Positions 1 to 35,438 of a stretch of 35,438 bases of DNA are shown in pieces. The position numbers were made by a program, and so were the translations under genes. The first letter of the stretch is position 1; every line of letters begins with the position of its first letter. Origin of the DNA: an uncultured bacterium (lineage in GTDB: Bacteria; Hydrothermota; Hydrothermia; UBA1063; CAJXJZ01). The notes beneath the pieces are model-generated. The model ran no database searches. It had not been told where the DNA came from and worked only from the letters and a program-made list of their open reading frames with translations. Location: contig CAJXJZ010000014.1 of assembly GCA_913055745.1 (NCBI GenBank), forward strand, positions 1 through 35,438, in the 5' to 3' direction.

Positions 1-45
1 ATGTTGATGATGCTCCCTTCACCAATGAGGAGAATTGAGGAAACA

Positions 46-131
46 ATCCCCCTTAATCCCTCTTCACCAAGGGGGATAGTAAGAGAAATTCCCCCTTCCG
101 TAGAAGGGGGTGTCCCAAAGGGACGGGGGAT
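46..131. repeat. Palindromic G/C-rich hairpin element
   Basis: This AT-rich intergenic stretch contains several exact inverted repeats. TCCCCCTT at 47-54 pairs with AAGGGGGA at 69-76. CCCCCTTC at 91-98 pairs with GAAGGGGG at 103-110 around a 4-base loop. GTCCC at 112-116 pairs with GGGAC at 120-124. The outer ATCCCCC (46-52) can also pair with GGGGGAT (125-131). The base composition differs sharply from its surroundings. This is the look of a dispersed non-coding palindromic repeat (REP or MITE-like), but only one copy is visible here, so that class is an inference. I see no gene in 1-279. Confidence 0.6.
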
Positions 132-279
132 GTTTCAACCGAATCTCCTCTTTAATTTTTCAACATAAGACTTATTCTAACCTTAATTTATTTTTAAGAA
201 TGAACACCCTTTTGGTCAATATTTAATTTGAGCGAACAATGGCCTATAGTGTAGATTATTTTTGAGGAACCCCGATAAG

Positions 280-308
280 TTGACTATCCGCAACTTCTCA
301 CTTATACT
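280..308 (+). promoter_or_regulatory. Sigma-70-type promoter of tRNA-Ala
   Basis: TTGACT (280-285), a 17-base spacer and TATACT (303-308) lie just upstream of the tRNA, so transcription would start about six bases before its 5' end. An inverted repeat AAGTTG-N8-CAACTT (277-296) overlaps the -35 box. Confidence 0.75.
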
Positions 309-320
309 ATTAGACTACTT

Positions 321-393
321 GGGGATGTAGCTCAGCTGGGAGAGCATCGGCTTTGCAAGCCGGGGGTCGGGGGTTCGAGTCCCCCCATCTCCA
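321..393 (+). tRNA. tRNA-Ala, anticodon TGC
   Basis: A complete 73-base cloverleaf is visible. The acceptor stem GGGGATG (321-327) pairs with CATCTCC (386-392, one G-U pair) and the discriminator base is A393. The D-arm is GCTC...GAGC, and the anticodon loop TTTGCAA (352-358) has anticodon TGC at 354-356. The T-arm is GGGGG-TTCGAGT-CCCCC. The 3' CCA is not encoded. No terminator follows, and the next ATG is only 9 bases downstream. Confidence 0.97.
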
Positions 394-402
394 GAAAAGA
401 AA

Positions 403-735
403 ATGAATCTACTTTTAATTGGCTTATTAAATCTTTTCCCGGTTAGTACTAATAACAAAATTACAAAAACACTACCTCAAAGTTCTGTTCAAATTATTTA
501 TTCAAGTAATGGTTTTCTCAAGACAAAATTGCAAAAAATGGTATATAGGAGAAATGGTTTAAGCGTTTTTTGGGACCTTACTAACATTAAATCACTTAAA
601 ACTAAAGGGCAATATCTTTCATCAGGCATAGGCTTTTCATTAGAAAAAACCTTTACAAATGGCTTAAGTTTCTCTTTTAAGGGATATTTTGATTTACCTT
701 ATAAAAACAATTTAATTATGGGAGGTATGAAATGA
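403..735 (+). CDS. Small unknown protein between tRNA-Ala and serA
   Basis: I do not recognise this 110-residue protein. It begins with a short hydrophobic stretch (residues 1-14, a weak signal-peptide or anchor candidate). Its second half alternates polar and hydrophobic residues (GLSVFWDL, LSSGIGFSLEKTF, GLSFSFKGYFDL) in a beta-strand-like way, as in a fragment of an outer-membrane or surface beta protein. There is no strong ribosome binding site: the start lies 9 bases after the tRNA. Its stop codon overlaps the ATG of the dehydrogenase (ATGA type), and its last codons contain that gene's GGAGGT site. This supports translation, or at least coupling. It could instead be the remnant of a longer gene. 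Confidence 0.5.
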   Translation: MNLLLIGLLNLFPVSTNNKITKTLPQSSVQIIYSSNGFLKTKLQKMVYRRNGLSVFWDLTNIKSLKTKGQYLSSGIGFSLEKTFTNGLSFSFKGYFDLPYKNNLIMGGMK

Positions 736-1637
736 AATTAGCAATCTGTGATCCTATAGATGCAAAGGCAATGGATGAGTTAAAAAAACTTGGATTAGAG
801 GTTCTTGACCTCTCTTCCATAGAAAAGGACCAACTTAAAGAACATGTCAAAGACGCGGATATTCTTGTTGTAAGAAGTGCGACAAAAGTGAAGGGAGATC
901 TTTTAAATGCACTCGAAAGTGCAAAATTGATAATAAGGGGTGGGGTTGGCTTGGATAATATTGACCTTGAAGGTGCCAAGAAAAAGGGTATAAAGGTGGT
1001 TAACACTCCTGAGGCAAGTTCTATTTCAGTGGCAGAACTCGTTTTTGCTCATATTTTTGCTATCTATAGGCATATTGTGAGGGGAACCTTGGGCATAAAA
1101 GAGGGAAAATGGGAGAAAAAAGCACTTAAGGGCAACGAATTATATGGAAAAACTATTGGCATCATAGGAATGGGTAGAATTGGACGAGAGGTTGCAAAAA
1201 GGGCAAAGGCATTTGGGATGAATGTAATTGGGTATGATGTTATTGATTTTCCTGAAGAATTTGCTGAAAAGGTATCCTTAGATGAACTCTACGAGCGTTC
1301 TGATATTATAACCTTACATGTGCCGCTTATTCCTCAAACAAAGCACATGATAAATAGCGCGTCTATTTCAAAGATGAAGGATGGTGTTGTTATTATAAAT
1401 TGCTCTCGTGGGGGTGTAGTTAATGAAGAAGACCTCTACAAATACCTTAAAAATGGTAAAGTTAAAGGCGCGGGACTTGATGTTTTTGAACATGAACCTC
1501 CAGAAAAATCGCCTTTATTTGAATTGGACAATGTAGTTTTTACACCACATATAGGCGCCTCAACAAAAGAAGCACAATCTCGTATTGGAGTAGAGATTGT
1601 AAAGAAAGTAAAGGCCTTTTTGGAAGGTAATCTTTGA
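732..1637 (+). CDS. serA: D-3-phosphoglycerate dehydrogenase-type 2-hydroxyacid dehydrogenase
   Basis: A 301-residue NAD-dependent D-2-hydroxyacid dehydrogenase. The Rossmann motif GIIGMGRIG is at 143-151. The catalytic trio is Arg226 (NCSRGG), Glu255 (FEHEPP) and His273 (TPHIGAS). The tail ASTKEAQSRIG is typical of phosphoglycerate dehydrogenases, so the likely reaction is 3-phosphoglycerate to 3-phosphohydroxypyruvate, the first step of serine synthesis. It is the short form and lacks the C-terminal regulatory ACT domain of E. coli SerA, so serine feedback through ACT is not expected. The ATG at 732 has GGAGGT five bases upstream and overlaps the preceding stop. No serB or serC is in the window, so a glyoxylate/hydroxypyruvate reductase role remains possible. 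Confidence 0.88.
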   Translation: MKLAICDPIDAKAMDELKKLGLEVLDLSSIEKDQLKEHVKDADILVVRSATKVKGDLLNALESAKLIIRGGVGLDNIDLEGAKKKGIKVVNTPEASSISVAELVFAHIFAIYRHIVRGTLGIKEGKWEKKALKGNELYGKTIGIIGMGRIGREVAKRAKAFGMNVIGYDVIDFPEEFAEKVSLDELYERSDIITLHVPLIPQTKHMINSASISKMKDGVVIINCSRGGVVNEEDLYKYLKNGKVKGAGLDVFEHEPPEKSPLFELDNVVFTPHIGASTKEAQSRIGVEIVKKVKAFLEGNL

Positions 1638-1653
1638 TAAATCCCATATAAAA

Positions 1654-1683
1654 TTGACAGACTGTCATAAAAAGCCTTATAAT
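1654..1683 (+). promoter_or_regulatory. Promoter of the VWA-FHA-PP2C-kinase operon
   Basis: A consensus TTGACA (1654-1659) is followed by an 18-base spacer and TATAAT (1678-1683). The ATG of the VWA gene is only 10 bases further on, so the mRNA leader would be about three or four bases and there is no Shine-Dalgarno site. A perfect dyad TGACAG-A-CTGTCA (1655-1667) covers the -35 box and could be an operator. Confidence 0.75.
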
Positions 1684-1693
1684 ATTAAGCGTT

Positions 1694-2908
1694 ATGTTTG
1701 ATGTAAAATATGGTTTAAACAAACTGCCTGATAAAAATAAAAAAGAGGTTCAACGATTCTTTTTAATGTCTTTAACCGGTAAGAAGGCAGAAAAATCACC
1801 TCGACTGAATGTAAGTTTTGTGCTTGATAAAAGCGGTTCAATGGATGGCACGCCTATTGAGAGCCTGAAGTCAGGGCTCAAACGTTCCTTGGATGTATTT
1901 ACTGAAAACGATAGGATAAGCATAGTTCTCTTTGATAGTATGGTTGAGACATTACTTGAAAATACAAGGCTCTATGGACCAGATAAAAAGAAGGTTAAGC
2001 GTCTTATAAATAACATTGATGCAATGGGTGGTACATGTATAGATGAAGGACTTGAGATAGGTTTAAAAGAAATACAAAAGGTTAAACTCCAAGACTATGT
2101 TAATTGGATAATACTACTTACTGATGGTAAGAATGATCACGGCTCTGATGAACACGCGTTGGAGGTAGCCAAGAATGCAAGAGAACTTGGTATTTCTATA
2201 TTCACCATAGGTTTTGGAAAGCATTGGAGCCCCACCTTGCTTGAAAAAATATCTGACATAACAAAGGGCGAGATGTATCATGTCCAAGACCCTAAGGAAC
2301 TTAAAGAAATTTTTACAGAAAAAGCCACTAAAATAAGAAAAACTGTTGCAAAAAATGTTGAAATTACCATAGATTTATACGAAGGTGTTAATTTTTCTGA
2401 GATCACACCTGCATATATTACAAAGCCACAGATTGTTCCCCTTGAACCTGTACTTGATGTTGACCAGTTTATAATTGAAGTGGGGGATATATATGAAGGG
2501 AAAACCAAGGATATTTTGTTTCAACTCTTTATGAAAGGAAATCAGAAGTACCTTTTTGATTTTAAAATCAGTTATTATGATACAGAGGGCCAAAGGCAAG
2601 AAATGCCATGGGAAAAGGGTGTTGTGCCGTCTTTGTATGAGGATCCAGATAAGGTAAGTGCCACAATAGACCGTCTGAGTGTGTATCTACAATCTGAAAT
2701 TGTGAATGATTTATTGGAAGGAGGCGCACCTGAGCAAGCACTTACTTTGCTTCAAACCATGCAGTTGACTGCTACTAAGTTAAATGATGATGAACTTAAA
2801 ACTATAATTGAGCAGAATGTTACTAAGGTCCAGGACGGGATAGAGCTCTCTGATGAAGACCTTATAAAGACTAAGATGTTTACAAAAACGGTGATAAAAG
2901 ATGACTAA
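1694..2908 (+). CDS. von Willebrand factor A domain protein
   Basis: A 404-residue protein with an N-terminal VWA domain (about residues 37-225). It has an intact MIDAS metal site: DKSGSM with D45, S47 and S49, the threonine in GGTCIDEG near 113, and LLTDGKNDHG near 148. The remaining half is beta-rich, then helical, as in stand-alone cytoplasmic VWA proteins of the YfbK/TerY type. No signal peptide or membrane segment is seen. VWA domains bind partner proteins through the metal. Here the partners are probably the FHA protein, phosphatase and kinase encoded directly downstream: the stop overlaps the FHA start by 8 bases. It is the first gene after a consensus promoter and has almost no leader. 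Confidence 0.9.
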   Translation: MFDVKYGLNKLPDKNKKEVQRFFLMSLTGKKAEKSPRLNVSFVLDKSGSMDGTPIESLKSGLKRSLDVFTENDRISIVLFDSMVETLLENTRLYGPDKKKVKRLINNIDAMGGTCIDEGLEIGLKEIQKVKLQDYVNWIILLTDGKNDHGSDEHALEVAKNARELGISIFTIGFGKHWSPTLLEKISDITKGEMYHVQDPKELKEIFTEKATKIRKTVAKNVEITIDLYEGVNFSEITPAYITKPQIVPLEPVLDVDQFIIEVGDIYEGKTKDILFQLFMKGNQKYLFDFKISYYDTEGQRQEMPWEKGVVPSLYEDPDKVSATIDRLSVYLQSEIVNDLLEGGAPEQALTLLQTMQLTATKLNDDELKTIIEQNVTKVQDGIELSDEDLIKTKMFTKTVIKDD

Positions 2909-3530
2909 AATATGTCCTATTTGTGGTTATAGAAATAGGGATAGCGCAGAGTACTGTGAGAGGTGCCTTTTTAATCTCTCAGATACAGATGATTTAAATC
3001 CAAAAGCCGAGAATGAAGAAGGAATAGAAGGCATGGAGGAAGGACTTGGTGTTTACTGTCCTAATGGGCACTGGAATCCACCAGGTGCCAAGTTTTGTCA
3101 AGTCTGTGGCGTTCCATTGGAAGATAAAGATACTCAAGAGGAACTACTATTACCACCAGAAGAATCCGAGGAAGAAGAAAAAGGACAGATAATGAAAATC
3201 TACAAACTCGTAAGTCATGATGCCGAATTTCTTGTAGAACTGTCGTTGTACAAAGGCAAGATAAAAGAAATGTTAATTGGAAGAAAGAGCGGGAAAAATA
3301 TACCTGATGTAGACCTTACTGGGCTTAAAGGTGCAGAAGTGGTTTCAAGAAGACATGCGAATCTTATATTGGACGGTAATGAAGGGGAGATATATGTTGT
3401 AGATCTTGGTTCAACTAATGGCACCTTTGTAAACGGTGAAAAATTAAAACCTGGAGAAAAAATAAAATTGAAAATAGGGGATGAGATATTATTTGGAAAA
3501 GCCCTTAGATTTGTGTTGGAGGAAGGTTAA
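2901..3530 (+). CDS. Double zinc-ribbon FHA-domain protein
   Basis: A 209-residue reader of phosphothreonine. There are two N-terminal zinc ribbons: C5/C8 with C19/C22, and C53/H57 with C66/C69, the second having His in place of one Cys. An acidic linker (about 74-95, rich in Glu) leads to a C-terminal FHA domain (about 98-209). Its phosphopeptide-binding residues are present: GR at 127-128, SRRH at 149-152 and STNGTFVNG at 171-179. The gene overlaps the VWA gene and is followed directly by the phosphatase, so it probably docks to threonines phosphorylated by the kinase of this operon. The first four residues (MTKI) and the ribbon match those of the kinase, which suggests module duplication. 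Confidence 0.9.
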   Translation: MTKICPICGYRNRDSAEYCERCLFNLSDTDDLNPKAENEEGIEGMEEGLGVYCPNGHWNPPGAKFCQVCGVPLEDKDTQEELLLPPEESEEEEKGQIMKIYKLVSHDAEFLVELSLYKGKIKEMLIGRKSGKNIPDVDLTGLKGAEVVSRRHANLILDGNEGEIYVVDLGSTNGTFVNGEKLKPGEKIKLKIGDEILFGKALRFVLEEG

Positions 3531-5003
3531 TTGAAAAGGAGAAAACTCTGTCCACATTGTGGGAGAGAAGTCCTAAAAAATGCTGTATTTTGTCCATATT
3601 GTGGATTTGACCTTAGCAAAACAGTTTGCCCAGAATGTTTGAAAAAAGTGGACTTATCCTTGGATATATGTCCCTATTGTGGAAGTCCTTTGAGAAAAGA
3701 TGTAATTATTCCCGTTCAGATTGAGAGTCTTTCTGACGAAAGGTATAAAATTATTGAATCAAAAGAGAACTACACAATTTTGAAAGAAAACGATATTACC
3801 TTAGAAAGATACAAACCCACAACCTTAGAGGATTTCTTCTACACTTCACTGGGAATATTCTATGATGTTATATATACTGATGACGAACATAAGGTACCAG
3901 TTCTTTCATTCACACATCCTGTAATGTCCAAAAATGATTACTGGGATATGTTGAAAGAAAAAGAACGCATACATCTTATTTTCAGTCTTCTTAATATGTT
4001 TCTTAAGCATCAAAAACTATATATTTCTTCTTCCCCTGTTCTCTTTGACGCTAATGGAAGGTTAATAGTAAATGTAAGCGAAACTGAAAAGGATGGATTT
4101 TTAAGTGCAATTGAGTGGCTTAAAGAGTTTATGCGTTCTTTAAATGTAAGTGATAATGCTGTGTTCAAAGATATTATTTTATCCAAGGCGTTTAATGAAG
4201 CTAAAAACATTGCTGAGCTTATATCTCTTTTTTATACAGCGTTTGGTACTTTTTTACATGTGGAAATAGAAAGTTTTGCTATAAGTTCACAGGGTCTTGT
4301 AAGGGGTCATAATGAAGATAATTATGCAGTGTTGGAGTATCATAAGCAAGGGTTTGATGGTACTGCCCCATATACCTTTAAAACAGGGTTGTTTATCCTC
4401 TCAGATGGCATGGGAGGGCACATAGGTGGAGAAGAGGCAAGCAACCTAATAGTTAAAATCGTTTCAGAAGAGATCATATCTTATTTCATAAAGGATCATC
4501 CTTTCTTTGATATTGCACCTCTCATAAACAGGGCTATTTCAAGAGCAAATGCGATAGTTTTTGAGAAGAATAGGTATGCAACGAGTGAAAGAGAAAAGAT
4601 GGGCGCCACCTTAGCAGGTGTACTTTTAGTAGAGAATGAACTCTGGTACTTTAATCTTGGTGATTCTCCTATCATGCTCTTTGATGGTAAAAGTTTGCTC
4701 AAGGTCTCAGTTGATGATGTTATGTTAAGCAATAAAAAGGCTCTTACCCAAGCCGTAGGAGTTATCCCTTCTGACAAGTTAATACCACATATCTCAAAAT
4801 ACGACATTCAAAATGAGATTAAATTTCTATTGTGTAGCGATGGGCTTACCGATCTTGTGAAGTTTGGTGAAATAGAGGATGCGTTAAGGGAACATTCACC
4901 AAAGGATGCAGCTTCTTTGCTACATTCGCTTGCACTTGAAAGAGGTGGTATTGACAATATTACGATAATAATTGGAAAAATAAGGAGGAATAAACTTTTC
5001 TAA
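3531..5003 (+). CDS. Zinc-ribbon PP2C-family protein phosphatase with extra middle domain
   Basis: A 490-residue protein. Two zinc ribbons (C7/C10 with C21/C24; C33/C36 with C47/C50) precede an atypical segment of about 180 residues. The C-terminal PP2C (PPM) Ser/Thr phosphatase domain (about 247-490) has its metal-binding motifs: RGHNEDN (258-264), SDGMGG (291-296), the GATLAG/NLGDSP core, LLCSDGLTD, and terminal GGIDNIT. It should reverse phosphorylation by the downstream kinase. The start is a TTG directly after the FHA stop, with GGAGG and AAGG sites upstream. The next ATG would remove both ribbons, so TTG is preferred. The middle segment has a kinase-like pattern (KHQKLYISSSPVLFDANG near 159-176) and may be a pseudokinase. 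Confidence 0.9.
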   Translation: MKRRKLCPHCGREVLKNAVFCPYCGFDLSKTVCPECLKKVDLSLDICPYCGSPLRKDVIIPVQIESLSDERYKIIESKENYTILKENDITLERYKPTTLEDFFYTSLGIFYDVIYTDDEHKVPVLSFTHPVMSKNDYWDMLKEKERIHLIFSLLNMFLKHQKLYISSSPVLFDANGRLIVNVSETEKDGFLSAIEWLKEFMRSLNVSDNAVFKDIILSKAFNEAKNIAELISLFYTAFGTFLHVEIESFAISSQGLVRGHNEDNYAVLEYHKQGFDGTAPYTFKTGLFILSDGMGGHIGGEEASNLIVKIVSEEIISYFIKDHPFFDIAPLINRAISRANAIVFEKNRYATSEREKMGATLAGVLLVENELWYFNLGDSPIMLFDGKSLLKVSVDDVMLSNKKALTQAVGVIPSDKLIPHISKYDIQNEIKFLLCSDGLTDLVKFGEIEDALREHSPKDAASLLHSLALERGGIDNITIIIGKIRRNKLF

Positions 5004-5013
5004 AGAAAACGTT

Positions 5014-7101
5014 ATGACAAAGATATGTCCTGTTTGCGGAGCCGAGAATCCAGATAATGCCAAGTTCTGTGGTAAATGTGGTACTCCACTTGAAGAGGGC
5101 ACAATTGTATGCAAGGTATGTGGAAGCATAAATCCTGCTGGCAGTGAGTTTTGTAGGGTTTGTGGAAGTCCTCTTAAGCCTATTACAAGACTAATTAAAG
5201 GGAGATATAGGTTAATCAAGATGATAGGCGAGGGGGGATTTGGAAGGACATACATTGCCACTGATGAACTTCTTTTTGGACGTAAGGTTGTGTTAAAAGA
5301 GTTTACGGAAAAAAGGAAAAATTCTGATGTTATTATGAAAGAGGGTATGGTACTTGCCAAACTCAATCACCCTCTTATTCCTAAGATCCATGGCTTTTTT
5401 GAGGATAGAGGGCGTATATACCTTGCTCAGGATTATATAGAGGGTAAAACCCTACGTGTGGTACTTGAAACAAAAGGGAAACAGAGTGAAGATTTTGTTC
5501 TGAAGGTATTACATGATGTGCTTGATACGATAGCGTATTTACAAAATCAGGACCCGCCCCTTGTACACAGGGATATAAAGCCAGAAAATCTTATAATTTC
5601 TAATGGTAAGACCTATCTTGTAGACTTTGGTGCAGTGAAGGAACTATCAAAGGATGCACTAAAGCACAAAACTATCATTTATACAAAGGGTTATGTTTCT
5701 CCAGAACAGAGGAAGGGAGAGCCAACACTCTCTTCAGACTTATATTCTCTTGGCGTTGTGGCCATAGAACTCCTTACTGGTATGCATCCTGAAAAATTTG
5801 TAGATAAAGATACAAAGGCTATAAACTACAATGTTATCTCTAATTTTAGAACAGAACTCGTGGAATTTTTGGTTAAAATGACAAACAAAGACCAAAGTCT
5901 TAGATATCATACGGCAGAGGAGGCATTGAAAGACCTTGAAATGGTAACTAAAATGGCGACTTTAAGAAAATTTATTCAATCTATGGGTATTTCTTCTAAC
6001 TTTAATGAAGAGCAAAAAAATGCGATCATAAAGTCTGCTGAAGAACTGGGTATTCCTCGGGATAAAGCAAAGATTATAACCCGTGAACTTCAATCTAAAT
6101 CTCAAAATGCAGAGACAACAAATGCTCATTTGTCATATAAAAAGGGTACAACAACACAGAGTAAAACTTTTAGAAAGGTGTTACATGGACTTATATCAGA
6201 ACACGACCAAATTCCTGTAAAACTCGTGGGAACCCTCAAATCAATGAATAATAAGGTGGCTAAGATAGAGTTTTCCGTAGATGGGAGTTTGCTCGCTGTG
6301 GGTAGTTGGGGTGGAATAGTAAAGGTATTCAGCACAAAAACATGGCAAAGGCTTGTATCACTCAAGGCATCTAAGGGCGTATCCCCTCATGTGTTGGATG
6401 TTAAAATCTCTCCTAATGCACGCAAACTCGCATCAGCAAGTGCAAATGGAGAGATACGCGTATGGGAAGTCGGCACATGGCTTTTGGCTAAATTCATACA
6501 GGGCTCAGATTTTGAGGCGAATACAGTGGTTTTTTCCCAAGATGAACAGTTCGTTTTTGCTGGTTTTGCAGATGGTAGCATTAAGGCATGGGATACCACT
6601 ACATTCAATAAAATTTTTGAAGTTTCTGACCTTAATGGGTGGGTTTTAAAACTTGAAACCGTATCAAGATACTTGTTTGCAGGAACTAATAGTGGTGAGA
6701 TTTACATTTGGGATATTGCACTCCGCAAACTCAAAAAGGTCTTAAAAGGCCACGATGGTTGGATAAACTATATAACCTTTAATGTAATAAATGGTGAGAT
6801 TATTTCTACGACAGAAGATGGGCAGATAGTTATATGGAGTGCAAGGAATCTTAAGCCTATTTGGAAGGGGCAATTAGCATCAACAAATATTACTGCTATA
6901 ACTTCAACACCTGACAAAAGTATGTTGATTTTTGCAACAGATGAGGATGTACATGTTTTTGATTTAGAGAATAGGCAGGAGGTGTCAAAGTTCTCCGCTC
7001 AACAAAGGGTAACGGCACTCGGTTATGCACCCAAAAGTTTGTACTTTATGAGTGGGGATGAAAGGGGAACATTAAAACTCTGGAAATTCAAGAAGGATTA
7101 A
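5014..7101 (+). CDS. Zinc-ribbon Ser/Thr protein kinase with WD40 propeller
   Basis: A 695-residue cytoplasmic Hanks-type kinase. Two zinc ribbons come first (C5/C8 with C19/C22; C33/C36 with C47/C50). The kinase domain (about 65-315) has all catalytic residues: the glycine loop GEGGFG (72-77), Lys95, Glu110, HRD (185-187) with Asn192, DFG (204-206) and SPE (229-231). A linker (about 315-400) leads to a C-terminal WD40 propeller. Seven strand-d signatures can be counted (VKVF, IRVW, IKAW, IYIW, IVIW, VHVF, LKLW), enough for one closed ring. No transmembrane segment is present, unlike PASTA-type PknB. The gene lies 10 bases after the phosphatase with a weak ribosome site. Its 3' end overlaps the convergent glycosyltransferase by 14 bases. 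Confidence 0.94.
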   Translation: MTKICPVCGAENPDNAKFCGKCGTPLEEGTIVCKVCGSINPAGSEFCRVCGSPLKPITRLIKGRYRLIKMIGEGGFGRTYIATDELLFGRKVVLKEFTEKRKNSDVIMKEGMVLAKLNHPLIPKIHGFFEDRGRIYLAQDYIEGKTLRVVLETKGKQSEDFVLKVLHDVLDTIAYLQNQDPPLVHRDIKPENLIISNGKTYLVDFGAVKELSKDALKHKTIIYTKGYVSPEQRKGEPTLSSDLYSLGVVAIELLTGMHPEKFVDKDTKAINYNVISNFRTELVEFLVKMTNKDQSLRYHTAEEALKDLEMVTKMATLRKFIQSMGISSNFNEEQKNAIIKSAEELGIPRDKAKIITRELQSKSQNAETTNAHLSYKKGTTTQSKTFRKVLHGLISEHDQIPVKLVGTLKSMNNKVAKIEFSVDGSLLAVGSWGGIVKVFSTKTWQRLVSLKASKGVSPHVLDVKISPNARKLASASANGEIRVWEVGTWLLAKFIQGSDFEANTVVFSQDEQFVFAGFADGSIKAWDTTTFNKIFEVSDLNGWVLKLETVSRYLFAGTNSGEIYIWDIALRKLKKVLKGHDGWINYITFNVINGEIISTTEDGQIVIWSARNLKPIWKGQLASTNITAITSTPDKSMLIFATDEDVHVFDLENRQEVSKFSAQQRVTALGYAPKSLYFMSGDERGTLKLWKFKKD

Positions 7102-7825
7102 CTTTTTCTTTTCTTTTTAATCCTTTTATGCGTTCAAGTCTTAATTTTAAAACAAGCCAGAATGCTTCCCAGATAATTTTCTTGGACATCTTTGAATATC
7201 CTGCTCGTCTATCAATAAAGATTATAGGCACTTCCTTAATTTTAAAACCATTTATGTACGCGAGAAAATTAATCTCAATCTGAAACCCGTATCCATCTGC
7301 TTTCACGCTATCAAGATCAATGGCCTTTAGAACATCCACTTTAATACACTTAAAACCTCCTGTTAGGTCGCGAATGGGAACACCTGTTATCACTCTTGCA
7401 TAAACATTTGCAAAGTAAGAAAGAAAGAGCCTTGATAGTGGCCAATTTACAACGCTTATACCATCTTTGTACCTTGAGCCTATAACAAGGTCATATTCAC
7501 CTATCTCTTTAAAAAGCCGTGGGATGTCATTTGGGTTGTGTGAAAAATCTGCATCCATTTGTACAACACAATCATAGTTCTTTTCTATAGCGTATTTAAA
7601 ACCTGCCACATAGGCAGTACCGAGCCCCATCTTCTTTTCTCTCTGTAATAGGTGTATTCTCTCATCTTGTTTCATAAGGCCTTTTACTATTTCTCCTGTG
7701 CCATCCGGCGAATTGTCATCTACAATTAAAATATGGGATTTTGGAGTAACTTTTAGGACTGCCTCAATGATGCCTTTAATATTTTCCTTTTCATTGTAGG
7801 TCGGTATTATGACAAGGGACTTCAC
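7088..7825 (-). CDS. GT2 glycosyltransferase, dolichyl/polyprenyl-phosphate mannose synthase-like
   Basis: A 245-residue family 2 glycosyltransferase. It has the VIIPTYNE start, DDNSPDGT nucleotide-binding region, the DAD metal motif in QMDADFSHNP, and GSRY and DLTGGFKC, all typical of DPM1-like polyprenol monophosphomannose synthases. These transfer a sugar from a nucleotide donor to a lipid phosphate at the inner membrane face. There is no C-terminal membrane domain, so this is the soluble short type. The start is GTG at 7825 with no Shine-Dalgarno site. A promoter (7833-7860) ends 7 bases before it, suggesting a leaderless message. Sugar and acceptor cannot be read from the sequence. Confidence 0.87.
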   Translation of the reverse strand: MKSLVIIPTYNEKENIKGIIEAVLKVTPKSHILIVDDNSPDGTGEIVKGLMKQDERIHLLQREKKMGLGTAYVAGFKYAIEKNYDCVVQMDADFSHNPNDIPRLFKEIGEYDLVIGSRYKDGISVVNWPLSRLFLSYFANVYARVITGVPIRDLTGGFKCIKVDVLKAIDLDSVKADGYGFQIEINFLAYINGFKIKEVPIIFIDRRAGYSKMSKKIIWEAFWLVLKLRLERIKGLKRKEKVNPS

Positions 7826-7832
7826 ATCAATT

Positions 7833-7860
7833 ATGATACTGTATTACGTTAGTTTGTCAA
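7833..7860 (-). promoter_or_regulatory. Promoter giving a leaderless GT2 mRNA
   Basis: On the minus strand TTGACA (7855-7860), a 16-base spacer and TATCAT (7833-7838) lead to the GTG codon after only 7 bases. The predicted transcript start therefore falls on the start codon. Confidence 0.6.
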
Positions 7861-7898
7861 AATTTTATTCTTAAGAATTTACAATCTCAACTCAATAG

Positions 7899-7921
7899 AA
7901 GGGGGAGTTAAACTCCCCCTT
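7899..7921 (-). terminator. Hairpin terminator after the first por operon
   Basis: A 9-bp stem AAGGGGGAG/CTCCCCCTT with a 5-base loop lies 6 bases beyond the porB stop. The T-run is poor on the minus strand and better on the plus strand, so efficiency is uncertain. It may also shield the convergent flank. Confidence 0.6.
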
Positions 7922-7927
7922 TTATCT

Positions 7928-8878
7928 CTATTTTTCTTCCTCTTTCTTTCTTGATTCAAGCCAGAGCAATTCTTTCCAGTTTTTCTCTATTTCGTCCTGG
8001 ATCTCTTTGATAAGTTCAGGCCTTTTCATTATGTGCTTAAATCTTCCCTGATGCTTCAAGAACTCTTCTACAGGGACAAACTTCCTGGGCTTATAGTTTA
8101 CCTTCCAATAGCCATCTTCATATTCGTAAAGTGGCCAGAACCTCGTTTCTACAGCGAGTTTTGTAAGTTCTATACTCATATTTTCGGGTGTGCCCCATCC
8201 AGGAGGACAGGTGGATAAAACCGCTACGAATGCAGGGCCATCCACCTCTAAACCCTTCTGAAATTTCTTAACAAGGTCATTCCAGAAAGCAGGTGAACCC
8301 TGTGCTGCATACCTTGGCCTATGCATAGCAATAATCTTTGTAAGGTCTTTTCTTGGCTGCTGTTTACCAGGAATTACAGTCCCTGCTGGAGATGTTGTAG
8401 TATGGGCATGTAATGGTGTAGCACTTGACCTTTGAATACCAGTGTTCATATAGCCTTCATTATCATAGAGGACATAGAGAAAGTCATGTCCCCTTTCAAT
8501 AGCACCAGAAAGTGCTTGAAGTCCAATATCGTAGGTCCCACCGTCTCCACCGATAGCAACAAATTTTACAGGTTTCTTTGCATTTTTAATCTTACCCCTC
8601 TTCAGAAGGGCCTTGTATGCCCTTTCTATGCCACTTATTGTTGCTCCAGCATTTTCAAAGGCGTTATGCACCCATGGAACAGGCCATGCACTGTATGGCA
8701 TAATGGTGGTTACAACCTCCATACAACCTGTAGCATTTGCTATAACAAGGTCATAATCTGCACCTGCTGCAAGTAGCATTCTTATTATTGAAGGAAAAGC
8801 ACAGCCTGCACAGGCTCTATGCCCGGGCGCAAATCCCTGTGACCTTTCTGCAAGTTGTTTTAAATTGAGTCTTTGCAT
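7928..8878 (-). CDS. porB: Pyruvate/2-oxoacid:ferredoxin oxidoreductase, beta subunit
   Basis: A 316-residue catalytic subunit that binds thiamine diphosphate. The TPP/Mg signature GDGGTYDIGLQA is followed by YDNEGYMNTG. Cysteines for the proximal [4Fe-4S] cluster are visible: C23 and C26 (CAGC), C52 (TGCMEVV) and the Cys of STCPPGW. It works with the alpha, gamma and delta subunits encoded just upstream to oxidise a 2-oxoacid with CoA and pass electrons to ferredoxin, or the reverse in carboxylation. The start has TAAGGAGG upstream, 10 bases after porA. Pyruvate is the likely substrate from the porGDAB gene order and subunit sizes as in Thermotoga, but 2-oxoisovalerate enzymes are close relatives. 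Confidence 0.93.
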   Translation of the reverse strand: MQRLNLKQLAERSQGFAPGHRACAGCAFPSIIRMLLAAGADYDLVIANATGCMEVVTTIMPYSAWPVPWVHNAFENAGATISGIERAYKALLKRGKIKNAKKPVKFVAIGGDGGTYDIGLQALSGAIERGHDFLYVLYDNEGYMNTGIQRSSATPLHAHTTTSPAGTVIPGKQQPRKDLTKIIAMHRPRYAAQGSPAFWNDLVKKFQKGLEVDGPAFVAVLSTCPPGWGTPENMSIELTKLAVETRFWPLYEYEDGYWKVNYKPRKFVPVEEFLKHQGRFKHIMKRPELIKEIQDEIEKNWKELLWLESRKKEEEK

Positions 8879-8888
8879 TCTATCCTCC

Positions 8889-10076
8889 TTATTCCCTCAC
8901 TCCAATAAAGGAGTACAAAGGTAATTCTTTACCATCTTTTAGGTCTTTTATCATACTTAAAACAGTATTCGCCTGCTCATCATCAAAGTCTCTTCCACCG
9001 AGTCCGAAAACAAAGCCTGTTATCTTAGGCCTTTTTTCTGCATCGTAGAGCGCTGCCTTTACCTCCTGCAGCATTGGACCACCCAAAGTAGAATGTGTCT
9101 CCGCCCTATCCATAACACCAACTGCCTTTATTCCACTAAGGTATTTTTTAACCTCTTCATATGGGAATGGACGGGTGATTCTAAGTCTTAATAGACCTAC
9201 CTTTTCACCTTTTTCCCGCCATTCATCAATGATTTCCTTCAGTGTACTTGCAGCCGAACTCAAGGCCACCACAGCATACTCTGCATCATCCAGCCTGTAT
9301 GGTTCCACAAAGGCAGGAATATCAGTTCCAAAAGTGTCGTTGTATTTCTTAGTAATTTCCAAAATGACTTTCTTGGCGTTAAACATTGCCTCCATTTGCT
9401 GTCTTTTATGCTCAAAATAGTAATCTTGCAGGTCTAATGGTCCAACAGTCACAGGATTTTCAAAATCAAATAGATTATACAACGGCTTTCTTTCTCCAAT
9501 AAATTTCTTAACTTCTTCATCGGGTAGTGTATTAACAACTTCCATCTCATGACTTATGATAAATCCATCAAGCATCACCATTGCGGGTAGATTAACAGTT
9601 TCTGCAATTTTTATAGCCATAATAACAGAGTGATATGCCTCATTGGCATTTTCTGTGTAAATCTGTATCCAACCTGAATCTCTTGAGCCCATGGTATCTG
9701 AATGATCACCATGTATATTGATCGGTGCAGAAAGGGTCCTATTGGCTACAGCCATAACAATGGGTAATCTTAAGCCTGCAGCAATATATTGAATTTCATG
9801 CATCAGTGCAAGGCCCTGGGATGAGGTGCCTGTCATAACCCTTGCGCCTCCAACAGAAGCACCAACGCAAGCGCTCAGCGCAGAATGTTCAGACTCTACT
9901 GGAATAAACTCCGTATCCACTTCTCCATTCGCTACATACTTGGAAAAAATCTGCACTATCTCAGTTGCAGGTGTAATAGGATATGCAGCCACAACATCGG
10001 GATTTATCTGTTTCATGGCATAGGCATAAGCCTCGTTCCCTGTTAAAGCCATTTTTATAAATGTTCCCTTCTCCAT
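8889..10076 (-). CDS. porA: Pyruvate/2-oxoacid:ferredoxin oxidoreductase, alpha subunit
   Basis: A 395-residue alpha subunit (domains I and II of the PFOR fold). Diagnostic motifs are AAYPITPATEIVQ near 34-46, PVESEHSALSACVGAS near 58-73, and TGTSSQGLALMHE. The C-terminal domain carries FGLGGRD. It helps to bind the TPP cofactor across the alpha-beta interface and the substrate. Its ATG overlaps the porD stop by one base (TAATG) with GGAGGAGG upstream, so translation is coupled. Confidence 0.93.
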   Translation of the reverse strand: MEKGTFIKMALTGNEAYAYAMKQINPDVVAAYPITPATEIVQIFSKYVANGEVDTEFIPVESEHSALSACVGASVGGARVMTGTSSQGLALMHEIQYIAAGLRLPIVMAVANRTLSAPINIHGDHSDTMGSRDSGWIQIYTENANEAYHSVIMAIKIAETVNLPAMVMLDGFIISHEMEVVNTLPDEEVKKFIGERKPLYNLFDFENPVTVGPLDLQDYYFEHKRQQMEAMFNAKKVILEITKKYNDTFGTDIPAFVEPYRLDDAEYAVVALSSAASTLKEIIDEWREKGEKVGLLRLRITRPFPYEEVKKYLSGIKAVGVMDRAETHSTLGGPMLQEVKAALYDAEKRPKITGFVFGLGGRDFDDEQANTVLSMIKDLKDGKELPLYSFIGVRE

Positions 10077-10363
10077 TATACCTCCTCCTTCTCCATCGTA
10101 ATGGCCTTAATACTTGGAGGACAGACCTCTGCACATATCCCGCAACCCTTACAGTGATCATAGTCAACGCCTTTTATTTTCCCGTTCTCTGTCAGTATAG
10201 AAGAATCTGGACAATAAAGCCAGCATAGATGACAGTGAGTACATTTGTCAAAATTAATTACTGGCCTTTCGGTCCTCCAATCGCCAGTTTTAAACTCTGG
10301 TGAATTGGGAGCACCTGGGATAATAGCACCTTCTGGTAATTCCTTCCAGGATTTTAGTTTCAT
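10076..10363 (-). CDS. porD: 2-oxoacid:ferredoxin oxidoreductase, delta (ferredoxin) subunit
   Basis: A 95-residue subunit with two [4Fe-4S] ferredoxin motifs: CTHCHLCWLYCP and CKGCGICAEVCP. Before them lies the usual N-terminal extension with TGDWRTERPV, typical of PorD. It passes electrons from the beta subunit to external ferredoxin. It overlaps the gamma-subunit gene upstream by an ATGA junction. Compare the delta subunit of the second operon (11641-12744), which is almost four times longer. Confidence 0.94.
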   Translation of the reverse strand: MKLKSWKELPEGAIIPGAPNSPEFKTGDWRTERPVINFDKCTHCHLCWLYCPDSSILTENGKIKGVDYDHCKGCGICAEVCPPSIKAITMEKEEV

Positions 10364-10932
10364 GACTCTTTTACCTCCTCATAGGCCTTTTTTATAGCCT
10401 CCATATTTTTCTTAACAATATCTTCCCTATACTTCATCTTAAGCCTTGCTTCTACGCTCTTTAAAAACTCATCAAATGGAATGGCACCTGTTGCCTTAAC
10501 AAATGCTCCAAGCATTGGGGTATTGGGAAGGTTCCTTCCGATAATAGATTCTGAAATAGCAGTTGCGTTGACAGCAAAGAGTTTGTTTTTGATATTGAAT
10601 TTTTCTTTGATCTGGTTTGGCTCAAGTCCTGAGTTTATTATAAAGATTGTGTCTTCTCTTATCCCAAGCCAAACCTTTTCTGTATTAAGAAGTGTTGGGT
10701 CAAGTATCATAATAACATCAGGGCTCTTGATGCCATAATGAATTCTTATAGGCTCATCCGCTATCCTATTGTATGCTGTAACAGGTGCGCCTCTACGTTC
10801 AGGTCCATATTCAGGGAATGCTTGAATATACTTGCCTTGTTGCATCATGGCTTCTCCAAGTAAAAGGGCTCCTGTTTTGGCGCCCATTCCTCCTCTTCCA
10901 TGCCATCTAATCTCCAGATATTTTTTACCCAT
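10360..10932 (-). CDS. porG: 2-oxoacid:ferredoxin oxidoreductase, gamma subunit
   Basis: A 190-residue gamma subunit (PFOR domain III). The N-terminus WHGRGGMGAKTGALLLGEA and PEYGPERRGAPVTAYNRI are the family signatures, with roles in CoA handling. It is the first gene of the leftward operon in the order gamma-delta-alpha-beta, as in Thermotoga and archaeal pyruvate oxidoreductases. The ATG has AAGGAG nine bases upstream, and its own promoter lies 26 bases upstream. The paralogue across the divergent promoter region (11078-11638) shares most of these motifs. Confidence 0.93.
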   Translation of the reverse strand: MGKKYLEIRWHGRGGMGAKTGALLLGEAMMQQGKYIQAFPEYGPERRGAPVTAYNRIADEPIRIHYGIKSPDVIMILDPTLLNTEKVWLGIREDTIFIINSGLEPNQIKEKFNIKNKLFAVNATAISESIIGRNLPNTPMLGAFVKATGAIPFDEFLKSVEARLKMKYREDIVKKNMEAIKKAYEEVKES

Positions 10933-10957
10933 TTGTAACTCCTTTTAGGTTTTTATA

Positions 10958-10986
10958 ATTATAACGCATAAATGGCGTTCCTGCAA
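10958..10986 (-). promoter_or_regulatory. Promoter of porGDAB
   Basis: On the minus strand TTGCAG (10981-10986), a 17-base spacer and a perfect TATAAT (10958-10963) precede the porG start. The predicted leader is about 20 bases and includes the AAGGAG site. Confidence 0.75.
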
Positions 10987-11016
10987 ATTAAATGGTATAT
11001 GTTTCAAGGCTTTTTC

Positions 11017-11048
11017 TTGACCATACTTACTTTATGTTTTAACATAAA
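11017..11048 (+). promoter_or_regulatory. Promoter and palindromic operator of the second por operon
   Basis: TTGACC (11017-11022), a 17-base spacer and TAACAT (11040-11045) form a promoter. A perfect inverted repeat TTTATGTT-TT-AACATAAA (11031-11048) covers the -10 box. It has the size and symmetry of a dimeric repressor site. It lies in the divergent region shared with porGDAB. Confidence 0.65.
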
Positions 11049-11077
11049 TACATTGGAATGCTTTGAAGGAGGAGAAG

Positions 11078-11638
11078 ATGATTGAAATAAGGATGCATGG
11101 AAGAGGAGGACAGGGTACGGTAGTGGCGTCAAAAGTCCTTGCTGACGCAGCATTTAAGGATGGCAAGTATAGCCAATCCTTTCCACAGTATGGTGTGGAA
11201 AGGAGAGGAGCGCCAGTAACCGCCTTTACGAGGATTGCGGACAGTGAGGGCGAGCTTATTGTAAGGTCTTTTATATACGAGCCTGACCATGTAGTGGTGC
11301 TTGATCCAACTCTTTTGTCCACTCAAAATATCCTTGAAGGGCTAAAGAAGGGAGGATGGATAGTAATAAATACACCAGAAGACCCATCCAGTTTTGATAT
11401 ACCAGAGGATTTCAAGGTTGCCACAGTTGATGCAGCAAGTATAGCGATAAAATGGAGGTTGGGTTCAAAAACACAACCCATTGTAAACACGGCCATTTTA
11501 GGCGCCTTTTCGAAAGTAACTGGTATTGTTTCCATGGAAGCGCTTCAAAAGGCCATAATGGAGAATGCTCCAGTAAAGAAGGAAGAGAATGTAAATGCAG
11601 CAAAAGAGGCATTTGAAAGTGTGAAAATAAGGAGTTGA
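11078..11638 (+). CDS. 2-oxoacid:ferredoxin oxidoreductase, gamma subunit (second set)
   Basis: A 186-residue gamma subunit with MIEIRMHGRGGQGTVVASKV and PQYGVERRGAPVTAFTRI. An in-frame TTG lies five codons earlier, but the ATG at 11078 is preceded by GGAGGAG at the right distance and is preferred. It is the first gene of a rightward operon (gamma, long delta, alpha, beta). It resembles the gamma subunit of the divergent operon but keeps the GQGT form of the glycine motif, where the other has GMGA. The two enzymes are therefore old paralogues, not a recent duplication. Substrate not determined. Confidence 0.92.
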   Translation: MIEIRMHGRGGQGTVVASKVLADAAFKDGKYSQSFPQYGVERRGAPVTAFTRIADSEGELIVRSFIYEPDHVVVLDPTLLSTQNILEGLKKGGWIVINTPEDPSSFDIPEDFKVATVDAASIAIKWRLGSKTQPIVNTAILGAFSKVTGIVSMEALQKAIMENAPVKKEENVNAAKEAFESVKIRS

Positions 11639-11640
11639 TT

Positions 11641-12744
11641 ATGGACAAAGGACCTATTGAATTCACTGATAAAGTAGTAAAAATATCATCTGAAAAGGAC
11701 CTCCCCGAGGCCCCTATATCACAGGGATTTACCCTGACCAACAAGACAGGCTCATGGAGGAATGTAAGGCCTGTCCTAACAGAACAGAATGCTCCATGCC
11801 AGAATGCATGCCCTCTAAAAGTATGGGTTCAGTCGTTTATAGACCTTCTAACCCGTGGGATGCCAGAAAAGGCCGCATTAGAGATACTCAAAAATAATCC
11901 ATTTCCTCTTCTTACACGTAAACTATGTAAGGCTAAATGCGAGATTGCGTGTAATAGAAGAAAGTATGATGCGCCTATTTCTATTAGAGAACTTGAGGGA
12001 TTCGTAGGAAATATAGGTTATGAAAAAGGCATATTCCCCGAAAGAGGAGAGGTATTGAACAAGAAGGTTGCGGTTTTGGGAAATTCTGAATCTGTAATGA
12101 GTGCTGCCTATTTTTCCTTTTTGTATGGGATGGATGTTGACCTTTATACAACAAATCCATTTGAGGGACTTGAACTTACAAAAGAGGAGATAGAGAGGGA
12201 AAAACGAAGGCTACAGGATATGGGGATAAAGATAATTTCAAAGGAAGCCCCTTTAGATGAACTTTTAAACGATTACGATGCTGTGATTACCGATACCAAA
12301 GAAGTAGAGAATAAACTCACCTTCCAGACAGACAATGAAAAACTCTATGTGGTAAAGCCAGAGAGAAAGGATTTCTCACGAGACCTTTATTTTGGTAAAA
12401 GGGCTGCAAAATCTGTTTATCAATATTTAAGTGGTGAAGGTATCCAGAAAGACCCACCTCCACCTCGCTCTGTTTCATTTAATAACATAGTATTGGATTA
12501 CTTTGAGCCAGCAGAGAGGATAGATAAGATCAATACAATGGAAGATGCTATAAAAGAAGGAAATAGATGCTTTTCCTGTGGACACTGTAATTCGTGTGGA
12601 AACTGTTATGTATTCTGTCCAGACGCGGCAATCTCCTGGGAAAACAATTTGCCAGTTATAAATTACGACTACTGTAAGGGCTGTGGTATATGTGTAAATG
12701 AATGTCCAAGAAATGTACTTGTACTTGTACCTGAAAGGGGGTAG
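11641..12744 (+). CDS. Delta subunit fused to a collapsed GltD-like flavoprotein domain
   Basis: This 367-residue protein replaces a simple PorD. Residues 1-45 match the PorD extension (TGSWRNVRPV). Residues 50-125 match the N-terminal Fe-S domain of GltD/dihydropyrimidine dehydrogenase (C53, C57, C96, C100, C104; SIRELEGF). The FAD domain follows, but the GxGxxG loop has become VLGNSES (145-151), the NADPH domain is missing, and only the end motif FGKRAAKSVYQYL (251-263) remains. The C-terminus has RCFSCGHC plus two [4Fe-4S] motifs (C316-C326 and C345-C355). Full-length relatives couple NAD(P)H and ferredoxin. This one probably no longer binds flavin and acts as a scaffolded electron-transfer subunit. 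The ATG at 11641 has AAGGAG upstream, two bases after the gamma stop. Confidence 0.85.
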   Translation: MDKGPIEFTDKVVKISSEKDLPEAPISQGFTLTNKTGSWRNVRPVLTEQNAPCQNACPLKVWVQSFIDLLTRGMPEKAALEILKNNPFPLLTRKLCKAKCEIACNRRKYDAPISIRELEGFVGNIGYEKGIFPERGEVLNKKVAVLGNSESVMSAAYFSFLYGMDVDLYTTNPFEGLELTKEEIEREKRRLQDMGIKIISKEAPLDELLNDYDAVITDTKEVENKLTFQTDNEKLYVVKPERKDFSRDLYFGKRAAKSVYQYLSGEGIQKDPPPPRSVSFNNIVLDYFEPAERIDKINTMEDAIKEGNRCFSCGHCNSCGNCYVFCPDAAISWENNLPVINYDYCKGCGICVNECPRNVLVLVPERG

Positions 12745-12746
12745 AA

Positions 12747-13904
12747 ATGAGTTTAAAAAAGGTTTTAACAGGAAATCATGCTGTATCTTATGGGGCAACC
12801 TCAGCAAGGGTTCAGGTCATATCTGCATACCCTATAACGCCCCAGACAACGATTGTAGAACTTCTCTCCGAGATTGTTGCAGAGGGAAAACTTGACGCCA
12901 TTTTTGTTAATGTGGAATCAGAACATTCTGCGATGAGTGCATGCATAGGCGCATCTGCTGCAGGCGCAAGGGCCTTCACGGCAACCAGTGCACAGGGCCT
13001 TGCTTTAATGCATGAAATGCTCCACTGGGCTGCGGGCGCGAGATTGCCTATAGTAATGGCCAATGTAAACAGAGCCATGGCTCCCCCATGGTCCATATGG
13101 ACAGATCAAAACGACTCATTGGCACAGAGGGATACAGGATGGATGCAATTCTATACAGAGTCAAACCAGGAGGCTTATGACTATGTGATATTAGCGTACA
13201 AAGTGGCAGAACAGGTGCTCCTTCCTACAATGCTCGTACTTGATGCCTTTGTGTTATCCCATACATCAGAACCTGTTGAAATATACGATCAGGAAAAAGT
13301 GGATGAGTTTTTACCCCCTTATGAGCCCAAATTTGTCATAGAGCCTGGCAAACCTTTAGGTTATGGTGCACTTGCTAAGCCCGATACATATATGGAGTTT
13401 AGGTATAAAATGCAAAGGTCCATGGAACGTGCTGTAAAAGTGATAGAAGAAGAGACAAAGAAGTTTAACGACATGTTCAATAGAAACTATGGCCTTGTAG
13501 AGCCTTATATGATGGATGATGCAGACTATGTGATAGTCACTTCTGGTGCAATGACTTCCACGGCAAGGGCTGCTGTTCATGAATTGAGAGAAGAAGGGAA
13601 TAAGGTAGGGCTTTTGAAAATGAAAACCTTTAGGCCTTTCCCATTTGAGAAGGTTAGAGAATATCTATCTGGTAGAAAGAAAGTGGCTGTATTGGATAGG
13701 AACATCTCATTTGGCCATCACGGTATATTCTATGAAGAAATAAAGTCAGCCATGTACCAAGTAGAGCCAAAGGTTCCGATACATGGATACATTCTTGGCC
13801 TTGGGGGAAGAGATGTTACCAAAAAAGATATAAAGGAAATTTATGAAGACCTTCAAAAACGAGAAGAACTCTCAGAGATTGTATGGAAGGGGGTAAAGTT
13901 ATGA
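12747..13904 (+). CDS. 2-oxoacid:ferredoxin oxidoreductase, alpha subunit (second set)
   Basis: A 385-residue alpha subunit with ISAYPITPQTTIVELLSE, NVESEHSAMSACIGASAAG, TATSAQGLALMHE, NRAMAPPWSIWTDQND and the C-terminal GLGGRD. The NRAMAPPW region differs from the leftward paralogue (NRTLSAPINI). It belongs to the type I associate with pyruvate synthases of autotrophs such as Aquificales and some deltaproteobacteria, so this set could run as pyruvate synthase. This is inference. The start lies two bases after the delta-subunit stop, with AGGGGG upstream. Confidence 0.9.
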   Translation: MSLKKVLTGNHAVSYGATSARVQVISAYPITPQTTIVELLSEIVAEGKLDAIFVNVESEHSAMSACIGASAAGARAFTATSAQGLALMHEMLHWAAGARLPIVMANVNRAMAPPWSIWTDQNDSLAQRDTGWMQFYTESNQEAYDYVILAYKVAEQVLLPTMLVLDAFVLSHTSEPVEIYDQEKVDEFLPPYEPKFVIEPGKPLGYGALAKPDTYMEFRYKMQRSMERAVKVIEEETKKFNDMFNRNYGLVEPYMMDDADYVIVTSGAMTSTARAAVHELREEGNKVGLLKMKTFRPFPFEKVREYLSGRKKVAVLDRNISFGHHGIFYEEIKSAMYQVEPKVPIHGYILGLGGRDVTKKDIKEIYEDLQKREELSEIVWKGVKL

Positions 13905-14839
13905 TTATGAGAAACTGGACCGTTCCAATGGAGGAAAACCTCCTTAAGGGGCATGTTGCATGTCAGGGATGTCTTGGCGCACTCTCCATGAGACTTATGT
14001 TAAAGGGACTTGGAACTAATGTTGCCGTCGTTATTCCTGCATGTTGTTGGACGATAATTTCTGGAGATGTGCTCTACCATGCGTTGAAAGTTCCTGTATT
14101 TCACACAGCCTTTGAAACAGCGGCTATAACCGCAACAGGTGTAAAAGCAGGCCTTACAATGAGAGGTAAGGGTGATACAACTGTCCTCGCATGGGCAGGG
14201 GATGGAGGAACATTTGATATAGGACTTCAGGCTATATCGGGCGCTGCAGAGAGGAACGAAGACATTATTTATGCTGTTTATGACAATGAGGCATATATGA
14301 ACACTGGGATTCAGCGTTCAAGTGCTACCCCTTATGGCGCATGGACAACCACGACGCCAGCAAAAAGACCCGAAGATAAACCTAAGAAGGATATAGTAGA
14401 GATCCTTGCAGCCCATAGAGTGCCTTATGTTGCGACTGTTACCCCTGCATATCCTGAAGACTTTTTAAGAAAGGTGGAAAAAGCAAAGAAAATAAAGGGA
14501 TTTAGATTCTTCCACATTCTATCTCCATGCCCTCCTGGATGGAAGATGCCATCAGATTATTCAGTGCAGGCAGCAAGGCTTGCTGTACAGACAAAGGTTT
14601 TCCCATTGCTTGAGATAGAAAATGGAGAAAAATACACCATAAACTATGAGTATCCAAAGGATGTGCCTTTAGAAGAATATTTAAAACTTCAAGGAAGATT
14701 TAAACACCTCTTTAAGACACCCGAGAAGATAGAGCACATCAAAGAACAGGTAAAAAAGAGATGGGATTACCTTCTTATGAGACATAAACTCACACATGGC
14801 ACAACAGATAACATAGTAAGAAAGGTATTCTACAAGTAG
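13901..14839 (+). CDS. 2-oxoacid:ferredoxin oxidoreductase, beta subunit (second set)
   Basis: A 312-residue TPP-binding beta subunit. The TPP motif GDGGTFDIGLQA and YDNEAYMNTG are present. Cluster cysteines are C21 and C24 (CQGC), C48 or C49 (ACCW) and the Cys of SPCPPGW. The chosen ATG (13901) overlaps the alpha-subunit stop as ATGA and follows AAGGGGG. A GTG-type start six codons earlier is less likely. It completes the second gamma-delta-alpha-beta set. Its C-terminus extends past the RFKHL region with a basic tail, similar to the leftward paralogue. Confidence 0.91.
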   Translation: MIMRNWTVPMEENLLKGHVACQGCLGALSMRLMLKGLGTNVAVVIPACCWTIISGDVLYHALKVPVFHTAFETAAITATGVKAGLTMRGKGDTTVLAWAGDGGTFDIGLQAISGAAERNEDIIYAVYDNEAYMNTGIQRSSATPYGAWTTTTPAKRPEDKPKKDIVEILAAHRVPYVATVTPAYPEDFLRKVEKAKKIKGFRFFHILSPCPPGWKMPSDYSVQAARLAVQTKVFPLLEIENGEKYTINYEYPKDVPLEEYLKLQGRFKHLFKTPEKIEHIKEQVKKRWDYLLMRHKLTHGTTDNIVRKVFYK

Positions 14840-14847
14840 GAGGGAAG

Positions 14848-16194
14848 ATGAAAAAGAGTGGATGGACACTATTAAAAGATAAGAAGCAGGATATTGAGCA
14901 TTTTGCCAAGGATTATATGGATTTTATTAGTTTTGCTAAAACAGAAAGAAGGGTGGTAGACTATATACTGAATAAACTGAAGGACAAGAAAGACTTTTTT
15001 ATCGTAAACAACAGAGGAAAGGCCATTGCGATATATAGAAAAGGCAAAAGGCCATTGAAGGATGGCATAAGATTTGTTGCAGCGCATATTGATGCCCCAC
15101 GCATTGATTTAAAGCCTGTATCTGTGTATGATGACGAACAATCAAAACTCGCGCTCATGGAAACCCATTATTACGGCGGAATAAAAAAATATCAGTGGGT
15201 TGCAAGACCCCTGAGTATTATAGGGACTGTAGTCAAGGAAGATGGAACTTCCATTGAAGTAGAAATAGGAGAGGATGATCAAGATCCTGTATTTACATTC
15301 AGTGACCTTTTGCCCCACCTTGCACGGAAGGTGCAGTATTCAAAGACTCTTGGCGAGGCGATACCAGCTGAGAAACTTGACCTTTTAATTGGTAATTATC
15401 ACGAGGAAAAAGAAAAAGAAGACAAAGAAGGATTCAAGATCAAAGAATACATCCTTGATTTAATAAGGGACAAATATGGGATAGAAGAAGAAGATTTTGT
15501 CTCCGCTGAACTGGAAGTTGTACCTTCAGGAAAGGCAAGAGAGGTAGGTTTTGACAGGAGCATGATAGGAGCATACGGACACGATGATAGGATTTGTTCC
15601 TTTGCTGCATTTAGAGGCATCCTGGATGCCAAAGAGCCCATATGGCCACAGGTTGTATTGCTCTTTGATAAAGAAGAGATAGGTTCAGACGGAAACACTG
15701 GTGCAGCATCGTTTTTCCTTGAATATGCAACCTTAAAGATAATGGAGCATGAAGGAGAGGATGCAAACGCATTAACATTAAGGGAAGTGCTTTTTAAATC
15801 TCAGGCTATTTCTGCTGATGTTTCAGCCGCTGTAAATCCAGAATGGAAGGAGGTATATGAACTCAAAAACGCACCCATTATGGGAAATGGAATAGCACTT
15901 TTGAAGTACACAGGACATGGTGGAAAGTATGGAGCAAATGATGCCCATGCAGAATATGTATCGAAGATAAGAAAGATTTGGAATAAAAACAATGTTCCAT
16001 GGCAACCTGCTGAGTTGGGCAAGGTAGATGAGGGAGGCGGTGGAACTGTGGCAAAGTTCCTCTCCCGTAGTGGAATAGATACCATAGATGCAGGCCCTGC
16101 ACTTTTGGGTATGCATTCTCCATTTGAGATCGTTTCAAAGGTAGACCTATATTCGTCCTACCTTGCATACAAGGTATTCTTTGAAGAAGAATAG
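14848..16194 (+). CDS. M18-family metallo-aminopeptidase
   Basis: A 448-residue peptidase of the aspartyl aminopeptidase (M18) family. Likely metal and catalytic segments are AHIDAPRIDLK (His/Asp), FDKEEIGSDGNTGA (Glu pair), GAYGHDDRICS (Asp) and LLGMHSPFE (His). HYYGGIKKYQW and GHGGKYGANDAHAEY are further family blocks. It removes N-terminal residues, probably acidic ones, from cytoplasmic peptides using two zinc ions. It follows the second por operon after 8 bases with GGAGGG upstream and is probably cotranscribed, which would couple peptide breakdown with 2-oxoacid oxidation. A strong terminator follows. Confidence 0.92.
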   Translation: MKKSGWTLLKDKKQDIEHFAKDYMDFISFAKTERRVVDYILNKLKDKKDFFIVNNRGKAIAIYRKGKRPLKDGIRFVAAHIDAPRIDLKPVSVYDDEQSKLALMETHYYGGIKKYQWVARPLSIIGTVVKEDGTSIEVEIGEDDQDPVFTFSDLLPHLARKVQYSKTLGEAIPAEKLDLLIGNYHEEKEKEDKEGFKIKEYILDLIRDKYGIEEEDFVSAELEVVPSGKAREVGFDRSMIGAYGHDDRICSFAAFRGILDAKEPIWPQVVLLFDKEEIGSDGNTGAASFFLEYATLKIMEHEGEDANALTLREVLFKSQAISADVSAAVNPEWKEVYELKNAPIMGNGIALLKYTGHGGKYGANDAHAEYVSKIRKIWNKNNVPWQPAELGKVDEGGGGTVAKFLSRSGIDTIDAGPALLGMHSPFEIVSKVDLYSSYLAYKVFFEEE

Positions 16195-16209
16195 TATTAA
16201 ATTCTAAAG

Positions 16210-16240
16210 GCGGGGCATTTTATGCCCCGCTTTTAAATTT
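16210..16240 (+). terminator. Rho-independent terminator after M18 peptidase gene
   Basis: A perfect 9-bp stem GCGGGGCAT (16210-16218) pairs with ATGCCCCGC (16222-16230) around TTT, followed by TTTTAAATTT. It ends the second por-peptidase operon. The following 16241-16477 stretch is AT-rich; I see no riboswitch or gene there. Confidence 0.93.
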
Positions 16241-16477
16241 TAGCAACAAATATGCCAATTAAAATGTAAAAAAATGTTCTAAGGTTATATTCTCGAAAGC
16301 AAGCATAGCAAGACTTTCCAGTTTAATAAGTTTTTGCCACAAAATGTATCAGCATTTGGTTTTATAGTACAATTTAAAAATCTCTATTTTCCCTGTAATT
16401 TTAAGCGTTCCCGTCTTTTTACGGTTTTGGCATAGATTTTGTAAATATTATTTTGTAACTTAAACAGGAGGTGTAAG

Positions 16478-16681
16478 ATGAAGTTAAAAAAGATGGCTGC
16501 ACTGATACTCGGAATAGTAGCAGTAAGTGTAATAACACTATGGCCGGTAAGAAGTATGGCTCTAATCACTCACATAGGGTCGTATAGCAATGTAATAATG
16601 GGTGATGATGATGACGATAAACTTCCTCCTCCACCTTACACAGTACCAAGCCCAGAAGGAACACAAACTTCAAATGGATAA
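16478..16681 (+). CDS. Small exported acidic/proline-rich peptide
   Basis: A 67-residue protein of unknown function. It has a clear signal peptide: MKLKK, then a hydrophobic core (about 6-22), with likely cleavage after VRSMA near residue 28. The mature part is about 39 residues. It contains five consecutive aspartates and a lysine (GDDDDDK), then PPPPYTVPSP, and a polar end. AGGAGGTG lies at ideal distance before the ATG, and the gene is flanked on both sides by terminators, so it is a stand-alone unit. The size and layout resemble secreted signalling peptides or small surface peptides. No homologue is recognised. Confidence 0.72.
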   Translation: MKLKKMAALILGIVAVSVITLWPVRSMALITHIGSYSNVIMGDDDDDKLPPPPYTVPSPEGTQTSNG

Positions 16682-16691
16682 TAATGCAAAA

Positions 16692-16712
16692 AGGGAGGCA
16701 ATCTGCCTCCCT
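16692..16712 (-). terminator. Bidirectional terminator between peptide and GT4 genes
   Basis: The stem AGGGAGGCA (16692-16700) pairs perfectly with TGCCTCCCT (16704-16712). On the minus strand it is followed by TTTTT and begins directly after the GT4 stop codon. On the plus strand it follows the peptide gene with a weaker T-run. Confidence 0.9.
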
Positions 16713-17753
16713 CTATATTTCTTTTAAGATACCAAGAAGTGTTTTTACACCATTTTTGATCTCATTTTTATGTTTAACATATTGGGCAGCATTTGCGCCC
16801 ATCTTATAAATTCTCTCTGGATTTTCTACCAATTTTTCCATATAATGTGCCAATAGGGATGGCTGTGATGGTGGTATGATGAAACCATTATAGCCGTGAA
16901 GGATTAAATCCGTTGCAGCACCTGTAGTAAAGGTTGCAATGGGTACCATCCCTGCAGCCATTCCCTCTGCGAGAGCCACACCCCAACCATCATAGAGGGA
17001 GGGAAAAAGGAAAATATCCCCTCTTTGGTATATCTTTGGTAACTCTTCATATCTTACAAAGCCATAAAGGTGAACCTGCGTAGCATAGGATGATGTTTTT
17101 CTTTTTATTATGTCATATAAGGGACCATCTCCTACGATATGCAAATGTACCTTCTCTCCATAATCGTTATATACCTTCTCAAAAGCATCTTGTATATCAA
17201 GAACGCCTTTTCTCTTAATCAATTGTCCACTATAAAGAAAGTTTATCTTGGACCCATCGGGTCTATGCCTTCTATAAAACCTTTCTGTATTGATATGATA
17301 TGGAAAGACGAAGGTTGGGACCTTTGTTGTTTCATAATAGAGCCTTGCAGCCACCTCTCCAATACCAAGGATCGCACGTGCATGCTTTAAAAGTTTTAAG
17401 ACTGTAATGTTTTTAACATATAATTTGTTTAATCTTATTTTCTCTCCCCAAAAAATCCATGGTATTTTTTTAATGGTGAGATAGAACATTGCGCGTATGA
17501 ATGCCGGCAAGTTATAACCTGAGACAATAAAGAGTGTGTCTTTTTTTGCAATATTGTTCCATATATTAAGTGTATTTCCTCTTAAAAATATATGATCATG
17601 TTCTATGTTTACTTCATAATGCCACTTTCTCTCAGGCTCTGTTTTCTTAACGTATATAACAGTAAGATTCACCTTCTTCCCGAGTGCATTAAAAAAATCT
17701 ACCTGATATGGACTTGGCATATTTGTTATAACAACTAATTTTTCAAAATTCAT
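16713..17753 (-). CDS. GT4-family glycosyltransferase
   Basis: A 346-residue GT-B fold retaining glycosyltransferase. The C-terminal nucleotide-sugar domain (about 165-330) has FLYSGQLIKRKGV, LHIVGDGPL, LYGFV and FLFPSLYDGWGVALAEGMAAG. In the usual E-x7-E motif the first acidic residue is Asp. The N-terminal half begins with VVITNMPSPYQVDFF, typical of envelope polysaccharide or glycolipid transferases. It stands alone: a terminator follows, and the gene upstream is divergent. No Shine-Dalgarno site precedes the ATG. Donor and acceptor unknown. Confidence 0.88.
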   Translation of the reverse strand: MNFEKLVVITNMPSPYQVDFFNALGKKVNLTVIYVKKTEPERKWHYEVNIEHDHIFLRGNTLNIWNNIAKKDTLFIVSGYNLPAFIRAMFYLTIKKIPWIFWGEKIRLNKLYVKNITVLKLLKHARAILGIGEVAARLYYETTKVPTFVFPYHINTERFYRRHRPDGSKINFLYSGQLIKRKGVLDIQDAFEKVYNDYGEKVHLHIVGDGPLYDIIKRKTSSYATQVHLYGFVRYEELPKIYQRGDIFLFPSLYDGWGVALAEGMAAGMVPIATFTTGAATDLILHGYNGFIIPPSQPSLLAHYMEKLVENPERIYKMGANAAQYVKHKNEIKNGVKTLLGILKEI

Positions 17754-17779
17754 AATGATTATTGATTAAGTGTATCTCT

Positions 17780-17807
17780 TTGCTTTTTGTAAAGATAGAT
17801 TTATAAT
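17780..17807 (+). promoter_or_regulatory. Promoter giving a leaderless perR mRNA
   Basis: TTGCTT (17780-17785), a 16-base spacer and a perfect TATAAT (17802-17807) lie so that only 6 bases separate the -10 box from the ATG. No Shine-Dalgarno sequence fits between them, so the transcript should begin at or next to the start codon. Confidence 0.7.
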
Positions 17808-17813
17808 ATAGTC

Positions 17814-18239
17814 ATGCAAAAAAGTGTAGAATTGAAAGTAAAAGAAAAGGTAGATATTCTTAGAGGGCATCACATACCGCTTACCACTACAAGACTGGTT
17901 CTTCTTCGGTTTATTGCCTCTAAGGTAGGACATTTCTCTGCTGAGGATATCTATGATGCGCTCAAGGAAGAGTATCCATCCCTCTCTATTGCAACGGTAT
18001 ACAACAATATGTCTCTTTTTGCGAGATTGGGTATTGTTCAGGAACTTCGTATAAAAAGGGATAAAGTAGTCTATGACACCCGCCCTGACCCCCATGACCA
18101 TTTTCTTTGTCTTATATGTGGTAATATTTATGATATAGAAACGCCACAGCGTGAACTTCCACAGGAGATTGAAGGGCACAAGGTATATTCGGCGCAGACC
18201 TATTATTATGGTGTCTGCAAAAATTGCCGAAAGTCTTAG
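17814..18239 (+). CDS. perR: Fur-family regulator, PerR type
   Basis: A 141-residue winged-helix repressor. The recognition helix is in SIATVYNNMSLFARLG (58-73). The structural zinc site has C99/C102 and C135/C138. The five regulatory metal ligands of Bacillus PerR (H37, D85, H91, H93, D104) have counterparts here: H40, D88, H94, H96 and D107. Asp at 107 is the PerR-like choice where Fur has Glu. It would sense peroxide by metal-catalysed His oxidation and control oxidative defence, which makes sense beside oxygen-sensitive 2-oxoacid oxidoreductases. Its 3' end overlaps the convergent IMPase gene by 4 bases. Zur or Fur function is not excluded. Confidence 0.85.
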   Translation: MQKSVELKVKEKVDILRGHHIPLTTTRLVLLRFIASKVGHFSAEDIYDALKEEYPSLSIATVYNNMSLFARLGIVQELRIKRDKVVYDTRPDPHDHFLCLICGNIYDIETPQRELPQEIEGHKVYSAQTYYYGVCKNCRKS

Positions 18240-19021
18240 TCCTTCCAAGTCTGACTTATAATCCGTAATAACTCCGCTGCGACCTCTTTATCACCTGCTA
18301 TTATGTTGCCCGTTGATAGATAGGTATTGTCTCCATTAAAGTCCATTACTACACCACCTGCTTCCTCTACTATCAAACTGCCTGCTGCAATGTCCCATAT
18401 GGATAGTCCGTATTCAAAAAAACCGCTAAAAGTGCCCTTTGCGGTATATGCAAGATCAAGTGCCGCAGAACCTGCCCGTCTCACTCCTGAGAATGTCTCA
18501 AACACCTTTTTGAATATGAGAAGATACGGATCTAATTTATCCTTATGCTTAAAAGGGAAGCCTGTTGCAATGAGCGCAAGTCTTAATGGATTGGGTCTTT
18601 TTACATATATTCTTTTATGGTTTAAGTACGCCCCTTTACCTTTAACAGCATGAAAAACATCCTCCCTTATAGGCTCATAAATAACACCTAAGATGGGATT
18701 TTTATCCTTTAAGAGTGCAATAGAAATAGAAAAAAAAGGTAAGCCATGCAAAAAGTTCTTTGTTCCATCAAGAGGGTCTACCACCCATGTAAGTAAGCCT
18801 TCATTATCGCCACCTTCTTCTTCACCAAGAAAGCCTATATTACTGTCATAGGATAGAAGAATGTCTTTTATTACCTCTTCGGATTTTATATCAGCCTCTG
18901 AAACAAAATCATTTTTTGCCTTTTCAAAAGAATCCTCTATATGAATTTTATCAAAATACGACCTTAAGACCTTTCCCCCTTCTTTTGCCGCCTTTATGGC
19001 TATTCCGAGAGCATCTTCCAT
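18236..19021 (-). CDS. Inositol-monophosphatase-family phosphatase
   Basis: A 261-residue Mg-dependent, Li-sensitive-type phosphatase of the IMPase/FBPase/CysQ superfamily. The metal-site motifs are GFLGEEEGG, WVVDPLDGTKNF and the C-terminal GLSIWDIAAGSLIVEEAGG. Substrates in the family include inositol phosphate, fructose-1,6-bisphosphate (archaeal and Thermotoga type) and 3'-phosphoadenosine phosphate. Given PEP carboxykinase in the same run, an FBPase role in gluconeogenesis is possible but not shown. It is the last gene of the leftward run and overlaps the HAD gene by 22 bases. Confidence 0.9.
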   Translation of the reverse strand: MEDALGIAIKAAKEGGKVLRSYFDKIHIEDSFEKAKNDFVSEADIKSEEVIKDILLSYDSNIGFLGEEEGGDNEGLLTWVVDPLDGTKNFLHGLPFFSISIALLKDKNPILGVIYEPIREDVFHAVKGKGAYLNHKRIYVKRPNPLRLALIATGFPFKHKDKLDPYLLIFKKVFETFSGVRRAGSAALDLAYTAKGTFSGFFEYGLSIWDIAAGSLIVEEAGGVVMDFNGDNTYLSTGNIIAGDKEVAAELLRIISQTWKD

Positions 19022-19773
19022 AGTTCTTCAAGGTTTTCTGCTACATAATCTGGCTTTCTCTTATGTTCTATATCCCCTCTCTTGGTTGCGCCAGTTAATA
19101 CGAGTGCTGTTTTTATCCCTGCACGAAAACCAGATAGGATATCTGTTTCATACCGATCTCCTACTATTAGCGTTTTATGTGGTGAAGTATTCAATATACG
19201 GAGCGCCTCACCCATTATGGGCATGTGGGGTTTTCCAATAATGTATGGCTCTCTTCCTGTTGCTTCTTTTAAATAGGCTATTTGTGCCCCATTTCCTGGA
19301 ATATTGCCCTCCTCTGTAGGAAGCGTTTTGTCTGGATTGCAACCTATGAAGATGCCACCATTTAATAGCAAAATAGCGGCTTTTTTCATCTTCTCGTATG
19401 TTATATTTGTATCATAACCTACAGCGAGAATGGAAGCAATTGTGGGGTCGTATGTGATCTCTATGTTATTTTTTATAAGTTCTGATAAGAGCCCATCCTC
19501 TCCTATGGGAAATACGACAGGATCTTTGTAATGCCTTTTTATATATGTTGCAGTTGCCTTCGCAGATGTTAGTATCTCGCGAGGGTTTGCCTTTATTCCC
19601 ATCTTATTTAGTTTCCTTCTGTAATATTCAACTGTTCGCTGGGAGTTGTTTGTAAGGAAAAGTATCTTTATGCCCTTTTCTCTTAAGAGTTGAACAAAAC
19701 GGTCTGCAAAATGGAGCATGGTATCTCCACGATAAATTGTCCCATCGAGGTCTAAAATTACGCCTTCTACCAT
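19000..19773 (-). CDS. HAD-superfamily phosphatase (NagD/PGP-like)
   Basis: A 257-residue HAD hydrolase of subclass IIA. Motif I is ILDLDGTIYRGD (nucleophile and acid Asp), motif II is LFLTNNSQR, motif III is the Lys of IGKPHMP, and motif IV is VGDRYETDILSGFRAG. The C2 cap lies between motifs II and III. Relatives dephosphorylate nucleotides, p-nitrophenyl phosphate, glycerol phosphate or phosphoglycolate. It overlaps fabH by 7 bases and the IMPase gene by 22, so it is in the same transcript. Substrate not determined. Confidence 0.9.
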   Translation of the reverse strand: MVEGVILDLDGTIYRGDTMLHFADRFVQLLREKGIKILFLTNNSQRTVEYYRRKLNKMGIKANPREILTSAKATATYIKRHYKDPVVFPIGEDGLLSELIKNNIEITYDPTIASILAVGYDTNITYEKMKKAAILLLNGGIFIGCNPDKTLPTEEGNIPGNGAQIAYLKEATGREPYIIGKPHMPIMGEALRILNTSPHKTLIVGDRYETDILSGFRAGIKTALVLTGATKRGDIEHKRKPDYVAENLEELWKMLSE

Positions 19774-20741
19774 TTTATCACAATTGCCCCATAAATGAAG
19801 CCTGCGCCAAAGGCATCAAGTACTATAATCTGACCCTCCTTTAAAAGTCCCTTTTCGTACATTTCATTAAGAGCAATGGGAATGGATGCTGAAGAGGTAT
19901 TCCCATACTTATCTATGTTTATATAGACCTTCTCCTCTGGTAGGCCCAATTTCTTCCTCGTTGCATCAATTATTCTCTTGTTTGCCTGATGAGCAACAAG
20001 CCAGTCCACTTCACTTGGTGAAATACCTGCATTTTCAAGTGCTTTTATCGCTGCCTCCTGCATACCAACAACAGCATGTTTAAATACCTCCCTTCCCTGC
20101 ATTTTGATAAAGTGCTCCCTGTTTTTTATAGATTCTTCTGAACATCTCTTTCTGGTTCCACCAGCAGGCATTATTAAAAGGTCTCCGAGTTTGCCATTGC
20201 CCTTTAGATAGGAACCAAGAAAATGCTCTTCATCGCTCTTTGTAATCACAGCAGCACCTGCGCCGTCTCCAAAGAGAACACATGTTCCTCTGTCAGTATA
20301 ATCTGTTATCTTGGTTAATGTCTCTGCACCTATGACAAGGATGTTGTTATAGTTAGGTATGGATAAAAAACCTCTTGCTATTTCTAATGTATATACAAAA
20401 CCAGGGCATGCTGCCTCTATGTCAAAGCATGCAGCGTTTTCTGCACCAATATTTGCCTGAACAAGGCATGCTGTTGCAGGAAACCAATAATCATGAGTCG
20501 CAGAAGCAACAACAATCATATCCAAGTCCATAGGTGAAATACCTGCTCTGTCAAGTGCCTTTTTGGCCGCCTCTGTTGCAAGTGTGCTTGTGTATTCATT
20601 GTCCTTTGTTATATGCCTTTCTTTAATACCTGTTCTCGTTGTTATCCATTCATCTGATGTATCCACCATTTTTTCAAGGTCTTCATTTGTAAGTATTTTC
20701 TCCGGCACATGTGCCGCAATTGATAGTATCTTTCCTCCCAT
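19767..20741 (-). CDS. fabH: 3-oxoacyl-ACP synthase III
   Basis: A 324-residue KAS III that starts fatty-acid synthesis by condensing acyl-CoA with malonyl-ACP. The catalytic triad is complete: C112 (EAACPGF), H251 (AHQAN) and N281 (GNTSSAS), close to E. coli numbering. The GDGAGAAV loop is present. The start has a strong AGGAGGT site. The site-2 protease gene ends 14 bases upstream. The rest of a fab cluster is not in the window. Confidence 0.95.
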   Translation of the reverse strand: MGGKILSIAAHVPEKILTNEDLEKMVDTSDEWITTRTGIKERHITKDNEYTSTLATEAAKKALDRAGISPMDLDMIVVASATHDYWFPATACLVQANIGAENAACFDIEAACPGFVYTLEIARGFLSIPNYNNILVIGAETLTKITDYTDRGTCVLFGDGAGAAVITKSDEEHFLGSYLKGNGKLGDLLIMPAGGTRKRCSEESIKNREHFIKMQGREVFKHAVVGMQEAAIKALENAGISPSEVDWLVAHQANKRIIDATRKKLGLPEEKVYINIDKYGNTSSASIPIALNEMYEKGLLKEGQIIVLDAFGAGFIYGAIVIKW

Positions 20742-20755
20742 ACATACCTCCTATG

Positions 20756-21379
20756 TTAAAATATAAAGGGTATTTTTCCCAAAAAGATTGTAAAAGACAT
20801 ATTCACAAGGGGTCTTAAAATCATCCCAAGTATATCAATGCCCAAAAAAGACGGTATAAGTAAAATAAGGATTAAAAGCCATAGTCCACCTCTTTCTAAT
20901 TGGAATTTTAAATCTCTATCTTTTATGAAATACGAGGCTATTCTCCAACCATCTAAGGGTGGCACTGGTATGAGATTGAAAAAACTTAATATAAAACTTA
21001 TGAATGCAAAATAGATGAAAAGGGATAATACAATTTGTGGAAGCACAGGATAAAAAAATCGGGCTATAAGGGCACTTAAAGCACCTGTTATGAAGTTAGA
21101 GAAAGGTCCTGCAAGCGCTACGAAAACCATATCCCTTTCAGGATTTCTAAAATAGTTTGGGTTTACAGGCACAGGTTTTGCCCATCCTATATGAATAAGT
21201 AAAAGGAGTATAAATCCAATAGGGTCTATATGGGGTATGGGATTTAAGGTCAATCTACCTGCCATTTTTGCTGTAGGGTCTCCAAATTTATATGCCACAT
21301 AGCCGTGAGACACTTCATGGATAGTAAGGGCTAAGAGTATACAAGGTAAGAGAAGTAAAAATGTATAAATCGAATTCAT
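20756..21379 (-). CDS. Site-2 protease family (M50) membrane protein
   Basis: A 207-residue integral membrane zinc protease homologue with about five hydrophobic segments. The zinc-binding HEVSH of LTIHEVSHGYVAYKFGD (near 20-36) and the third ligand in NLIPVPPLDGW are present. It belongs to the short M50 group without PDZ or CBS domains. Family members cleave substrates within the membrane, such as anti-sigma factors, but no candidate substrate is encoded nearby. It overlaps the upstream gene by an ATGA junction. Confidence 0.9.
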   Translation of the reverse strand: MNSIYTFLLLLPCILLALTIHEVSHGYVAYKFGDPTAKMAGRLTLNPIPHIDPIGFILLLLIHIGWAKPVPVNPNYFRNPERDMVFVALAGPFSNFITGALSALIARFFYPVLPQIVLSLFIYFAFISFILSFFNLIPVPPLDGWRIASYFIKDRDLKFQLERGGLWLLILILLIPSFLGIDILGMILRPLVNMSFTIFLGKIPFIF

Positions 21380-21813
21380 GCGAATAATACTCCTATTATT
21401 ATACCCAAAGTGGCACCTGTCAGCACCTCTATTGGGGTATGACCTAATAATTCTTTTAAACTCTTATGTTCTATGACCTTACCCTTTCCTATTTCTTTTA
21501 TCAATGTATTAATAATCTTTGCCTGCTCCCCTGCAGCCCTTCTAAGTCCTGCCGCATCATACATTATAATCAAACTAAAATAGAGTACTACAGCAAAAAT
21601 AAGGGAATCAAAGCCTTTTCTTATACCTACCATAGTAGAAAGACACATTACAGATGCAGAATGTGAACTCGGCATCCCACCTGTGGTAAAAAGCCATTCT
21701 AAATTAGGCCTTTTGTCTTTTATCCAGTAGATTATAAATTTTATTCCCTGTGTAAAAAAGCCTGTAAAAAGCGTGACCCAGAATATGTCATTTTTTAGGA
21801 TTTTTACAAACAT
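21376..21813 (-). CDS. Divergent PAP2-family (DUF212) membrane protein
   Basis: A 145-residue membrane protein with GGMPSSHSASVMCLSTMVG and YDAAGLRRAAGEQAKIIN, followed by LKELLGHTPIEVLTGATLG. These are the blocks of the divergent PAP2 family (acid phosphatase/vanadium haloperoxidase-related). The PSSHSA and GHT(P/x)xEV segments correspond to PAP2 phosphatase motifs. A role in lipid-phosphate hydrolysis, for example of a polyprenyl phosphate, is suggested by its place right after the prenyl diphosphate synthase, with which it overlaps by one base. The activity is inferred. Confidence 0.88.
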   Translation of the reverse strand: MFVKILKNDIFWVTLFTGFFTQGIKFIIYWIKDKRPNLEWLFTTGGMPSSHSASVMCLSTMVGIRKGFDSLIFAVVLYFSLIIMYDAAGLRRAAGEQAKIINTLIKEIGKGKVIEHKSLKELLGHTPIEVLTGATLGIIIGVLFA

Positions 21814-22697
21814 TAGTAGGTTCTCTCTATAATAAACCTTGCAATTTCCTTTAATATGTAAGAATTATCAACAGTATCAAGTATATTTATGGCATTATCT
21901 ACGAGTTTTTGTGCCTCCTTCTTAGCGTTTTCAAGACCATGGACCTTAACCCATGTGCATTTTCCACTTTGCCTGTCCTTACCTGGTGTTTTTCCTAACT
22001 CCTCCGGGGTAGAGGTTTCATCAAGTATGTCATCCACAATCTGAAATGCAAGCCCCATCAATGTACCTACTTTTGAAAGTTTTTCAAAAGTGTGTGAATT
22101 ACTCCCTGCTGCAACTGCTCCTATTTCAATGCATGCCCTCAAAAAAGACGCTGTCTTTTTCTCGTGTATATACCTTACAATATCCTCATTACAATCTGCC
22201 TTTCTCTCTGTCTCTACATCCATTACTTGCCCACCTATGACTCCATTAATTCCTATCTCTTTTGAGATTATCTTCATAATAGTTACGAGTTTATCCGGTG
22301 GGAGAGTGGACTTAAGTAACAAGTTAAAACTCTCAATAAATAGAGCATCTCCAGCAAGTATTGCCATGGCCTCACCAAATACCTTGTGGTTTGTCGGTTT
22401 ACCTCTCCTTAGGTCATCGTTGTCAAGTGCTGGTAAGTCATCATGTATAAGGGTGAAGGTATGGATAAATTCCTGCGCTATAGCAACAGGCATTATTTCA
22501 CTTTTATCATTTTTACCAAACATTTCATAGGTACAGAGTACGAGTATAGGACGAAGCCTCTTCCCACCTGCAAGGAGGCTGTATCTCATGGCTTTCCTTA
22601 ATATAGAAGGGCCCTCCCCACTTTCGGGGAGGTACCTTTCTATATACTCATCAACTTCTTTCTTACGAACTTTAAGATACTCTTCTATATTAAGCAT
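21813..22697 (-). CDS. ispA: Polyprenyl synthetase (farnesyl/geranylgeranyl diphosphate synthase)
   Basis: A 294-residue trans-prenyltransferase. The first aspartate-rich motif is DDLPALDNDDLRRGKPTNHK, with the two-residue insertion typical of bacterial type II FPP synthases. The second is FQIVDDILDET. GGKRLRP near 45 binds the diphosphate of IPP. It condenses IPP with DMAPP, GPP or FPP to short-chain diphosphates. Chain length cannot be fixed by eye. The start overlaps the PEPCK stop by 8 bases. Downstream DUF212, M50 and fabH genes form a lipid/envelope-flavoured stretch. Confidence 0.92.
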   Translation of the reverse strand: MLNIEEYLKVRKKEVDEYIERYLPESGEGPSILRKAMRYSLLAGGKRLRPILVLCTYEMFGKNDKSEIMPVAIAQEFIHTFTLIHDDLPALDNDDLRRGKPTNHKVFGEAMAILAGDALFIESFNLLLKSTLPPDKLVTIMKIISKEIGINGVIGGQVMDVETERKADCNEDIVRYIHEKKTASFLRACIEIGAVAAGSNSHTFEKLSKVGTLMGLAFQIVDDILDETSTPEELGKTPGKDRQSGKCTWVKVHGLENAKKEAQKLVDNAINILDTVDNSYILKEIARFIIERTY

Positions 22698-24486
22698 TCA
22701 AAACCGCTTTAATTATATCCTCTGGAATATCATATTTTTTCAAAAATTCTTCCCTTTCTTTCTTAATTTTTTGCACCCATGCCCTGTATTCGTCCATTCT
22801 ACCTTGTTTTTCATATAAAATTATAGGATTTAGAATCTCAGGTGGTACAAGTTTGACGAGTTCGCTATTGTCTTTATGCTCCACATCCACAACAAAATAC
22901 CCAAAATCAGGGTCCTTTTTCCATACTATTTTATCCCTTATCATGTACTCAAGCATCAAGGAAGAATGCTTTATCTTTACCTTTAGAGCCCTGCCTTCCT
23001 TCTCGTCAAGGGCATCCCCTCCTACATATCCTGTGTTCATCATCCATAGAACCATTCCTGGAAACTTTGGTAAGAGCTCTACAAATCTAATGGCCTGCAA
23101 TCTATGGTGTCGTGGAAAAAAAGGCTGTGTAAAGGGAGAGCGTGTCTTTCCCCTTTCTTTTCCAGCGGCAGAGGTTTTTGTCGTCTCTCCAAGCATAAAG
23201 TATCCTGCTGCCTGTTCCGCGGATGAAAATTTTACAATGCCCGGTGTTGCTGCATCCTTTCCTTCATCCCTATTTAAAATACCAAAGAACTTTATAGGTG
23301 GGACATTTCTGAGATCACCCGCATCTTTTATGGCACTCATAGGAATAACTGACCTACCATTCTGTGTCCATACAACGAAATCCCACCCATCTTTTGGTAT
23401 GCCGTATTCGTCAACAACTTCTTCTAATTTTACCTCACCTTTTATGTATTTTTCTACATTTTCCTCTGGAGCGCCTGTTTTAATAAGGAGATCCTTTAAT
23501 TTTGATACTTCCTTAGGGGAAAGTGTCGTCTTTGAAAAATCGTATTCTCCTGTATCTATATCAATATAGACATTTTCCAACCAAGCGTCTTTGTTAATCG
23601 TACCTTCATATATAACAGGCTCATTCTCCTTTTGGAGTCCAAAGGTCTTTGCAAAGCATCCATTTTCTGTAATGGACATATTGCCATCTGGCCAAAGTAC
23701 TACCATGTCATCCTGAAGAGGTTTTGTTACATCCCCCTGTTTTGAGAAGGTTGTGGTTGTCTTACCTGTTCCGGAAAGGCCCAAAACAGCAAGGGTGTAC
23801 TCCTTATCACCAACTTTTACCGCCTTTGCACCAGAGTGTAACACAAGACCACCCTTTTGATATACATAATCACAGAGCATTCTGAGTATGCCTTTTTTGC
23901 TTTCTCCAAAATAATCCGCTCTGAGCACATAGGTTGTATAGGATTCAAGGTCAACAATTATAGCCTGCTTACCAGGCATCTCTGGAACCTCTAATCCTGG
24001 AAGATAGAAGAGCCTGAAAAGTGGATTGAAAGGCTTTTTGAGTTGTTCTTCTGTTTCAACCATCTCTCTTGGAAAGGCAAGTATCTGTTGCATCCCGGCG
24101 ACATTGGCTCCTTCTAAGTCATAAAAAAGTTGAACAGATACAGCATATTTGGGATCAAGTCCATAGTATCCTTGTATCTCTATAAGTACCCCTTGCTCTT
24201 CTATGTACTTGTGGGCTTTATCTATGAGTTTTTTCGCCTTATCTGGACTTATTACATTATGTGAATAAAGATGTGCATTTTTTTCATCATCAACAACATA
24301 GGTATATTTAGCCATTCTCGCTTTGTTGCGTGCTATCTTATCAATATTACCGTATTTTTGAGAGACGAGTGCGGCAGGTGTGTATTTTAGAGCCATTTCC
24401 CTGAGTTCAGCCTGCGTAGGATTTGTTATATATTTTACATTAAAGGGATACAACTCTTCATAAGGTTTTTTTAAACCCAAACTCAT
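22690..24486 (-). CDS. pckA: Phosphoenolpyruvate carboxykinase (ATP)
   Basis: A 598-residue ATP-type PEP carboxykinase that interconverts oxaloacetate and PEP. The kinase loop GLSGTGKTTT is near residues 241-250, followed by LQDDMVVLWPDG (metal site). GETTKTSAAGKERG and RSPFTQPFF match the C-terminal part of the family. It is longer than E. coli PckA (540 residues). The N-terminus contains a KYTPAALVSQKYGNI-type segment, and the C-terminus ends in an extra helix (KIKKEREEFLKKYDIP). GGGGGGT lies before the ATG. It could link pyruvate made by the Por enzymes with gluconeogenesis or carboxylate metabolism. Confidence 0.93.
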   Translation of the reverse strand: MSLGLKKPYEELYPFNVKYITNPTQAELREMALKYTPAALVSQKYGNIDKIARNKARMAKYTYVVDDEKNAHLYSHNVISPDKAKKLIDKAHKYIEEQGVLIEIQGYYGLDPKYAVSVQLFYDLEGANVAGMQQILAFPREMVETEEQLKKPFNPLFRLFYLPGLEVPEMPGKQAIIVDLESYTTYVLRADYFGESKKGILRMLCDYVYQKGGLVLHSGAKAVKVGDKEYTLAVLGLSGTGKTTTTFSKQGDVTKPLQDDMVVLWPDGNMSITENGCFAKTFGLQKENEPVIYEGTINKDAWLENVYIDIDTGEYDFSKTTLSPKEVSKLKDLLIKTGAPEENVEKYIKGEVKLEEVVDEYGIPKDGWDFVVWTQNGRSVIPMSAIKDAGDLRNVPPIKFFGILNRDEGKDAATPGIVKFSSAEQAAGYFMLGETTKTSAAGKERGKTRSPFTQPFFPRHHRLQAIRFVELLPKFPGMVLWMMNTGYVGGDALDEKEGRALKVKIKHSSLMLEYMIRDKIVWKKDPDFGYFVVDVEHKDNSELVKLVPPEILNPIILYEKQGRMDEYRAWVQKIKKEREEFLKKYDIPEDIIKAVLNA

Positions 24487-24496
24487 ATCTACCCCC

Positions 24497-24757
24497 CTAT
24501 TTTATTTGCAGTTTTGAAAGATGCGAAAGCGCACCTTTATGCTGTGGAGAAAGTTCAAGCACCTTTTCATAATACTCTCTTGCCTCTTGTAACCTATTGA
24601 GTAATTCATTCAAAAGCCCCATATGGAAAAGCGCCTCTATATTATCCGGCTCTTCTTTTAAAACCCTTTTTAAGTATTTTTCTGCTACTTTAAACCTATT
24701 GCTTATAATATAGAACTTTGCTTCTTCTAAATAATATTTGATCTCTTCGTCTTTCAT
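24497..24757 (-). CDS. Small TPR-repeat protein
   Basis: An 86-residue protein made of about two tetratricopeptide repeats. Residues 6-36 (YYLEEAKFYIISNRFKVAEK) and 38-75 (EPDNIEALFHMGLLNELLNR) give the W/L-G-Y-A-F-A-P spacing. No signal peptide is visible. It starts in an ATGA overlap with trkA and ends 10 bases before pckA. A protein-interaction role is likely; partner unknown. Confidence 0.82.
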   Translation of the reverse strand: MKDEEIKYYLEEAKFYIISNRFKVAEKYLKRVLKEEPDNIEALFHMGLLNELLNRLQEAREYYEKVLELSPQHKGALSHLSKLQIK

Positions 24758-25446
24758 CTTGCAGCCTTATCCAGTTTGGCAATATCTTTGTTTTTGCCCA
24801 ATACAACGAGAATGTCTCCCTCTAAAATCTTTACTGAAGATTGTGGCGCCATGATGAGTGTCTCCCTGTAATCTACATCCCCTGTCTTTTCATCTCTATA
24901 TGGGTCTTTGCGTTTTATCGCAATGATATTAACGCCATAAGTATTTCTTGCGTCTGTTTCTTTTATGGTCTTATCCCAAAACTCCTTTGGAGATGCAACC
25001 TCTGCTATAGAATAATCTTCTGCGAGTTCAAGGAACTGAAAAATAGAGGGGGAAGATAAAATCTCTGCGAGCCTAACTCCCATTTCACGCTCTGGAAATA
25101 CAACCTTATCTATACCAAGTTTCTGCAGAATCTTTGCATGCAGGTCTGTTGCTGCTTTAGCACATACCCTCTTTGCTCCAGCATTCTTCACTATCATTGT
25201 TGTTAGAATAGATGCCTCAAGATCAGAACTCATAGCAACAATAACCCAGTCAAATTCAGAGAGTCCAAGAGAATTCATGGCTTTTTCATTGGTAGAATCC
25301 AAAATGAAAGTCTGTGAGACCTTGTCTTCAATTGCCTGAACCCGCTGATCATCTATGTCTATAGCAAGTACCTCATGCCCTTTATTGGCAAGAGATAAAG
25401 CAAGCGCTTCTCCAAATCTTCCAAGTCCAATTACACAAAATTGCAT
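24754..25446 (-). CDS. trkA: Potassium uptake regulator TrkA (RCK protein)
   Basis: A 230-residue cytoplasmic gating subunit of a Trk/Ktr potassium transporter. The RCK-N Rossmann fold opens with VIGLGRFGEALALSLANKG and has the acidic nucleotide-binding residue in VLAIDIDD. It binds NAD(H) or adenine nucleotides. A C-terminal RCK-C domain follows (about 130-230, with GDILVVLGKNKDIAKLD). It is a single-unit TrkA like KtrA, not the doubled E. coli form. One base separates it from the trkH stop, with GGTGGG before the ATG. Confidence 0.93.
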   Translation of the reverse strand: MQFCVIGLGRFGEALALSLANKGHEVLAIDIDDQRVQAIEDKVSQTFILDSTNEKAMNSLGLSEFDWVIVAMSSDLEASILTTMIVKNAGAKRVCAKAATDLHAKILQKLGIDKVVFPEREMGVRLAEILSSPSIFQFLELAEDYSIAEVASPKEFWDKTIKETDARNTYGVNIIAIKRKDPYRDEKTGDVDYRETLIMAPQSSVKILEGDILVVLGKNKDIAKLDKAAR

Positions 25447-25447
25447 T

Positions 25448-26800
25448 TTATCCCACCACGTAATGTCCTTCAGGGTATTCTATCTGCTCCTTTCTAAAAT
25501 CAATCATTGAAAAGGCCAAAGACAATGCCCCTACTTTTCCGATAAGCATGATTAAAATGATAATCCATTTACCAAGTATAGTAAAATCGTGGGAAAGGCT
25601 TACAAAAGGCGTATTAAAAGAGCCAAAAGAGAGCCCTACAGTGCCAAATGCAGAGAAGATCTCAAAAAGGTATGGCATAAATCCGTGGTTCCTTATACCC
25701 GCATGCTCTGTTAATGCAATAGCCAAAGTGCCAAAGAGTACAGTTATTCCACTTAAGAGGAATACAGAAAAAGCCTTCTTTATCTGCTTTTCTGGTATTT
25801 TATAACCTGCGATGTATACCTTTTCCCTACCCTTTATATATGAAAACTGCCATAAAATAACTGCTAAAATCGTTGTTGTTTTAATTCCACCCGCTGTTCC
25901 TCCTGGTGAACCTCCAACAAACATAAGAAACATAGACAAAAGCGCGCCAAAGGGCGATAATTTTGATTGGTCAATGGTATTAAAGCCAGCAGTTCTGGTC
26001 GTTGTGGCCTGGAAAAAGGCTTGAAGTATCTTTGATTTAATGGAAAGATCTCTCATAGCACTGTTGTATTCAGAAAAGAGGAAGAGTAAAGTACCACCTA
26101 AAAGAAGTATGAAGGTCATTAAAAACACGCTCCTTGTATGCAAAGACAGGCGTTTTTTATCCTTTTTTATATATCTGTGATAAAGGTCTATGTAAACATA
26201 AAAACCTATGCCACCACCTATAATGAGGAAAGCGATGGTTAAAACAACTAAGGGATTTTCTCTGAAGTTTACAAGGCTCTCGGCAAATGTTGAAAAACCT
26301 GCGTTGCAAAAGGCGGATATTGAATTAAACAATGAGTAAAATAGCGCTTTGGGGTATGCAAATCTATGGGCGAATGCTAAAAATACTAAAATCGTGCCCA
26401 AGGATTCAAGTGTAAATGTTATAATAATCACTGTTTTAAAAAAGGACTTAAGAGATGAGAATGTAAGTTCGGGGAAGGATTGCACAGCAGCACTCCGAAA
26501 CTTAAGGGACGTTTTGCCCTTAAAAAAAAATAAGAGCAAAGTTGCCACTGTCATATAACCTATGCCACCTATCTGTAAAAGGAAAAGGATAATGAGTTTA
26601 CCAATGGGTGTGAAAAAGTTTGCTGTATCCTTTACTATGAGCCCTGTGACACATACGGCAGAGGTTGATGTGAAAAAGGCATCAGTAAATCCAAGATGTC
26701 CTCTGTGAGTGAATGGAAGTAAAAGTAATACAGCACCAAAGGTAATAAAACCAACATAGCCTATAATTAAAATCTTTAAAGGTGAGAGTTTTTTGAACAT
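25448..26800 (-). CDS. trkH: Potassium uptake membrane subunit TrkH/KtrB
   Basis: A 450-residue potassium translocating subunit with four pseudo-repeated M1-P-M2 units. Filter-like segments can be seen: TSTSAVCVTGL, NAGFSTF, GGSPGGTAGG and FGTVGLSFG. It forms the channel gated by TrkA. An upstream in-frame TTG would add three residues, but the ATG at 26800 (MFKKLSPLKIL) is preferred. There is no clear Shine-Dalgarno site, and a terminator hairpin ends only 7 bases upstream. Confidence 0.93.
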   Translation of the reverse strand: MFKKLSPLKILIIGYVGFITFGAVLLLLPFTHRGHLGFTDAFFTSTSAVCVTGLIVKDTANFFTPIGKLIILFLLQIGGIGYMTVATLLLFFFKGKTSLKFRSAAVQSFPELTFSSLKSFFKTVIIITFTLESLGTILVFLAFAHRFAYPKALFYSLFNSISAFCNAGFSTFAESLVNFRENPLVVLTIAFLIIGGGIGFYVYIDLYHRYIKKDKKRLSLHTRSVFLMTFILLLGGTLLFLFSEYNSAMRDLSIKSKILQAFFQATTTRTAGFNTIDQSKLSPFGALLSMFLMFVGGSPGGTAGGIKTTTILAVILWQFSYIKGREKVYIAGYKIPEKQIKKAFSVFLLSGITVLFGTLAIALTEHAGIRNHGFMPYLFEIFSAFGTVGLSFGSFNTPFVSLSHDFTILGKWIIILIMLIGKVGALSLAFSMIDFRKEQIEYPEGHYVVG

Positions 26801-26807
26801 GATATGC

Positions 26808-26830
26808 AAAAAGGGGCAAAAGCCCCTTTT
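26808..26830 (-). terminator. Terminator between barrel gene and trkH
   Basis: On the minus strand AAAAGGGGC, loop TTTT and GCCCCTTTT are followed by one more T, giving a five-T run. It begins one base after the barrel stop codon and ends just before the trkH start, leaving no room for a separate promoter after it. Confidence 0.88.
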
Positions 26831-26831
26831 A

Positions 26832-27623
26832 TTATATACCCGCTTGTGCTCCTAAGGATACTACGGTTTTGTTGCCTATGTAGGCACCTTCTACGAATAT
26901 TTTTATAAGAAGAATGCTTAGTTTTATCCCACCATAGTATCTCATATGATTCCCATCAAAGGATGCAATGTCGTTTTTTGTTTGATTGGATGCTGTCCAG
27001 TATTTACCTTTAAGGCTATATGTATCATAGCCTATACCTGCATAGGGGGTAACAAAGAGTAAACTCTTTGAGACGTCGGCGTGTATTGAGAAGTCTGTAA
27101 GGGAAAAGTCAGTATAAAGCGTATCAAATTTGAAATCCACATTGCCAAAATAATGATACATTAATGAAACTGATATCGCTGGCGTAGGTGGCACAAGTTG
27201 GTCTTTCAGAATTTGAAGTTTTATGCCACCTGCATAGTATGTTGGAGCCCTGTTGAAGTAGGATTTTTGAGACATTGTGGGCATGAACCTTCCCATAACA
27301 TCCACAGCACCTACTCCATTTATAAGTGGAGTAAGAGAAATCCCACTAAATACACCCAACTCGCCATACATGAGAGGCATCACGCCAGGAAAGGGGAGTT
27401 CATCTCCTGTGAGAGGGTGTTTGAATTTAAACCCTATTAGGTTTAAGCCAAGACCTGCATCAAAATGTGGCAGTCCACCTTCAGCACCTGCTGTGTTCAA
27501 AATGCCGCCGGATATAAAGGATGCAGCATCCTCTACAAAGGAAGATGCTGTACTTTCAACATCCTCTTTTAGGCCAGCATTTAGCATGCCAAATGCTATC
27601 AATACTAACAATAATGTTCTCAT
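26832..27623 (-). CDS. Predicted outer-membrane beta-barrel protein
   Basis: A 263-residue exported protein of unknown function. Signal peptide at 1-16 (MRTLLLVLIAFGMLNA). The mature part has many alternating amphipathic strands rich in Gly, Tyr and Phe (HFDAGLGLNLIGFKF, LFVTPYAGIGYDTY, HMRYYGGIKLSILL, IFVEGAYIG) and ends in VVSLGAQAGI, as small barrels do. It resembles the DUF6588-type barrels described mainly from Bacteroidota and related groups; that link is from memory of the pattern. GGAGGT precedes the ATG. It follows the TM2-like gene by 10 bases and ends in a strong terminator. Confidence 0.72.
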   Translation of the reverse strand: MRTLLLVLIAFGMLNAGLKEDVESTASSFVEDAASFISGGILNTAGAEGGLPHFDAGLGLNLIGFKFKHPLTGDELPFPGVMPLMYGELGVFSGISLTPLINGVGAVDVMGRFMPTMSQKSYFNRAPTYYAGGIKLQILKDQLVPPTPAISVSLMYHYFGNVDFKFDTLYTDFSLTDFSIHADVSKSLLFVTPYAGIGYDTYSLKGKYWTASNQTKNDIASFDGNHMRYYGGIKLSILLIKIFVEGAYIGNKTVVSLGAQAGI

Positions 27624-27633
27624 AATAACCTCC

Positions 27634-27912
27634 TTATTGAGCCTTACCGGATAGTATTTTATAATAAGTTATTCCATCTATAAGAGACCATATCCATGCC
27701 CCAAGACTTATAATGGCACCTATAAGTATAATAGTTAATACCCATCCAACTATGTATAGGACAAGTTGTATCACGCCTCTTTGTGTTTCTCCATATATTA
27801 TTGTACCCACTCCTGGAATAAGAATATTCAATATAAGGACCAATAATGCTTTGCTTTGGTCCGGCTGTGTATATTGTGGCCCTTGCGGATTTTGCGGCAT
27901 TCCATTTTCCAT
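27634..27912 (-). CDS. TM2-like small membrane protein
   Basis: A 92-residue protein. A polar Pro/Gln-rich N-terminus (1-20) precedes two hydrophobic segments: LLVLILNILIPGVGTIIYG (about 24-42), then LVLYIVGWVLTIILIGAII (about 50-68) and a third short LGAWIWSLIDGITYYK. The IPGxGTxxYG and WSLIDG(I)xYY blocks match TM2-domain and DUF5683-like proteins. Function unknown. GGAGGG lies before the ATG. It forms a two-gene operon with the barrel protein. Confidence 0.78.
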   Translation of the reverse strand: MENGMPQNPQGPQYTQPDQSKALLVLILNILIPGVGTIIYGETQRGVIQLVLYIVGWVLTIILIGAIISLGAWIWSLIDGITYYKILSGKAQ

Positions 27913-27938
27913 TATTCCCTCCTTATTTTGTTTTAAAA

Positions 27939-27967
27939 ATTATATTGCTTTTTCAAAGATGGGTCAA
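27939..27967 (-). promoter_or_regulatory. Promoter of the TM2-barrel operon
   Basis: On the minus strand TTGACC (27962-27967), 17 bases and TATAAT (27939-27944). Leader of about 20 bases containing AAGGAGGG. Confidence 0.72.
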
Positions 27968-27991
27968 AAAATCATCAAATACATACCCCCC

Positions 27992-28020
27992 TTGACAGTT
28001 CGTATGCCATTTAATATTTA
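27992..28020 (+). promoter_or_regulatory. Promoter of hsp20
   Basis: TTGACA (27992-27997), 17 bases and TATTTA (28015-28020), divergent from the TM2 promoter. No CIRCE-type inverted repeat is seen, so heat regulation is not evident from the DNA. Confidence 0.65.
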
Positions 28021-28058
28021 TATATAGACTTACAAAAAAATAAAAAGGAGGTGAGAGT

Positions 28059-28502
28059 ATGGCAATGGATATCACAAGATGGGACCCTTGGAAAGATCTG
28101 AGGGATGAGATAGATAGGGTATTTGACTCCTTCTTCGGCAGATATCCTGCCATATCAAAAGAGCAGGAAGGCTACTTCGTCCCGGCAATAGATGTGGAAG
28201 AGACAGAGAAGGAATACATTGTCAAAGCAGAGCTTCCTGGACTTTCTAAGGATGATATAAAGATATCCTTAAGAGATAACAGTATTACCATTTATGGGGA
28301 GAGAAAGAAGGAAAAGGAGGAAAAGGGTAAAACCTATCACAGGGTTGAGATGGTTTACGGTAAGTTCTCAAGAACCATTGAATTACCCGAGGAAATCGCC
28401 CCAGACAAGGCAAAAGCGGAATACAAAAACGGTATTTTAACAGTGACTTTACCAAAGTCTGAGAAGGCAAAACCAAAAGAAATAGAAATAGAGATAAAGT
28501 AA
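28059..28502 (+). CDS. Small heat-shock protein, Hsp20 family
   Basis: A 147-residue alpha-crystallin-type chaperone that holds unfolded proteins. The N-terminal arm has WDPWKDLRDEIDRVFDSFFG. The alpha-crystallin domain (about 42-135) contains AELPGLSKDDIKISL, the TIYGERK strand and AEYKNGILTVTLPK. The I-x-I tail is EIEIEI near the end. GGAGGTGAG precedes the ATG. It is a monocistronic gene between its own promoter and a terminator. Confidence 0.96.
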   Translation: MAMDITRWDPWKDLRDEIDRVFDSFFGRYPAISKEQEGYFVPAIDVEETEKEYIVKAELPGLSKDDIKISLRDNSITIYGERKKEKEEKGKTYHRVEMVYGKFSRTIELPEEIAPDKAKAEYKNGILTVTLPKSEKAKPKEIEIEIK

Positions 28503-28508
28503 TCTCCA

Positions 28509-28534
28509 AAACGCCCCTTTGGGGGCGTTTTTTT
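28509..28534 (+). terminator. Bidirectional terminator after hsp20
   Basis: The stem AAACGCCCC (28509-28517) pairs with GGGGCGTTT (28522-28530), followed by a seven-T run. On the minus strand it also follows the convergent gene's stop at 28533, with a TTTT tail. Confidence 0.93.
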
Positions 28535-29114
28535 ATTCTATATGATAATCTTTTAAAACAAGACCCCTCTTGTTATTGTCCCAATATCTATACATAAGTG
28601 GTTTATTTGTATCAAAGAGAAAGTAAAATGTTTTTCTATAAACCATTCTATATAGTCCACCTATTTCTAAGGTTCTCAGTTTCTTTCCTTTTTCCATCTT
28701 ACACCTTGATTTAAAAGGGAAGATGCCCTTTTCTGGTACAAGCATTTTAAACTTCTTTTTTTTACAATCTTTTAAAGTTGCAAGATAATAGCCGATTATA
28801 TGTCTGTCCAGTACAGGTGTGTCTGTTTTGTATGTCTTTTCTTTATTGTTTATCTTAACATAGTAATACGAGCCCTTCCATTCCTCTTCCATTTTGACCC
28901 TGCCTGGCTGACTCTTGTTTAATTTTAAAAGTCTCCATAATGTGTCTGTGTATATGTATGTGTCAAGACCTTTTGTATTGGTTGCGTGGATAAAATAGGT
29001 TGTATCTAAATGCTGTATGTCTACATGAAAGTATGTAGTATCATTGTTCTCTACCCCCACAAGGGTCATACTGATACTTTTGAAAGCCACTATTATAAAT
29101 ACCAATACATTCAT
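28533..29114 (-). CDS. Exported protein of unknown function
   Basis: A 193-residue protein I do not recognise. Residues 1-18 (MNVLVFIIVAFKSISMTL) look like a signal peptide. The mature part has many short Thr/Tyr-rich strands (TTYFHVDIQHLDTTYFIHAT, DTYIYTDTLW) and a later YRMVYRKTFYFLFD, suggesting a beta-sandwich or DUF3108-like lipocalin-type fold. That is a guess from the pattern. The chosen ATG (29114) forms an ATGA overlap with the upstream gene and has GGAGGT eight bases before it; an upstream start nine codons earlier lacks this. It is the last gene of the RicT operon. Confidence 0.68.
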   Translation of the reverse strand: MNVLVFIIVAFKSISMTLVGVENNDTTYFHVDIQHLDTTYFIHATNTKGLDTYIYTDTLWRLLKLNKSQPGRVKMEEEWKGSYYYVKINNKEKTYKTDTPVLDRHIIGYYLATLKDCKKKKFKMLVPEKGIFPFKSRCKMEKGKKLRTLEIGGLYRMVYRKTFYFLFDTNKPLMYRYWDNNKRGLVLKDYHIE

Positions 29115-29776
29115 ACGCCAACCTCCAGTCCAATACCACATTTCTGGGATTTGTTTTTGTAAAAAGTGAGTATCTCATTCTTTTTCTTTGTACAATGACA
29201 GGGAAAAATCTTTTCTTTTACCATGTTTCCTAAAAGTTCAATCCTCTCAAAGTCATGGAATCCCCCCATTAACATATCAACTTTACCACTACGCTGTAAT
29301 ATATTATACACATCAGGGTGTGCGCATCCAACAACCAGTATGCGTTTTTTGCCGTTTATCAACAGTGCGTGCTCTTTTATGCCCAAGGATGTATCCATCT
29401 CACCAGTGCTTAAGTATCCGGGTATGAATTCATAGGGCCTTTCACCTACCTCTATAAGCTCTCCATAATCCGATAGGGATTTTTTGAAGGTGGGAGTGAA
29501 TGATGAAGGAATGATGAATTTGACCTTATTATGTATTTTGTGAAGCACATCAGGCAATCCCCCTATATGGTCCCAGTGCTGATGGGACAAAAATATGTAC
29601 TTGACTTTACTTAAGTCTTTTTGAAGTTTTTCAATGTTTTTGAGCAATATAGGACCATTCCAACCTGTATCAAAGAGTATACTGAGGTTTTCATCTTCTA
29701 TCAAAGATGAAAACCCATGTGATGGGATAAGTCCCTTTTTTAGTGTTTCATTGTCATAGAGAACCGTTATCCTCAT
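29111..29776 (-). CDS. Metallo-beta-lactamase-fold hydrolase, DHPS-like
   Basis: A 221-residue MBL-fold protein. The dinuclear metal motif is SHQHWDHIGGLPDV (HxHxDH type). Further ligands are GCAHPDV and GGFHDF, and the C-terminal PCHCT is present. The FDTGWNG strand is typical. This layout matches the subgroup named after methanopterin-pathway 7,8-dihydropterin-6-methyl-4-(ribofuranosyl)-aminobenzene 5'-phosphate synthase, though most bacterial members have unknown substrates. It begins in an ATGA overlap with an AGGAGGT site. No signal peptide, so cytoplasmic. Confidence 0.88.
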   Translation of the reverse strand: MRITVLYDNETLKKGLIPSHGFSSLIEDENLSILFDTGWNGPILLKNIEKLQKDLSKVKYIFLSHQHWDHIGGLPDVLHKIHNKVKFIIPSSFTPTFKKSLSDYGELIEVGERPYEFIPGYLSTGEMDTSLGIKEHALLINGKKRILVVGCAHPDVYNILQRSGKVDMLMGGFHDFERIELLGNMVKEKIFPCHCTKKKNEILTFYKNKSQKCGIGLEVGV

Positions 29777-30990
29777 GTTTTTAACCTCCTTTTTTGTGCT
29801 GCCGGGAAAAGCACATTGTTTAAAATCAGCCTATAACCAGGAGAATGCTTGTGTAAGGAGAGGTCTGTTGGTGGGTCTCCAACATAATGTGTGAAGTCTT
29901 CAGGGTCATGACCTCCCAAGAAGACGAAAAACCCTTTTCCATAGTCTCCATATATGTACTTTGCCTCATCAGTACCTGGCACATCAGCAAGTATTATCAC
30001 ATTTTTCTTAATCTTGTTCTTTCTGAAGCCTGTGTCCTGTCCAAGAAACTCTTTTATATACCTTGTATGATCCTGCGTTAGTAGTGTTGGTATAGGGTCT
30101 ATTTTTGCGGAAAAATCCTTTAGCACAAAATAGGTATCCTTTCCCCTTTGGTATGCCTCCTGCGAAACATCTACATCCGTATGCTCGTATATGAAAGGGT
30201 TGACAATGATATGGAAATCCTTAAAGGCAAAGGTACGAGAAAAATCCAGTTTCTTTTGGTAGTCTGGGTCGTAGGGGTCCCCATCAAATACCCTGTCCAA
30301 GATGTCTGTATGCTCTGTGGCAAGGGCAACATCCAATGTGATGGGTGCAGAGCACATGGCAAATAAAAATCCTCCTCTTTTTACAAAATCTGAAATAGAA
30401 TCTGCGATAGCGTGCTCAAGTTCTGATACCTTATGAAAGCCCCATTTTTTTGCAATGGATTTTTTAAATGCAACCCTATCTCTGTACCATTTTGTGTGTC
30501 CATAATGTGCATAAAACTTGCCATACATCCCTGTAAAGTCTTCATGATGGAGATGTAGCCAATCAATATCCTTAAGACAACCGCTTAAAATGTCGTTATC
30601 ATAAATCTGTTTGAAAGGGATCTCTGCATAATGTAGTGCAAGTAAAACCGCATCATCCCACGGCTGATAGTATGGTGGTGCATATACAGCAATTTTAGGG
30701 GCCTTTTCAAGGAGCATATCCTTCATATTATGGTTTTCAATAAACTTATAAATAGCACTTACATCTTCCTCATTGATCTTTTCAGTATAAACCCCTCGCA
30801 AAATACACCATTTTTCAGTGAATGAATTCCCCTCTACAAGAAAACTACCACCCCTATAATTTAAAAGCCACTCCACATTTATGCCTTTTTTTAATGTATT
30901 ATAAACAGCCCCATAGGCTTTGAGATGGTCGGTTTGCACAGAGTCCATAGGTATTAAAATAAAATAAGAAATCAAAAGCGCAATAATCAT
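29773..30990 (-). CDS. Conserved exported protein of the family mislabelled 'asparagine synthetase B'
   Basis: A 405-residue protein with an N-terminal hydrophobic stretch (1-13) that may be a signal peptide or anchor. MDSVQTDHLKAYGAVY, VEWLLNYRGGSFL, DWLHLHHEDFTGMYGKFY, GGFLFAMCSAPITLD, FGGHDPEDF-like GGHDPEDFTHYVGDPPTDL and SPGYRLILNNVLFPAA match, from memory, a family common in Bacteroidota and labelled asparagine synthetase B. It has neither the N-terminal glutaminase Cys2 nor the SGGxDS ATP site of real AsnB, so that name does not describe it. GGFLFAMCSA resembles a nucleophile elbow of class I amidotransferase-like folds. Probable periplasmic enzyme or sugar-binding protein; activity unknown. 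Confidence 0.75.
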   Translation of the reverse strand: MIIALLISYFILIPMDSVQTDHLKAYGAVYNTLKKGINVEWLLNYRGGSFLVEGNSFTEKWCILRGVYTEKINEEDVSAIYKFIENHNMKDMLLEKAPKIAVYAPPYYQPWDDAVLLALHYAEIPFKQIYDNDILSGCLKDIDWLHLHHEDFTGMYGKFYAHYGHTKWYRDRVAFKKSIAKKWGFHKVSELEHAIADSISDFVKRGGFLFAMCSAPITLDVALATEHTDILDRVFDGDPYDPDYQKKLDFSRTFAFKDFHIIVNPFIYEHTDVDVSQEAYQRGKDTYFVLKDFSAKIDPIPTLLTQDHTRYIKEFLGQDTGFRKNKIKKNVIILADVPGTDEAKYIYGDYGKGFFVFLGGHDPEDFTHYVGDPPTDLSLHKHSPGYRLILNNVLFPAAQKRRLKT

Positions 30991-31304
30991 CTATTGTTAG
31001 GCTTATCTGTTAATGTAAGTTTTATCGTCCTTCCTTCTTTTACTACTGTTCCTGCTTCTGGAATGGTCTTTATTACATATAGCCCTCTTCCTAAGAATGT
31101 GTACCGTAGTTTACTATTCGTAATAATACGGGACGCTTTATCCCTCTCAAGACCAATAACATATGGAACTTCCACCTCCTTTCCATGTCTTGTGTAAATA
31201 GGTAGATAAAAGGTTATAATTAACCAGATGGTTATAAAGAATAGAACACCTGAAAGAAATAAGGCTATTATCCATTCATATAATTTTGAAGATAGGACCT
31301 TCAT
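30987..31304 (-). CDS. Single-PASTA membrane protein
   Basis: A 105-residue protein with a short cytoplasmic N-terminus, one transmembrane helix (about 12-33) and a single extracytoplasmic PASTA domain (about 42-100). The domain shows EVPYVIGLERDKASRII, GLYVIKTIPEAGTVVKEG and IKLTLT. PASTA domains bind peptidoglycan fragments or tune cell-wall kinases and PBPs, usually as repeats on those proteins. Here one stands alone. The only kinase in the window (5014-7101) lacks PASTA. ATGA overlaps on both sides tie it to ricT and the downstream gene. Confidence 0.88.
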   Translation of the reverse strand: MKVLSSKLYEWIIALFLSGVLFFITIWLIITFYLPIYTRHGKEVEVPYVIGLERDKASRIITNSKLRYTFLGRGLYVIKTIPEAGTVVKEGRTIKLTLTDKPNNR

Positions 31305-32128
31305 GCAGGTTGCCAGGTACGACCTTCTCCAATGTAAACAACATCTTGAATGCCATCTTCATAAACTACAGTGAACCGCTCTAAAAGTGCATTTACCTCA
31401 AGCACGCGTCCAATACCCTTATCTGTTTTTACCATCTGTCCTGGCTCGGGTAGTTTATCTTTTACTTCCCTGTAAAAATCTAACTCGTATCTAAGACAAC
31501 AACGTAGCCTTCCACAAATCCCGGACAGTCTTTCGGGAGCACTATATAGATACTGTTCTCGTGCCATATCTAAGGTTACAGAAGGGATTTTCTTTAAAAA
31601 AGAGGTGCAGCATAACTCTCTTCCACATGGCCCTATTCCGCCTATCATTTTGGCATAATCTCTGGCTCCAATCTGCTTGAAATCAACCCTTACATGTAGT
31701 ATAGATGCAAGATGTGAGCCTGTCTTGGCAAGAGAATACTTCTTGTCTGCAATGAACTCTAATTTCAAGTGTCCCTCGTTGAGGTTTATTTCGCTTTTTA
31801 CGATTCTGATATCAAGCATCCTGTTGTTGTAAAAATACCGCTTTACCATGTTTGTCATAATCGTCCGGACCTTATCAGAGGGGGCTATTCTGTATCCTTC
31901 AAGAATATTATTACTTGTTTTTTCAGAATAACCCCTTATTTTGACTAAGATCTCTTTATCATATGCGCGTGTTTTTACATAAATAAAACTCCCAAGTGGC
32001 AAATCAATTGGATATATAAGAGAATATCTCTCAAAACCTCCCCCCACAATAGATGCCTCAAGAGAGCGTATCTTTTTCCTTTTATTAGTGTTATCTTTCT
32101 TCTCGTTTTTTCTGTTAAACTTAAACAT
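31301..32128 (-). CDS. ricT: PSP1/RicT family protein
   Basis: A 275-residue protein with the PSP1 C-terminal domain. The hallmark RVDFKQIGARDYAKMIGGIG is followed by the cysteines in PCGRELCCTSF and ICGRLRCCLRYE. Bacillus RicT (YaaT) uses such cysteines in the Fe-S-containing RicAFT complex that assists RNase Y and developmental phosphorelay. No RicA or RicF gene is nearby, so only family membership is certain. The N-terminus is Lys-rich. The C-terminus has a KOW-like KGIGRVLEVN segment. The start has no Shine-Dalgarno site, and its promoter ends 6 bases before the ATG. Confidence 0.9.
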   Translation of the reverse strand: MFKFNRKNEKKDNTNKRKKIRSLEASIVGGGFERYSLIYPIDLPLGSFIYVKTRAYDKEILVKIRGYSEKTSNNILEGYRIAPSDKVRTIMTNMVKRYFYNNRMLDIRIVKSEINLNEGHLKLEFIADKKYSLAKTGSHLASILHVRVDFKQIGARDYAKMIGGIGPCGRELCCTSFLKKIPSVTLDMAREQYLYSAPERLSGICGRLRCCLRYELDFYREVKDKLPEPGQMVKTDKGIGRVLEVNALLERFTVVYEDGIQDVVYIGEGRTWQPA

Positions 32129-32134
32129 AGTTAT

Positions 32135-32162
32135 ATTATATCGCAGGGTGCGTGGATTTCAA
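32135..32162 (-). promoter_or_regulatory. Promoter giving a leaderless ricT mRNA
   Basis: On the minus strand TTGAAA (32157-32162), 16 bases and a perfect TATAAT (32135-32140) lie 6 bases before the ATG. It separates the ricT operon from the riboswitch operon upstream. Confidence 0.7.
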
Positions 32163-32557
32163 TGTCCTTGTTTGCCATATTTTGTAAGATATGCTATCAC
32201 GAACTTCTTTCTGTGAGGTAATAGGCATTCAGAGCAATCCCAATATCCCCATTCGTTTCTCTTGCCATAGATTGAATTTATCTTGCAACGTCCATACTCC
32301 TTTTTCTCTTCGTCATAGTATTCATAGTCGTAATAAGGACATGCACAAAAATAACATACAAGTTCTTCATCTTCAAGATTATGGCACTTCTCATTCTTCG
32401 CAAAAAGTGGACAGAAATCAGGATGATGTTTTTTTAGGTTGGCATAAGTGAAGTAATCTGCAATTTCCTCAGGGGTCTTAAGACCCCTAAGGTTTACAAT
32501 CTCATCCCGTTTTCTTTTAAAATCTAAATACCATTTTTTTATTGGGTTTTCATCCAT
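32159..32557 (-). CDS. Cysteine-rich small domain (PF04071-like) metal-binding protein
   Basis: A 132-residue protein. The C-terminal part has FCPLFAKNEKCHNL, LVCYFCACPYYDY, a Cys in GRCK, and YWDCSECLLPHRKKFV. This order (C, CH, CxxCxCPxY, C, DCSxCxxPH) is that of the cysteine-rich small domain that Pfam describes as a probable metal-binding domain, often met near or fused to cobalamin-synthesis proteins. Its place as third gene behind a cobalamin riboswitch, BtuB and a BtuG-like lipoprotein fits this. No signal peptide, so cytoplasmic. It overlaps the lipoprotein gene by 19 bases. The actual ligand is unknown. Confidence 0.85.
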   Translation of the reverse strand: MDENPIKKWYLDFKRKRDEIVNLRGLKTPEEIADYFTYANLKKHHPDFCPLFAKNEKCHNLEDEELVCYFCACPYYDYEYYDEEKKEYGRCKINSIYGKRNEWGYWDCSECLLPHRKKFVIAYLTKYGKQGH

Positions 32558-33573
32558 ATACCAAGTCCCTGAATGCCTTTTCGCTCCCCCATGTATACAG
32601 AATCGTAAACCTGAACCCTCTCTGGGTCAAATAGAAGGAGATAATTTGGACCTGAAGCATTAAACCTTGTTATAAAACCTATGCCATTCATATCTATAGC
32701 AATCTGGGATGTACCTTCTCCTGTATTTTGCCATATTACTTCTCTGTCTTGGGTAGATACCTTGCACACTCCACCATACCAGTCAGTAAGGTAGAGGGCA
32801 TTGTTGTAATAATACATATAACCAGGACTTTGGCCAACATTTATGGTATCAACAAAACGAAGGCTGTCGCCTATCTCATAAAGATAGAGTTTTCCAAAAG
32901 TATTCGTATAATCACCGGTTGATAATGCATAGAGTGTATCGGATACAATAGCAACGCTTTGTGTGTTGACCCCGGCATATACAGAATCAGATACATAAAG
33001 ACCCGCGGGCCCTTCCTCTACTGTATACACATAAGCATTGTTGTAAGAGTAATTAGAGAGGTCGTATCCTGTGCATGCAACATAAATTCTGCCATCTTTC
33101 TCTGTCATCCCTTCAGGTCCTTTTCCAACCTTGACTGAATCTAAGAACCTGAGCGTGTATAAGTCCAATTTATAGACCATATCATTTCCCGTGCATGATA
33201 CGAACAGACTATTTTCCTTCTTTATTACTGCCCATGGGTTTGAGCCGTTTGGAAACACGGTGTATTTTACCATGGTATCTTTCAAAAGCTCTATTTTCAT
33301 AAGTGATGGGACGCCTCCAAAACCAGAGTTCACTATATATGCATAGTCCCCATATATGAGTATATCGTTCGGCACAGCACCTGTTGTGTCCACATCAATT
33401 ATGGTATTGTTTGTCTCTGGCATGTAGTAGGAGTATGTTTCAGATAGATTGTTCAATACCACCACAACCTCTGTGCTTTCTGGGAAGTTTTCCTCCTCCT
33501 GGTTTTTTGTACATGCGCCCAAGAGGATCATCAAGGTAGTGAGCGCTATGCCTATTATCTTACCACTTCTCAT
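32539..33573 (-). CDS. Beta-propeller lipoprotein, BtuG-like B12-capture candidate
   Basis: A 344-residue lipoprotein. The signal peptide ends in the lipobox LLGAC with Cys21 for lipidation, followed by KNQEEEN. The rest consists of repeated YncE/SMP-type propeller blades (DILIYGDYAYIVNS, NSLFVSCTGNDMVYKLDL, GRIYVACTGYD, DTLYALSTGD, NALYLTDWYGG). About seven blades fit the length. In Bacteroides the lipoprotein BtuG is a seven-bladed propeller that sits on BtuB and binds B12 very tightly. Same order, size and riboswitch here make an equivalent role likely. GGAGGT precedes the ATG, 3 bases after the btuB stop. Confidence 0.82.
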   Translation of the reverse strand: MRSGKIIGIALTTLMILLGACTKNQEEENFPESTEVVVVLNNLSETYSYYMPETNNTIIDVDTTGAVPNDILIYGDYAYIVNSGFGGVPSLMKIELLKDTMVKYTVFPNGSNPWAVIKKENSLFVSCTGNDMVYKLDLYTLRFLDSVKVGKGPEGMTEKDGRIYVACTGYDLSNYSYNNAYVYTVEEGPAGLYVSDSVYAGVNTQSVAIVSDTLYALSTGDYTNTFGKLYLYEIGDSLRFVDTINVGQSPGYMYYYNNALYLTDWYGGVCKVSTQDREVIWQNTGEGTSQIAIDMNGIGFITRFNASGPNYLLLFDPERVQVYDSVYMGERKGIQGLGIWMKTQ

Positions 33574-33576
33574 ATC

Positions 33577-35166
33577 TTACCTCCATTCAAGTTTTATGTT
33601 TGTATAAAATACTCTCCCTGTTTGAGGATAGCCGGCTATCCATTCTATATATTCATCTAAAAGATTATGAACTCCCATTTCTACAACAAAATGTCCAATC
33701 TCCCTTTTATAGTTTACATTAAAAAGTTCCATACAAGGGAGCATCTTAATGCTATGAGGTCTTTTTTCCCTTCTTCCGGTGAATGATACACCTATTTTTA
33801 AATTGTTATAACTTAAATAAAAACCTTCCATTACATGTGGATAGTAAAGGACATGGTCAAAAAATGATAAAGTGCCTGAAAAACCCGCCTTTACTATGCC
33901 CTGGTGTGTTATCTTAAATTCAATGCCCTTTATATGTCGTATGCCAGTATTATAAGGCGTGTATTTTTGAGATACTATACACCATTGAATCATGTTTTTT
34001 ATACTTTTATCAAAATATGAAAGATGAATGATGCTATTTTCTGAAATATACTTAAACCCTGCCTCATACTGCCTTATATATTCTGGTAAAAGGTTGGGAT
34101 TACCCTTTGCAAAGGCATCTTCTGGCCAATAAAGGTCAAAAAATGAGGGAAGGTGCACACCCTTTGTATAGTTTATATAAAACACGCTACCCTTTAGTTT
34201 GTAAGATGCACCTAAAAAATAACTTGAATAGGCATTGTTAAATTCCTGAGGATAGAAGACAGAACCGTTTAAAACAAGTTGTAAGTCTTTATAATAGAGT
34301 TTTTTGCTGCCTATTAAAGATAAAGTGTTCCTTATTCTTTTTGATGATTTTGTTGAAGAGATGTACTCTGAAGATACTGAAAAACGGAATAGGCCGAGTC
34401 CCACATCCACATAATTGTAAAAACTTCTATGAATATCAACTTCTCTTCCAGTTTTATAAATAAGTTGTGATAAATTGCCTTTTATGAAAGAGTAAATATG
34501 CTTGCCTCTAAATAGAGAAAAAGAATAACCAGAGAAAAACTCTTTTTTATCACCATTTATATCTGTTCCCATGGGTCCTTGTATCTTTGCATGTCTTAAA
34601 GCCAATATGAAGGATGCATTATCATTATCAAGAAGAAGAAAAAACTTTTTAAATCCATCCTGCTTAGAGTTTTTCTCTGAAAAGGATGAAAAAAGTTGAA
34701 CTTTCCATAAATGAGAACTTATATAGGGTTCAAGGATGCCGCAAGAATTTATATTAAAACCTGCATTTTGCCTATGAGCACTTTTTATAAATATCCCCCC
34801 TGCTGCACCATTTATACTGCCGTATGAGGATAATGGATGCTTTATAATAATGCCATTTATACCCAATGATGTTGGTAATAAGGAAAGGTCAGCATAATCG
34901 TTTTGTACTGTTTTTAAGGGAATACCATTCAATTGAATATCAATATCCTGCGTTCTTGTACCCCTTAATCCCACAGAGGAGAGATTGCCATACTCTTTGA
35001 ACAATAAAGATGTTGTTTCGTTTAATAACCAGTATCTATCTCCTGAAAATGCAACTTTTTCAGAAAAGGATGGATATGAAAACCTTAATTCATCCGCATA
35101 AGGAAAATTGGCATAAACATAAACAGTATCTTGTATAAATACACTAAAAAGCCATAATAGATACAT
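33577..35166 (-). CDS. btuB: TonB-dependent receptor, BtuB-like
   Basis: A 529-residue outer-membrane receptor. The first 12 or so residues form a short signal sequence. DTVYVYANF directly after it resembles the E. coli BtuB TonB box DTLVVTANR. The plug contains SSVGLRGTRTQDIDIQLNGI and AAGGIFIKS. The barrel has many Tyr/Phe-rich strands, such as YSSYFLGASYKLKGSVFYIN and NLLPEYIRQYEAGFKYISEN, and ends in VFYTNIKLEW. It is short for the family (E. coli BtuB about 600). The start at 35166 is preferred, with GGAGGAG next to it; an in-frame start at 35208 lies inside the riboswitch. TonB, ExbBD and BtuFCD are not in the window. Confidence 0.92.
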   Translation of the reverse strand: MYLLWLFSVFIQDTVYVYANFPYADELRFSYPSFSEKVAFSGDRYWLLNETTSLLFKEYGNLSSVGLRGTRTQDIDIQLNGIPLKTVQNDYADLSLLPTSLGINGIIIKHPLSSYGSINGAAGGIFIKSAHRQNAGFNINSCGILEPYISSHLWKVQLFSSFSEKNSKQDGFKKFFLLLDNDNASFILALRHAKIQGPMGTDINGDKKEFFSGYSFSLFRGKHIYSFIKGNLSQLIYKTGREVDIHRSFYNYVDVGLGLFRFSVSSEYISSTKSSKRIRNTLSLIGSKKLYYKDLQLVLNGSVFYPQEFNNAYSSYFLGASYKLKGSVFYINYTKGVHLPSFFDLYWPEDAFAKGNPNLLPEYIRQYEAGFKYISENSIIHLSYFDKSIKNMIQWCIVSQKYTPYNTGIRHIKGIEFKITHQGIVKAGFSGTLSFFDHVLYYPHVMEGFYLSYNNLKIGVSFTGRREKRPHSIKMLPCMELFNVNYKREIGHFVVEMGVHNLLDEYIEWIAGYPQTGRVFYTNIKLEWR

Positions 35167-35204
35167 CTCTCCTCCTCCCCAACCCCCGGGGGATGGGATT
35201 TTTT
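35167..35204 (-). promoter_or_regulatory. Riboswitch expression platform and btuB ribosome site
   Basis: Between the aptamer and the ATG the minus strand holds a G/C hairpin (35177-35197, CCC-A-T-CCCCC facing GGGGG-T-T-GGG with one mismatch) that abuts GGAGGAG at 35168-35174. There is no T-run, so control of translation start is more likely than termination. Confidence 0.6.
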
Positions 35205-35362
35205 GCACAGATTCGGGTCTCCCGGCTTGTGGCGCTTCCTTCGCCTTCCCAGCAGGAAAGCCCTAAGACCCTCTCTGCCAGTGGCATGTTGAAGGAAGTT
35301 TCTGTGCCACTTACGGTTGCGGGGGCAGCCAGGGATTTGCACCCTGTTCCCCTCATCCGTGC
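35205..35362 (-). ncRNA. Cobalamin riboswitch
   Basis: The minus strand shows a full aptamer. The P1 stem GCACGGAT (35355-35362) pairs with ATCTGTGC (35205-35212). GGGGAACAGGGTGCAAATCC and GGCTGCCCCCGCAACCGTAAG form the conserved P3-P6 core. The B12 box region TGCCACTGGCAGAGAGGG (around 35270-35287) and GCCGGGAGACC complete the core. It should bind a cobalamin and repress the three downstream genes. The promoter places the transcript start one base before P1. Confidence 0.96.
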
Positions 35363-35369
35363 GATGTAT

Positions 35370-35399
35370 ATTATAAGGGTGATATATAAGACAAACCAA
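35370..35399 (-). promoter_or_regulatory. Promoter of the cobalamin operon
   Basis: TATAAT (35370-35375, minus strand) with TTGGTT (35394-35399) 18 bases upstream. The predicted start near 35363 coincides with the first base of the riboswitch P1 stem. Nothing else is recognised to the end of the window. Confidence 0.68.
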
Positions 35400-35438
35400 A
35401 ATAAGAAAACAAGATGTGGTGCTTTTGAAAAATACGCA

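Follow-up and report, generated by a model that had tools for sequence, protein, structure and literature searches.

The riboswitch-linked operon described here is very probably a divergent BtuBG-type vitamin B12 capture system in a bacterium of WOR-3 (Caldifarciminota), and its best reading is that of a known kind of system in a new phylum. BtuG is the surface protein by which gut Bacteroides capture vitamin B12. In Bacteroides thetaiotaomicron, BtuG1, BtuG2 and BtuG3 occur with BtuB (Wexler 2018 PMC6143338; Abellon-Ruiz 2023 PMC10404256), and the BtuBG pairing has been stated to be exclusive to Bacteroidetes (PMC6143338; PMC10404256), which is not borne out by the WOR-3 data. In the open-access literature searched on BtuG, and on WOR-3 together with BtuB, no earlier report of the pairing in WOR-3 came up, subscription papers and preprints lying mostly outside this search. 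The window, that is, the whole stretch of DNA analysed (35,438 nucleotides), is an entire contig, and the features of the operon within it are listed in Table 1.

Table 1. Positions and supporting evidence of the operon features in the window.
Feature	Position	Strand	Evidence
Cobalamin riboswitch aptamer RF00174	35195..35408	-	cmscan 86.8 bits, model positions 1-189 (full)
Shine-Dalgarno-like GGAGGAGGAG ahead of receptor ATG	35169..35180	-	Read from sequence
BtuB-type TonB-dependent receptor, ~530 aa	33577..35166	-	Pfam PF00593, NCBIfam BtuB models, profile search of PDB
TonB box-like DTVYVYA, residues 13-19	35110..35130	-	Read from translation
BtuG-family beta-propeller lipoprotein (predicted), 344 aa	32539..33573	-	AF2 model, Foldseek, profile
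Lipobox LGAC (Cys21)	33511..33522	-	Cys invariant, 16/16 aligned homologues
Cys-rich small protein, PF04071-like	32159..32557	-	19-nt overlap with propeller gene; sub-threshold Pfam

The initial annotation had placed a promoter and a full cobalamin aptamer ahead of the receptor gene. The aptamer is confirmed, as it covers the complete model and exceeds the RF00174 gathering score of 31.5 bits, and it is the single cobalamin riboswitch found in the host genome. The promoter could not be confirmed: promoter-like sites are no commoner in the region than chance predicts (13 against 13.4 expected), none of them lies at the riboswitch, and the contig stops 30 nt upstream of the aptamer. Translation of the receptor probably starts at the ATG at 35166 after GGAGGAGGAG, which is likelier than the GTG at 35208 because the latter falls within the riboswitch. 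The tight spacing between GGAGGAGGAG and the riboswitch suggests that control of the receptor may be translational. We also considered and rejected a hairpin that would regulate the ribosome-binding site, the local fold being no more stable than those of shuffled sequences. Only 3 nt separate the receptor and propeller genes and the propeller and Cys-rich genes overlap, so that the three genes are operon-like.

Judged by its sequence, the first gene product is a TonB-dependent receptor of the B12 type that has a plug, a barrel and a TonB box, and is a predicted B12 transporter. The barrel matches TonB_dep_Rec (Pfam E 5.7e-18), BtuB models rank first and third among the NCBIfam matches, under their equivalog cut-offs, and the plug region aligns to BtuB2, while the Pfam Plug model gave no match. 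DTVYVYA resembles the TonB box of E. coli BtuB and a similar stretch stands at the same position in the receptors of relatives, so that the TonB receptor with a BtuB-like TonB box proposed initially is upheld. A profile built from 17 receptors of the phylum and run against PDB sequences ranked BtuB2 (5e-44) and BtuB3 (3e-43) of B. thetaiotaomicron highest, followed by E. coli BtuB (8.5e-33) and BtuB1 (3.3e-22), and reached the first non-BtuB protein at 2.7e-16.

The second gene product, described at the outset as a lipobox beta-propeller protein, retains that description. All 16 aligned sequences share its lipobox Cys, as expected of a lipoprotein, and the AlphaFold2 model (alignment of 7 sequences; pLDDT 89.1, pTM 0.84) has 28 predicted strands, which can be assigned by hand to seven four-stranded blades, a number compatible with BtuG. 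In sequence the propeller resembles BtuG more than it does other propellers. When a profile of 16 homologues was run against all PDB sequences, the top six were all BtuG1- or BtuG3-type Bacteroides BtuG (3.3e-10, for BtuG1, to 8.5e-7), and 3DSM, which is treated in the literature as a BtuG structure, was also among the matches. A Foldseek search of the PDB with the propeller model returned BtuG at ranks 1 to 16 (E 2e-12 to 9e-11; TM 0.70-0.74 by query length over ~345 aligned columns). Moreover, hhalign against BtuG2/BtuG3 gave a probability of 95.9 over 224 collinear columns that begin at the lipobox region, and, because this alignment stays collinear from the lipobox Cys up to and including blade 5, the independent version of the capture strategy that had been envisaged as an alternative is disfavoured. 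Finally, the window propeller alone, a query with no element directing it toward B12 loci, was compared by tblastn with 72,556 plasmid records, and its best match was a locus of Prevotella sp. oral taxon 299 (L162) in which a riboswitch is followed by a BtuB-type receptor, a DUF5074 propeller nearest BtuG1 (1e-24), BtuF and BtuC. The likeness to BtuG thus emerges from profile search, structure search, collinear alignment and tblastn alike, and membership of the BtuG family is supported by sequence, fold and context, outside the reach of the DUF5074 model. On the propeller, conservation is higher in the loops of the DA/BC (top) face than in the loops of the opposite (bottom) face (p 3.6e-5), perhaps partly for structural reasons; the ligand loops of BtuG2, 236-249 and 266-274 (PMC10404256), correspond by inspection to the BC and DA loops.

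The propellers may reach the cell surface in more than one way. Those of other families lack the lipobox and end in a FlgD_ig / Por_Secre_tail-type sorting sequence; the type IX-type tail is clear in G137 and weak in G014, and inspection by eye shows comparable tails in G038, G028 and G030. These tails suggest that such propellers may be displayed on the surface by another route, and they fit surface display. For the lipidated type, the export signal LES of Bacteroidota lipoproteins has the consensus C-x-K-(D/E)2 (PMC5080379). A Lys at position +3, judged by this Bacteroidota consensus, is present in 12 of 16 propeller homologues and in 9 of 18 lipoproteins of one relative, and there is no clear enrichment of the export signal in the propellers over the other lipoproteins. 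Separately, a gene for a protein of ~410-430 aa, which has a DGPG-x-DLAVFEN motif as well as a type IX-type sorting tail, follows the receptor gene in the distant relatives G137, G040, G067, G136 and G103 (L140 3918-5198, L141 4858-6156, L144 3947-5173, L145 4782-6026, L146 4354-5610) and is possibly a further surface part of B12 uptake. Similar to these are proteins of ~360-380 aa with a [WF]-[YF]-GQ-x-x-YP motif, whose genes come next to follow that of the receptor in G014, G039 and G009 (L082 2199-3284, L096 2461-3546, L081 2623-3768).

We predict that the WOR-3 pair likely functions like BtuBG, with the propeller as a lid on the receptor. The closest competitor, which we consider unlikely, is that the propeller binds B12 as a separate scavenger or reservoir, like BtuH/BtuJ-type proteins, and forms no lid on BtuB. 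The loci of the strongest homologues speak for a lid, since there the propeller adjoins btuB in a BtuG-like order, and the receptor is nearest to those Bacteroides BtuBs that are partnered by BtuG. Receptor and propeller distances also correlate (r 0.90, a value that none of 2000 permutations reached), though common descent alone could be the source. A separate scavenger would agree with the sorting-tailed propellers of some relatives, which lack the lipobox, and with a fusion model of receptor and propeller, read through one TAA, in which the receptor was poorly modelled and the domains were not placed against each other (pTM 0.47). It would further agree with the behaviour of the EL8-type receptor motif I-x-W...[YW]-x-P-x-N, which was considered as a hand-off signature and rejected. 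In our own grouping, 28 of the 30 propeller-linked receptors carry this motif, as do 8 of 12 without such a link (for G009, counted among the 12, a propeller is encoded at another place in the genome), and the Prevotella receptor lacks it; present with and without a linked propeller and absent from the Prevotella receptor, the motif is not diagnostic.

More improbable still is that the propeller is a generic YVTN/YncE-type lipoprotein with another job, such as a periplasmic scaffold or structural role, which belongs to the B12 operon by chance. Seven-bladed propellers are common, the NCBIfam match of this one is weak and generic, and none of the Pfam families matches it, including DUF5074 (PF16819), which recognises the Prevotella BtuG but serves for detection and is no criterion of function. 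Propellers other than BtuG also match the fold (E ~1e-10 to 1e-9, starting at 2.5e-10), and the margin by which BtuG leads in this model-based comparison is real, if not large, at roughly a hundredfold in E-value. Nevertheless, BtuG outranks every other propeller by sequence profile as well as by structure, the alignment with BtuG2/BtuG3 is collinear, and the linkage to riboswitch and btuB is kept across many families. Cobalamin riboswitch matches occur in 116 of the 147 genomes of the phylum and propeller-profile matches at E 0.001 in 90, many of these weak or generic; counted from coordinates, 35 of the 147 have a propeller match that follows a same-strand riboswitch within 5 kb. Seen from the strong propeller homologues, 15 of 16 have a riboswitch within 5 kb upstream on the same strand, the sole exception lying on a 4.7-kb contig truncated within the receptor gene. 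Outside the order, 32 riboswitch loci were examined, of which 19 carry a propeller match; the remaining 13 have none nearby, several of them being cut by contig ends. The gene order of the operon is kept in relatives, and the arrangement is therefore not due to chance. In G010 and G020, by eye, btuF- and btuC-like genes follow btuB in place of the propeller. The order is swapped to riboswitch, propeller and receptor in family f9 (L137-L151, families f9 and f3, for example L077 972-3547 and L099 1246-3809), whose propeller has a signal peptide and no lipobox. In family f20 (G050, G060 and G056; L076 4030-7013, L150 1472-4618, L100 3858-6848), the riboswitch-linked propeller is followed by genes that look like those for a ribonucleotide reductase of the anaerobic type and the corresponding activase.

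WOR-3 is a little-known candidate phylum, mainly without cultured members. The expectation that the host lies outside the Bacteroidota proved correct: the named relatives in an alignment of order-level homologues are metagenome-assembled genomes (MAGs) of WOR-3 and Candidatus Hydrothermota, both currently placed by NCBI in Caldifarciminota. The host MAG is ~95% complete, and genes for RicT, PASTA and MBL-fold proteins lie downstream of the operon here as in three other genomes of the genus (G001-G003), so that the operon is the lineage's own and not a stray Bacteroidota contig. A recent horizontal transfer from Bacteroidota, or a contaminating contig in the MAG, is thus very improbable, for although the homologues with solved structures are all from Bacteroidota, MAG contamination is 0.76%, the downstream genes are shared within the genus, identity to the Prevotella BtuG is ~29% in the best segment, and the system is widely spread within the phylum. 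A scan of viral contigs gave no match. Elsewhere, the window carries a tRNA gene (321-393, +; Rfam), a eukaryote-like signalling cluster of VWA, FHA, PP2C phosphatase and Ser/Thr kinase genes, the kinase with WD40 repeats (1694-7101, +), and two separate gene sets for 2-oxoacid:ferredoxin oxidoreductases near each other on opposite strands (7928-14839).

The gene content of the host fits B12 scavenging. Encoded in the genome are NrdJ (746 bits), an AdoCbl-dependent ribonucleotide reductase of class II, as well as QueG and a BtuC-BtuD pair (G000:C31:56-1736, L156), and CbiC was not found in it, which as a single marker argues thinly against de novo corrin synthesis. BtuF was not found in the ~95% complete MAG, nor was an adenosyltransferase of the PduO type, the type searched for; the missing btuF is perhaps an assembly gap, because BtuD lies at a contig end. 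The neighbours of the BtuCD genes look like components of a hydrogenase-type complex. As a BtuBG-type system, the operon would be expressed when low cobalamin relieves the riboswitch, as in the known riboswitch family, and the lipobox protein would be lipidated and set on the outer-membrane surface. By homology, its seven-bladed propeller would bind corrinoid with the DA/BC-loop face and lid the BtuB-type receptor, through which the corrinoid would enter in a TonB box-dependent manner. BtuCD, encoded elsewhere, would deliver it to the cytoplasm for use by class II ribonucleotide reductase and QueG.

The third gene encodes the Cys-rich small-domain protein of the initial annotation, which we retain as PF04071-like at 24.6 bits, below the cut-off of 27. 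Its homologues lie 3' of the propeller in all eight same-genus and same-order relatives (8/8), and blastp against riboswitch loci from other families found none. A CblZ role was considered for this protein and found no support in the literature searched.

Compared with BtuG/BtuB of B. thetaiotaomicron, the WOR-3 system is alike in its cobalamin riboswitch, adjacent BtuB, lipobox and seven-bladed propeller, in having these BtuG proteins as the best profile and structure matches, and in its conserved ligand-side loops. It differs in belonging to another phylum, in its low sequence identity, in a propeller to which DUF5074 is blind, in a receptor of ~530 aa against ~700, in an operon without btuF and in being known here from sequence and model. 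The Prevotella locus shares the riboswitch-BtuB-BtuG order, but includes btuF and btuC in the operon and has a BtuG that matches DUF5074. E. coli BtuB-BtuFCD likewise has a TonB-box receptor of BtuB type, and BtuCD is present in the WOR-3 genome; E. coli has no BtuG, and its simpler btuB-btuF-btuC layout is that of other WOR-3 families (G010, G020).

A broader proposal, which we make tentatively and regard as somewhat doubtful, is that lid-assisted B12 uptake is an old trait of wider FCB-like lineages and not a gut invention of the Bacteroidota, with the lid anchored in some WOR-3 families by a type IX-type tail instead of a lipid. Should the reading as a BtuBG-type system be true, surface B12 capture would be older and broader than gut competition, and the divergent proteins could serve the study of how B12 is handed from lid to receptor. 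The named WOR-3/Hydrothermota relatives are uncultured MAGs, and these relatives amount to a natural experiment that sets two lid anchors, lipid and sorting tail, side by side.
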